A stretch of DNA of 59,103 nucleotides, taken from an uncultured Pelagibacteraceae bacterium. Its GTDB lineage: Bacteria > Pseudomonadota > Alphaproteobacteria > Pelagibacterales > Pelagibacteraceae. The number at the start of each line of letters is the position of its first letter. Position 1 is the first letter of the stretch. Below, piece by piece: positions 1-59,103 of the stretch. The stretch spans positions 1-59,103 of the forward strand of contig CACLST010000004.1 of assembly GCA_902609675.1 (NCBI GenBank), in the 5' to 3' direction. The notes beneath the pieces are model-generated. The model was not told where the DNA came from. It searched no databases and saw only the letters and a list, made by a program, of their open reading frames with translations. The position numbers were made by a program, and so were the translations under genes.

Positions 1-1182
1 TGTGATATTTAAAATTACAGAAATTAAAGAATACTTAAATGGTGTTTTAGTATCATTTCTTGCAAACAAAAAGGTTGAAAATATTTTGATCAAAGAAAAT
101 GCTGGAAGCCCAAAAGAAAAATAGAATAAAGCTTTTGCAGAATTACTAACACTTAACTTATCGAAAGAACCATATCCAAATAAAGCAGATGTTATTTGTT
201 CTGAGCCAACAATGAGAGCAAGTGATGCTGGTAAACTTAAAAATAAACTTAATTCTAACGCTTTATTCTGTAACTCTCTAGTTTTTAAAGAGTTATTACT
301 TTTAATATGTCGACTAAGGTTTGGAAGGATTACAGTACCTATAGCAATACCAGCTATTGCTAAATTTATCTGATAAATTCTATCTGCATAATATAAATAG
401 GAAACAGCACTTGCTTGAAATGATGCAATAATTGTGCCAACTAAGATATTTATCTGAGTTACACCTGAAGAAAATATGCTTGGTAAAAGTTTACTAAAAA
501 AATTTTTAACCTTATCGTTTATTTTAAAATGAAAATTTATATGTAATACAAAATATTTTTTTACAAATATTAATAAAAAAATAAATTGTAGAAGCCCTGC
601 AAGAGTAACAGCATATGATAAGTAATAAACCAAATAATCATTTAAATTTTCGGCATATAACAAACAAATTATTAGTAATATATTTAGAATCATTGGTGCT
701 GCAGCTGCAGCTGCAAATTTATTATGTGAGTTTAAAATTGCTGAAAAAAAAGATGCAAGACTAATAAAAAATAAAAAAGGAAATGTAATTCTAGTAAGGT
801 CAATTGCAATATTTAATTTTTCTGTATCATTTGAAAATCCTGGTGCAATTAATTTAATAAAAGCTGGCATGAATATTTCAATTATTAAGATTGTAAAAAA
901 CAAGCATAATAGCAATAGATTAAAAATTGTACTTGCGAAAGTGTTTGCATTTTTTTTTGATCTAAGAAGTTCTGAGGAATAAGATGGAACAAATGCAGCA
1001 TTAAAAGTTCCCTCTGAAAATAATCTTCTAAAAGTATTTGGAATTCTAAAGGCTACAAAAAAAGCATCTGCTAAAGGTCCCGAACCAAGGTATATTGCTA
1101 TGAAAAAATCTCTAATGTAACCAAGAACCCTACTTAACAAAACAAATAGACTAAATGTGCTTGTTGACTTAATGAGGTTCAT
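1..1182 (-). CDS. murJ: Murein biosynthesis lipid II flippase MurJ (MviN), 3' end truncated by window edge
   Basis: Not in ORF track because no stop lies in the window. Reverse-strand translation from ATG at 1182 gives MNLIKSTSTFSLFVLLSRVLGYIRDFFIAIYLGSGPLADAFFVAFRIPNTFRRLFSEGTFNAAFVPSYSSELLRS, typical of the MurJ N-terminus; the stretches I translated further down remain open. Confidence 0.93.
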   Translation of the reverse strand, partial: MNLIKSTSTFSLFVLLSRVLGYIRDFFIAIYLGSGPLADAFFVAFRIPNTFRRLFSEGTFNAAFVPSYSSELLRSKKNANTFASTIFNLLLLCLFFTILIIEIFMPAFIKLIAPGFSNDTEKLNIAIDLTRITFPFLFFISLASFFSAILNSHNKFAAAAAAPMILNILLIICLLYAENLNDYLVYYLSYAVTLAGLLQFIFLLIFVKKYFVLHINFHFKINDKVKNFFSKLLPSIFSSGVTQINILVGTIIASFQASAVSYLYYADRIYQINLAIAGIAIGTVILPNLSRHIKSNNSLKTRELQNKALELSLFLSLPASLALIVGSEQITSALFGYGSFDKLSVSNSAKALFYFSFGLPAFSLIKIFSTFLFARNDTKTPFKYSLISVILNIT

Positions 1183-1231
1183 AAATCATATTAGTCTTAA
1201 ATTTACCTTAATAGTATATTTAATTTACCCA

Positions 1232-3520
1232 ATGAAAAAAAACAAAATAGAACATTATTCAGATAAAGAGGCTCTTGAATTTCATAATTCAAATAAATCT
1301 GGCAAGATTGAGATAAATTCATCAAAACCGATGACATCAAAAAGAGACTTAGCTTTAGCTTACTCTCCAGGTGTTGCAGCTCCAGTTAAAGAAATTTTTA
1401 AAAATCCAGAGCTGGCATATGATTATACTACCAAAGGAAATTTAGTTGCAGTTATAAGTAATGGATCTGCAATTTTAGGATTGGGTAACTTAGGGGCAAT
1501 TGCATCAAAACCTGTAATGGAAGGTAAAGCGGTATTGTTTAAAAGATTTGCAGATATAGATGCTATTGATTTAGAAATTGACAGTAAAGATCCTGAAGAA
1601 ATAGTTAATAGTATAAAAAATTTTGCTGTAAGTTTTGGGGGTATCAATCTTGAGGATATTGCTGCCCCAGAGTGTTTTATAATTGAGGAAAATTTAAAGA
1701 AAATTCTTGATATACCAGTGTTTCATGATGATCAGCATGGAACAGCAATCATTACATCGGCAGCGCTTATTAATTCGATTCATATTACTAAAAAAATTAT
1801 TTCTGAAGTAAAAGTTGTTGTTAATGGTGCAGGAGCATCTGCCATGGCGTGCTCAGATTTATTTTTGAAATTAGGAGTAAAAAAAAAAAATTTAACAATG
1901 ATAGATAGTAAAGGGGTAATTAGTATTGATAGAAAAGGATTGAATAAGTGGAAATTAAAGTATGCAAAAAAAACAAAAGATAAAACCCTTAGTGATGCAT
2001 TAAAAAATGCAGATGTTTTTCTAGGATTATCCTCGGCAGGAATTTTAAAAAAAGAAATGATCAAACAAATGGCAAAAAATCCAATTATATTTGCATGCGC
2101 TAACCCAGATCCAGAAATTTTACCAGAGGAAGCTTACAAGATTAGAAAGGATGCAATTATAGCAACTGGTAGATCGGATTATGCAAACCAAGTTAATAAT
2201 TTAATTGGTTTTCCATATATATTTAGAGGTGCACTAGATGTAAGAGCAAAAACAATAAATGAGGAAATGAAAATTTCCGCAGCTAATGCAATTGCTAAGT
2301 TAGCTAGGGAAAGAGTTCCAGATGAGGTAGCGGCAGCAATGGGAGGAGACAGGCCTAAATATGGTAAAGATTATATTATTCCATCCACATTTGATCCAAG
2401 ACTAATAAGTGTAATTCCAGTTGCAGTAGCAAAAGCCGCGATAAAAAGTGGAGTTGCTAGAAAAAATATAGAAAATTTTGATCTATACTCTGAACAATTA
2501 AAACAAAGATTGGATCCATCAGTAACAATTCTACAAGGGATAAATTCTAAAGTTAAAAAAAATCCAAAAACTGTAGTGTTTGCAGACGGTGAGGATGAGA
2601 ATACGCTTAAAGCTGCGATTGCATTTAAAAATGGTGGACTAGGAACTCCAATAATTGTTGCAAAAGAGAACGTTGTTAAACAAAGACTAAAAGAAATTGG
2701 TTATGGGGAAAACCTAGATATTAAAATTGTGAATTCTACTGATAAAAAATTGAGACACAAATATGTAAAATTTCTTTTTAAAAAAATGCATAGAGAGCAA
2801 GGTTTGCTTGAAAGAGATTGTGATAGAATGATTAGAAATGATAGAGTAATTTGGGCATCTTGTATGGTTGAATGTGGAGATGCAGATGCAATGGTAACTG
2901 GCAATACGAGAAGATATTCCCAATCGCTAGAAAAAATTAAGAAAGTAGTTCCTGCTCGTAAGGGTGAAATAATGTTTGGATTAAATATGGTTGTAAGCAA
3001 GGGTAAAACTGTTTTTATCGGAGATACATCTGTAAATGAGTACCCTTCTTCTGAAGAATTAGCTGATATATCAATATCTTCAGCAAGAGTTGCAAGATTA
3101 TTTGGATTTGATCCTAAGGTTGCTTTTTTATCTCACTCAACATTTGGTCAACCAATTACAAGTAGGACAAAACATATAAGAGATGCTGTAGAAATATTAA
3201 AAGATAGAAAAGTTGATTTTAAATTTGATGGAGATATGCAACCAGATGTTGCTCTCAACGAGGAATACACTGAATTATATCCATTTTCAGAAATAGTTGG
3301 AAATGCAAATATTTTAATAATGCCTGGTCAGCATAGCGCAGCAATTTCTAATAAAATTATGAAATCATTAGGGGGTGCTAAAATTATTGGACCACTCTTA
3401 ATAGGTCTAGCTCAACCAATAGAGATTGCTCCGTTGAGATCTTCTACTTCTGAGATATTAGATTTAGCATCAGTTGCAGCTTATTCTGCTGGTGTAATTA
3501 AATATGAAAAAACAAAATAA
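1232..3520 (+). CDS. maeB: NADP-dependent malic enzyme with C-terminal phosphotransacetylase-like domain (MaeB type)
   Basis: Malic enzyme motifs (KRDLALAYSPGVAAPVKEI, FHDDQHGTAI) plus PTA-like C-terminus. ORF is open from 1157 but the ATG at 1232 (MKKNKIEHYSDKEALEFH) fits the family. Confidence 0.93.
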   Translation: MKKNKIEHYSDKEALEFHNSNKSGKIEINSSKPMTSKRDLALAYSPGVAAPVKEIFKNPELAYDYTTKGNLVAVISNGSAILGLGNLGAIASKPVMEGKAVLFKRFADIDAIDLEIDSKDPEEIVNSIKNFAVSFGGINLEDIAAPECFIIEENLKKILDIPVFHDDQHGTAIITSAALINSIHITKKIISEVKVVVNGAGASAMACSDLFLKLGVKKKNLTMIDSKGVISIDRKGLNKWKLKYAKKTKDKTLSDALKNADVFLGLSSAGILKKEMIKQMAKNPIIFACANPDPEILPEEAYKIRKDAIIATGRSDYANQVNNLIGFPYIFRGALDVRAKTINEEMKISAANAIAKLARERVPDEVAAAMGGDRPKYGKDYIIPSTFDPRLISVIPVAVAKAAIKSGVARKNIENFDLYSEQLKQRLDPSVTILQGINSKVKKNPKTVVFADGEDENTLKAAIAFKNGGLGTPIIVAKENVVKQRLKEIGYGENLDIKIVNSTDKKLRHKYVKFLFKKMHREQGLLERDCDRMIRNDRVIWASCMVECGDADAMVTGNTRRYSQSLEKIKKVVPARKGEIMFGLNMVVSKGKTVFIGDTSVNEYPSSEELADISISSARVARLFGFDPKVAFLSHSTFGQPITSRTKHIRDAVEILKDRKVDFKFDGDMQPDVALNEEYTELYPFSEIVGNANILIMPGQHSAAISNKIMKSLGGAKIIGPLLIGLAQPIEIAPLRSSTSEILDLASVAAYSAGVIKYEKTK

Positions 3521-3528
3521 AATATTTG

Positions 3529-4122
3529 TTATTTTTTAACAACTCTCAAATCATCAACTAAAAAAATACTTGTAACAACATCCTCAACATCTAAAATTTG
3601 TTTGGCTTCTTTAATAACTTCATCTCTCTCAGTTTTATTTTGTGCTATCCCGTAAACATAAATTTTTTTCTTATAAGTATCTATATTATAGTTAACTGCT
3701 TTGATTTTTTTACTCCCAATTAAAGCTGCTCTTAGTTGAGAAGTGATTAGTAGATCTTTTGCGGATCTTTTGAAATTAAATTTCTCTTTAATTTGTAAAT
3801 CATTATTTACTGATCTAGCACCTTTAATTTCCCAAGCTAACTTTGTAATTTTTAATTTATCCTCAACAGCATTTACTTTTCCAGTTAAAAATATTCTTCC
3901 ATCAAGTATCTTTGTTTTTACAGAAATTATGTAACTTTTATCTTCAGACAATAATTTTGCTCTTAGATTTTGTTGCATTAATGAATCGTCAATTTGGGTA
4001 CCCAAGCTTCTAGGATCTAAAGCAATAGAGACTCCTGTTCCTAAAACACCAGTAGAGGAATAGCCAACACAACTCGTACAAATTATAAAACTAAATAATA
4101 GAATTATTTTTTTAATTTTCAT
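3529..4122 (-). CDS. BON domain lipoprotein/periplasmic protein (OsmY/DolP-like)
   Basis: Signal peptide with lipobox-like ICTSC; two BON-like repeats (ILDGRIFLTGKVNAVEDKLKITKLAWEIKGARSVNNDLQ). Confidence 0.8.
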   Translation of the reverse strand: MKIKKIILLFSFIICTSCVGYSSTGVLGTGVSIALDPRSLGTQIDDSLMQQNLRAKLLSEDKSYIISVKTKILDGRIFLTGKVNAVEDKLKITKLAWEIKGARSVNNDLQIKEKFNFKRSAKDLLITSQLRAALIGSKKIKAVNYNIDTYKKKIYVYGIAQNKTERDEVIKEAKQILDVEDVVTSIFLVDDLRVVKK

Positions 4123-4963
4123 TTTTTATTTTAAGGCAATAATTGTATATAAGTTTTTTAGAAATCTCTCTATCTTCTGAAACTTTTTTCACTATATCTT
4201 TAATTGACATTATTTTAATTAATTTATTAATTTTTTTTTTATCTGATTCTTCAAGTTCTTTAAAACTTAATTTTTCTTTTTTAATTTCAGAAATAACAAC
4301 AGTAATTTCTCCTTTTCTTGAAAAATTTACATCTGATAACTTTTGTACAGAAGTTCTAATATATTCTTCATGATATTTTGAAATTTCTCTACAAATTATA
4401 ATATCTCTGTCTGAAAAAAATTCTTTTACATCATCTATTCTTTTAATCAATTTATTTGGCGATATAAAAAAAACAATTGAACTTTCAAATAATGATAAGA
4501 TTTTAAATAATTTTTTTACTTGATTTTGTTTTTCGGGAAGAAATCCACAAAAATAAAAATTATCTGAAAATCCACTTATTGAAATTGCTGAACTAACTGC
4601 TGATGCGCCCGGAATAGGAAAAATATTAATTTTATTTTTAACACACTCTTTTACCAATACTCTACCTGGGTCTGAAACAGCAGGGGTTCCAGCATCTGAA
4701 ACCAATGATACTATTTTATTATTTTTAAGTATTTCTATAACTTTCTCTAAATTTTTATTTTCATTAAATTTATGGTTTGAAATTAGTTTTTTATTTATAT
4801 CAAATTTTTGAAGTATTTTTTTTGTAACTCTTGTATCTTCGCATAAAATTAAATCTGATTCTTGAAGGATTTTAATGGCTCTAAATGAAATATCACCCAT
4901 ATTTCCAATTGGTGTTGCAACACAATATAGCCCAGGTTTAAATTTATTATTGTTTAAATTCAT
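4112..4963 (-). CDS. rsmI: 16S rRNA (cytidine-2'-O)-methyltransferase RsmI
   Basis: GLYCVATPIGNMGDISFRAIKIL, CEDTRVTKKIL, LVSDAGTPAVSDPG motifs. Confidence 0.95.
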   Translation of the reverse strand: MNLNNNKFKPGLYCVATPIGNMGDISFRAIKILQESDLILCEDTRVTKKILQKFDINKKLISNHKFNENKNLEKVIEILKNNKIVSLVSDAGTPAVSDPGRVLVKECVKNKINIFPIPGASAVSSAISISGFSDNFYFCGFLPEKQNQVKKLFKILSLFESSIVFFISPNKLIKRIDDVKEFFSDRDIIICREISKYHEEYIRTSVQKLSDVNFSRKGEITVVISEIKKEKLSFKELEESDKKKINKLIKIMSIKDIVKKVSEDREISKKLIYNYCLKIKNEN

Positions 4964-4999
4964 ATGAATTCTGTAAATAAATATATTATTAAAACTTAA

Positions 5000-6151
5000 A
5001 TGAAAACTTTAATTAAATTTTTAATGTTTATTGCATTAAGTATCTCCCTTTTTAGTCAAAACATATTTGCCTCTGAAAAAATTAAAATTGGATTAATTAT
5101 TCCTTTAAGTGGTGAAAATTCTTTAATTGGTGAGAAAATTATAAAATCAATAAGAATGGCAATTAATAAAATTAATGATGAAAGGGTGGAGATAATTCCA
5201 AAAGATACAAAATCAAATCCAATTGATGCTTTAAAAGTATCAAAAGAATTATATAAAGACGGTGTAAGAATAATCATTGGCCCAGTCTATAACGAAAGTA
5301 ACAAATATCTTGATGATTTAAAAGATGTAACTTTTATATCTTTTACCAACAAATTAATCGGTAATCCAAAAAATGTAATCAGCGCTGGCGTCAATGCTGT
5401 ATCACAAATACAAACAATAAAAAGATTTAATAATAGAAAAAATTTATCAAAAGGTATTATTTTAATCCCAAGAGCACAATTTAAAAAAGAGATAGAAGAA
5501 GCAATTAATAAAACTAAAATTAAACATAAAGAAGTATTCTATTATGACAGAGAACCAACTAAACTTACCAAGCAAATCGAAGAATTAACTAAATATCAAA
5601 TAAGGAAAAATAATCTTAAATTTGAAATACAAAGACTTGAGGGTTTATCATTTAAAGACAAAGATGAAAAAATACAAAATTTAAAGAAAAGAGATACACT
5701 TGGAAATATTAATTTTGACTCGGTTGTTATAGCTGATTTTGATGAAAATCTAAAAAGTGTTGCTACATCTCTTCTATATACTGATGTCTCATCAAAAAGA
5801 ATTTCTTATATAACCTTAAATCAATGGTTTGACGAAAGTCTTTTAAAAGATGATTCCCTACATCCAATATATTTTCCCTCAATTAATAAAGATAATTATG
5901 AATTATTTATGAATGATTTTAAAAACGCTTATGGTTTAGATGGAGATCAACTTTCATTTTTAAGTTATGATCTAATAGGATTGGTCTATTTTTTAATTTA
6001 TGAAAACGATTTTAAAATTTCAAAAAAAATATTCTATAAAAAAAATAAGTTTAAAGGCAAAATAGGAGTTTTTGAAATAAGCAAAAATACTATTACTCAT
6101 CAACTAAACTTTTATAGCATTGAAGATAAAAAATTTAAAAAAATTTTTTAA
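5000..6151 (+). CDS. Penicillin-binding protein activator / periplasmic Leu/Ile/Val-binding-fold protein (LpoA C-terminal-domain-like)
   Basis: Signal peptide, KIGLIIPLSGENSLIGEKIIKSIRMAIN, divergent from rsmI as lpoA is in many proteobacteria. Confidence 0.75.
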   Translation: MKTLIKFLMFIALSISLFSQNIFASEKIKIGLIIPLSGENSLIGEKIIKSIRMAINKINDERVEIIPKDTKSNPIDALKVSKELYKDGVRIIIGPVYNESNKYLDDLKDVTFISFTNKLIGNPKNVISAGVNAVSQIQTIKRFNNRKNLSKGIILIPRAQFKKEIEEAINKTKIKHKEVFYYDREPTKLTKQIEELTKYQIRKNNLKFEIQRLEGLSFKDKDEKIQNLKKRDTLGNINFDSVVIADFDENLKSVATSLLYTDVSSKRISYITLNQWFDESLLKDDSLHPIYFPSINKDNYELFMNDFKNAYGLDGDQLSFLSYDLIGLVYFLIYENDFKISKKIFYKKNKFKGKIGVFEISKNTITHQLNFYSIEDKKFKKIF

Positions 6152-6737
6152 TTTTTTTAAATGCATTAAAACGATGGTCTATACTATATTTTTTATGAGG
6201 GTCCATCTCACCAAAAGTTAATCTTTTTCCTTTAGGTATAAAGATTGGATCATATCCAAAACCATTTTTTCCTCTCTTTAAATTAGATATTCGTCCCTCA
6301 ATTTTACCAATTTTACTTATAAATTTACCATTTGGCCAAAAGATAGTAAGCACACAAATAAATCTCGCACTTAATTTTTTTTTTTTCCAATTTTTATCTT
6401 TTTTAGAAATTTTTTTGTAAACTTTTTTAATAGCTAAACTGAAATTTCTTTTTTTTCCTGACCAATCTGCTGAATATACGCCTGGTGCTTTATCTAAAAT
6501 GTCAATCTCAATTCCAGAGTCATCTGATAAACAAATTTTACTAGTTTTTTCTGAAAAATATTTTGCTTTTAAAAGAGAGTTTTGTGTAAATGTGGTTCCA
6601 GTTTCTATTGGACTGGGTATTTTAAAGTCCAAATTTGAATAAATTTTTAAACTTTTGGGCAATAGATCTGCTATTTCCTTTAGTTTTCCTTTATTATTTG
6701 AGCCAATGAATATCTCTTTAATTTTTTTTTTAGGCAC
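6135..6737 (-). CDS. rdgB: RdgB/HAM1 family non-canonical purine NTP pyrophosphatase
   Basis: IGSNNKGKLKEI, LSDDSGIEIDILDKAPGVYSADW, GFGYDPIFIPKG motifs. Confidence 0.94.
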   Translation of the reverse strand: MPKKKIKEIFIGSNNKGKLKEIADLLPKSLKIYSNLDFKIPSPIETGTTFTQNSLLKAKYFSEKTSKICLSDDSGIEIDILDKAPGVYSADWSGKKRNFSLAIKKVYKKISKKDKNWKKKKLSARFICVLTIFWPNGKFISKIGKIEGRISNLKRGKNGFGYDPIFIPKGKRLTFGEMDPHKKYSIDHRFNAFKKIKKFF

Positions 6738-6772
6738 CTAGAAATTATACTTTTTCTTACCATATAAACAAT

Positions 6773-7423
6773 ATGGATAAAGAAGAAATAAATGAAGATA
6801 TAAATATTAGTAAAGATGAAAAAGATGAGTTAAACGCTCAAACAGCTGAAAATGATGTTGAGGCTCAAAAGAGTAAAGATAAAAATTCAGATTCAGAGAA
6901 AAATGATGATGAAAAGCTAACTCCGGAACAAGAATTAGAAACACTTAAAGACAAATTAGCAAGAACATTTGCAGAGATGGAAAATCAGAGACGAAGATTT
7001 GAAAAAGAAAAAGAGGATGCATATGAGTATGGTGGATATACTTTCGCAAAAGAGGCCTTAAACCTATTAGATAATCTTGAGAGATCAAAAGCTGTATTGG
7101 AGAGTGATGATAAATTAAAAGATACTGAAGCACTTATAAAAATTATAGAACATTTAGATATTATAAACACTGATATGCTTTCAATTTTTAAAAAAAATAA
7201 CATTGAGCCTATTAAATCTATTAATGAAAAACTTGATCCAAACCTTCATCAAGCTATGATGGAAGTTGAGGATGATACAAAGGATCCAGGAACCATTGTA
7301 CAAGAAATTCAAAAAGGCTTTTTGATGAAAGACAGATTATTGAGACCTTCTTTAGTAGGTGTTTCAAAGAAAAAAGTTAAAGAGGTTGAAAAAGAAGAGA
7401 AAAAAGATGAAAAAAACCAGTAA
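6773..7423 (+). CDS. grpE: Nucleotide exchange factor GrpE
   Basis: Acidic N-terminus, LARTFAEMENQRRRFEKEKEDAYEYGGYTFAKEALNLLDNLERS; upstream of dnaK. Confidence 0.95.
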   Translation: MDKEEINEDINISKDEKDELNAQTAENDVEAQKSKDKNSDSEKNDDEKLTPEQELETLKDKLARTFAEMENQRRRFEKEKEDAYEYGGYTFAKEALNLLDNLERSKAVLESDDKLKDTEALIKIIEHLDIINTDMLSIFKKNNIEPIKSINEKLDPNLHQAMMEVEDDTKDPGTIVQEIQKGFLMKDRLLRPSLVGVSKKKVKEVEKEEKKDEKNQ

Positions 7424-7499
7424 AAACAACAAAAATTTAAATTTTAAAGACGGTTGTAGTCTTATAATTAGCACTTATATGTCGGGTAGGTATTAAATA

Positions 7500-9419
7500 A
7501 TGAGCAAAGTAATAGGTATAGATTTAGGAACAACAAACTCATGTGTAGCAGTAATGGAGGGTACACAAGCTAAAGTTTTAGAAAATGCTGAAGGAGCAAG
7601 AACAACTCCTTCTGTAGTTGCATTTTCAGATAACGATGAAAAATTAATTGGACAGCCTGCAAAGAGACAGGCGGTAACCAATCCAGAAAACACAATATTT
7701 GCTGTCAAAAGATTAATTGGAAGAAATTTTGATGATCCTTCTGTAAAGAAAGATGTTCAGACCGCACCTTTTAAGATCGTTAACTCTGATAAAGGAGATG
7801 CATGGATAGAAGCTAAAGGTAACAAATACTCGCCATCTCAAATTTCTGCTTTTACACTTCAGAAAATGAAAGAGACTGCTGAAAAATATTTAGGCCAAGA
7901 AGTTTCTCAAGCTGTAATAACTGTTCCAGCATATTTTAATGATGCACAAAGACAGGCAACTAAAGATGCAGGTAAAATAGCAGGTTTAGAAGTTTTAAGA
8001 ATTATTAACGAACCGACAGCAGCATCGCTTGCATATGGATTAGATAAAAAGACAAACAATAAAATTGCTGTTTATGATTTAGGTGGAGGTACTTTTGATG
8101 TATCAATTCTTGAGTTAGGAGATGGAGTATTTGAGGTTAAATCAACAAATGGTGATACTTTCCTAGGTGGTGAAGATTTTGATAATACAATTGTTGATTA
8201 TCTATTAACTGAATTCAAAAAAGAAAATGGTATTGATTTAAAATCAGATAAATTAGCATTACAAAGACTTAAGGAAGCTGCAGAAAAAGCAAAAATTGAA
8301 TTATCGTCTGCGGCTCAAACTGAGATAAATTTACCATTTATTACAGCTGATAAAACTGGTCCAAAACATATTAATATGAAAATGACTAGAGCTAAACTTG
8401 AGGCTCTTGTTGAAGATCTTATTTCTAGAACTATTCCACCTTGTGAAACAGCTCTTAAAGATGCTGGTTTAAGTGCAAGCGAAATTGATGAAATAATACT
8501 TGTTGGTGGAATGACCAGAATGCCAAAAGTAATAGAGGAAGTTAAAAATTTCTTTGGAAAAGAACCAAACAAATCTGTAAACCCTGACGAGGTTGTTGCA
8601 ATGGGTGCTGCAATTCAAGCAGGAGTATTGCAAGGTGACGTTAAAGACGTATTATTATTAGATGTTACGCCACTATCTCTAGGAATAGAGACTTTAGGTG
8701 GAGTTTCAACTAAATTGATAGAAAAAAATACTACAATACCAACTAAGAAAAGTCAGGTTTTCTCAACAGCAGAAGACAATCAACCTGCAGTTTCAATTAG
8801 AGTTTTACAAGGTGAAAGAGATATGGCCTCTGACAACAAGATTTTAGGTAATTTTGAACTAGTAGGTATAGCTCCAGCTCCTAGGGGGGTTCCTCAAATT
8901 GAAGTTACGTTTGATATCGATGCAAACGGAATTGTAAATGTTTCTGCTAAAGATAAGGGGACTGGTAAAGAACAAAAAATTCAAATTCAAGCATCAGGTG
9001 GTTTAAGTGATGAAGAAATAAACCAAATGGTTAAGGATGCTGAGACAAACAAAGAAGCTGACAAAAAGAAAAGAGAAGCTGTAGATGCGAGAAACCAAGC
9101 TGACACCCTACTTCATTCTACTGAAAAGAATTTAAAAGAGCATGGTAGTAAAGTTTCTGATGCAGACAAAAAAGCTATTGAAGATGCATCCGCGAATGTA
9201 AGAAACGCATTAAAAGGAACTGATGTTGAAGAAATTAAAAAGAAAACTCAAGATTTGGTTCAAGCTTCAATGAAACTAGGCGAAGCTATTTACAAATCAC
9301 AACAAAGTACAAAACCTGGTGATGCACCTAAAGATGCAAAAGATGAAGGGAAAAAAGACGATAATGTTGTTGATGCAGACTTTGAAGAAGTAAAAGACGA
9401 TAAAGAAAAAAGCGCCTAA
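7500..9419 (+). CDS. dnaK: Molecular chaperone DnaK (Hsp70)
   Basis: [21 protein letters not shown], full-length 639 aa Hsp70. Confidence 0.99.
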
Positions 9420-9447
9420 ACTATCAACCATTTGTCTATAACTAGTT

Positions 9448-10578
9448 ATGGCAAAAAGAGATTACTACGATGTTTTGGGTGTTGAAAAAAGTGCTGGTCC
9501 AGACCAAATAAAAGCAGCTTATAGAAAACAAGCAGTAAAATATCACCCAGATAAAAATAAAGGTGACAAAGGAGCAGAGGAAAAATTTAAAGAAGCTTCT
9601 GAGGCATATCACGTTCTATCAAATTCAGAGAGGAAACAAAATTATGATAATTTTGGTCATGCTGCATTTGAGAATGGTGGCGGAAGTGGAAGAAGTGGTT
9701 TTGGAAACTTCGACTTTTCTGGCTCTTTTTCAGATATCTTTGAAGACTTTTTTGGCGAAGGTTTTGGTGGAGGTGGAAGAAGATCAAGAAGATCTAATAA
9801 CCGTGGATCAGATTTAAGATATGATCTTTCTATAAGTTTAGAAGAAGCTTACGCTGGAAAAAAACAAGATATTAAATTCTCCACATCAGATAGATGTGAT
9901 ACATGTAGCGGTTCAGGCTCAAAACCTGGACAAAGTGCAAGTACATGTTCTATGTGTGGTGGTCACGGACAAGTACGTTCCAGCCAAGGTTTTTTCACTG
10001 TTCAACAAACATGCCCTCAATGTGCCGGATCAGGGGAACAAATTACTGATCCATGTACAAGCTGTGGCGGTCAAGGTAAAAAACAAGCAAGTAAGAGGCT
10101 TTCAGTAACTATTCCTAAAGGAGTAGACGATGGAACAAGAATTAGATTATCAGGTAAGGGAGAAGCAGGCTCAAGGGGAGCTAGTAATGGTGATCTTTAT
10201 TTATTTATTAATGTAAATTCTCATGAACTTTTCAAAAGGTCTGAAGAAAATTTATTTTTTGAATGCCCAATATCTATTGCAGACGCTGCTTTAGGAGCTG
10301 AAATAAAAATACCAACAATAGATGGTGGGAAAGCAAAGATAAAAATCCCAGCTGGAACACAAAGTGGTAAACAATTTAGATTAAGAGAAAAAGGAATGCC
10401 ATTAATGAGAGGAAATGATTATGGAGATCTTTATGTTCAAGTGAGCACTGAGGTACCAGTATCTTTAAATAAAGAGCAAAAAGAGTTACTTGAAAAATTT
10501 AGAGAAATTGAAAATGAAAAATCAAATCCAAGTATTAAAAAATTCTTTAAAAAAGCAAAAAGTTTTTGGAAAAATTAG
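9448..10578 (+). CDS. dnaJ: Molecular chaperone DnaJ
   Basis: J-domain YHPDKNKGD, G/F region, four CxxCxGxG-type zinc motifs. Confidence 0.98.
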   Translation: MAKRDYYDVLGVEKSAGPDQIKAAYRKQAVKYHPDKNKGDKGAEEKFKEASEAYHVLSNSERKQNYDNFGHAAFENGGGSGRSGFGNFDFSGSFSDIFEDFFGEGFGGGGRRSRRSNNRGSDLRYDLSISLEEAYAGKKQDIKFSTSDRCDTCSGSGSKPGQSASTCSMCGGHGQVRSSQGFFTVQQTCPQCAGSGEQITDPCTSCGGQGKKQASKRLSVTIPKGVDDGTRIRLSGKGEAGSRGASNGDLYLFINVNSHELFKRSEENLFFECPISIADAALGAEIKIPTIDGGKAKIKIPAGTQSGKQFRLREKGMPLMRGNDYGDLYVQVSTEVPVSLNKEQKELLEKFREIENEKSNPSIKKFFKKAKSFWKN

Positions 10579-10680
10579 ATGAAAAAAAAAATCAAATATA
10601 CAATTTTTGGTATTATTTATGTTTTAGCAATTCTAATTCTAGGTGCCTATTTTTATAAAGAGGGCATTGGAATAATTTAA
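10579..10680 (+). CDS. Predicted 33-aa single-TM small protein
   Basis: Not in ORF track. ATG immediately follows the dnaJ TAG stop; translation MKKKIKYTIFGIIYVLAILILGAYFYKEGIGII*; GGA Shine-Dalgarno-like element upstream. Confidence 0.5.
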   Translation: MKKKIKYTIFGIIYVLAILILGAYFYKEGIGII

Positions 10681-11378
10681 TTATCTTTTGCTAATCTTAT
10701 AAATATATCTCCCATACCACCTTGTACTTCTTCAAGAGGAGCATTATTTCTTAGTTCGCAGTATTGTCCCGTGACTTCATGACTATCAATAGCAGCAATA
10801 CTTTGAGAGTTACATTTTGTAGCGTTATGAAATAAACCAATTACTAGTCTCTCATCTAATACAAACACTTGATTATTGTCGAGTTTATTTCCATCGCAAA
10901 AATAATCCTTGTTTACTTCTTTTGGAAAATCTTTTTTGCTGCAAGGATTCTTTATTGTGAGAACAAAAAATTCTTTTTCACCGTCTGTAAAAGTATATTT
11001 CATCTTTTTTACTTTAGAGTATTTCATCAAATCACACGAACATGGATAACAACACTTATGATAAAATCCACATATTTTCTGATCATTTTCAGCATTTTTA
11101 AGATAAACAAATTCTGGTTTGCTATTTGGATCAATCAATGACCCAGACACAGCACAATATAACTTATTATATTCTACAAAATCTTGGTATGTGATGTCTT
11201 TTGTTAAAATATGTTTGAAAAATTTTGGACCTGCAGCATTTCTATTTTGATCGGGGAAAATTTTTGGCCAATCTTTAACTAAATCAGCATAATAATTAAA
11301 TTGATTTGAATATGTTGGTTTTATTGAACTAAAAGTTATTAGTAGAAAAAAAATTGTAAAATATTTTAATTTGCTCAT
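10677..11378 (-). CDS. Hypothetical exported cysteine-rich protein
   Basis: Signal peptide; clustered cysteines KICGFYHKCCYPCSCDLMKYSK; family not recognised. Confidence 0.8.
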   Translation of the reverse strand: MSKLKYFTIFFLLITFSSIKPTYSNQFNYYADLVKDWPKIFPDQNRNAAGPKFFKHILTKDITYQDFVEYNKLYCAVSGSLIDPNSKPEFVYLKNAENDQKICGFYHKCCYPCSCDLMKYSKVKKMKYTFTDGEKEFFVLTIKNPCSKKDFPKEVNKDYFCDGNKLDNNQVFVLDERLVIGLFHNATKCNSQSIAAIDSHEVTGQYCELRNNAPLEEVQGGMGDIFIRLAKDN

Positions 11379-11434
11379 AGCTCTCCACCTAGAATACTTT
11401 AATTAGTGTAATTATTGAATTGAGTGTTATTGTC

Positions 11435-12874
11435 CTATTTTTTCTGATTTACTTCTATTGTTTTATTAAATTCATTTATTTTTAATAACTGAGAAGAACC
11501 ATCAGTCCAAACTATTTTTACTGAAATATTTTTTTCACTCTCTCTTATGCCATAATGAGCTACGGGTTCCATTTGACATAAATATCCTGAACCAGCATCG
11601 ATGGTTTTAGCATGATTTCTGAAGTTTGAACTAAAAATAACAGTTGCTCCTCTTGCAGGTGCACCATGCTTATTTAATGGTTTAATTCTTATATAATTAA
11701 AGTTTTTTTTAATGTCTGCTTTATACATTGTCAGTGGTTGCATGCCAGATTCTCCATGAGAAACTAATAATTCTAAAATTCCATCTTCATCTATATCTGC
11801 AACTGCCGCTCCTGTTCCTAAACCATTTGACTCGTAAGCATTTTGAATTTTTATCTCTTCAAAAAAACCATTTTCTTTTATTTTGAATAATTTATTTGGT
11901 TCGCCAATATTATTCATAAATATTTCATCATAGCCATCATTATCAAAGTCTGCTGATATCACTGTTCTAATTCTAGTAGGAATATTGTAAGTTGGAGTAG
12001 CGATATCTTTAAATTTGTTATCTTCTAATACAAAAGCCCTATGATAACCATTCCAATTGGATGTAATTATATCTAATCTACCTCTATAAAGTATATCTGA
12101 TAAAGTTGTGCCTCTTCCATTTTCAAATTGATCATCAACTTTATAATCCTTAGCTATATCCTGAAAGAAACCATCAGAATTATAATACAAAAAATTTTTA
12201 CCTCTCTCGTTTGCAGCAAAAATATCAATTTTTCCAGACAAGATATTACCTGCAACTACAGCTCTACCACCAGTTGTTTTATCAATTTTAAGCTGCTCTG
12301 CTAAATCTAGTATTTGTCCTGAACTTTTTTCATAAAAACGAGTTGGACCACCATAATTAGCAACATAAATGCCATATTTACCGTCACCATTTCTGTCCAC
12401 ACAAACAACAGACCTACCAGCAGTTAAATTTAGATTTTTTTTATTAATATCTTTTTCAAATAAATCAACAAAACCGTCACTACTACTGTCAATCAATCTA
12501 TCTGAATATTTTTTTTCTCCGCTATAGGTGTCAGTATTTAAAAAATAAATTTCTTCAAATCCATCTTGGTCAATATCGCAAGCAGCAACCCCAATAGTTT
12601 TTCTTTTAGCATCATCAAAGATTTCATTTTTATTTATATTTATAAGTTTCCCATTTTGGTAAGATAACGCTAAGTTTGAATAACCAAACCCTGTAACAAC
12701 AAATTCATACTTATTATCTTGATTTATATCAGTGACAGATACGCCATAACTTAGTCTAAAATCATTATTATCAATTAGAGATGTTATATCTTTAAAAAAG
12801 TCAGCTTTAGATTGATTGATAGACACGAAAAAAATTAAAACCAAAAATAATTTTAAAAGGTATTTAATAACCAT
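11435..12874 (-). CDS. Exported FG-GAP/VCBS repeat protein with C-terminal ASPIC/UnbV domain (CRTAC1-like)
   Basis: Repeated Ca-binding-like motifs DIDQDGFEE, DRNGDGKYG, DFDNDGYDE, DIDEDGILE; C-terminal GAPARGATVIFSS...DAGSGYLCQMEPVAHYGI. Signal peptide begins at the internal Met (MVIKYLLKLFLVLIFF), so start set at 12874 rather than 12985. Confidence 0.88.
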   Translation of the reverse strand: MVIKYLLKLFLVLIFFVSINQSKADFFKDITSLIDNNDFRLSYGVSVTDINQDNKYEFVVTGFGYSNLALSYQNGKLININKNEIFDDAKRKTIGVAACDIDQDGFEEIYFLNTDTYSGEKKYSDRLIDSSSDGFVDLFEKDINKKNLNLTAGRSVVCVDRNGDGKYGIYVANYGGPTRFYEKSSGQILDLAEQLKIDKTTGGRAVVAGNILSGKIDIFAANERGKNFLYYNSDGFFQDIAKDYKVDDQFENGRGTTLSDILYRGRLDIITSNWNGYHRAFVLEDNKFKDIATPTYNIPTRIRTVISADFDNDGYDEIFMNNIGEPNKLFKIKENGFFEEIKIQNAYESNGLGTGAAVADIDEDGILELLVSHGESGMQPLTMYKADIKKNFNYIRIKPLNKHGAPARGATVIFSSNFRNHAKTIDAGSGYLCQMEPVAHYGIRESEKNISVKIVWTDGSSQLLKINEFNKTIEVNQKK

Positions 12875-12915
12875 AATTGTTGTATATTGTTGAAAAAATA
12901 TATTAAAATAATTTA

Positions 12916-13692
12916 ATGAGCAAAGTAAATTTAGCGATATCTGGTTGCATGGGACGAATGGGCCAACAACTGGTAAAATCCTCAAGAGTTAATAAAAATT
13001 TTAAACTAACAACTCTTACAGAAAATAGATTAATAAGAAAAAAAATTTCTGGAATTAAACCTAGTTTAAATAATGAAAATTCTTTCAAAAACGTTGATTT
13101 AATTATCGATTTTACTGTACCTAATTGTACTTTTGAAATTCTTAAAATTGCATCAAAGCTTAAAAAAAGAATTGTTATTGGTACAACTGGATTTACCAAA
13201 AAAGAAGAAAGTATTATTTTAAAATTTTCAAAGAAAATTCCAATACTGAAAGCCGGAAACATGAGCTTAGGCATAAATTTGTTAATGTATTTAACTGAAA
13301 TAGCATCTAAATCATTAGGAAATAATTTTTTAAGTAAAGTATATGAGGTTCATCATAAACATAAAATAGACTATCCATCTGGAACAGCATTAATGTTGGG
13401 TAAAGGAATTGCTGTTGGTAAAAACAAAGATTTTTATAACTTATTTGGAAAAAAATATCTTAATAAAAAAAGTTTTCCTTATGGAAAAAAAATAAATTTT
13501 AACTCAATACGAAAAGGTAAAACAGTTGGTGAACACGAAGTTAAATTTTCAAGTGGAAAAGAAATTATTACATTAAATCACGAAGCTTTTGATAGGGCTT
13601 TATATAGCGAAGGAGCTTTGACAGCTGGAAAATGGTTAATGAAAAAAAAACCAGGTTTATATTCGATGCGAGATGTTTTAAATTTTAAATGA
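12916..13692 (+). CDS. dapB: 4-hydroxy-tetrahydrodipicolinate reductase
   Basis: NLAISGCMGRMGQQL, IGTTGFTKKEE, EVHHKHKIDYPSGTAL motifs. Confidence 0.96.
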   Translation: MSKVNLAISGCMGRMGQQLVKSSRVNKNFKLTTLTENRLIRKKISGIKPSLNNENSFKNVDLIIDFTVPNCTFEILKIASKLKKRIVIGTTGFTKKEESIILKFSKKIPILKAGNMSLGINLLMYLTEIASKSLGNNFLSKVYEVHHKHKIDYPSGTALMLGKGIAVGKNKDFYNLFGKKYLNKKSFPYGKKINFNSIRKGKTVGEHEVKFSSGKEIITLNHEAFDRALYSEGALTAGKWLMKKKPGLYSMRDVLNFK

Positions 13693-14342
13693 GTGAGGAG
13701 CAAAGGGCAAAAATTGTTCTTCGAACTTTAAATAAAATATATCCAAAGACCCCAATTCCTCTTAGACACAGAAATATTTTTACTTTACTAGTTTCTGTTC
13801 TTTTATCTGCACAATGTACAGACTTAAACGTTAACAATGTTACCAAAAACATATATCCAAAATATAATAAACCTGAACACTTTGTTAAGTTGGGAAGAAA
13901 AAAAATTGAAAAACTAATAAGAAGTATTGGTATTTTTAGAATTAAAGCCAAAAGTGTTTATAATTTATCAAAAACTTTAGTTGAAAAATACAACGGTAAA
14001 GTTCCAAAAACCTTTGAACAACTTGAAGAATTACCAGGTGTTGGGCACAAAACTGCTAGCGTTGTGATGTCTCAAGGGTTTGGATATGCTGCCTTTCCTG
14101 TGGACACTCACATACATAGGTTAGCTCAAAGATGGGGTCTAACTAATGGAAAAAATGTAGTTCAAACAGAAGAGGATCTTAAAAGACTTTTTCCTAAGAA
14201 ATATTGGAATAAGTTGCATCTTCAAATAATTTATTATGGAAGAGAATATTGTAAAGCAAGGGAGTGCTATGGTTTATCTTGTAAAATCTGTACTACTTGT
14301 TATCCTAAGAGAAAAAAACCACTTATAACTAAGAAAGCTTAA
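13689..14342 (+). CDS. nth: Endonuclease III
   Basis: HhH motif LEELPGVGHKTASVV, FPVDTHIHRLAQRWGL, C-terminal Fe-S Cys cluster CKARECYGLSCKICTTC. Confidence 0.96.
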   Translation: MSEEQRAKIVLRTLNKIYPKTPIPLRHRNIFTLLVSVLLSAQCTDLNVNNVTKNIYPKYNKPEHFVKLGRKKIEKLIRSIGIFRIKAKSVYNLSKTLVEKYNGKVPKTFEQLEELPGVGHKTASVVMSQGFGYAAFPVDTHIHRLAQRWGLTNGKNVVQTEEDLKRLFPKKYWNKLHLQIIYYGREYCKARECYGLSCKICTTCYPKRKKPLITKKA

Positions 14343-14345
14343 ATA

Positions 14346-15275
14346 ATGAAAATATTAGGAATTGGAAATGCAATCGTAGACGTTATTTGCAAAGTAGAAG
14401 ATGATTTTATCACTAAAAATAATTTAACTAAAAGTACCATGAAGTTAATTTTTGATGATAAAGAGTTTAGAGATTTATTATCAAATCTTAAAATAGAAAA
14501 AACTGTTTCAGGAGGATCTGTTGCTAATTCAATTGTTGGTTTATCTCAACTAGGTAATGAAGTGGGATTTATTGGTAAAGTAAATGACGATGATCTTGGT
14601 GGAAAATACGAAGATGGTTTAAAACAGGAGAATGTTAAATATTTTTATTCAAAAAAAAAAGAGGAACTGCCTACTGGGACTTGTTTAATATTAGTTACGC
14701 CCGATTCTGAAAGAACAATGTGTACTTTTTTAGGAACTGCAGGCAAGATAAATGAAAATGATGTAAGTGCAGATGCGATTAAACAAAGTGAAACAATACT
14801 TTTAGAAGGTTATCTTTGGGACGAAGGAGAACCCAAAAAAGCTTTTGAAAAAGCAATTCAAAGTGCAAAAAAAGTTGCAATGTCACTGTCGGATCAGTTT
14901 TGCGTTGATAGACATAAGCCTCACTTTTTAGATTTGGTTAAGAACAAATTAGATATTACCTTTGCAAATGAGCAAGAGATAATGTCTCTAATTGATGCAA
15001 AATCTTTTGACGAAGTAATTAATTTCTCAAAATCTCTAGGAAAAATAATTGTTTTAACAAGAGGTGAAAAAGGTGCTGTTGCAATTAATGGAGATGAGGT
15101 TGTTGAATGTGGAATAAAAGAAGGTCTGAAAATTGTAGATTTAACTGGAGCTGGAGATCTTTTTGCTGCAGGCTTTTTACATGGACATTTAAATAATATG
15201 TCATTGAAAGAGAGTTTAGATAAAGGAACCGAAATGTCTTCTAAAGTTATTCAGCAAATTGGAGCTAGACTTTAA
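14346..15275 (+). CDS. PfkB family carbohydrate kinase (adenosine kinase-like)
   Basis: SGGSVANSIVGLSQLG, DLTGAGDLFAAGFLHG motifs. Confidence 0.9.
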   Translation: MKILGIGNAIVDVICKVEDDFITKNNLTKSTMKLIFDDKEFRDLLSNLKIEKTVSGGSVANSIVGLSQLGNEVGFIGKVNDDDLGGKYEDGLKQENVKYFYSKKKEELPTGTCLILVTPDSERTMCTFLGTAGKINENDVSADAIKQSETILLEGYLWDEGEPKKAFEKAIQSAKKVAMSLSDQFCVDRHKPHFLDLVKNKLDITFANEQEIMSLIDAKSFDEVINFSKSLGKIIVLTRGEKGAVAINGDEVVECGIKEGLKIVDLTGAGDLFAAGFLHGHLNNMSLKESLDKGTEMSSKVIQQIGARL

Positions 15276-15385
15276 GAATTATTTTTCTTTCTTTTAAAAC
15301 TACCCTTGCCCTTTTTTGGCTTCACTACTCGAATTTTATATTTTTTTGTAAATAGGTCTTTAGCTATATAATTTTTTTTTTTCAT
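15272..15385 (-). CDS. ArfA-like alternative ribosome rescue factor (37 aa)
   Basis: Not in ORF track. Reverse-strand ATG at 15385 gives MKKKNYIAKDLFTKKYKIRVVKPKKGKGSFKRKKNNS*; the V-x-[KN]-x-K-K-G-K-G-S-[YF]-x-R-K block resembles the ArfA core (VEKNKKGKGSYMRKGK in E. coli, from memory). Begins 1 nt after the stop of the upstream same-strand CDS. Confidence 0.7.
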   Translation of the reverse strand: MKKKNYIAKDLFTKKYKIRVVKPKKGKGSFKRKKNNS

Positions 15386-15386
15386 T

Positions 15387-17483
15387 TTATTTTTTTTTTA
15401 CCCAAAACTGATACATTGAAATAAACATATCAGGATTTTCACTTTCTAATGTATTCCAATTTTCAATATTTGTTTTATTAGTATCCTCCGGATAGTAGTT
15501 TGAATATTTTTTTTTAACTTCATCATCTGTAAAACCTAAAAACTCTAAATTAAGACTATTCAATAACTTTGAAATCTTATCTAGGGTAAATCTTTTCTCT
15601 TGGACATGAAAAATTAGATCCCTAATACTTGATGTAGAGTAAAAATCATAATTGTAGATTATTTTTTGAAACGATTTATTGTCTTTATTATTTTTAATAA
15701 ATTCTCTTGAATTTCTTATATCTTTAATATCAGTAGAAAAATTTTTTTTTTTTATAATATCTCTTATTTCAATAATATGTTTTCTTGAAATTTCACTATA
15801 TAAACCAAGTTTCAAAAAGCCATGAGGTTCTAAAATTTTTAATAATACTTTTAATCCATCCTCAGGATTTTCCATATGGTGAAGAACTCCTACACACTCA
15901 ATAACATCAAATTTTTTATTTATATTTTCTAAATTTAGAATATCACCATGCATAAATTCTATTTTATTAAAATTTATTTCTTCCATTTTTCTCTTAGCAT
16001 AAGCTAGACTAGAACGACTTAAATCTACAGCTAAGATATTTGCATTTTCATAAGTAATTGCATTTTCAAGTTGTTGACCTGTACCACAACCAGCTATTAA
16101 TACATTTGGATTAAAAAAAAATTTATTTGAGGTAATCTTATTCGGTTTTATATTGCTATTTAAGATATTGATAAAATTTGATTTTACACCTTCTGAAATA
16201 AATCTCCATCTTGGATAAGGATTAAATTCATATTGGTTTTTAACTTTTTTTGAAACTGTATTTGATATATCACCCATTGAGTCTATTTTATGACTTAATT
16301 CCTTCTCTTTATTTGGTTCTCTAATTTGCATATCAATTAGGTCATTGAACAACACATTTTTGGACTGATAATAAATTAGTTTTTCTGAAATGATTTTGGA
16401 ATTAGATAATGGTTTAAAACAAGCTAAAATGGCGACTTTTAACTCATTCACATTTTTATCTTTTTCAATTTCATTTAATAAAGAATTAGCTACTTCAATT
16501 TCTAGATCGCTCTGGGAAAATATAAACTCATTGAGAAAACACTGTTCTGCTAAGGAAATAATAAAATTTAAAAACTCTAATGAATTATCTACTAAATTAT
16601 CCAGAGATAAAATTATTTCTTTTCTAATTTTATTACAAAATTCTTCTAAAAATTTATCTCTTAATAATGATTTTTGCAGTATCAAATGAAAAAATTCATT
16701 TTTTAAAATTTGTTTTACATTTTGGTTTTCAATTAGATTACATTTTTGCTCAATTAGTTTCTTAATTTCTTGATATTCTTTGTCATCTAAAATGTATAAC
16801 TTTGCGTTATTGAAAAGTTGATTATGATTTATTAAATTTTTTTTATATAAAAAAATAAAAAGATCCTTAATCTCTTGTTTACTTCCTTTATCCGGATTAA
16901 GAATTTTTAACGAACTAAGTAAATCTGTAAGAATTTTAATTGATACTTTATTATTAAAATCAATTTTTAAGGCTTTTTTTAAGTGTAGTATTGCTCTATT
17001 TTTTTGATTTAATTCAATAAAATTGAGTGCAATGATGTTATGAGATGTCAAATTTTTAGGTTCAATTTCAATAACTTTCATAAAACATTCATTGGCATTT
17101 TGGTATTTTTTTAATTTGTTTAGTACAATCCCTTTATTAAAATATGCTAAAGTAAAATCTTGTTTAATATTAATTAGGTTTTCGAAATATTTAAGAGCAT
17201 TATCAAAATCCCCAGTTTCATGAAAAACATTTCCGAGATTTAAATTTATATTTAGGTCTTTAGGTTTTAAACTGTCAGCTCTCATAAGAAATTCTTTAGC
17301 CAAACTAAATTTTTTTGATTGTGCATACAACGTGCCTAGATAAAATATCGCTCCTAAATGATTAGGAAAAATATCCAATATATCTTTATATAATTTTTCA
17401 GCTAATATAAAATTATTTTCTTTATGGTGTTTAACGGCCGTATCTAATTTAAACTTTATATTATTGTTATCCTCAAGTTTCAC
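15387..17483 (-). CDS. TPR-repeat protein with C-terminal class I SAM-dependent methyltransferase
   Basis: N-terminal TPRs (AIFYLGTLYAQSKKFSLAKEFLMRADSLKP...), NPYPRWRF motif, SAM motif VLIAGCGTGQQLENA, post-motif VGVLHHMENP. Confidence 0.85.
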   Translation of the reverse strand: MKLEDNNNIKFKLDTAVKHHKENNFILAEKLYKDILDIFPNHLGAIFYLGTLYAQSKKFSLAKEFLMRADSLKPKDLNINLNLGNVFHETGDFDNALKYFENLINIKQDFTLAYFNKGIVLNKLKKYQNANECFMKVIEIEPKNLTSHNIIALNFIELNQKNRAILHLKKALKIDFNNKVSIKILTDLLSSLKILNPDKGSKQEIKDLFIFLYKKNLINHNQLFNNAKLYILDDKEYQEIKKLIEQKCNLIENQNVKQILKNEFFHLILQKSLLRDKFLEEFCNKIRKEIILSLDNLVDNSLEFLNFIISLAEQCFLNEFIFSQSDLEIEVANSLLNEIEKDKNVNELKVAILACFKPLSNSKIISEKLIYYQSKNVLFNDLIDMQIREPNKEKELSHKIDSMGDISNTVSKKVKNQYEFNPYPRWRFISEGVKSNFINILNSNIKPNKITSNKFFFNPNVLIAGCGTGQQLENAITYENANILAVDLSRSSLAYAKRKMEEINFNKIEFMHGDILNLENINKKFDVIECVGVLHHMENPEDGLKVLLKILEPHGFLKLGLYSEISRKHIIEIRDIIKKKNFSTDIKDIRNSREFIKNNKDNKSFQKIIYNYDFYSTSSIRDLIFHVQEKRFTLDKISKLLNSLNLEFLGFTDDEVKKKYSNYYPEDTNKTNIENWNTLESENPDMFISMYQFWVKKK

Positions 17484-18043
17484 TAAATTGAATAACCTAA
17501 TTTTGAACTTTTTATAAAATTTTCATCATCAAAAGTATCTTTGATCTTTTTTCTTAATCTATATATGTGTGTTTCTACAGTATGGGTTTCAAGTTTAAAA
17601 TTATGCCCCCATACCTCTGTTTGCATTTTAGATATTTTTACAGGTTTAGCTGCTTTGTTTAGAAATATTAAAATATTTGCTTCACGCTCTGTTAAATTTA
17701 AATGTTTAGATTTACAACTTATTTTCCTGGAATTTAAATTGAGCTTATAATTAGAAATGATTATATCTGCTTGCTGAACATATCTATTCTTTAAAAATCT
17801 TATATTTATATTTTCAATTAATTTAATTATTTCAATTGGAAAATTAATAATCTCAAGTTGGTTAATAACATTTTTTATTTTTTTATCTGAAATAAGTAAG
17901 AATTTACTGCTTTCTTTTTTATAAATTTCTAAGTTATTTGTTTTTTCAATATTTATAACATTAAAATTGAAAAAATTTTTTAGCTCACTGAGAATTTCAT
18001 ATAAAACTTTAAAATCATAAATTACTAAAGTTTGATTATTCAT
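17483..18043 (-). CDS. Winged-helix (OmpR/PhoB-type) DNA-binding protein with degenerate receiver-like N-terminus
   Basis: C-terminus LTEREANILIFLNKAAKPVKISKMQTEVWGHNFKLETHTVETHIYRLRKKI; start set at internal Met MNNQTLVIYDF since the ORF extension to 18145 overlaps the divergent gene. Confidence 0.82.
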   Translation of the reverse strand: MNNQTLVIYDFKVLYEILSELKNFFNFNVINIEKTNNLEIYKKESSKFLLISDKKIKNVINQLEIINFPIEIIKLIENINIRFLKNRYVQQADIIISNYKLNLNSRKISCKSKHLNLTEREANILIFLNKAAKPVKISKMQTEVWGHNFKLETHTVETHIYRLRKKIKDTFDDENFIKSSKLGYSI

Positions 18044-18056
18044 ATATAAACAAGAT

Positions 18057-18551
18057 ATGACAATTATTTTGAAAAATAAAGTATCACTTATCTTTGATGA
18101 TTTTTGTTTTAAATGCTGTATTGGCAAAAATGGATTGTGTAACAAAAAAATTGAAGGAGATAAAAAAACTCCTACAGGCCAATTTTCTCTTGGAAACCTT
18201 TATTATAGACAAGATAGATTAGAAAAGCCTATTACTAGATTAAAATCTATACCAATAAATAAAAAAATGGGTTGGTGTGATGATAAAAGAGATGACAAAA
18301 ATTACAATAAATTAATAAAAATTAAAAAAAAAATTAAGCACGAAAAACTTTTTAGAAAAGATTATAAGTACGATTTAATGATCCCAATAAATTATAATAC
18401 AAAAAAAATAAAGTTAGGTAAAGGGAGTGCAATATTTCTTCACTTAACAAAAAAATATAAACCTACAAATGGATGTGTGGCTCTTAATAAAAAGGATTTT
18501 ATGATATTGTTAAAATTAATTAACAAAAAAACTCAAATTAAATTAGCCTAA
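18057..18551 (+). CDS. L,D-transpeptidase (YkuD family)
   Basis: KTPTGQFSLG and catalytic-type GSAIFLHLTKKYKPTNGCVALNKKDF. Confidence 0.85.
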   Translation: MTIILKNKVSLIFDDFCFKCCIGKNGLCNKKIEGDKKTPTGQFSLGNLYYRQDRLEKPITRLKSIPINKKMGWCDDKRDDKNYNKLIKIKKKIKHEKLFRKDYKYDLMIPINYNTKKIKLGKGSAIFLHLTKKYKPTNGCVALNKKDFMILLKLINKKTQIKLA

Positions 18552-19207
18552 CTTCTTTGACCAAATATATTAGATCCAATTCTTAGATATGTTGATTTAT
18601 ATTCAACAGCATTTAAATAATCTGCAGACATTCCCATACTTAATTCATTAAGATCTAATTTTTCATTTAAGTTTTTCATTTCGTGAAAAAATTTAGTGGC
18701 ATCCTCTTCTAAAGGTGGAATGCACATTGTTCCAATAATATTAAGACCTAAATCTTTAGAAAAATTATAAAAATCTACTAAATTTTCTTTATTAATACCA
18801 GATTTTTGACTTTCCTCTCCTAGATTAATTTGAATAAAAATTTTAGGTTTCGTAATATGCTTTTGTTGTTCCTCTGATATTTTTTTAGCTAATTTTTCAC
18901 TATCAAGAGAGTGAATAAAATCAAAAATTTTAACTGCTGACTTAACTTTATTCGATTGAAGTTTACCAATTAAATGGAGCTTTATGTTTTTTTTTTGTTT
19001 TTTTATTGCTTCCCATTTTTCAATAGCCTCTTGAACTTTATTTTCACCATAATGCAAGTGCCCATATTCTATCAGGGGTAAAATATGATCTATTTTAAAT
19101 GTTTTAGAAACAGCAATTATTTTAGGTTTTTTTTCTTCCTTTAATTCAATTAATTTTGAATTGATTGAAGTTTCAATTGATAATAGGTTTTGTACTGTTT
19201 TATGCAT
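18548..19207 (-). CDS. YggS family PLP homeostasis protein
   Basis: IIAVSKTFKIDHILPLIEYGHLHYGENKVQEA, HLIGKLQSNK, SMGMSADYLNAVEYKSTYLRIGSNIFG motifs. Confidence 0.95.
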   Translation of the reverse strand: MHKTVQNLLSIETSINSKLIELKEEKKPKIIAVSKTFKIDHILPLIEYGHLHYGENKVQEAIEKWEAIKKQKKNIKLHLIGKLQSNKVKSAVKIFDFIHSLDSEKLAKKISEEQQKHITKPKIFIQINLGEESQKSGINKENLVDFYNFSKDLGLNIIGTMCIPPLEEDATKFFHEMKNLNEKLDLNELSMGMSADYLNAVEYKSTYLRIGSNIFGQRS

Positions 19208-19744
19208 AAAAAAGAATTTAAAAAATATTACTTCATAAAAAATTTTAACAAAAGAAATATTGATAAACAGGGAAAAAATACAATTATTATATACAGAAAT
19301 TACAAAGAAAAATGTAAAATAAGCAAAATACTTTTCCTAAAAGACTATTGTAGGAAAAAAGGGTTTAAATTCATTCTCTCAAATAATATAAAACTATCTA
19401 TAAAATTGAATTTAGATGGTGCATATTTACCGTCATTTAACAAGAGCTTTAAGCACCTAAGCTATTCATTAAATAAGAAGTTTGCTCTAATAGGATCTGC
19501 CCACAATTTAAAAGAGATTAGAATTAAGGAAAAACAGAAAGTTAATGAAATATTTTTGTCATCATTATTTAAAAATAATAATAACTATTTAGGAATGTAC
19601 AGATTTAAAACAATTTCGAATTATTCACGCAATAAAATAATAGCGTTAGGCGGGGTGTCTGACAGCAATCTTAAGCTTGTATATCTTACAAAAGCCATTG
19701 GTATTGCTGGTATTTCATTCTTTGATAAAAAAAAAGGCCCCTAA
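19190..19744 (+). CDS. Thiamine-phosphate synthase/TenI-like protein, divergent
   Basis: LDGAYLPS (cf. DGVHLGQ), IGSAHNLKEI, IIALGGVSDSNL...GIAGISFF resemble ThiE/TenI TIM-barrel end motifs. Confidence 0.65.
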   Translation: MYCFMHKKEFKKYYFIKNFNKRNIDKQGKNTIIIYRNYKEKCKISKILFLKDYCRKKGFKFILSNNIKLSIKLNLDGAYLPSFNKSFKHLSYSLNKKFALIGSAHNLKEIRIKEKQKVNEIFLSSLFKNNNNYLGMYRFKTISNYSRNKIIALGGVSDSNLKLVYLTKAIGIAGISFFDKKKGP

Positions 19745-19758
19745 AAAGGGGCCCTTTT
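19727..19758. terminator. Rho-independent (bidirectional) terminator between thiE-like CDS and porin
   Basis: GGCCCC-TAAAAA-GGGGCC hairpin (19736..19753), flanked by 9 A on the left (T9 tract for the minus strand) and TTTT on the right. Confidence 0.85.
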
Positions 19759-19780
19759 AAATAAAAATTAACTTCTAAGA

Positions 19781-20704
19781 TTAGTAAGCAAACTTGAAGT
19801 TGATTTCATTACCATTGTGGTCATTATTAGCTGTTCCACCGATGTTATCACCTTGTGCAGATGAAGCAGAGATAGTTAAACCACCACTTGTGTAAGATAT
19901 ACTTACTGAGTTAAAGTCTTGGTCTGAAGCTGAAGACTCTAAATCAACAGTAGATGTGTTTACTGATACTGATAAGTCATCCGTCAGAGCGTAAGAAATA
20001 CCAATCATAGTTGCATCTCTGTCAGTGTTTGCAGTTCCACCATCAGTTTCGTTGATTTGGTAACCAACTGAGAAACCATCCATAGTGTATACAGCACCAA
20101 ACATTGAGTTATCAAATTTGTTAGCTGCATTGTTATTTTCACCCATAGCTGCGTAAAGGCTTAAGCCGTCTACTCCAGTGTATAAAAGACCATACTCTAG
20201 TGAACTTTCAACTCTTGTTGCGCCAGCTGAAGGAGCATAAGAAGCTTTAAGTGCTAATCCATCCATAACTGTGTAGTCATAAACGAATACATTACCTGAA
20301 CCAGAAGCATTAGCCATTGCAGTTGCAGTTGCACCTGTAGCAGTTCCCCAAGACTCTTCGTTTGCATTAGGAGTAATATCATCCCATGCAGAGATTGGAC
20401 CTGAGTTATCCATACCAGCAAAAGTTAAAGTACCCATGTCAGTTGTTAAACCAACTGCTTTTGCACCTGTAGCACCGTTATCGATTTCGTAGTAGTAAGA
20501 AACAGACATACCATTATCCATTTCACCACTTGTTGAGAATGTAACTGAATCTCCCATTCCCCAACTGTTACCTTGGTCACCTGTACCATGGCCAGTGTAT
20601 GACACAGAAGTTCCACCTGATATTGAAAAATCAGCTGCTTGAGCTGAAGTTGCAACTAAGGCAGTACCTAATGCTGTCAAACCTATTTTTTTTAGATTGT
20701 TCAT
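19781..20704 (-). CDS. Outer membrane porin (alphaproteobacterial general porin-like)
   Basis: Signal peptide MNNLKKIGLTALGTALVATSAQA-ADFSISGG; alternating beta-strand pattern; ends in aromatic residue (KFAY). Confidence 0.88.
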   Translation of the reverse strand: MNNLKKIGLTALGTALVATSAQAADFSISGGTSVSYTGHGTGDQGNSWGMGDSVTFSTSGEMDNGMSVSYYYEIDNGATGAKAVGLTTDMGTLTFAGMDNSGPISAWDDITPNANEESWGTATGATATAMANASGSGNVFVYDYTVMDGLALKASYAPSAGATRVESSLEYGLLYTGVDGLSLYAAMGENNNAANKFDNSMFGAVYTMDGFSVGYQINETDGGTANTDRDATMIGISYALTDDLSVSVNTSTVDLESSASDQDFNSVSISYTSGGLTISASSAQGDNIGGTANNDHNGNEINFKFAY

Positions 20705-20912
20705 ATTATTTACCTTTCGTTAATTGTTTAATATTAAACAGGGTCAGATTTACCAATAATTAAGAGGAATTTTACCTAAAAGTATGTGAAATCATGATAT
20801 TTTACAAAAGTGTTGTATTTTTACATCACAAAAAGGCTTTATTTTAGTGGATTTATTTAAAAAATTGAAAAAATTCTTTTAATTTTTCATTTTTTTAAAT
20901 TAAAACAAATTT

Positions 20913-21488
20913 GTGAATATAATTTCTTTAAATCTAAAAAAAATATTACCAAATCTCTTAATCCCTTTAATTTTGATAGCATTAAGTTCTTGTGGAACTG
21001 GTGGTGATGCCAGAAAAAATCCTCCACAACCTGAACTAAGAGTAAAAAGAAATCTAGAAGAAGGAAGAGGATTTACTATTGATAATGTGCTTAAAAATAG
21101 AAAGAAAAGGGGAGGCGATTTTGAATTCGCTAGCTCTAACGAACTTTGGAGGGCGTCTCTTGACACCATTGATTTTATGCCACTTTCATCAGTGAATTAT
21201 AGTGGTGGTATAATAATTACCGATTGGTATTCAGATGATACCAATATTGATGAGTCAATAAAAATTTCTATAAGATTTTTAACAAATGAAGTGAGAGCAG
21301 ACGCATTAAACATAAAAGTTTTTTACAAGAAATGCAATCAGGTTATGAACTGTAAAATTTCTCAAAAAAAAGGGACAATTGTTACAGAGCTAAAGAGAAA
21401 TATTCTCAACAAAGCAGCAACTTATAAAAAAGAAAAAAAAGATAAAAATTTCAAAGAGTATACGGGCAGCTTTGGTAAACAAGATTAA
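20913..21488 (+). CDS. DUF3576-like lipoprotein
   Basis: Lipobox LIALSSCG; NELWRASLDTIDFMPLSSVNYSGGIIITDWY; next to leuS as in other alphaproteobacteria; GTG start. Confidence 0.8.
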   Translation: MNIISLNLKKILPNLLIPLILIALSSCGTGGDARKNPPQPELRVKRNLEEGRGFTIDNVLKNRKKRGGDFEFASSNELWRASLDTIDFMPLSSVNYSGGIIITDWYSDDTNIDESIKISIRFLTNEVRADALNIKVFYKKCNQVMNCKISQKKGTIVTELKRNILNKAATYKKEKKDKNFKEYTGSFGKQD

Positions 21489-21511
21489 ATAAAACATACT
21501 TTTAAAAATTA

Positions 21512-24064
21512 GTGACTTCGCAAAGATATAACTTCAAAAATATAGAACTAAAATGGCAGGAAAAGTGGCAAAAATCAATGGTTTTTGCATCTAAGGTAGA
21601 TAAATCAAAAAAGAAATTTTATTGCTTAGAGATGTTTCCTTATCCATCTGGAAAAATTCACATGGGTCATGTTAGAAATTATACAATTGGGGATGTCCTA
21701 TCTAGATATAAATTTTTAAAAGGCTTTAATGTTTTACATCCAATGGGTTGGGATGCATTTGGGATGCCAGCAGAAAATGCCGCGAGAGAAAATAATTTAG
21801 ATCCAAAAGATTGGACAAATAAAAATATTTTGACAATGAAAGAACAGTTAAAAAGACTTGGTCTTTCAATTGATTGGGATAGAGAAATTTCAACATGCTC
21901 AGAAGAATATTATAAACACCAACAATTATTTTTCTTAGAGCTTTATGAAAAAGGACTAGTTTATAGAAAAGAGAATTATGTAAATTGGGATCCAATAGAT
22001 CAAACTGTTCTTGCAAATGAACAAGTCATAGATGGAAAAGGTTGGAGATCTGGAGCGGTTGTTGAAAGAAAAAAGTTAAATCAATGGTTTTTTAATATAT
22101 CTAAATTTTCCCAAGAATTACTAAGTGGATTGGAAGATCTGAAAGAATGGCCAAACAAAGTTAAAGTAATGCAAAAAAACTGGATAGGCAAATCTTTCGG
22201 TTGCGAGATTGCATTTCAAACTGAAGGAGAGCTACCAGTAAAAGAGATTAAGTGTTTTACAACAAGACCTGATACATTATTTGGATTTTCATTTTTAGCG
22301 TTATCAGTTGACCATGAAATTTCAAAATATTTTACAGAGGATAAAAAATTTCAAGCATTTAAAAAAGAATGCTCAAAAACAGGAACAACTGAAGAGGCAA
22401 TTGCTATCGGTGAAAAAATTGGTTTCAAAACTAATTTAATGGCAATAAATCCTTTAAAACCTACTCAAAAAGTGCCAGTTTTCTTCGCAAACTTTGTATT
22501 AATGGATTATGGATTTGGAGCAGTATTTGGATGTCCCGCACATGATCAAAGAGATTTTGACTTTGCAAAAAAATATAATCTTCAAATTACAACAGTAGTA
22601 GCACCAGGTGATGATAGTATTAGTTTTGAGGTCAAAGATGAAGCATACAGTGGTCCTGGAGTAATTATTAATTCAGAATTTCTTAATGGATTAAAGGTAC
22701 CAGAGGAATCAGTAATTAAAACAATAGATATTTTAGAAGAAAAAAAAATTGGAAAAAAAAAAATAAATTTTAGATTAAAAGATTGGGGTGTTTCAAGACA
22801 AAGATACTGGGGTTGTCCTATACCAATAGCGTATGATGAGAATGGTAACGTGAAGACAATTCCTAAGAAAGATCTACCTGTAAAATTACCAGAAAATGTT
22901 GATCTTAATTCAAAAGGAAATCCATTGGATTTTAAGAATGATTGGAAGAATATTACGATAGATGGTAAAAATTATAAAAGAGAAACTGACACGCTAGATA
23001 CTTTTGTTTGTTCATCTTGGTACTATCTAAGGTTCTGCTCTCCTAAAGAAAATAATTATGGATTTACTAAAGAAGATATTGATTACTGGATGCCTGTTGA
23101 TCAATATATTGGGGGGGTAGAACACGCAATTCTGCATCTTCTTTATTCACGTTTTTTTATGAAAGCTATCGGATATAAAAACAAAGATTTTAATTTTAAA
23201 GAACCATTTAAAGGATTATTTACTCAAGGTATGGTATGTCATGAAACCTATAAAGATAAAAATGGAAAATGGCTCAGTCCTGATGAAATAGAGTTAATAG
23301 GAAATCAATATCAAAAAAAAGGAGATCCAAAAAATAAGATAAAAGTTGGCCCATCAGAGTCAATGTCTAAATCGAAAAAAAATGTAATCGATCCAGAATA
23401 TATAATGAATAACTATGGTGCAGATGCTGTAAGATTATTTATTTTATCTGATAGCCCACCAGAGAAAGATGTCCAATGGTCTGATCAGGGAATGGTTGCT
23501 TCTTACAAGTTTTTACAAAAATTATGGATGCTTCATAATAAAATTAAAATTAAAATAGAAAATAATTTAGATATTGTAAATGATGATAATGAAGTAGAAA
23601 AATTTACAAATCAAATGATTAATAAAATAACTAATAATCTTGAAAATTTTAGTTATAATGTAATTATTGCAAATATTTATGAAACTTACAATTTTTTTAA
23701 CAAGCAAATTGCAAAGAAAATTAATAGTAAGAGTTTAAAAGAAAATTATATCAAGATATTAATTCTATTAACTCCAGCGATACCACACTTTACTTCTGAA
23801 TGCATAGAGGATCTAAATATTTTAGGTAGCTTAGAATGGCCTGAAACAAATTCCAAATTTTTGAATGAAGATAAAATTGATTATGTTGTACAGATAAATG
23901 GAAAAAAAAGGGCAATTTTAAACGAAAATAGAGATATAGATAAAGAAAGTCTATTAGATAAGATAAAAACTAATAAAATGTCTGAAAAATATTTAAAAGA
24001 TAAAACCATTAATAAAGTAATATTCATAAAGAACAGATTGATCAACTTGCTATTAAATGAATAA
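21512..24064 (+). CDS. leuS: Leucyl-tRNA synthetase
   Basis: [44 protein letters not shown] motifs. Confidence 0.98.
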
Positions 24065-24533
24065 ATTATTAAATAAATATAAATTTTTCTTTCTCATTTT
24101 TTTTATAGGTGCTTGCTCATATAAGCCAATTTATTCTGGAAAGAACTATAGTTTTAGTATTGGTGAAATTATTTTTACAGGAGATAGAGTTATAAATAAT
24201 ATGATTCAAAGTAATCTCAGTTTATTAAAAGAAAAGGACGATAAAAGTAAGATAGTTTACAATCTTCAAATTGAAACTTCTAAAACTAAATCAATTGTTT
24301 CAAACAATGCTAAAGGAGACCCTCTTAAATTCGAGATAATTATAAAAACTAATTACAAAATTTTAAAAAATGACAAATTATTATTAACAAAACAAATAGA
24401 AAAAAACAATATATACAATAATGATGATGACATGTTTAAACTACAACAAAATGAAGAAATTATATTTGAAAATATATCAGAAAAAATTAGTGAAACTATA
24501 ATTTCATCAATTATAAACTTAGATGATAATTAA
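24057..24533 (+). CDS. lptE: LPS assembly lipoprotein LptE-like
   Basis: Lipobox [12 protein letters not shown]; position between leuS and holA. Confidence 0.82.
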
Positions 24534-25500
24534 AAGTTTCGAATTAGAAAAATTAAAGTCCAATAAATCTAATTTACATTTAATTTATGGAAATAATGAA
24601 GGTATTAAAGAAGATATAATTAATAATATTTATTTAAAAGATTTTAATGGTGAAATACTTAAATATGATGAACAAGAAATCATAAATAATAAAGATAATT
24701 TTTTCTCTAACATATTTACTAATTCTCTTTTTGAGATAAATAAATTGATTATTATTTCAAGAGGATCAGATAAGTTAACTAGTTTTTTAATTGAAATTTT
24801 AGAAAAAGAGATAGCTGATGTTAAAATTATAATTAAATGTTCAAATCTCGAAAAGAAATCAAAATTAAGAAGCTTATTTGAGAAAGAAAAAACAGTTATT
24901 TGTACACCTGTTTATGAAGATGATATTCGATCTTTAAATTCTGTTATTCAAAACTTTTTGAGAGAGGGCAAATTTAACTTATCACAAGAAATAAAAAATA
25001 TACTTATAGAAAGATCAAAAGGAGATAGAATAAATTTAAAGAACGAACTATCAAAGTTGAAAAATCTTGCAGTTAGCAGGAAAACGCTGAGCACAGAGGA
25101 TGTTCTTAAACTTTCAAATCTTGCAGAAAATTATAGCGTATTTGAGTTATCAGATAATTATCTAGCTAAAAATTCAAAGAAAGTTTCTAATATTCTAAAT
25201 GAAAATAACTATTCATCAGAAGACTGCATTTTAATTATAAGAACAATACTTAATAAATCTAAAAGACTTTTAAAAATTAGAAATGAAGTCGATAATAATA
25301 TAAATATTGATCAAGTGATATCTAACTTTAAACCTCCTATATTTTGGAAAGAAAAAGATATATTGAAAAAACAAGCTCAATCATGGTCAACTGATGAGGT
25401 AAAAGAAATGATTTACAAAGTTAATGATTTAGAGGCATCAGTAAAGAAAAATTCAGCAAATTCAATGCTTTTTGTGTCAAATTTTGTAAGTAATTACTAG
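24523..25500 (+). CDS. holA: DNA polymerase III subunit delta
   Basis: HLIYGNNEGIKEDII; size and leuS-lptE-holA order. Confidence 0.85.
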   Translation: MIIKSFELEKLKSNKSNLHLIYGNNEGIKEDIINNIYLKDFNGEILKYDEQEIINNKDNFFSNIFTNSLFEINKLIIISRGSDKLTSFLIEILEKEIADVKIIIKCSNLEKKSKLRSLFEKEKTVICTPVYEDDIRSLNSVIQNFLREGKFNLSQEIKNILIERSKGDRINLKNELSKLKNLAVSRKTLSTEDVLKLSNLAENYSVFELSDNYLAKNSKKVSNILNENNYSSEDCILIIRTILNKSKRLLKIRNEVDNNINIDQVISNFKPPIFWKEKDILKKQAQSWSTDEVKEMIYKVNDLEASVKKNSANSMLFVSNFVSNY

Positions 25501-26348
25501 TAATTTGCTTTAATAATCTCTACAAGCCTATCTAATTGGTCGGTACCCTTGTACTCTAGGATAATAGTACCGGAGTTATTTCTTTTATTTTTAACAAAAA
25601 CTCTCATTCCAATTTTATCTGTTAACTCCTCTTCAAGACTTACAATATTTGGATCTTTTTTCTTTAAGGAACTACTTGAATTAGATTTCAACATACGTAC
25701 TAAACTTTCAGCTTGTCTTACTGATAATTTTTTCGAGATTATTTTCTTAGCTAAAAGAATTGCATTTTCTAATCCAACTAGAATTTTTGCATGACCTTGT
25801 GATAATTTTTCTTCGATTATTAAATCTATTATTTCTTTTGGCAAAGATAAAAGCCTTAAACAATTTGATATATGAGCTCTACTTTTACCAATAAATTTAG
25901 ATACTTTATCTTGATCATAACCAAACTCATCGATTAATCTTTTATAACCCTCTGCCTCCTCTATTGGATTTAAGTCCTTTCTTTGTACATTTTCTACAAT
26001 AGCGAATTCTAGAGATTTAAGATTATCTACATTTATAACAACTACTGGTACTTCATGAAGACCTGCGTATTGTGCTGCTTGCCATCTTCTTTCTCCAGCT
26101 ATTATTTCAAATTTATCTTCTTCCTCAGAAAATGGTCTTACAATGATAGGTTGGATAATGCCTCGCTCTCTTATAGAGTTTGTTAATTCCTCTAGACTAA
26201 TCTCATCAAATTTTTTTCTAGGCTGATACTTATTTCTAACTAGTGAACTTATTGAGATATTTTTTTTGTCATCAATTTTTTCACTATCACCTATTAAGGA
26301 AGATAATCCTCTTCCAAGTCCTTTTTTTGATTTAAACGGATTAATCAT
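25497..26348 (-). CDS. parB: Chromosome partitioning protein ParB
   Basis: KKGLGRGLSSLIGD, NKYQPRKKFDE, IAGERRWQAAQYAGLHEVPVVV motifs. Confidence 0.97.
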   Translation of the reverse strand: MINPFKSKKGLGRGLSSLIGDSEKIDDKKNISISSLVRNKYQPRKKFDEISLEELTNSIRERGIIQPIIVRPFSEEEDKFEIIAGERRWQAAQYAGLHEVPVVVINVDNLKSLEFAIVENVQRKDLNPIEEAEGYKRLIDEFGYDQDKVSKFIGKSRAHISNCLRLLSLPKEIIDLIIEEKLSQGHAKILVGLENAILLAKKIISKKLSVRQAESLVRMLKSNSSSSLKKKDPNIVSLEEELTDKIGMRVFVKNKRNNSGTIILEYKGTDQLDRLVEIIKANY

Positions 26349-27145
26349 GCTGCACTCTCCACTGGTTTATCTTGGTTTAAAAATTCTTCTGTAAAACTGA
26401 AATATGCTCTACTTCCTGGACAAGTCTTGTCGTATATAAGAACAGGAACACCGTGTGAGGGTGCCTCTGATAGTCTGACATTTCTTGGTACAGCTGTGGT
26501 ATAAACTTTATCCTTAAAATAGTTCCTTGCCTCTGTTTCTACCTCACCTGATAATTTATTTCTCTTGTCATACATTGTTAGAAGTATTCCTCTTATATCT
26601 AAATTTGGATTTAGGTTGGACTTTATTCTTTCAATTGTTTTCATAAGCTGTGTGAGTCCTTCCAGAGCAAAGAATTCTGTCTGAAGAGGTACGACAAGAG
26701 CATCAGAAGCTACCAAGGCCATGATTGTTAGGAGGCTTAAGGATGGTGGACAGTCAATTATGATATAGTCATAAGATGGCTCAGAATTGTTTAAAATAAG
26801 GGTTAATTCATCTTTCAATTTAAAGGCTCTCCGGCTGTCTCCGGCTGTCTCCACTTCTAGCCCCGACAAATCAACATTTGATGATATTAAATCTAAATTT
26901 TCAAAGCTTGTAGGCTGGATTACTTCAGAAATTTTTTTATTTCCATTTAATACATTGTAAATTGTTTGATCAGAACTTGTTGCGTTAGATAATCCAAGTC
27001 CCGTTGTAGCATTACCTTGTGGATCAAGATCAATTACAAGAATTTTTTTTCCTTTCATGGTTAGACCAGCCGCAAGATTGATGACGGTTGTGGTCTTTCC
27101 TACTCCACCTTTTTGATTTATGACTGAAATAATTTTTTTATTCAT
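26345..27145 (-). CDS. parA: Chromosome partitioning ATPase ParA
   Basis: VINQKGGVGKTTTVINLA, LVIDLDPQGNATTGLG. Confidence 0.97.
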   Translation of the reverse strand: MNKKIISVINQKGGVGKTTTVINLAAGLTMKGKKILVIDLDPQGNATTGLGLSNATSSDQTIYNVLNGNKKISEVIQPTSFENLDLISSNVDLSGLEVETAGDSRRAFKLKDELTLILNNSEPSYDYIIIDCPPSLSLLTIMALVASDALVVPLQTEFFALEGLTQLMKTIERIKSNLNPNLDIRGILLTMYDKRNKLSGEVETEARNYFKDKVYTTAVPRNVRLSEAPSHGVPVLIYDKTCPGSRAYFSFTEEFLNQDKPVESAA

Positions 27146-27782
27146 ATTTTTTTTCTAAATTAGAAATTTTTACTACTGATGACTCATCACTTGTAAGACT
27201 TTTCATTTCCTCTATATCAAATTTCCATTTTGTAGAGACTTCTTTTAAAATTTTTTTTCCACTCTTTCCTAAATACATGACTATGTATTTAAAATTTTTA
27301 AAATTTTTTGTTGCTATATCAAAAATCACAGGTAAAGGTTTGAATGCTCTACAAATTATTACATCTGTAACTAAATTTTTCTCTTCAAATATATTTTTTT
27401 GGTAAACTTTTGCTTCCAATTTAAACTTTTCTACCATCTCCTTTAAAAAATTGCTCTTATGATGGCTCTTCTCATAAAAAATTAGCTTAAAACCTTGCTT
27501 TTTAGATTTCATCAAAATACCCAAAACTATACTAGGAAGCCCTGCACCTGAGCCGAGATCAGTACATACCTTGATGTCGTTTTTATCAATAAATTCAATG
27601 GTTTGAGCACTATCATAAATATGCCTTGTATTTATTGAATTTTCTGTATTTGAACTTATCAAATTTATTTTCTTGTTTGTTCTCAATATTGACTGAGAAT
27701 ATTCTCCTAACTCCTTAAGTGTTTCACGTGAAACATTTGGGATATAAATTTTATTAGTTTTTATTATTTTCGAATCAATCAA
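27138..27782 (-). CDS. rsmG: 16S rRNA (guanine(527)-N(7))-methyltransferase
   Basis: [26 protein letters not shown]-terminus; between parA and mnmG. Confidence 0.93.
27720..27735. promoter_or_regulatory. parS centromere site (perfect TGTTTCACGTGAAACA)
   Basis: Exact 16-bp palindrome in the 5' coding region of rsmG, encoding NVSRET. Confidence 0.95.
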
Positions 27783-29650
27783 GCTATATGCTTAATAGAC
27801 TTTCTTTTAACATGAGACAACAAAATATATACTGCTGCTGGAGTAATTCCATCTATTCTAAGTGCCTGGCCAAGTGTTTTTGGCTTTATTTCCTTAAATT
27901 TTGACTTAACTTCATTTGATAATCCAGAAAATTGATCATAATCTAGATTTTCAGGGATTTTAAGACTTTCATCCCTTTTGAATGCTAAAATATCTGCATT
28001 TTGTTTCTTTAAATAACCTTTATAGTGAGCATTTATCTCAATTTGTTCATCAATTTCACGTGAAACATATTCAATTTCTGGCCAAATATCCCTAATTTTA
28101 CTCATATTTACTGACCTTTGCCTTAATATTTCTATTGCATTTCTTTTAACGCCGTCTTTTGCAATATTTATTCCAAATTTAGATGCTTTTGATGGGGAAA
28201 TTAGAGAATTTTCCATCTTTTTAAGACTTTTTTCCAATTTTAAAGCTTTCTCTTTAAATATAATTTTCCTTTCATCCAATATTAAACCAATATCAATTCC
28301 TTTTTGGGTAAGTCGAATATCTGCATTATCAGATCTCAAAGATAATCTGTATTCTGCCCTTGAAGTGAACATTCTATAGGGTTCTGCAACTCCTTTTGTA
28401 ACTAAATCATCGATCATAACACCTATGTATGCCTCAGATCTATCAAGTATAAAAGGTTCTTTACCTTTAATAGAGAGAGCAGCATTTATTCCAGCTATCA
28501 ATCCTTGTGCTGCAGCTTCTTCATAGCCTGTCGTTCCATTTATTTGTCCTGCAAGGTAAAGATTTTTAATTTTTTTGGTCTCTAAAGTAAGGAATAACTC
28601 GCGTGGATCCACAAAATCGTATTCTATGGCATATCCAGGCCTTAAAATCTTAACATTTTCTAAACCATTGATATTATTACATATTTCTTGCTGTATTTCA
28701 GCAGGAAGAGAAGTTGAAATTCCATTAGGGTAAATTGTATTATCATTTAGACCTTCTGGCTCTAAAAATATTTGATGCTTTTGCTTATCTGCAAACTTTA
28801 CAATTTTATCTTCTATTGATGGACAGTACCTAGGACCAACTCCTTGGATACTTCCTGAGTACATAGCACTACTTTTTATATTTTTAGAAATGATCTTATG
28901 CACTGCTTGATTGGTATAAGTCATCCTACATGAAATTTGTCTATTGATATTTTTTTTTGTAAGGAAAGAAAAAAAATATGGATCTTCATCTGCATGCTGC
29001 TCTTCAAGTTTTTCGAAATTAATTGTCGTTGCATCAAGTCTTGGAGGTGTACCTGTTTTTAATCTTCCAATTTTAAAATCGTATTTTTCTAATTGTTCAC
29101 TTAAACCTGTTGAAGGTTTTTCATTAAATCTTCCTGCAGGTGTTTTTTCTTCACCAATGTGAATTAAACCATTTAAAAAAGTTCCAGTTGTAAGGATTAC
29201 TTTAGATGATAGTACTTTTTTACCTTTTTGTGTAATAAAACCAATTATATTGTTTTTTTTAAAAATAAACTCTATTACAGGATCAGAAAAAATGCATAAA
29301 TTACAGTAATTTACAAGTTTTTCTTGCATATATTTCTTATATAATGATCTATCACTTTGAGTTCTTGGCCCACGCACTGCAGGGCCTCTGCTTCTATTCA
29401 ATAATCGAAATTGTATTCCTGATTTATCTGCAACTTCGCCCATTACACCATCTAACGCATCTATCTCTCTAACAAGGTGACCTTTGCCTAATCCTCCTAT
29501 AGCTGGATTACAAGACATCTCGCCGATAGTATCAAATTTATGTGTAAATAAGGCTGTATTTACTCCTAATCTAGCAGATGCTGCAGCTGCTTCACAACCA
29601 GCATGACCTCCACCAATTACAACTACATCAAATGACATCTCGTTTTTCAT
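27779..29650 (-). CDS. mnmG: tRNA uridine-5-carboxymethylaminomethyl modification enzyme MnmG (GidA)
   Basis: [43 protein letters not shown]. Confidence 0.98.
28052..28067. promoter_or_regulatory. parS-like site (AATTTCACGTGAAACA, 14/16 to consensus)
   Basis: Near-palindrome inside mnmG encoding YVSREI. Confidence 0.75.
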
Positions 29651-29726
29651 AGATGTAATTTATTAATGATATTAGATTTTACAAGAAAACACTTAAAGTT
29701 GATTAAAAAGTAAGTAAATTCAACAC

Positions 29727-31058
29727 TTATTTGCCTATACAAAAATCACTAAAAATGGATCCTAAAATTTCCTCAACATCTACTTTTCCGACAATCATGC
29801 CTAGATGTCTAGTTGCCAATCTTAAATCCTCTGCAGCTTTATCAAAGTCTTCTTGGGAATTTTTATCTTCAAAATTTTTTAAATTTTGAACGCAAGCTTC
29901 TAAACTTTGTCTATGTCTTTCTCTAGTAATTAAAGTTTCGTTTGAACTATCAAATTTATTTTTTAATCTACCTTTAATTCTGTTTATTAACTCTTCTAAG
30001 TTTGTTTCATTTTTAATTGATAAAAAAATTGGATTAAATTTTTCTATTTGTTGATTGATATTTTTAAAACCGAGATCTATTTTGTTAATAACAATTATTG
30101 ATTTTTCATTCATCAAATCGTTTAAAAAACCAGTAAAATCAACATTTTTTGGCTCAATTACTATTATGTTAAGATCAGCGTCTTCAGCACGTTTCAGTGC
30201 TAACTTAATTCCTTTTTTTTCAATCTCGTCTTGAGACTCTCTTATCCCAGCAGTATCAGAAATCACAACTGGGTAACCATCTAGATTTAAATGAGCTTCA
30301 ATAACATCTCTAGTTGTACCTGCAATTTCTGAAACAATTGCAACTTCTCTGTTAGAAAGATAGTTTAACAAAGATGATTTGCCTGCGTTTGCTGGACCAA
30401 GAATTGCAATCTTGAAACCTTCTCTAATTCTTTCTCCAACTTTTTGATCATCTAAAATTTTTTCAACTTCTTTTCTTATTTTTTCAGAATCACATTTAAT
30501 ATTTTTAATTACATCGTCTGGAAGATCTTCCTCTGGAAAATCTATTTTTGCTTCAACATTTGATAAAATTTTTAAAAGTTTCTCTCTAATGGAATTAAAT
30601 TTTTTAGAACTTTGTCCACTCATTATTTTAATAGCTTGTTGCCTTTGAATTTCAGTTTCTGCAGAAATTAAATCTGAGATACTTTCAGCTTTAAGAAGAC
30701 TTATTTTGCCATTTTGAAAAGCAAGTTTTGTAAACTCTCCAGGTTCAGCCAAACGACAATTATCGATTTTTGATAGTTGATCAAGTATTGATCTAATCAC
30801 TGCTACGCTACCATGGACATGGATTTCTGCCATATCTTCACCTGTGTAGCTCTCTGGGCCTGGAAACCATAATAATAATCCCTCGTCTATTAACTCAGAA
30901 GTATTGATTTTATTGAATTTTTTGATAGTTGCAACTCTTGGAGAGGGTGGTTTGCTATTTGTCAAAAGCATAATAGCTTCTTTAACGTAATTACCAGAAA
31001 TTCGAATAACAGCAATACCTGATGCTCCAGGTCCTGATGAAAGAGCAAAAATATTCAT
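29727..31058 (-). CDS. mnmE: tRNA modification GTPase MnmE (TrmE)
   Basis: ILGPANAGKSSLLNYLSNREVAIVSEIAGTTRDVIE, C-terminal CIGK. Confidence 0.97.
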   Translation of the reverse strand: MNIFALSSGPGASGIAVIRISGNYVKEAIMLLTNSKPPSPRVATIKKFNKINTSELIDEGLLLWFPGPESYTGEDMAEIHVHGSVAVIRSILDQLSKIDNCRLAEPGEFTKLAFQNGKISLLKAESISDLISAETEIQRQQAIKIMSGQSSKKFNSIREKLLKILSNVEAKIDFPEEDLPDDVIKNIKCDSEKIRKEVEKILDDQKVGERIREGFKIAILGPANAGKSSLLNYLSNREVAIVSEIAGTTRDVIEAHLNLDGYPVVISDTAGIRESQDEIEKKGIKLALKRAEDADLNIIVIEPKNVDFTGFLNDLMNEKSIIVINKIDLGFKNINQQIEKFNPIFLSIKNETNLEELINRIKGRLKNKFDSSNETLITRERHRQSLEACVQNLKNFEDKNSQEDFDKAAEDLRLATRHLGMIVGKVDVEEILGSIFSDFCIGK

Positions 31059-31103
31059 GTTATTATTATAGTTTTTAAAATTAATAATTATATAATTTTC
31101 TCC

Positions 31104-31937
31104 ATGATAATTTGGATTGGATCTTACCCTAAAAGTGGAAATACATATATTAGATCTTTTCTATCTGCCTACTATTTTTCAGAGGATGGAAAATTCAATT
31201 TTGATCTTCTAAAAAATATAAAACAATTTCCTAATGCTGAATTCTTTGACAAACCAATTAAAAATGAATCAGATGCGTCTGACAATTGGCTCATTGCTCA
31301 AAAAAAAATAATGGAAAAAAGAAAATTTAGATTTCTAAAAACTCATAATTTTTTAGGAAGTTATAACAACAAACCTTTTACTACATTAGATTATACTTTA
31401 GGAGCTATATATGTGGTTAGAGATCCACGAAATGTGATCACTTCATTAATGAATCATTTTTCTTTAAATCTTGATGAAGCTTATAATTTTATGATTAATG
31501 AAAAAAAATATACGAAGTCAGATCAAAGTGATTATTCGACTTATACTCATTTAAGTTCATGGGGAAATCATTACAAATCATGGGCTACTACAAAAAATTT
31601 TAGAAAATTAATAGTCAGGTATGAAGATTTTGAAAATAATAAGTATGAAACTTTTAGAGATATAATAGTATTTTTAAACGCAATATCTAATAGAACTGAA
31701 AGAGTAAATAAAAAAAAATTAGAAAATTCTATCGATACTACTAATTTTTCAGTTTTAAAAAATTTGGAGGAAAATAAGGGTTTTGATGAAGCTCTTTATT
31801 CGCAAAAAGAAAAAAAATTTAAAACATTTTTTAATTTAGGCTTTAACAATCGGTGGAAAAAATTGTTACCGAAAGAAATGATAAAAAAAATTGAGGACTC
31901 TTTTGAAGGTGAGATGAAAGAAATAGGTTATTTATAA
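31104..31937 (+). CDS. Sulfotransferase domain protein (PAPS-dependent family)
   Basis: 5'-phosphosulfate loop-like GSYPKSGNTYIRSFL and 3'-phosphate motif YVVRDPRNVITSLMNHF. Confidence 0.85.
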   Translation: MIIWIGSYPKSGNTYIRSFLSAYYFSEDGKFNFDLLKNIKQFPNAEFFDKPIKNESDASDNWLIAQKKIMEKRKFRFLKTHNFLGSYNNKPFTTLDYTLGAIYVVRDPRNVITSLMNHFSLNLDEAYNFMINEKKYTKSDQSDYSTYTHLSSWGNHYKSWATTKNFRKLIVRYEDFENNKYETFRDIIVFLNAISNRTERVNKKKLENSIDTTNFSVLKNLEENKGFDEALYSQKEKKFKTFFNLGFNNRWKKLLPKEMIKKIEDSFEGEMKEIGYL

Positions 31938-31940
31938 ATA

Positions 31941-33212
31941 TTAAGAAGGTTTATTCATAGAATTAAAGAATTCTGCGTTATTTTTAGTTGTCTTTAATTT
32001 TGAATTAATAAAATCAATCGCATCCATTGATCCCATTGGAGCAATTATTCTTCTTAGAACGTTCATTTTTTGAAGATCATTTTTGTCAAAAATCAGTTCC
32101 TCTCTTCTTGTTCCAGACTTTGTAATATCTATTGCAGGATAAATTCTCTTTTCTGATATTTTTCTGTCTAAAATAGTTTCACTATTTCCAGTACCCTTGA
32201 ATTCCTCAAAAATTACCTCGTCCATTCTACTACCTGTATCAATAAGGGCTGTTGCTATAATTGTCAAAGATCCACCTTCCTCAATATTTCTAGCTGCTCC
32301 AAAAAATCTTTTGGGTCTCTGAAGTGCGTTAGCATCAACTCCACCAGTCAAAACTTTTCCAGAGCTTGGCACGACAGCATTATACGCTCTTCCTAATCTT
32401 GTTATGGAGTCTAATAAAATTACAACATCTTTTTTGTGCTCGGTTAATCTTTTTGCTTTTTCAATTACCATTTCAGCAACAGCAACATGACGTTGTGCAG
32501 GCTCATCAAATGTTGAGCTTATTACTTCACCTTTAACTGTTCTTTGCATATCCGTGACTTCTTCAGGTCTTTCATCTATAAGTAAAACCATTAGATAACA
32601 TTCTGGATGATTAGCAGTTATTGAGTTCGCTATACTTTGTAAAATCATAGTTTTCCCAGCTTTTGGAGGTGAAATAATTAAAGATCTTTGTCCTTTTCCA
32701 ATTGGGCTTACAAGATCAATTAATCTAGGAGTTAAGTCTGGTTTTTTTTCTATTTTATTTGTTTCTACTTCCATTCCTAATTGCTTATTTGGATACAATG
32801 GAGTTAGATTGTCAAAAGCTATTTTATGTTTAAATTTATCAGGTTCTTCAAAATTTATTTTACTAACTTGAAGAAGTGCAAAATATCTTTCGCCTTCCTT
32901 TGGAGATCTAATTGGTCCTTCTACAGTATCACCAGTTCTTAATCCGAATCTTCTAATTTGGCTTGGGCTCACATAAATATCATCTGCGCCCGGTAAATAG
33001 TTTGACTCCATTGCTCTTAGAAAACCAAAACCATCCTGGAGTAATTGTAAAACACCTCCACCCGTTATCTCTTCACCTTTTTCTGCAAGTTTTTTTAAAA
33101 TTGCAAAATAAATTTCTTGTCTACGAAGTGTGCTAGCGTTTTCTATGCCAAGTTTTTCAGCTTCTGTTATTAACTTTTCTGAGCTTTTTTCTTTTAATTC
33201 TTGAATGTTCAT
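31941..33212 (-). CDS. rho: Transcription termination factor Rho
   Basis: [43 protein letters not shown]. Confidence 0.98.
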
Positions 33213-33271
33213 TTATGGGAGTTTTTGTCAAAGATGCTTTAAATATATATATAGATTGAAAAATTTCAACC

Positions 33272-33706
33272 CTAGATTGGTTTAAAAACTACAATAAATA
33301 CAATTAAAATAAGCAAAACTGTTGGTATTTCGTTAATTATCCTAAAGAATTTTGATGATTTGGAGTTTTCTTTAGAGTGTAAAACTCTCATACATCTGCC
33401 CAAATATTCATGATAAATTGTTAGAATTATTACTAAAACAATTTTAATTTGTACCCATAGAAAAGCAAAGCTTTCAATTCCATTTATCCAAATTAATACA
33501 ATTCCAAAAAGCCAAGACAAAATCATAGCTGGTCGCATGATATAATTATAAAGTTTTCTTTCCATCGTTTCAAAAATTTCAGTAGCTTGATCCTTTTCAA
33601 AATTTTCGACGTGGTAAACAAATATTCTTGGTAAATACAATAACCCTGCCATCCAAGAAATTACTGCTATTAGATGAAGTGATTTAAATAAAAGATATCC
33701 ACTCAT
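33272..33706 (-). CDS. hemJ: Protoporphyrinogen oxidase HemJ
   Basis: SLHLIAVISWMAGLLYLPRIFVYH, membrane protein, next to hemH/hemE. Confidence 0.92.
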   Translation of the reverse strand: MSGYLLFKSLHLIAVISWMAGLLYLPRIFVYHVENFEKDQATEIFETMERKLYNYIMRPAMILSWLFGIVLIWINGIESFAFLWVQIKIVLVIILTIYHEYLGRCMRVLHSKENSKSSKFFRIINEIPTVLLILIVFIVVFKPI

Positions 33707-33709
33707 TTA

Positions 33710-34702
33710 TTATAAATTCTTTGAAATTAGATGTTTGAATAAAGAAATATGATCTTCATTATCATTTAAGCAAGGTATCATTTCAAAGTTTTCACCACCT
33801 GATTTGATAAAACTTTCTTTCCCTTGGATAGATATTTCTTCTAAAGTCTCAACACAATCAGATGAAAAACCAGGACATATAACTAAAATATTTTTTTTTC
33901 CCTCTTTGGGCAAAGCTTCAAAAGTTTTGTCTGTATAAGGTTGCAGCCATTCTTGAGGACCAAATCTTGATTGAAATGTTGTCATAATTTTAATATCTGA
34001 ATATTTTTCAGAAATTAGCCTAGTAGTTTTATGGCAATAGCAATGATAAGGGTCCCCCTTGTCAAAATATTTTTTTGGTATTCCATGATATGAAGCTACT
34101 ATTAAGTCTGGTTTCCAATTAATTTCGTTAATTTTTTTTACAATACTATTTTTAATAGCGTCTATATAAAGAGGTTCAGACTCATAATGAGGAACTATTT
34201 TTAAATTCGGTTGCCATCTCATTTTCATAAGGGTTCTATATACCTCGTCACATACAGTTGCAGTTGTTGCAGCAGCATATTGAGGATAAAGAGGTAGTAT
34301 TATTAAATTCTCACAACCTTTTTCGTGAAGTTGGTTTATTTTACTTTTAATGCTTGGATTGCCATACCTCATAGCAAAATCAACAATCAACTTTTCATTC
34401 CCGATTTTCTCGGATAATTTTTTAGCTTGGCTTTCTGTAAAAAACCTTAGTGGCGACATGTTCTTTTCTTTCATCCATATTTCTTTGTAGGCTTTAGCAG
34501 TTTTTGATGGCCTGAAAGTAAGTATAAATAAGTTAAGAATTACTTGCCAAATAAAAGGGTTTACTTCGATAACTCTTCTATCTGATAAAAATTCCTTTAA
34601 ATATCTCCTTATATCCAGCCAACTAGTAGAGTCGGGTGTACCAAGATTTATAATTAAAATCCCTGTTTTACCATAATTAACTTTAGGATGGTCTGGTGTC
34701 AT
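33710..34702 (-). CDS. hemH: Ferrochelatase
   Basis: ILIINLGTPDSTSWLDIRRYLKEFLSDRRVIE, ASYHGIPKKYFDKGDPYHCYC. Confidence 0.97.
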   Translation of the reverse strand: MTPDHPKVNYGKTGILIINLGTPDSTSWLDIRRYLKEFLSDRRVIEVNPFIWQVILNLFILTFRPSKTAKAYKEIWMKEKNMSPLRFFTESQAKKLSEKIGNEKLIVDFAMRYGNPSIKSKINQLHEKGCENLIILPLYPQYAAATTATVCDEVYRTLMKMRWQPNLKIVPHYESEPLYIDAIKNSIVKKINEINWKPDLIVASYHGIPKKYFDKGDPYHCYCHKTTRLISEKYSDIKIMTTFQSRFGPQEWLQPYTDKTFEALPKEGKKNILVICPGFSSDCVETLEEISIQGKESFIKSGGENFEMIPCLNDNEDHISLFKHLISKNL

Positions 34703-35700
34703 TTAAAGTTTCTTACTATTTTTATCAAGTCTTCAACCATTTCAATTTTAGTTTCTGGTAAAATTCCATGTCCTAAATTAAATATATATGGATGATCCTT
34801 AAAAATATGAAGATATTTTTCCACTTCTTTTTTAAGAATTCCTTTATCAGTCAATAATATTTTAGGGTCAAGCCCCCCTTGGACAGGAATTTTTATTTCT
34901 TTCACTATTTTTTCTGGATCAACATCATAGTCTATGTTTATTGCATCTGGTTTAACTATTTCACAGAAATTTTTGTAGTCTTTAATACCTCTTGGAAAAC
35001 AAATTACAGGCACACCTAATTGTTTGACATATTCTACAATATTTAATGTTGGAATATAAATGTATTCAGGAATTTTATCATTTAGTAATCCTGCCCAACT
35101 ATCAAAAATTTGAATTACTTTAGCCCCGGCTTCAACCTGATTTTTTATATGAACTTTTAAGAATTTTTCAATAATTCCTAATAGTCTGTTAATTAGAAAT
35201 TCATCTTTAAAGAATTCATCTGTTAGACCTTTTTTTGGTGATGATCTGTTAATCATGTAAACAAGAATAGTCCATGGAGCTCCAACAAAACCTATCATGT
35301 CTTTATTATCCATTAAAGGATTCTCGGAAGTTTTGGATATTGCTTTGTAAACTTTATAAACTTTTTCTGTAAAATTAATCTCATCAACATTTTTAAAATT
35401 ATCTAATTCTATTTCTCCAAGCTTTGGTCCAAAATTTTTTTCAAATTCTACCTTTTGACCAAGACCATACGGTAACATTAAAATGTCGGAAAATATTACT
35501 GCACCATCAAACCCAAATCTCTTTATAGGCTGAAGGGTTATTTCAGATGCCAAATCGCTGTTTAAACAAAGTTTTATAAAATCTGTATTTTTTTTTCTTA
35601 TTTCTCGAAATTCAGGCAAATACCTTCCTGCTTGTCTCATTAACCATATAGGATTAGTTTTAGTGTCTTTATTTTTTATACAGTTAGTTAAGGGACTCAT
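34699..35700 (-). CDS. hemE: Uroporphyrinogen decarboxylase
   Basis: PIWLMRQAGRYLPEFREIR, VIQIFDSWAG, NLGHGILPET. Confidence 0.98.
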   Translation of the reverse strand: MSPLTNCIKNKDTKTNPIWLMRQAGRYLPEFREIRKKNTDFIKLCLNSDLASEITLQPIKRFGFDGAVIFSDILMLPYGLGQKVEFEKNFGPKLGEIELDNFKNVDEINFTEKVYKVYKAISKTSENPLMDNKDMIGFVGAPWTILVYMINRSSPKKGLTDEFFKDEFLINRLLGIIEKFLKVHIKNQVEAGAKVIQIFDSWAGLLNDKIPEYIYIPTLNIVEYVKQLGVPVICFPRGIKDYKNFCEIVKPDAINIDYDVDPEKIVKEIKIPVQGGLDPKILLTDKGILKKEVEKYLHIFKDHPYIFNLGHGILPETKIEMVEDLIKIVRNFK

Positions 35701-35983
35701 ATAAATAGATATATATTATTTACTTTATTAGTATTATGTATTGTGAATAACGTAAATTAGTCAATTATCACACTTTGTTAACTCTTTATTAATAATTTAG
35801 ATCTCTATTTAGATCCATTTTATGAGGATTAATTAAGATTTCACATATTTTTTGTATATTATGTATAACTTTATTAACATTTATAATTTAGTTAATTTGA
35901 TGGAAAAAAAACTAACTATTAATATTCAGAGGGGTAAATCTGAATTTTTCTTATTTTACTTATAGATTATAAACTCTTTATAC
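35701..35983. other. Candidate chromosomal replication origin (oriC)
   Basis: 283-bp AT-rich non-coding gap at a divergent strand switch between hemE and ppsR; TGTGAATAA (revcomp TTATTCACA, DnaA box TTATNCACA) at 35742..35750; TTAA-N7-TTAA at 35778..35792; repeated TTTAGATC; parABS within 10 kb; hemE-adjacent origin known in Caulobacter. Confidence 0.7.
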
Positions 35984-36811
35984 ATGAAAAATTTATATCA
36001 AATATACTTAATATCAGACTCTACTGGCGAAACACTTGATAGAATTTTTTTAGCTTTAAAAGCACAATTTCCTAATTTCGAATACGAGACAAATCATTTC
36101 TCCTTTACTCGTACTGAAAGTCAAACACTTGCTATACTAAAACAGGCAAAAAAAGATAAAAATTCTATTATTTTATATACTATTGTTAATAGTAAATTGG
36201 CAAAATATCTTACAGAAAAATCCTATGAAAGAAATATACCTTGTTTTGGAGTTCTTGGAGACTTGATTTTAAATTTTTCAAAGGTCTTAAATCAGAAAGC
36301 TTCTCATCAACCAAGTGGACAGCATATTTTAAATGAAGAATACTATGATAGAATTGAAGCTATTCAATTTACGATGAACCATGATGATGGTAATCAAACT
36401 GATGATATAGAGAAATCAGATATTATTTTATTAGGTGTAAGCAGAACCAGTAAAACACCAACTTCCATTTATTTAGCTAATAGAGGGTTCAAAACTTCAA
36501 ATATTCCACTAGTAAATAAAAATTCTATACCATCTAAAGTTACCGAAAAAAATTTTAGACCATGCGTTGTTGGTTTAGTTACAGAAGCAGAAAGATTATA
36601 TGATTTAAGAAAAAATAGATTGAATTCATTGAAAGAAGATCAAAATAGTGAATATGTAAATATTGATAAGATTAAAGATGAACTAAATAGTGCTAGAAAA
36701 TTATTTAAGGAGAATAATTGGCCAACGATAGATGTAACAAGAAAATCTGTTGAGGAAACAGCAGCGTCAGTAATAAAAATTTTTGAGATAAAGAACAAAA
36801 AAAATGCTTAA
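35984..36811 (+). CDS. Kinase/pyrophosphorylase (PPDK/PEPS regulatory protein, DUF299 family)
   Basis: YLISDSTGETLDRI, LLGVSRTSKTPTSIYLANRGFKTSNIPLV. Confidence 0.95.
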   Translation: MKNLYQIYLISDSTGETLDRIFLALKAQFPNFEYETNHFSFTRTESQTLAILKQAKKDKNSIILYTIVNSKLAKYLTEKSYERNIPCFGVLGDLILNFSKVLNQKASHQPSGQHILNEEYYDRIEAIQFTMNHDDGNQTDDIEKSDIILLGVSRTSKTPTSIYLANRGFKTSNIPLVNKNSIPSKVTEKNFRPCVVGLVTEAERLYDLRKNRLNSLKEDQNSEYVNIDKIKDELNSARKLFKENNWPTIDVTRKSVEETAASVIKIFEIKNKKNA

Positions 36812-37388
36812 TATTATATTGGCATCAAAAAGCAAGATCAGAAAAGAAATACTGAATAATCACAATGTCCTTTGTGATGTTGAAGTATCAAATGTAGATG
36901 AAGAACCAATCAAAGAGAGTTTGATAAGAGAAGGAGCCACTCCAGAAATAATATCCAAAAACCTTGCTGAATTAAAAGCAAATAAAGTAAGTCAAAAAAA
37001 GAACAACACCCTTGTTTTAGGTGCAGATAGTGTAATAGACCTATCGGGTGAGTTAATATCAAAACCTGAAAGCAGGGATGAGGCACTTAAAATTTTAAAA
37101 AAACTAAATGGAAAAAAACACTCTTTAATTAGTTCAGTCTGTATATCTAAAAATGGGTCAATGATTTGGAATTACACAGATAAAGCATATTTGACAATGA
37201 AAAATTTTTCTGAAGATGAACTAATACTGTATCTTAGCAAAATTAGTGACGAAAAATTATATGCATATAATGTTTACCAAATCGAGGGAGAGGGAAGAAC
37301 TTTGTTTTCAAGTATTGAAGGAGATGAAGATACCATAATGGGACTACCTATTAAAAAAATTAAGGAATATTTAGAACTTCAAATATGA
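36804..37388 (+). CDS. Maf family nucleotide pyrophosphatase
   Basis: NIILASKSKIRKEIL, LGADSVIDLSGELISKP. Confidence 0.92.
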   Translation: MLNIILASKSKIRKEILNNHNVLCDVEVSNVDEEPIKESLIREGATPEIISKNLAELKANKVSQKKNNTLVLGADSVIDLSGELISKPESRDEALKILKKLNGKKHSLISSVCISKNGSMIWNYTDKAYLTMKNFSEDELILYLSKISDEKLYAYNVYQIEGEGRTLFSSIEGDEDTIMGLPIKKIKEYLELQI

Positions 37389-38179
37389 AAAAATTTTTAG
37401 TAATAGGGAATCCAATTGAACATTCTTTATCTCCAAAGTTACATAATTATTGGATAAAAAAAAATAATTTAGATGCAATTTATGGAAAACTGGAAGCCTA
37501 TGACAATGATTTGTCTGAACTATGCAAATCTATCAAAAAGGGAGATTTGGAGGGTTTAAATGTTACTGTCCCTTTTAAAAAATCTATAATACCTCACCTA
37601 GATATTTTAAGTAGTAATGCATTAAGAACACAATCAGTAAATACTGTCTCGTTAAGTAAAGGTAATTTAGTTGGAGACAATACTGATATTAATGGGTTTG
37701 AATTAAGTATTAGAAAATTGAATTATGATATTAGTGACAAGATAGTTCTGATATTAGGTGCTGGTGGAGTTGTGCCGTCAATAATTTTTTCATTGTTGAG
37801 GATGAAAGTATCAAAAATTTTTTTGAGTAATAGAACTAAAACAAAAGCTGAAAATTTAAAAAATTTATTCAATGAGATCAATGTTATGGATTGGGGCGAT
37901 TTACCAAATTTTGATATGATAATAAATGCCACTACTTTAGGTTTAAATAAAGTAGATAAATTTGGCATAGACTTTTCTCAGGCTGGTCAAAATAAGCTCT
38001 TTTATGATGTTATATATGCACCATTTCAAACAGAGTTTTCAGAGGCAGGAAATGCGCAGGGTAATTCAATTGAAAATGGTTTAAATATGTTTTTATTTCA
38101 GGGTCAACAAGCTTTTAATATTTGGCATAATGTTGAACCAGAGATTAACAAAGAATTAATTGAATTTCTAAAAAACTGA
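37385..38179 (+). CDS. aroE: Shikimate dehydrogenase
   Basis: VIGNPIEHSLSPKLHNYWI, GLNVTVPFKKSI, VLILGAGGVVPSII. Confidence 0.95.
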   Translation: MKKFLVIGNPIEHSLSPKLHNYWIKKNNLDAIYGKLEAYDNDLSELCKSIKKGDLEGLNVTVPFKKSIIPHLDILSSNALRTQSVNTVSLSKGNLVGDNTDINGFELSIRKLNYDISDKIVLILGAGGVVPSIIFSLLRMKVSKIFLSNRTKTKAENLKNLFNEINVMDWGDLPNFDMIINATTLGLNKVDKFGIDFSQAGQNKLFYDVIYAPFQTEFSEAGNAQGNSIENGLNMFLFQGQQAFNIWHNVEPEINKELIEFLKN

Positions 38180-38202
38180 AACTATGAGACTTAAAAGCAA
38201 AC

Positions 38203-38796
38203 ATGATTAGAGTTGGAATAATTGGAGATATAGGATCAGGAAAATCTTTTATTTCTAAGCTCTTTGGATACCCAGTATTTAACGCAGATGATGAAGTAAA
38301 ATATATTTATAAAAAAAATAAAGAGTGTTTTAATAAATTAAAAAAAAAATTACCAAAATTTATAAAAACATTTCCTATCAAAAAAAAAGAGCTTATATCA
38401 GCAATTAACTCAAATAAGAAAAATCTTAAAGTTATATCTTCTATTGTTCACCCATTGGTAAGAAAAAATATGAAAAAATTTATAATAAATAATAAGAAGA
38501 GTGAAATGATTATTTTTGATATCCCTTTATTAATAGAAAACAAACTCAATAAAAAAAAAGATATAATTATTTTCGTTAAATCAAAAAAATCTAAAGTCTT
38601 AAACAGATTAAAAAAGAGGCCTAACTTTAATGAAAAATTGATAAAGAATCTAAAAGAAAATCAGGTTATCTTATCTAAAAAAGAAAAATTAGCTGATTAT
38701 ATCATTAGTAATAATTTTTCAGCGAATGTGATGAAAAAAAAAGTTAAACTAATTAAAAAAGAAATTTTAAATGAAAGAAATAGTTCTAGATACTGA
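38203..38796 (+). CDS. coaE: Dephospho-CoA kinase
   Basis: IRVGIIGDIGSGKSFISKLFGYPVFNADDEV. Confidence 0.93.
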   Translation: MIRVGIIGDIGSGKSFISKLFGYPVFNADDEVKYIYKKNKECFNKLKKKLPKFIKTFPIKKKELISAINSNKKNLKVISSIVHPLVRKNMKKFIINNKKSEMIIFDIPLLIENKLNKKKDIIIFVKSKKSKVLNRLKKRPNFNEKLIKNLKENQVILSKKEKLADYIISNNFSANVMKKKVKLIKKEILNERNSSRY

Positions 38797-39439
38797 AACA
38801 ACTGGTTTATCTGTTAGAGATGGCCATAGAATTGTAGAAATTGGCTGCATTGAACTTGATAATTTAGTACCAACAAAAAACATTTTTCATTGTTATTTGA
38901 GCCCAGACGGGAAGAAAGTAGATCAAAAAGCGTTCGAAACTCATGGATATTCTGACGAGTTTCTATCAACAAAACAAAAATTTTTTGAAGTTGCTGAAGA
39001 TTTTTTAGATTTTATTAAAGATAAAAAAATTATCATCCACAATGCAGAATTTGATATTGGTCATTTAAATAATGAATTAACTTTAATTGGAAAGCCGAAG
39101 ATAATTAATGCAAATATCATCGATACGCTAGAATTAGCACGAAATAAATTTCCAGGCTCGGGAATAAGTTTAGATGCATTATGTAAAAGGTTTAGAATTG
39201 ATAATTCTAGAAGAGAAAAACATACTGCTTTGATAGATTGTGAATTACTTGCTAGGGTATACATAAATTTAATAGATCAAAAAGAACCAAAATTAAATTT
39301 AGTTGAAAATAGTGAAGATAAAATCTCATTCTCCAATGAAACTTCAAGTTATTTTAAAAAAATTGTTACACCCACTGAGAATGAATTATTAGAGCATAGC
39401 AAATTTCTAGAAAAAAAATTAAAAAAAAACTTTTTCTAA
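38771..39439 (+). CDS. dnaQ: DNA polymerase III subunit epsilon
   Basis: MKEIVLDTETTGLSVRDGHRIVEIGCIEL; exonuclease motifs. Confidence 0.96.
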   Translation: MKEIVLDTETTGLSVRDGHRIVEIGCIELDNLVPTKNIFHCYLSPDGKKVDQKAFETHGYSDEFLSTKQKFFEVAEDFLDFIKDKKIIIHNAEFDIGHLNNELTLIGKPKIINANIIDTLELARNKFPGSGISLDALCKRFRIDNSRREKHTALIDCELLARVYINLIDQKEPKLNLVENSEDKISFSNETSSYFKKIVTPTENELLEHSKFLEKKLKKNFF

Positions 39440-39858
39440 TTTAATCTTTCATTATATAATTTTTCAAAATCAATTTTTGAACCAAACTTTAAATCAGGTA
39501 AACCTGATGATCTTAAAATAGTAAGAAATTTGTCCTCTAAAGAGGGGTAAATTTTAGTTTGTAGGTCACTTAAAATTATTTTTTCTAAATCTATTTTATT
39601 AATTTTTACATCAATTATTTCAATAACTGTAGCGTATGAAATTTGAAAAAAACCTTTTTCTTTTTTCTTATTAGGATTTTCGTAAGTTAAAGTAGTTAAA
39701 ACTTCTATCATTTTTCTTTTTAAAGGTTTTGTTTTTATATCAACTTTCATTTTATACTCTGGAATAGTATTTCTGATTGTTATTAAAGCTTCGGGACTAG
39801 GAATTTCAACAGATAAGTCCTGAATATAACTAATAACTATTTTGTATTTATTTTCCAT
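39436..39858 (-). CDS. secB: Protein-export chaperone SecB
   Basis: YIQDLSVEIPSPEAL, FFQISYATVIEI; position next to dnaQ/fxsA. Confidence 0.88.
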   Translation of the reverse strand: MENKYKIVISYIQDLSVEIPSPEALITIRNTIPEYKMKVDIKTKPLKRKMIEVLTTLTYENPNKKKEKGFFQISYATVIEIIDVKINKIDLEKIILSDLQTKIYPSLEDKFLTILRSSGLPDLKFGSKIDFEKLYNERLN

Positions 39859-40276
39859 CTTTATCCTCTATATCTTCATATTCACCTTCAATGTAATTTT
39901 TTTCATCAGTATTATTTTTTCTTTTAGCTGATTGTTTTGTAGAATACTTACTTAAAATCATTTTTCGTGTAACTGGGAAGATTAATAAAATTCCTAATAG
40001 GTCAGTTGCAAAGCCTGGTAAAATTAATAATAAGGCTGCAAAAGCAATTGCTGCCCCAGAAATTATTTCATAGAGTGGTATTTCATTTTTTACCAATTGA
40101 GCCATCCCAGAACGCAATGTGTTAAAACCCTCATATCTGGCGTACCAGATACCTGCAACTGCAGTTGTTGCTATTAGTAAAATGGTGTTTATTGCTCCTA
40201 TTTGTGAACCAACCTTAATAAAAAGGTATATTTCAATAAGTGGGATCCCAATAATTAGAAGTATTGCTGTGTTCAT
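39848..40276 (-). CDS. fxsA: FxsA family membrane protein
   Basis: IPLIEIYLFIKVGSQIGAINTILLIATTAVAG, LLILPGFATDLLGILL. Confidence 0.92.
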   Translation of the reverse strand: MNTAILLIIGIPLIEIYLFIKVGSQIGAINTILLIATTAVAGIWYARYEGFNTLRSGMAQLVKNEIPLYEIISGAAIAFAALLLILPGFATDLLGILLIFPVTRKMILSKYSTKQSAKRKNNTDEKNYIEGEYEDIEDKDGK

Positions 40277-40334
40277 TTGTCTATAATGTAAATTGCAGGT
40301 TGAAATTAATCAACATAGTAAATATTATTAGTAT

Positions 40335-40925
40335 ATGAGTTATAGCTTTGAATACATCGATATAATACTATTAGCAATGATCGCAGGATTTATTTTCTTG
40401 AGATTAAGAGGGATTTTAGGGAAAAAAACTGGATTTGAGGAAAATATTAATTCAAGTTTCCCTCACGAAGAAGTTAAAGAGACTAAAGTTTCTCCTGTTC
40501 TTAATGCTGAAACTTTTGATGATGCAGCGAAAAAAGACTTTTTAAATGGTGCAAAAATCGCTTATGAAAGCATTATTACTAGTTTTTCTAAAGGAGATTT
40601 AAATTCAATAAAAAATCTTTTGGCAAAAAATGTTTATGACCAATTTGATGAGGCTATTAAAGATAAAAAAGTAAGAAATGTTACATCAGAAACTACATTT
40701 ATAGGTATTAATTCCGCAGAAATAAAAGAGCATAATCAAAATAAAAATATGCTTGAAGTAAGTGTTGAATTTGTGAGTGAAATTATATCTTGCATTAAAG
40801 ATAAAGATAATAAAATTATTTCAGGTGATGCTCAAAAAGTTAAAAAAGTATTAGATACTTGGAAATTTACAAAAGACAGTACTTCAAAAAATCCTAACTG
40901 GTTAATAGTAGACACTCAAGCTTAG
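40335..40925 (+). CDS. Tim44/TimA domain protein
   Basis: N-terminal TM anchor, FLNGAKIAYESIITSFSKGDLNSIKNLLAKNVYDQFDEAI. Confidence 0.88.
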   Translation: MSYSFEYIDIILLAMIAGFIFLRLRGILGKKTGFEENINSSFPHEEVKETKVSPVLNAETFDDAAKKDFLNGAKIAYESIITSFSKGDLNSIKNLLAKNVYDQFDEAIKDKKVRNVTSETTFIGINSAEIKEHNQNKNMLEVSVEFVSEIISCIKDKDNKIISGDAQKVKKVLDTWKFTKDSTSKNPNWLIVDTQA

Positions 40926-41342
40926 TTGATTAAAAAAATATCAGATAAAGATAAACAGGATTGGCAAAATTTCTTAAATAGTTCTGACAAACTAGAAAAT
41001 AAAGATCAAAAAATTTCTTCAACACCTAAAAGATATATTGAAAGATCTATTGATTTGCACGGTTATACCCTAGAGGAAGCAAATCAAAAAATGACTTCTT
41101 ACATCGAAGAATGTTATGCAAATGGAGTGAACAAAATTAGTGTCATTACAGGAAAGGGGCTTAGATCTAAAAATTTAAATGACCCATACCAATCTAGCAA
41201 TTTGAGTATATTAAAACACTCCGTACCTAATTTTATTAAAGGTGCTGATCATTTAATGAAAAGAATTATAAGTATTGATTTTGAGGCTGTTGAAAACCCA
41301 TCCGTTGGAAATTTTGATATTTTTTTAAGAAAAAAAAAATAA
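40926..41342 (+). CDS. Smr (MutS2 C-terminal) domain protein
   Basis: SIDLHGYTLEEANQKM, ISVITGKGLRSK; TTG start. Confidence 0.9.
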   Translation: MIKKISDKDKQDWQNFLNSSDKLENKDQKISSTPKRYIERSIDLHGYTLEEANQKMTSYIEECYANGVNKISVITGKGLRSKNLNDPYQSSNLSILKHSVPNFIKGADHLMKRIISIDFEAVENPSVGNFDIFLRKKK

Positions 41343-41345
41343 TAT

Positions 41346-42716
41346 TTATAAGATAAACTTTGATAGGTCTGCGTCCTTAACAAGTTCACCAATATTTTTC
41401 TTAATATAATCTGAGTCTATGCTAATTTTTTCACCAGCTCTATCTGTGGCTGTAAAACTAATTTCATCTAATACTCTTTCAATTATGGTATGCAGTCTTC
41501 TAGCGCCAATATTTTCAACTGTTGTGTTAACTTCGCTTGCAATTGTCGCAATTGTATCAATCCCATCTTCAGTAAATTCTAAATCAACGTTTTCGGTTTT
41601 AAGTAAAGCTTTATATTGTTTGATCAAACTATTGTCTGGCTCTTTCAAAATTCGTTTAAAGTCCTCACTATTCAAAGCATCTAGCTCAACTCTGATTGGC
41701 AATCTTCCTTGAAGCTCAGGTAAAAGATCTGATGGTTTTGCTAACTGGAACGCTCCTGAAGCTATAAATAATATATGATCTGTTTTTATTGGACCATATT
41801 TAGTGCTGACAGTTGTTCCTTCAATAAGAGGAAGTAAGTCTCTTTGAACACCTTCTCTTGAAACATCTCCACCAACTCTATCAGTCCTTGCTGAAATTTT
41901 ATCTATTTCATCTAAAAATACGATACCATTATTCTCAGTTGTGTTTTTTGCAGATTTAATAATTTTATCTTGTTCTATTAATTTATCAGCTTCTTCGTTT
42001 AGTAATATTTCATGAGACTCTTTTACTGACATTTTCTTCTTCTTAGCTTTTTGACCCATAGATTTACCAAGCATGTCAGAAATATTAATCATCCCAACAT
42101 TTGCACCAGGCATACCAGGAATTTCGAATGACGGCATTCCACCACCACTCTCAGTTACAGCTATCTCAATCTCATTGTCGTCTAAATCACCATCTCTTAA
42201 TCTTTTCCTAAAACTTTCCCGTGTTGCAACACTTGCTTTATTTCCAACAATTGCATCAAGAACTCTATCCTCAGCTAATTTTTGTGCTTTAGCATGAACT
42301 TCTTTTCTTTTTTTTACCTTTTCCATTGCAATAGCAATTTCAAGAAGGTCTCTTATAATTTGTTCAACATCTCTTCCGACGTAACCTACTTCAGTAAATC
42401 TTGTTGCTTCGACTTTTACAAATGGTGCTTCTGCTAATTTTGATAATCTTCTAGATATTTCTGTTTTACCAACACCCGTTGGTCCCATCATTAAAATATT
42501 TTTGGGAAGGACTTCATCTTTCATATCACCTTCTAAAGCTTGTCTTCTCCATCTATTTCTTAAAGCAATTGCAACAGCTCTTTTTGCATTATTCTGTCCA
42601 ACTACAAATCTATCTAATTCAGAAACTATTTCTCTTGGAGATAATGAATTTTGAATATTATTTTTTTCTTTTTTTACTTTTGCATTTGGTAGAGTTGTAA
42701 CGTTTGATTTTTCCAT
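41346..42716 (-). CDS. hslU: ATP-dependent protease ATPase subunit HslU
   Basis: [48 protein letters not shown]. Confidence 0.98.
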
Positions 42717-42717
42717 A

Positions 42718-43233
42718 TTAAATTTTCTCTATGTTGCAATTATCATTTGTGAACACGCATATTTCAGAAGCAACTTTAATTGCTTTCTTTGCAACTTCTT
42801 CTGCCGACAAATCTGTATCCATCAATACTTTTGCTGAGGCTAGTGCATAATTTCCACCAGATCCAATTCCAATTACATCACCTTCAGGCTCTAAAACATC
42901 ACCTGTTCCTGAAATAATGAAACTATTTTCTTTGTCACCAACTGCCATTAAGGCTTCCAATCTTCTTAAATATTTATCTGTTCGCCAATCTTTAGCTAAT
43001 TCAACAGCTGCTCTAGCTAGATTTCCAGCGTGTTTTTCTAATTTAGACTCTAATCTTTCAAACAATGTTAATGCATCTGCAGTAGATCCAGCAAAACCTG
43101 CTATCACATTTCTTTTCTCAATCTTACGAACTTTATTTGCTGTTTTCTTAATCACTGTGTTTCCCATGCTAACTTGGCCATCACCAGCAACTACTACTTC
43201 ATTGTTTTTTCTTACTAATACTATTGTTGTCAT
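42718..43233 (-). CDS. hslV: ATP-dependent protease peptidase subunit HslV
   Basis: [28 protein letters not shown]. Confidence 0.98.
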
Positions 43234-43324
43234 GGAATATAGATGGATACTAAATACAATAGTTCAAGACCAAGGCTAGAATTATTGCCATAATTGAATA
43301 ATAGATATATACCTTTTTCAAACT

Positions 43325-43915
43325 ATGAAACGTAAAGCCAAAATAAGCAGAAAAACAAAAGAGACTAACATCAGTGTTGACTTAAACATTGATGGTAAGG
43401 GTAAGTACAAAGTTGACACAGGTATAGGTTTTTTAGATCACATGCTTGAGCAATTATCAAAACACTCTTCAATGGATATGAATATTAAAGCTAAAGGTGA
43501 TACGCACATTGATCTTCACCACACAACTGAAGATACAGGAATTGCAATTGGTGAATGTTTAAAAAAAGCTTCTAAAAAATTTGTTGGCATTAAAAGATAT
43601 GCTCATGCAATGATACCAATGGATGAAACATTAACTAGAGTTGCTATTGATGTTTCAAACAGACCTTATTTAATTTGGAAAGTAAAATTGAAAGTAGAAA
43701 AATTAGGTGAGATGGATACAGAACTATTTAAAGAGTGGTTCCAAGCCTTTTCACAAGCTGCAGGAATTACTTTGCACATTGAAAATATCTATGGTGATAA
43801 CAGTCACCACATAATTGAATCTTGCTTTAAAGGATTAGCTAGATCATTAAGAGCTGCTTTAGAAATGGATCCAAGAAATAAAACTACAATACCTTCTACA
43901 AAAGGTTCTTTATAA
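43325..43915 (+). CDS. hisB: Imidazoleglycerol-phosphate dehydratase
   Basis: [32 protein letters not shown]. Confidence 0.98.
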
Positions 43916-43920
43916 ATTTA

Positions 43921-44547
43921 ATGAATGTCACAATTGTTGACTACAATTCAGGCAATATAAGTTCTGTAATTAACTCGTTTAAGGAAGTTGCAAAAGATAA
44001 AGTAAACATTAAAGTAACAGCAGATCTTGCAACTATAAAAACTAGCGACAAGGTTGTATTACCCGGACAAGGTTCTTTTAAAAGCTGCATTGATGGGCTT
44101 AAGAATATTAGTGGTTTGATGGATACTCTTAATGAATTTGCATTAGAAAGTAAAAAACCACTTCTTGGAATTTGTGTTGGGCTTCAAATGTTTGCTGATA
44201 TAGGTTATGAAGAAACTGAAACAAAAGGCCTAGGATGGATTTCAGGTAAAGTATCTAAAATTGATAACCAAGACGGTAAATTTAAGCTGCCACATATTGG
44301 TTGGAATGAAATTAACATAACGAAAGAAAGTAAGATTTTCAAAGGAATAGAAAATAAATCCCACATGTACTTTGTTCATAGTTATGAGTTTCTGCCCGAA
44401 GATAAATCTGTAATTTCAGCAACAACTGATTACTCCTCTAATGTTGTTTGCGCTGCAGAAAAAGAAAATATATTTGGTACGCAGTTTCACCCAGAAAAAA
44501 GTGATAAAACTGGTCTAAAAATAATTGAAAACTTTATTAATTTATGA
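43921..44547 (+). CDS. hisH: Imidazole glycerol phosphate synthase subunit HisH
   Basis: VDYNSGNISSV, PLLGICVGLQMF, GTQFHPEKS. Confidence 0.97.
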   Translation: MNVTIVDYNSGNISSVINSFKEVAKDKVNIKVTADLATIKTSDKVVLPGQGSFKSCIDGLKNISGLMDTLNEFALESKKPLLGICVGLQMFADIGYEETETKGLGWISGKVSKIDNQDGKFKLPHIGWNEINITKESKIFKGIENKSHMYFVHSYEFLPEDKSVISATTDYSSNVVCAAEKENIFGTQFHPEKSDKTGLKIIENFINL

Positions 44548-45494
44548 AATTTTTTTTGTCATTTTTGATAATTGGCATACTTATAACAAATAATACATCT
44601 GCAAAAATTCTTAACATCGGAAATAAAGTATTCTTAGATGTTCCATCAAGCCATAACTTTATTAAATACGACGAAGATTTAGTTGCAGATGCATTTAATG
44701 ATTTTCTTGACTCTGATAAAGATATGAAAATTGATGCTTTTCTAGTGGGTCCATTAAAATATATAGAGCTTGAAAGATCAATTTTGAATGGAGAAGACCC
44801 AATGAATAACAAGTATGTCCTATCAATTGTTAAAAAAATGGAGAAAAAAAATTTTAAAGACGAAATCAAAGCTGTGAATTGGATGATTTCGGAAGCTAAA
44901 AAAATAATGAGAAAAGAAAAAATTGATTTTATTACATATGTTATTGTTATAAATAAAAAGCTTAAAGATCTATTAGTGTTAGGAAATGAAGTAGATAATG
45001 TAATCCTTGAACTTTATTCAATGAATAATTCAGAATTACTCAATAAAACAAAAGAACTAAAGCAAATGATGTCTTTATTGGACGGTGCTAATAGTAAAAC
45101 TTATTTTGTTGGTCCTGCATCTATTGAGTACAATAAATTAAAAATTCAAAAAAATAATCATGGCGAACTTATTTTAAAGGGCCCAAGCAAAGTAACCTAT
45201 GCAGTTACTGATACTTTAACATTAGATGCAAAAACTAATATCCTCTTAGGTTCTCATAATGATAAAATGTATTTACTTATTTCAGCATGTTATGTTGATT
45301 GTTCAAAGTTTAATAGTAAGTTTAACAAAATGATTAAACCAATTTTTTCAAGAGTTGAAAAAAAAACAAATGATATAAAAATTTCCCCAGATAGTAACTT
45401 TGTTGAGCAACTTAAATCACTCAATGAATTATACAAATCTGGAGTACTGACAAAAGAAGAATTTGAAAAAGCTAAAAAGAAAATCTTAAATTAA
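44544..45494 (+). CDS. Hypothetical exported protein with C-terminal SHOCT-like motif
   Basis: Signal peptide MKFFLSFLIIGILITNNTSA; C-terminal LNELYKSGVLTKEEFEKAKKKIL. Confidence 0.82.
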   Translation: MKFFLSFLIIGILITNNTSAKILNIGNKVFLDVPSSHNFIKYDEDLVADAFNDFLDSDKDMKIDAFLVGPLKYIELERSILNGEDPMNNKYVLSIVKKMEKKNFKDEIKAVNWMISEAKKIMRKEKIDFITYVIVINKKLKDLLVLGNEVDNVILELYSMNNSELLNKTKELKQMMSLLDGANSKTYFVGPASIEYNKLKIQKNNHGELILKGPSKVTYAVTDTLTLDAKTNILLGSHNDKMYLLISACYVDCSKFNSKFNKMIKPIFSRVEKKTNDIKISPDSNFVEQLKSLNELYKSGVLTKEEFEKAKKKILN

Positions 45495-46219
45495 TGAAAA
45501 TTCTTCCAGCAATAGACATTAAAGATAAAAAATGCGTGAGGTTAATTAAAGGAGACTTTGATAATAAAACTGAATATGAAATGTCTCCAGTTGATCAAGC
45601 TGGAAAGTATAAAGACCATGGTTTTAGAAATTTACATATAGTTGATCTAGATGGAGCGTTGACAGGAGAGACTGTAAACATTGATATTATTGAGGAAATT
45701 GTAGGCAAATTTGATCTAAATATTGAAATAGGTGGAGGTGTAAGAAATTTTGAAAGTATTCAAAAATATACTGACGCTGGAGTTGAGAAAGTAATTCTAG
45801 GTAGTGCTGCAATAAAAGACAAAAATTTTTTAAAAGAAGCTTGTCAAAAATTTCCAGATAAAATTGCTTTAGGTCTAGATGCTAAAGATGGTTATCTGTC
45901 TGTATCTGGATGGAAAGAAAATTCTAATTTAAAAACTTTAGAATTTTTAAATGATGTAAACGATTATGGAGCTAGTAGATTAATTTATACGGATATAAAT
46001 AGAGATGGAATGAAGTTAAGTCCAAATTTTGATGAAACAGAAAATGTTGCTAATAATTCAAATTGTCCAGTCATTATTTCTGGAGGTGTTTCATCAATAG
46101 ATGATATTAAAAAAGCAAAAGAGTTAGGAAATAAAAATATTGAAGGTATCATTGTTGGTAAAGCTATATATGATGGTGATATTAAACTAGATGAACTTGC
46201 AAAAGAGATAGATGCTTAA
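45494..46219 (+). CDS. hisA: 1-(5-phosphoribosyl)-5-[(5-phosphoribosylamino)methylideneamino]imidazole-4-carboxamide isomerase
   Basis: [31 protein letters not shown]. Confidence 0.97.
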
Positions 46220-46967
46220 GAATAGAATAATACCTTGCTTAGATGTAAAAAATGGAAGAGTTGTCAAAGGTATAAACTTTGTCGATTTACAAGATGCAGG
46301 TGACCCAGTGGAACAAGCAAAAATTTATAGTGATGGTGGAGCTGATGAAATTTGTTTCTTAGACATCACTGCATCTAATGAAAATAGAAATACAATTTAT
46401 GAAGTTGTAAAAAATACTTCAAAAAAATGTTTTGTACCTTTAACAGTTGGTGGTGGAGTTAGAAGTGTAGATGATATTAGTAAACTTTTGAACTGTGGGG
46501 CAGATAAAGTTTCAATAAATACAGCTGCAGTTCAAAATGCAGACGTTGTAGTTCAAAGCTCAAAAAAATTCGGTTCTCAATGTATTGTTGTTGCTATAGA
46601 TGCTAAGAAGAGCGGAGAGAAATGGGAAGTTTTTACCCACGGAGGTAGAAATAATACTGGAATTGATGCTTTAGAGTTTGCAAAAAAGATGGAAGAGAAT
46701 GGAGCAGGTGAGTTATTGGTCACTTCAATGGATAGAGACGGTACTCAGGTAGGCTATGACATTGATCTAATGTCTAAAATTTCTTCAATGGTAAACATAC
46801 CTACAATAGCATCAGGAGGAGTTGGTGATCTTGATCACTTAGTCGATGGCATCAAATTAGGCAATGCTAGTGCGGTTTTGGCAGCATCTATATTTCACTA
46901 CGGTAAATATTCTGTGAAGGAAGCTAAAGAATATTTGGACTCAAAAGGAATACCTGTTAGGATTTGA
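46212..46967 (+). CDS. hisF: Imidazole glycerol phosphate synthase subunit HisF
   Basis: [48 protein letters not shown]. Confidence 0.98.
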
Positions 46968-46968
46968 G

Positions 46969-47241
46969 ATGCTAAATACCCTTGAGAGCCTATTTAAACT
47001 TGCAAGAGAAAGAAAATCTTCACCAGTTGATGGTTCGTATACTAATAAGCTTCTAAGTGATAAATCTTTGAGTAAAGCTAAAGTGCTTGAGGAAATAAAT
47101 GAATTGATAGAGGCAGTAGAAGAAGATACAAATAAAATTCATGAAGCCGCAGATGTGTTTTATCATCTAGCCATGTACCTTGAAGCAAACAATATCAAAA
47201 TTGAAGATGTAATGAGCGAATTAGATAAAAGAAAAAGATGA
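46969..47241 (+). CDS. hisE: Phosphoribosyl-ATP pyrophosphatase
   Basis: LEEINELIEAVEEDTNKIHEAADVFYHLAMYL; his operon context. Confidence 0.92.
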   Translation: MLNTLESLFKLARERKSSPVDGSYTNKLLSDKSLSKAKVLEEINELIEAVEEDTNKIHEAADVFYHLAMYLEANNIKIEDVMSELDKRKR

Positions 47242-48176
47242 GCCATAAATTTTATAAACCTGCAAGATCAAGACTACAAAGAAGTGAATTAGCAGTTCCA
47301 GGTTCATCTCCTAAAATGTTTGAGAAAGCTCTCAGTTCAGCAGCAGATTATGTTTTTTTAGATCTTGAGGATGCAGTTTCTCCAAATGATAAAATAACTG
47401 CTAGAGCAAATGTTATTAAAGCTTTGAATGAAATGGATTGGAGAGGTAGTGGTAAAACTATTTCTGTACGAATAAATAGTTTAGATACTCATTATATGTA
47501 TTCAGATTTAATTGAGATTGTTGAACAAGCTGGAGAAAATGTAGATACAATTTTAGTTCCAAAAGCAGGAACAGCAAGCGATGTTTATATGGTTGATTGT
47601 TTATTAACACAAATTGAAACGAATAAAAAATTAAAAAATAAAATTGGAATAGAATGTCTGATTGAGACAGCATTAGGAATGTCAAATATTAAAGAAATCG
47701 CAACTTCAAGTGAAAGGTTAGAGGCATTACATTTTGGTGTAGCAGATTATGCAGCAAGTTTAAGAGCGCGAACTACAGTTATTGGTGGGCTTAATGAAAA
47801 TTATCCAGGAGACCAGTGGCATCATGGTTTATCTGAATTGGTAATGACTTGCAGAGCATATGGAATAAGAGCAATAGACGGACCTTTTGGAGATTTTAAT
47901 GATCCAGATGCTTACACAGCAGCTGCTAAAAGAGGTGCTGCAATTGGTATTGAGGGTAAATGGGCAATACATCCTTCACAAATTGAATTAGCAAACAATG
48001 TATTCTCTCCACCAGAATCAGAGGTTACTAAGGCTAAAAGAATTTTGGAAGAGCTAGAAAAGGCCGCCAAACAAGGTAAAGGAGCTGCTCAGCTTGATGG
48101 CAGGATGATAGATGCTGCATCAGCTAGAATGGCTGAAAACATTGTAAATATCGATAAGTTAATCCATAATAAATAA
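47238..48176 (+). CDS. HpcH/HpaI-family CoA ester lyase (malyl-CoA / beta-methylmalyl-CoA lyase-like)
   Basis: RSELAVPGSSPKMFEKALSSAADYVFLDLEDAVSPNDK, upstream of mtkAB-like genes. Confidence 0.9.
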   Translation: MSHKFYKPARSRLQRSELAVPGSSPKMFEKALSSAADYVFLDLEDAVSPNDKITARANVIKALNEMDWRGSGKTISVRINSLDTHYMYSDLIEIVEQAGENVDTILVPKAGTASDVYMVDCLLTQIETNKKLKNKIGIECLIETALGMSNIKEIATSSERLEALHFGVADYAASLRARTTVIGGLNENYPGDQWHHGLSELVMTCRAYGIRAIDGPFGDFNDPDAYTAAAKRGAAIGIEGKWAIHPSQIELANNVFSPPESEVTKAKRILEELEKAAKQGKGAAQLDGRMIDAASARMAENIVNIDKLIHNK

Positions 48177-48184
48177 ATAAAATT

Positions 48185-49348
48185 ATGGACATTCACGAAT
48201 ATCAGGCAAAGAAAATACTTTCAAACTTTGGAGTAACAATTCCTAGAGGTGGAATTGTTTACAGCCCTGAGAATGCTGAGAATAAAGCTAGAGAAATTGG
48301 TGGATCAAGATGGGTAGTAAAAGCACAAATTCATTCTGGTGCGAGAGGAAAAGCAGGAGGGATAATTGTTTGCAATACACCGTTAGAAGTCGCTCAAGCA
48401 ACAGATAAATTATTAGGAAAAAAATTAGTTACAAATCAAACAGGACCTGAAGGAAAAATTGTGAACAGAATTTATATTGAAGAAGCTACAGATATTGAAA
48501 AGGAATTATATTTAGGACTAGTTTTTGATAGAAGTTCAGAAAGTATTATGGTTGTTGCATCGACAGAAGGTGGAATGAGTGTAGAAGAAATTTCAAAGGA
48601 AAAACCAGAGACAATTATTAGGTCTAAAATTGAAGTTGCAGTTGGAATGCAAAATTTCCAAGCTAGAGAATTGGCATTTGGTCTTGGTATAGAACCAGAA
48701 TTAATTAGAAGAGCATCTGATACTATTATTGGATGCTATAAAGCTTTCAGTGAATTAGATGCAACAATGGTTGAAGTTAATCCATTAGTTATTTCTAAAC
48801 AAAAACAAATTTTAGCTTTAGATTGTAAAATGAGTTTTGATAACAATGCAATGTTTAGACGAAGTCAAGTTTCTGAGCTAAGAGATAAAACACAAGAAGA
48901 TTCAAAAGAAATATTTGCATCCGATAGAGGTTTAAACTATGTCAGTTTAGATGGAAATATAGGTAACATTATTAACGGTGCTGGTCTTGCAATGGCATCT
49001 ATGGATATGATTAAATTAGCTGGAGGAACTCCTGCAAATTTTTTAGATGTGGGAGGTGGAGCAACACCAGAAAAAATAGTTAAGGCCTTTAAATTAGTTA
49101 CAATGGATGAAAAAGTTAAAGTAATTCTTGTAAATATTTTTGCTGGTATCAATAGATGCGATTGGGTTGCAGAAGGAATTGTAGATGCATTAAAAAAAAT
49201 CGAAATTAAAGTTCCATTAGTTATTCGTTTAGCAGGTACTAATGTAGAAAAAGGAAATAAAATCTTAAAAGAGAGCAAAATAAATTATATAGAGGCAAAT
49301 ACTTTAGAGGATGCAGCAAATAAAGCAGTTGCAGCACTAAACAAGTAA
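48185..49348 (+). CDS. mtkA: ADP-forming acyl-CoA ligase beta subunit (malate--CoA ligase / SucC family)
   Basis: MDIHEYQAKKILSNFGVTIPRGGIVYSPENA, IHSGARGKAGGI; adjacent to malyl-CoA lyase-like gene. Confidence 0.8.
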   Translation: MDIHEYQAKKILSNFGVTIPRGGIVYSPENAENKAREIGGSRWVVKAQIHSGARGKAGGIIVCNTPLEVAQATDKLLGKKLVTNQTGPEGKIVNRIYIEEATDIEKELYLGLVFDRSSESIMVVASTEGGMSVEEISKEKPETIIRSKIEVAVGMQNFQARELAFGLGIEPELIRRASDTIIGCYKAFSELDATMVEVNPLVISKQKQILALDCKMSFDNNAMFRRSQVSELRDKTQEDSKEIFASDRGLNYVSLDGNIGNIINGAGLAMASMDMIKLAGGTPANFLDVGGGATPEKIVKAFKLVTMDEKVKVILVNIFAGINRCDWVAEGIVDALKKIEIKVPLVIRLAGTNVEKGNKILKESKINYIEANTLEDAANKAVAALNK

Positions 49349-49351
49349 ATC

Positions 49352-50239
49352 ATGACTGTATTAGTTGATCAAAATAGTAAGATAATTATTCAAGGTTTTA
49401 CAGGTAAAATGGGCTCTTTTCATGCAGATGAGATGATTAAATATGGCTCAAATGTTGTTGGTGGAGTAACACCAGGAAAAGGAGGGTCAACACATTTAAA
49501 TTTACCTGTGTTTAACACAGTTAAAGATGCTGTTAATGAGACGGGAGCCGACGCCTCAATTTTATTTGTACCCCCAGCTTTTGCAGCAGACTCTGCGATG
49601 GAAGCAGCAGATGCTGGAATAAAAATATGTGTAGCAATAGTTGATGGAATACCTTCCCATGACATGATCAGAATAAAAAGGTATATGAGAAGATACACTA
49701 AAAGTTCTAAAATGACTTTAGTTGGACCAAACTGTGCTGGAATTATTAGTCCTGGGAAATCAATGTTAGGAATAATGCCAGGTCATATCTATAAAGAAGG
49801 AAGAGTCGGAATTATTAGTAGGTCAGGAACATTAGGCTATGAAGCTGCTCAACAACTTAAAAATTTAAACATTGGGGTTTCAACAAGTGTTGGTATTGGA
49901 GGAGATCCAATAAACGGAAGCTCATTTAGAGATATAATAGAAAAGTTTGAAACAGATGATGAGACAGATGCAATATTGATGATTGGTGAAATTGGTGGTC
50001 CACAAGAAGTTGCAGCAGGCGAATTCGCAAAAGAAAATATGAAAAAACCAGTTATTGCTTATATAGCCGGACTAACTGCACCAAAAGGAAGAGTGATGGG
50101 TCATGCAGGCGCAATAGTTTCTGCTTATGGAGAGAGTGCAATTGAAAAAGTTGAAATTCTTAAAGAATGTGGAATTACAATTTCTAAAAATCCATCTGTC
50201 ATGGGTGATACAGTAAAATCAGTTTTAGAAAAAATGTAA
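49352..50239 (+). CDS. mtkB: ADP-forming acyl-CoA ligase alpha subunit (malate--CoA ligase / SucD family)
   Basis: IIIQGFTGKMGSFHADEMIKYGSNVVGGVTPGKGG, MPGHIYKEGRVGIISRSGTLGYEA, MGHAGAIVSAYGESA. Confidence 0.8.
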   Translation: MTVLVDQNSKIIIQGFTGKMGSFHADEMIKYGSNVVGGVTPGKGGSTHLNLPVFNTVKDAVNETGADASILFVPPAFAADSAMEAADAGIKICVAIVDGIPSHDMIRIKRYMRRYTKSSKMTLVGPNCAGIISPGKSMLGIMPGHIYKEGRVGIISRSGTLGYEAAQQLKNLNIGVSTSVGIGGDPINGSSFRDIIEKFETDDETDAILMIGEIGGPQEVAAGEFAKENMKKPVIAYIAGLTAPKGRVMGHAGAIVSAYGESAIEKVEILKECGITISKNPSVMGDTVKSVLEKM

Positions 50240-50241
50240 TT

Positions 50242-50607
50242 ATGAGTTATGATGATAATAATATTTTTGCAAAAATATTAAGAAATGAAATACCTTGTAA
50301 TAAAATTTACGAGGATGAATTTGTTTTATCCTTTCATGATATAAATCCTCAAAAAAAAATTCATGCTTTAGTTATTCCAAAGGGAAAATATGTTGACTTA
50401 GATGACTTTAGTCAAAATGCATCTCCTGAAGAAATGGTTGGATTATTAAAAGGTATTAATATTGTAGCAAAGAAATTAAATATATCTGTTGATACTGGAA
50501 AAGGCTATAGAGCTCTAGCAAATATAAGTCAAGACGGAGGACAAGAAGTTCCACATCTACATTTTCATTTGTTTGGTGGAGAGAAAATAGGTAAAATGGT
50601 CTCGTGA
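50242..50607 (+). CDS. HIT family (HinT-like) nucleotide-binding protein
   Basis: IFAKILRNEIPCNKIYEDEFVLSFHDINPQKKIHALVIPK, GGQEVPHLHFHLFGG (HxHxH). Confidence 0.96.
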   Translation: MSYDDNNIFAKILRNEIPCNKIYEDEFVLSFHDINPQKKIHALVIPKGKYVDLDDFSQNASPEEMVGLLKGINIVAKKLNISVDTGKGYRALANISQDGGQEVPHLHFHLFGGEKIGKMVS

Positions 50608-51116
50608 AAATTAACGTAGACAGAAGTTTCTTAGAAATAAATTCAATAAAAGATTTAAACAGTTCAAAAAGTCCAGGTTCAAACTTCAAAATCAGTGAAG
50701 TAGACCCACCAGACTTCCATATAAACAAATTTTTCTATAAGCAAATTGGAAGAAAGTATAGATGGATAGACAGATTAGCCTGGCGTGATAAAAAATGGAT
50801 TGAGTACGTTGAAAATCCACGAATAAAAACCTTTATTTTAAAGGATAATAATAACCTAGCCGGATATTATGAAACTATCCGTGATCTCGACCATAATCAT
50901 TCTGAAATTGCATATTTTGGAATTTTAGAGGAATATTTTGGGAAAAAATGTGGAGGCTATCTTCTTACTCAGGCTATTCATAAATTATTCGAGGAAGGAA
51001 TGTCAAGAGTTTGGCTCCACACCTGTTCACTGGATCATGAAAATGCAATTAAAAATTATTTAGCCAGAGGAATGCAAGTATTCAAATCTGAAAAAATAAG
51101 TGTTGAGGTTAATTAA
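50604..51116 (+). CDS. GNAT family N-acetyltransferase
   Basis: YFGILEEYFGKKCGGYLLTQAIHKLFEEGMSRVWLHTCSLDHENAIKNYLARGMQVFKSE; GTG start. Confidence 0.88.
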   Translation: MKINVDRSFLEINSIKDLNSSKSPGSNFKISEVDPPDFHINKFFYKQIGRKYRWIDRLAWRDKKWIEYVENPRIKTFILKDNNNLAGYYETIRDLDHNHSEIAYFGILEEYFGKKCGGYLLTQAIHKLFEEGMSRVWLHTCSLDHENAIKNYLARGMQVFKSEKISVEVN

Positions 51117-51669
51117 TATATTTTTGTAAATAAAATATTTTTTCTTCAACATTAATATTAATACTAATATCACTTAAAAAAGTCTGTATTAGATTTTGGT
51201 ATATGTCCCTTGTCTCCCAACCAATCAAATCAAGAGTTCCTTTGTCAAAAAAAACTTTTATTAAGTTATTTTCATGTTCAAAATTAAATACATAATAAAA
51301 AGGATAATTTTTATCATTTTTTACTTCATTCATTTTTGAAATTAAAAATTTTTTATCGAGAATAAAATTTAAAGGGGTTTTATCTAAAGGATATCTATAA
51401 TAATTTTTGATTTTATCTGAATTAATAACTAAAGATTTGCCATTTGAAACTAAGATTTTATTATAAATATCATAATATTTACAAAGAATTTTTTTTGGAT
51501 ATAAAATAATACATTCACCTTTTTCAATATTATTGTTATCTATTTTTTGTATGAATTTAAACTCTAAAGAATTTATTTTTTCTAAATGACTTATAATTTC
51601 TTGATTTGTAGAACTATGTGCATTTAAATTAAAAAATAATACAAAAAAAAATATTAAGTATTTTTTCAT
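51109..51669 (-). CDS. lolA: Outer-membrane lipoprotein carrier LolA-like
   Basis: Signal peptide; LEFKFIQKIDNNNIEKGECIILYPKKILCKY; overlaps ftsK end as in alphaproteobacteria. Confidence 0.82.
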   Translation of the reverse strand: MKKYLIFFFVLFFNLNAHSSTNQEIISHLEKINSLEFKFIQKIDNNNIEKGECIILYPKKILCKYYDIYNKILVSNGKSLVINSDKIKNYYRYPLDKTPLNFILDKKFLISKMNEVKNDKNYPFYYVFNFEHENNLIKVFFDKGTLDLIGWETRDIYQNLIQTFLSDISININVEEKIFYLQKYIN

Positions 51670-53753
51670 TTGAGAACTTCTCTTTTTCCTACATGATTAG
51701 CTTGACTTACTTCTCCGTTTGCTTCCATTTGATCAATTATTCTAGCTGCTCTATTATAACCAATTTGAAGTTTTCTTTGTAGAAAAGATGTTGATGCTTT
51801 TCTTTCAGATTTTATAATTTCGAGAGCTGTACTATATAGTTCATCTAAGTTTTCATTATCTTTTGAGTCAGTATGATTCTCTTTTTCATCAACAAAATTA
51901 AGAATTTCATCTACGTAATCAGGCTCAGCTTGATTTCTTAAAAAATTATTTATTTTCTCAATTTCATTCTCTGATACAAATGGTGCATGAATTCTTGTCA
52001 TTCTATTTGCGGAAGTCATATAAAGCATATCTCCTTTCCCAAGAAGCTGTTCAGCACCTTGTTCTCCAAGAATTGTTCTACTATCTATTTTAGAAGTAAC
52101 TTGGAATGATATTCTTGTTGGAAAGTTAGCTTTTATTGTTCCAGTTATAACGTCAACACTAGGTCTTTGTGTAGCCATTATGATATGTATACCTGCTGCT
52201 CTGGCCATTTGAGATAGCTTTTGAATATAATTTTCAATATCTTTACCAGCTACAAGCATTAAATCTGACATTTCATCTACAATAACAACGATATAAGGCA
52301 TAGAAATCTTATGTTTTTCGTTATAACCATCAATATTTCTCACTCCCACTTTGGTCATAAGCTTGTATCGATTTTCCATTTCTTTGACTACCCAACCTAA
52401 TACAGATGCAGCTTTTTTAGCCTCCGTTATAACTGGGCACAATAAATGCGGAATTCCCTCGTATGTAGATAACTCTAACATTTTTGGATCAATTAATATA
52501 AACTTACATTTTTCAGGAGAGTGTTTGTACAAAAGTGACAAAATAATTGTATTTATACAAACTGATTTACCAGATCCAGTTGTGCCAGCTATAAGTAAAT
52601 GAGGCATAGTACTCAAATCGCCTGTTATTGGTAATCCAGAAATGCTTTTACCAAGAGCGATTGGAAGTTTAGTATCTTTTTTTTTAAAACTACCATCAGA
52701 AATTACTTCACTTAGAAAAACGTTTTCTCTTTGAGGTTTGGGGAGTTCAATACCAATAGTATTACTTCCAGGTATAGTTGCAATTCTAGCAGACTCAGAA
52801 CTAGTGTTCCTGGCAATATCTTCTGAAAGATTAATAATTTTTGAAACTTTAACACCAGGTGCAGGTTCAAATTCATATAAAGTAACAACAGGACCTTGAC
52901 TTACTTTCTTAACTTCGCCCTCAACTCCAAAATCAAGTAAAATTTTTTCTAGCGTTTTTTCATCAATTTTATTTTCTGATAAATTTTTATCCTTGTTTGT
53001 AGGCGATTTTAAAAAGTCTAAGGATGGCAGTTTATATTTTATAGTTTTTTTATCAGATGATGCTAAATTTTTATCGAATGAAAAGTTTTCTTGAACTCTT
53101 GTCTCAGCATTTGTGTAATCATTCTCATTTATAAAATTTTCATCAATATTATCAACAATATTTTTGGTTTCATTTTTTTTAGATTTAGAAAAAATTATAG
53201 TAATATTTTTTAGATATTTAAGTTTGAAATTGATACTAAAAAGAAAAAATGTAATAATTAAAAATATTAAAATAATATAACTTATTCGATGGTTTATGTT
53301 TATTAAATTTATTAAAAATGTTTCTTCAAATAAATTGCCTATAAAACCATTATTACCATTAATCGTAAGCCAAAATGTTTCAGTATGAAAAACCGTAAAG
53401 AATAATGTTCCTAAAATTGAGTATAAAATTACAAAAAATATGCTCTCAATAATATGTAAGATTTTTTTATCAAATATTACAAATATAGATATGAGGATAA
53501 ATGAAAATGGCACTAACAATGAAATTAAACCAATAGATTGATACAAAATATCTGATGTATAACTACCTTTTGCACCCAACAAATTATTTATTTCAGCGTT
53601 CTCAGGAAAAATAAAGTTGGGATCTTCTGGTGAATAGCTAATTAATGATATTAGTAACAGTAAAGATAGAACTAGTAAGGTTAGACCTGTAGCTTCGGCT
53701 AGTCTTTTAAAGAGAAAACTTGTTGTTTTATCGACTAAATTTTTAATTTTCAT
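51666..53753 (-). CDS. ftsK: DNA translocase FtsK
   Basis: N-terminal TM segments, MPHLLIAGTTGSGKSVCINTIILSLLYK, C-terminal gamma winged helix (TSFLQRKLQIGYNRAARIIDQMEANGEV). Confidence 0.97.
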   Translation of the reverse strand: MKIKNLVDKTTSFLFKRLAEATGLTLLVLSLLLLISLISYSPEDPNFIFPENAEINNLLGAKGSYTSDILYQSIGLISLLVPFSFILISIFVIFDKKILHIIESIFFVILYSILGTLFFTVFHTETFWLTINGNNGFIGNLFEETFLINLININHRISYIILIFLIITFFLFSINFKLKYLKNITIIFSKSKKNETKNIVDNIDENFINENDYTNAETRVQENFSFDKNLASSDKKTIKYKLPSLDFLKSPTNKDKNLSENKIDEKTLEKILLDFGVEGEVKKVSQGPVVTLYEFEPAPGVKVSKIINLSEDIARNTSSESARIATIPGSNTIGIELPKPQRENVFLSEVISDGSFKKKDTKLPIALGKSISGLPITGDLSTMPHLLIAGTTGSGKSVCINTIILSLLYKHSPEKCKFILIDPKMLELSTYEGIPHLLCPVITEAKKAASVLGWVVKEMENRYKLMTKVGVRNIDGYNEKHKISMPYIVVIVDEMSDLMLVAGKDIENYIQKLSQMARAAGIHIIMATQRPSVDVITGTIKANFPTRISFQVTSKIDSRTILGEQGAEQLLGKGDMLYMTSANRMTRIHAPFVSENEIEKINNFLRNQAEPDYVDEILNFVDEKENHTDSKDNENLDELYSTALEIIKSERKASTSFLQRKLQIGYNRAARIIDQMEANGEVSQANHVGKREVLK

Positions 53754-53816
53754 TTTGTAATTAATGATTTGTCACTTTGTATCATTTAATTTTTGTTGAT
53801 AAAATTAAATAATATT

Positions 53817-54878
53817 ATGAATATTTGTCTATTAGGAAATAATTTAACAAATCTTGTTTTAGCAAACATATTATTAAAAAAAAAGATTAATGTTGATATT
53901 ATTTCCAAATCTCAACCATCATTATTAAAAAATACTCTCAGAACAATTGCTATTTCAAACGATAACTATAAATTTTTAATAGAAAATATTAAAGGTATTA
54001 AAAATTTAGGATGGCCAACTACAAAAATAAAAATTTACTCAGAAAATAATAAATCAAATGAGTTGTTTGAGTTCAAAAATAAAAATCAGAATAATTTTTA
54101 TCTATTAAAATATATTGACCTTTTTAGGTTAATAAAAAAAAATAAATTTTTAAAATTTATTAGATTTCAAAATTATGATTTAGAGGTTTTAAAAAAAAGA
54201 AATTATGATTTAATAATTAATTCAGAACAAAATAATTTAATAACAAAAAAATATTTTCAAAAAAAAATAGAAAAAAATTATAAATCTTTGGCTCATACTG
54301 CTATAATAAACCATAAAAAAGTTGAAAATAAAATTGCCACTCAAATTTTTACAAAAAATGGTCCATTAGCATTTCTCCCTCTATCTAATAATCAAACCTC
54401 AATTGTATTTTCAAATAATTCAATAAAATTAATTAATAAGATAAGCCTCCTAAAAATTATCAATAAATATAACCATCGATATAAGATAGATAAAATCAGC
54501 GAGGTAGAGTCTTTTGGAATCAAGTTTCTTGTGCTTCGAAATTATACTTTTAAAAATGTTTTATCTTTTGGAGATTTAATACATAAAGTTCATCCGTTAG
54601 CAGGACAAGGTTTTAATATGACTATCAGAGACATTAAATCTTTATCTAATATTTTAGATGAAAATATCAAATTAGGTATTGATGATGGTGAAATAATTGC
54701 ACAAAAATTTCAAGAAAAAAATAAACATTTAAATTACATGTATGGAATAGGAATAGATTTTTTAAACTCTTTCTTCAAACTTGATAATAAGTTAGAAAAT
54801 AACTTATCTGAACCGTTATTTAAAATTTTAAAAAATAATAAATTTTTGAATAAATATGCAACAATGTTATCCAATTAA
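53817..54878 (+). CDS. UbiH/UbiF-like FAD-dependent hydroxylase, divergent
   Basis: FGDLIHKVHPLAGQGFNMTIRDIKSL second FAD motif; weak N-terminal dinucleotide motif; internal Met preferred (MNICLLGNN). Confidence 0.75.
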   Translation: MNICLLGNNLTNLVLANILLKKKINVDIISKSQPSLLKNTLRTIAISNDNYKFLIENIKGIKNLGWPTTKIKIYSENNKSNELFEFKNKNQNNFYLLKYIDLFRLIKKNKFLKFIRFQNYDLEVLKKRNYDLIINSEQNNLITKKYFQKKIEKNYKSLAHTAIINHKKVENKIATQIFTKNGPLAFLPLSNNQTSIVFSNNSIKLINKISLLKIINKYNHRYKIDKISEVESFGIKFLVLRNYTFKNVLSFGDLIHKVHPLAGQGFNMTIRDIKSLSNILDENIKLGIDDGEIIAQKFQEKNKHLNYMYGIGIDFLNSFFKLDNKLENNLSEPLFKILKNNKFLNKYATMLSN

Positions 54879-54894
54879 TTTGTATTTAAATTGA

Positions 54895-55536
54895 TTATTG
54901 TAAGGTTTTATTATTAAAATTGTCTAAAATATATGTATTTAGAATTTCTTCTAACTTTTCTTTTCTTATATTTAAATCTTTACTTTCAAGTAAAACTTGT
55001 TTTTCTTCTAAAGAAAATGGTGAAGCCATAGATAGAGTATTTATAGTTTGATCTAAACTTTGTTTTTCAATTTCTTTCCAATTTATTTCATAGCCTTGTT
55101 TTTTAAAAAGATCTTTAAGATTTCGAAATATCATTTCTAAATCTGAAAAATTTATTTCATTTGTTTTTTCAACTAAATCATTTGAGTAATCCTCATATTT
55201 GACTTTACATTCTCTAAATAAGTTATCGTTATGAATCTCATCCATAATTTTAAATCTACATACCCCATTTAAAATGATTAAATATCTCCCATCATCTGTT
55301 TCATTAAAACTTGTTATTTTTCCAACACAACCAACTTCATGTAAATCAGGTTTTTTTAATTCACCAGTTTTTTTAGGCTGTATCATTCCTATTAATCTAT
55401 TGCCTTTCATGCTTTTATCTATCATTTGAATATATCTTGGCTCAAAGATGTTTAGCGGGACAGTTGTTCTGGGGAAGATAATAAAATTAGATAAAGGGAA
55501 TACAGGTAAAATGTTTGGAAGATCTTCTTTTTTCAT
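54895..55536 (-). CDS. LON N-terminal substrate-binding domain protein
   Basis: LPVFPLSNFIIFPRTTVPLNIFEPRYIQMIDKSMKGNRLIGMIQPK, VGCVGKITSFNETDDGRYLIILNGVCRF. Confidence 0.92.
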   Translation of the reverse strand: MKKEDLPNILPVFPLSNFIIFPRTTVPLNIFEPRYIQMIDKSMKGNRLIGMIQPKKTGELKKPDLHEVGCVGKITSFNETDDGRYLIILNGVCRFKIMDEIHNDNLFRECKVKYEDYSNDLVEKTNEINFSDLEMIFRNLKDLFKKQGYEINWKEIEKQSLDQTINTLSMASPFSLEEKQVLLESKDLNIRKEKLEEILNTYILDNFNNKTLQ

Positions 55537-55562
55537 AATATTTAAATTATAACACATAATCT

Positions 55563-57206
55563 ATGAATTCAAATATTTTTGAAGAAAAAAAAAGAAAAAT
55601 TTTACAAACCTTTAAAGAAAAAAATTTTGAAGAGGTAATTGCCGCAGGTGAAAAATTATTAAGTCAAAAAAAAGATGATGCACAATTAATTTATCTATTA
55701 GCATTAGCCTCAATTAACATTCAAAAATTTTCTAAGGCAGAAGAATATATTGATAATTTATTATCCTATAAAGAAACTGATCAACTATATTTTGTTAAGG
55801 GAAATATTCAAAAAAAATTGAAAAGATTTCATGCAGCAATAAAATCATTTGAAAAATCTATAGAGTTAAATCCAAGTTTTTCAGAGGCTTACAATAATTT
55901 AGGTAATACAAAAAAAATTTTGAATCAACAAGAAAAAGCAATTGAATGTTTTAAAAAAGCTATAAATTTAAAACCAGATAACTTTCAAGCACTCTTCAAT
56001 TTATCTTCAATTTACAAAGAGAATAATAATTATAATGAATTAATTCTAGTTTATGAAAAAATTTTACAATTGGATAAAAATAATATTAAAACACTTTATA
56101 ATCTCGGATCAGCTCATCTTTTTTTAGGAAATTTTTCAAAAGGAAAAGAATATTTTAAAAAAATTTTTCAATTAGATAAAACACATATTCCAAGTATAAG
56201 AAATTATATACTTGTAACAAAAATTGATAAAAATGATGAAATTTTTGATTATATTAAAAATATTAATATACAAAATTTAAATCAAGAAGAAAAAATCTTA
56301 TTAACAAATGCCCTAAGCAAAGGATATTTTGATCTAGGAAATGAAGAACATGGATTAAAAAATCTCACAGCTGCCAACTTGATTAAGAGAAAAAATTCTA
56401 ATTTTTCACTAGAAGAGGAAAAAAAAAGATTTGAAAATATCAAAAACTTTTTTTCGACAACTCAAAATTATAATTTAAATTTTGATGATAAATATTTTAG
56501 TAAACCGGTATTTATATTGGGTATGCCACGATCTGGTACAACCTTATTGGAGCAAATTTTATCTACACATTCAAAAATTTATGGTGCTGGGGAACTATAT
56601 TTCTTACAAAAAAAAATTAATGAATTAGGTTTTGAGAAAAAAAATGAATTCAAAAATTTATTTTCAGAAATTAGAAAATTCTATTATCAAAATATATCAA
56701 AAATTTCAAACAAACCCTTTATAATCGATAAATTTCCTGTAAATTTTAGATGGATAGGATTTATTGTTAATGCTCTCCCTGAGGCCAAAATAATTCACAT
56801 ACATAGAAACCCGATGGCAGTATGTTGGTCAAATTATAAAACTTTATTTATTGATAGTGTTATGGATTTTAGTTTAGACCAGGAAGACTTAGCTAGTTAT
56901 TACAGTTTGTATAACGATTTAATGAATTTTTGGCTCACGAAATACGATGATAAAATTTTGAACGTTTATTATGAAGATTTTGTAAAAGATTTTGAGTTAC
57001 ATACCAAAAAAATTCTTCTATTTTTAAATCTAGATTGGGAGGAACACCTAAAATATTATGAAAAATCAGATAGAGTTGTAACCACAGCTTCGTTTGAGCA
57101 GGTAAGAAATAAAATAAAAAAAGACACATCAAAACAATGGGAAAAATTTAGTGATTACTTAGAACCTATGCAAAAAATTTTAAATTCTAATAAAATAAAA
57201 TTTTAA
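55563..57206 (+). CDS. TPR-repeat sulfotransferase
   Basis: TPRs (AIKSFEKSIELNPSFSEAYNNLGNTKK...), PSB-like FILGMPRSGTTLLEQILSTHSKIYGAGEL, 3'PB-like IIHIHRNPMAVCWSNY. Confidence 0.9.
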   Translation: MNSNIFEEKKRKILQTFKEKNFEEVIAAGEKLLSQKKDDAQLIYLLALASINIQKFSKAEEYIDNLLSYKETDQLYFVKGNIQKKLKRFHAAIKSFEKSIELNPSFSEAYNNLGNTKKILNQQEKAIECFKKAINLKPDNFQALFNLSSIYKENNNYNELILVYEKILQLDKNNIKTLYNLGSAHLFLGNFSKGKEYFKKIFQLDKTHIPSIRNYILVTKIDKNDEIFDYIKNINIQNLNQEEKILLTNALSKGYFDLGNEEHGLKNLTAANLIKRKNSNFSLEEEKKRFENIKNFFSTTQNYNLNFDDKYFSKPVFILGMPRSGTTLLEQILSTHSKIYGAGELYFLQKKINELGFEKKNEFKNLFSEIRKFYYQNISKISNKPFIIDKFPVNFRWIGFIVNALPEAKIIHIHRNPMAVCWSNYKTLFIDSVMDFSLDQEDLASYYSLYNDLMNFWLTKYDDKILNVYYEDFVKDFELHTKKILLFLNLDWEEHLKYYEKSDRVVTTASFEQVRNKIKKDTSKQWEKFSDYLEPMQKILNSNKIKF

Positions 57207-57269
57207 AAATATTCAGAAATTTATTGCTTGAATTTAGAAAAATAGCTATTTATTATAAAACCTAAATAA

Positions 57270-57344
57270 GCGGGCATAGCTCAGTGGTAGAGCGTCTCGT
57301 TGCCAACGAGAAGGTCGTGGGTTCGAGTCCCATTGCCCGCTCCA
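57270..57344 (+). tRNA. tRNA-Gly (anticodon GCC), CCA encoded
   Basis: GCGGGCA acceptor stem pairs with TGCCCGC; D-arm AGCTCAGTGGTAGAGC; anticodon loop TTGCCAA; T-loop GTTCGAGTC; 3' TCCA. Confidence 0.97.
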
Positions 57345-57406
57345 ATGTCTCAAATTAAATTTAATAATTTACATTAAAAAATAAATAATTTAAAATTAGT
57401 TCATAT

Positions 57407-57745
57407 ATGTCAGAATTAGCAGATAAAAAATGTATTCCATGTGAAGGTGGAATACCAAGTTTTGATCTTAAGGAAATACACAAATACCTCAAGAAAGTTG
57501 ATGGTTGGGATGTTCAGTCTTCAGATAATAAAGATTATTTCATAATTAAAGATTTTAAATTTAATAATTTTTTAGAAAGCCAATCATTTGTAAATAAAGT
57601 TGGAGAAATTGCTGAACAAGAGGGACATCACCCAGATATATGGTTTGGTTGGGGTTATGCAAAAATTAAAATACAAACACATGCTATTAGTGGATTACAT
57701 GAGAGTGATTTTGTTCTAGCAGCAAAAATTGATAGAATTAACTAA
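57407..57745 (+). CDS. Pterin-4-alpha-carbinolamine dehydratase (PCD/DCoH family)
   Basis: GWDVQSSDNKDYFIIKDFKFNNFLESQSFVNKVGEIAEQEGHHPDIWFGWGYAKIKIQTHAISGLHESDFVLAAKID. Confidence 0.94.
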   Translation: MSELADKKCIPCEGGIPSFDLKEIHKYLKKVDGWDVQSSDNKDYFIIKDFKFNNFLESQSFVNKVGEIAEQEGHHPDIWFGWGYAKIKIQTHAISGLHESDFVLAAKIDRIN

Positions 57746-57750
57746 TTTTT

Positions 57751-59103
57751 TCAATGTTTAAAATGTCTGGTTTTTGAGAATACAAGTATTACTCCTAATT
57801 TATTCGCAAACTTAATAATTTCTTTATCACGAATTGATCCTGAAGGTTGAATGATTGCACTCACACCATTTTGAACTAACATTTCAATTCCATCTACAAA
57901 CGGAAAAAAAGCATCAGATGCTCCCAAAATTAAATCATTTTCAGTAATTTTTTGAAATTTCTTCATTTTATCTATTGCCATTTTACAACTATCTAATCTA
58001 CTTGGTTGACCTGATCCAATTCCAACGGTTGAACTATTTTTTGTTAAAACGATTGCGTTAGATTTTACGTTTCTACATACATTAAAAGCAAATAGTAGAT
58101 CATCCAATACTCTTTTTGTTGGCTTAGCTTTAGAGACAACTTTAAAATTTTCTTTTTTAAAGATTTTGTTATCTAAGCTTTGAAGCAATAAAGAGTTAAA
58201 GTTATTAGTTATATTACCTATGTTTTGTGGTTTTAATTTCGATGCATCAATTAACCTTAAATTTTTCCTTTTTTTTAGAATTTTAATTGAATCTTTGTCA
58301 AAACCAATTCCTATTATCACTTCTAAAAATATTTTATTTAATTCTATAGCTATTTTTTTATTTACTTTGAAATTACACGAGACAATTCCTCCAAACGCGC
58401 TTATAGGATCACATGCTAAAGCCTCTTTGTAACTATTTATTTTGTTACTATTTTTTGAAACACCACATGGATTAGCATGTTTAACAATTACAGTCCCAGT
58501 ATTTTTGGGAAGTGTTTGCGAAATATTTAAGGCTGCATAAATATCATTATAATTGTTATAACTTAATTTTTTTCCACTTAGTTGATTTATATCTAAATTT
58601 TCATTTCTACTATATATTGCTGATTGTTGATGAGGATTTTCACCATATCGTAATACTTCTACTAAGTTTCCATGAAAAGTTTTTTTTTGAGGAAAATAAT
58701 CATTATTATAATCATTAAAATACTCTGAAATAACAGAGTCATAGTATGCTGTTAAGTTAAATGCTTCCTGAGAAAGTGTTTTTCTAAATTCTAGACTTGT
58801 GGAACCCTTATTTTTTTCTAAATCCAAAATGAATTCTTTGTACTGGCTCGGAGAGGTCAATATAGTTGTGTGTCTATAGTTTTTAGCTGCTGCTCTTACA
58901 AGGGCTGGGCCTCCAATATCTATATTTTCAATTAGTTTATTATGATCGCTTGTACGTTTTAGTTTTTCCTCAAATGGATAAAAATTAACAATTACTAAAT
59001 CTATTTCTTCATAGTTATATTTTTTAAGCTCTTTTTTGTGATTTTTATCATCTCTCTTGCTTAAAATCCCCGCATACAATTTTGGGTTAAGCGTTTTTAC
59101 TCT
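57751..59103 (-). CDS. purH: Bifunctional AICAR formyltransferase/IMP cyclohydrolase PurH, N-terminus truncated by window edge
   Basis: NIDIGGPALVRAAAKNYRHTTIL, LRYGENPHQQSAIYS, VKHANPCGVS; reverse reading frame stays open upstream of the listed Met (RVKTLNPKLYAGILS). Confidence 0.96.
   Translation of the reverse strand, partial: RVKTLNPKLYAGILSKRDDKNHKKELKKYNYEEIDLVIVNFYPFEEKLKRTSDHNKLIENIDIGGPALVRAAAKNYRHTTILTSPSQYKEFILDLEKNKGSTSLEFRKTLSQEAFNLTAYYDSVISEYFNDYNNDYFPQKKTFHGNLVEVLRYGENPHQQSAIYSRNENLDINQLSGKKLSYNNYNDIYAALNISQTLPKNTGTVIVKHANPCGVSKNSNKINSYKEALACDPISAFGGIVSCNFKVNKKIAIELNKIFLEVIIGIGFDKDSIKILKKRKNLRLIDASKLKPQNIGNITNNFNSLLLQSLDNKIFKKENFKVVSKAKPTKRVLDDLLFAFNVCRNVKSNAIVLTKNSSTVGIGSGQPSRLDSCKMAIDKMKKFQKITENDLILGASDAFFPFVDGIEMLVQNGVSAIIQPSGSIRDKEIIKFANKLGVILVFSKTRHFKH

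Follow-up and report, generated by a model that had tools for sequence, protein, structure and literature searches.

The spacer between hemE and the gene of a COG1806 protein is the position of the experimentally identified chromosomal origin of Caulobacter and of the predicted origins of Rickettsia (PMC1914354). The published order of elements in a bacterial origin is a DnaA box, a GC-rich segment of 4–5 bp, a DnaA-trio (3'-GAT-5'), and an AT-rich region (PMC8235120). The rule used in a search for such modules (BUS) asks for three or more 3'-NAN-5' trios no further than 16 bp from a DnaA box, and the spacing between the best box and the trios in that survey was most often 10–13 bp (PMC8287927).

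The window analysed here, a stretch of 59,103 bp, comes from contig 4 of a Pelagibacteraceae (SAR11) genome of 986.8 kb (54 contigs, 71% complete), the closest named relatives of which are uncultured Pelagibacteraceae. SAR11 bacteria belong to the most abundant bacteria of the sea. A limited literature search found no description of the internal anatomy of a SAR11 origin; origin databases may list its position. A preliminary description of the window had proposed that the hemE/ppsR spacer at 35701–35983 is the replication origin.

Results

The hemE/ppsR locus

The gene order at the locus, rho-hemJ-hemH-hemE / spacer / ppsR-maf-aroE-coaE-dnaQ-secB, is the known alphaproteobacterial oriC order. 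Leftward from the spacer, hemE (34699..35700, minus strand; PF01208, E = 2e-83), hemH, hemJ, and rho are followed by mnmE, mnmG, rsmG, parA, and parB. Rightward, ppsR, encoding a COG1806/DUF299 kinase-pyrophosphorylase (35984..36811, plus strand; PF03618, E = 3e-88), is followed by the maf-aroE-coaE-dnaQ cluster (36804..39439, plus strand; assigned with Pfam), secB, fxsA, timA, and hslU. As noted at the outset, parABS loci usually lie close to the origin; here parA and parB (25497–27145) and a perfect parS, TGTTTCACGTGAAACA, inside rsmG (27720..27735) all lie 8–10 kb from the spacer. Within mnmG, at about 28052, lies a near-perfect second copy of parS, ~8 kb away from the spacer. DnaA is encoded. 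Two OmpR-type winged-helix regulators were the only ones found in this 71%-complete genome (window 17483–18145 and L193), and L193 resembles ChvI as judged from its sequence.

The start codons of hemE (35700, minus strand) and ppsR (35984, plus strand) delimit a spacer of exactly 283 bp between divergent genes. As had been claimed, it is the longest intergenic gap of the window: in the gene set called here, the next longest are 208 and 200 bp and the median is 28 bp. The spacer was also described as very AT-rich. Its A+T content is indeed 81.6% versus 71.3% for the window, so that it is AT-richer than its surroundings, as a hemE-type oriC requires; however, this content alone is not a special mark, because about 3% of 283-bp windows equal or exceed it. 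Upstream of ppsR, at 35925–35955, the arms ATTCAGA...TCTGAAT form a short inverted repeat with a T-run behind it; it has no Rfam match, and the alignment does not show it conserved in the more distant relatives. A structured RNA in the spacer was rejected for lack of an Rfam match.

DnaA boxes and their conservation

The sequence TGTGAATAA at 35742–35750 is, as first reported, the reverse complement of the DnaA box TTATTCACA, which thus lies on the minus strand, and it is the sole exact match to TTATNCACA in the window. It should be noted that a single exact box in a single spacer is weak evidence when taken alone; the whole genome contains 42 exact TTATNCACA matches versus 45 for a reversed-pattern control.

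The spacer was compared across 108 loci of relatives, in which its length is 261–288 bp and mostly 281–286 bp. Despite this constant length, its interior is poorly conserved in the alignment. For the counting of boxes, the alignment was thinned to 31 lineages with a mutual identity below 80%, and the enrichment was measured against 100 shuffle sets. Exact TTATNCACA matches numbered 29 against 1.1 expected (about 26-fold; shuffle maximum 5), and matches with at most one mismatch numbered 133 against 25.3 expected (shuffle maximum 42). These matches cluster at fixed sites, namely 35742 (minus), 35967 (plus), 35786 (plus), 35871 (plus), and 35860 (minus). At the aligned site, the box of 35742..35750 was within one mismatch in 28 of the 31 lineages; it is conserved in relatives, in favour of the original proposal. 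In the complete same-genus relative G012 (1,343,202 bp), two exact TTATNCACA matches within 284 bp occur nowhere but in the homologous spacer.

Abutting the box, a conserved 9-mer, TAATTTACG (35751..35759, minus strand), has a G at 35752 and an ATTA at 35756–35759 that are invariant or nearly so; it is possibly a tandem low-affinity DnaA site. Three degenerate box-like sites with conserved columns follow on the plus strand at 35764, 35775, and 35786 (35764..35794), 11 bp apart. They are within one mismatch of TTATNCACA in 7, 7, and 17 of the 31 lineages, respectively, and we infer that they may be DnaA sites, bearing in mind that the first two match in only 7 lineages each. Two distal box-like sites at 35860 (minus) and 35871 (plus), within 35860..35879, are within one mismatch in 10/31 and 11/31 lineages. 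Near the right end, the plus-strand site TTATAAACT (35967..35975) has two mismatches in this genome and at most one in 22/31 lineages.

A putative unwinding module beside hemE

The left end of the spacer was analysed for the elements of a DNA unwinding module. An AT-rich unwinding element is predicted against the hemE start codon at 35700..35729, a stretch that shares the lowest duplex stability of any 30 bp in the window (−26.1 kcal/mol, nearest-neighbour sum). It is followed by a relaxed DnaA-trio, TAT TAG TAT TAT (3'-TAT TAT GAT TAT-5'), on the plus strand at 35726..35737, and by a 4-nt linker (35738..35741), the length of which is fixed in nearly all lineages while its sequence varies. The DUE-proximal DnaA box at 35742 comes next. 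With the third base left free, TAN is kept in 92% of the triplets across the 31 lineages, which ranks first among 269 start positions (mean 17%). A coding origin of the 3-bp period was rejected, as an in-frame TAA precedes the hemE start by ~15 nt.

Four trios at 4 bp from the box agree with the BUS search rule. This NAN rule is easily satisfied by chance in a single AT-rich sequence, and the weight lies in the conservation across lineages. The module fits the published unwinding order, but with a linker that is not GC-rich and with relaxed trios.

The spacer in a sister family without ppsR

A profile search found no ppsR in any of the 10 near-complete genomes (G061–G070) of a sister family, another family of the same order, that retains the neighbourhood of hemE and maf. 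In the five of its genomes that were examined, hemE faces maf across about 279–284 bp. These spacers open with a similar AT-rich stretch and a trio-like sequence, followed by a linker and box-like sites. The four-base linker ends in CC, strict TAGTAGTAGTAG trios (TAGTAGTAGTAGTTG) stand at the matching place in 2/5 genomes, and a box-like site occurs near the place of the 35967 site in 4/5.

These spacers bear on the best-surviving alternative, according to which the conserved elements are divergent hemE and ppsR promoters with their regulatory sites, and the origin lies elsewhere. Divergent genes do require promoters, and the 35967 site together with a TATAAA-like sequence is found immediately before ppsR. 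However, the sister family retains the spacer length, the trios, and the boxes without ppsR; that the spacer has outlived this neighbour speaks against a role confined to promoters. Moreover, promoters are not characterised by DnaA boxes or by TAN repeated with a 3-bp period. We consider this explanation highly improbable.

GC skew and the position of dnaA

As the genome of the window is fragmented, the cumulative GC skew was computed on G012. Its skew range exceeded that of all 5,000 bin shuffles. The detrended minimum falls within a flat trough of about 80 kb, at 31 kb to the left of the spacer, and the maximum lies 646 kb from the spacer, half the genome being 672 kb. Two partial relatives have their minimum 33–38 kb left of the spacer. 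When the gene-strand effect was subtracted, a weak third-position skew remained, with minima on the right at 11–46 kb, and a two-arc fit, at its best, lacked sharpness. The skew thus supports the neighbourhood only, no sharper than about 45 kb, and not an exact base: it turns within about 30–45 kb of the spacer in G012, and not in another part of the chromosome.

An origin beside dnaA, as in many bacteria, would also be near the skew trough, since only some 62 kb separate dnaA (1198375–1199790 in G012) from the spacer. The absence of a second exact-box pair within 284 bp anywhere in G012, the vicinity of dnaA included, makes this even less probable than the promoter explanation. Just as improbable is an origin about 30–45 kb off at the raw skew extreme, with the spacer merely nearby: the minimum does lie 31–38 kb left in three genomes, but the trough stays flat for about 80 kb, the minimum switches side once gene strand is removed, and no box cluster is found at the extreme.

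CtrA and IHF

According to a published report, Pelagibacter and Granulibacter lack ctrA (PMC2877005). In agreement with this, no CtrA ortholog was found in 12 near-complete relatives, the best match scoring 141.5 bits versus a curated cut-off of 350, which was passed by 1/14 control genomes. The spacer contains one TTAA-N7-TTAA, at 35778, which is better read as part of the box-like repeats; without an ortholog, CtrA gating was rejected, and a Caulobacter-like gating is unlikely. CtrA sites are frequent but not universal, and are not treated as defining for a hemE-type oriC, because this locus serves as an origin in species judged to have no CtrA. An IHF site finds no support: the spacer has no exact WATCAANNNNTTR, and the one-mismatch matches in the window are at chance level.

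Discussion

The initial proposal is supported by the locus, the box conservation, the anatomy of the module, the sister family lacking ppsR, and the skew neighbourhood. From these comparisons of sequences, we conclude that the spacer is very probably the chromosomal origin oriC of this Pelagibacteraceae bacterium, with a probability of roughly 94%. The points against this reading are the one exact box in its own spacer, the relaxed trio (one TAG, three TAT), the skew offset, and the lack of an IHF consensus and of CtrA.

The location, gene order, conservation, box enrichment, trio periodicity, and low duplex stability were computed here, and DnaA binding, the direction of the oligomer, opening, and helicase loading are proposed by analogy with other species. 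DnaA would bind the box at 35742–35750, aided by the weaker boxes further right, and its oligomer would extend leftwards onto the plus-strand triplets at 35726–35737, holding them single-stranded. Next to the hemE start codon, the AT-rich stretch would then open, the helicase would be loaded there, and bidirectional replication would start from this opened stretch.

Read-depth estimates of growth rate hinge on the true origin, and at least one such tool anchors the origin at dnaA (PMC7852909). Such dnaA-anchored tools would be slightly off in SAR11 (about 62 kb in G012). The two families also form a natural setting in which to compare strict with relaxed DnaA-trios, and the SAR11 locus offers an alphaproteobacterial origin without CtrA for comparison.

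It is well supported that the spacer is the SAR11 form of the already known alphaproteobacterial hemE-side oriC, the internal detail of which is partly new. At even odds, we suggest that the Pelagibacteraceae origin is a compact, CtrA-independent origin of fixed length (about 283 bp), whose trios are relaxed to TAN and whose degenerate DnaA boxes are phased and pinned at both ends, and that it represents a version, drifted towards AT, of the origin with strict TAG trios that some members of the sister family still keep.

The features common to this spacer, Caulobacter crescentus Cori, and the Rickettsia prowazekii origin are the hemE and COG1806 flanks, the AT-richness, and the DnaA boxes. The SAR11 spacer is shorter, 283 bp versus more than 400 bp for the published Caulobacter and Rickettsia origins (PMC1914354), and, unlike Cori, it holds one exact box in the case of this genome and has no IHF consensus site; with no CtrA ortholog found, it would have no CtrA gating. 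With the BUS of the Bacillus subtilis and Helicobacter pylori oriC it shares the order of box, short linker, trio, and AT-rich stretch. What sets the Pelagibacteraceae apart from those origins is a linker without GC-richness and a trio of the relaxed TAN form; the 4-bp linker is also shorter than the commonest 10–13 bp of the published survey (PMC8287927). The strict TAG trio, as in the BUS, is found in two of the five sister-family genomes examined.
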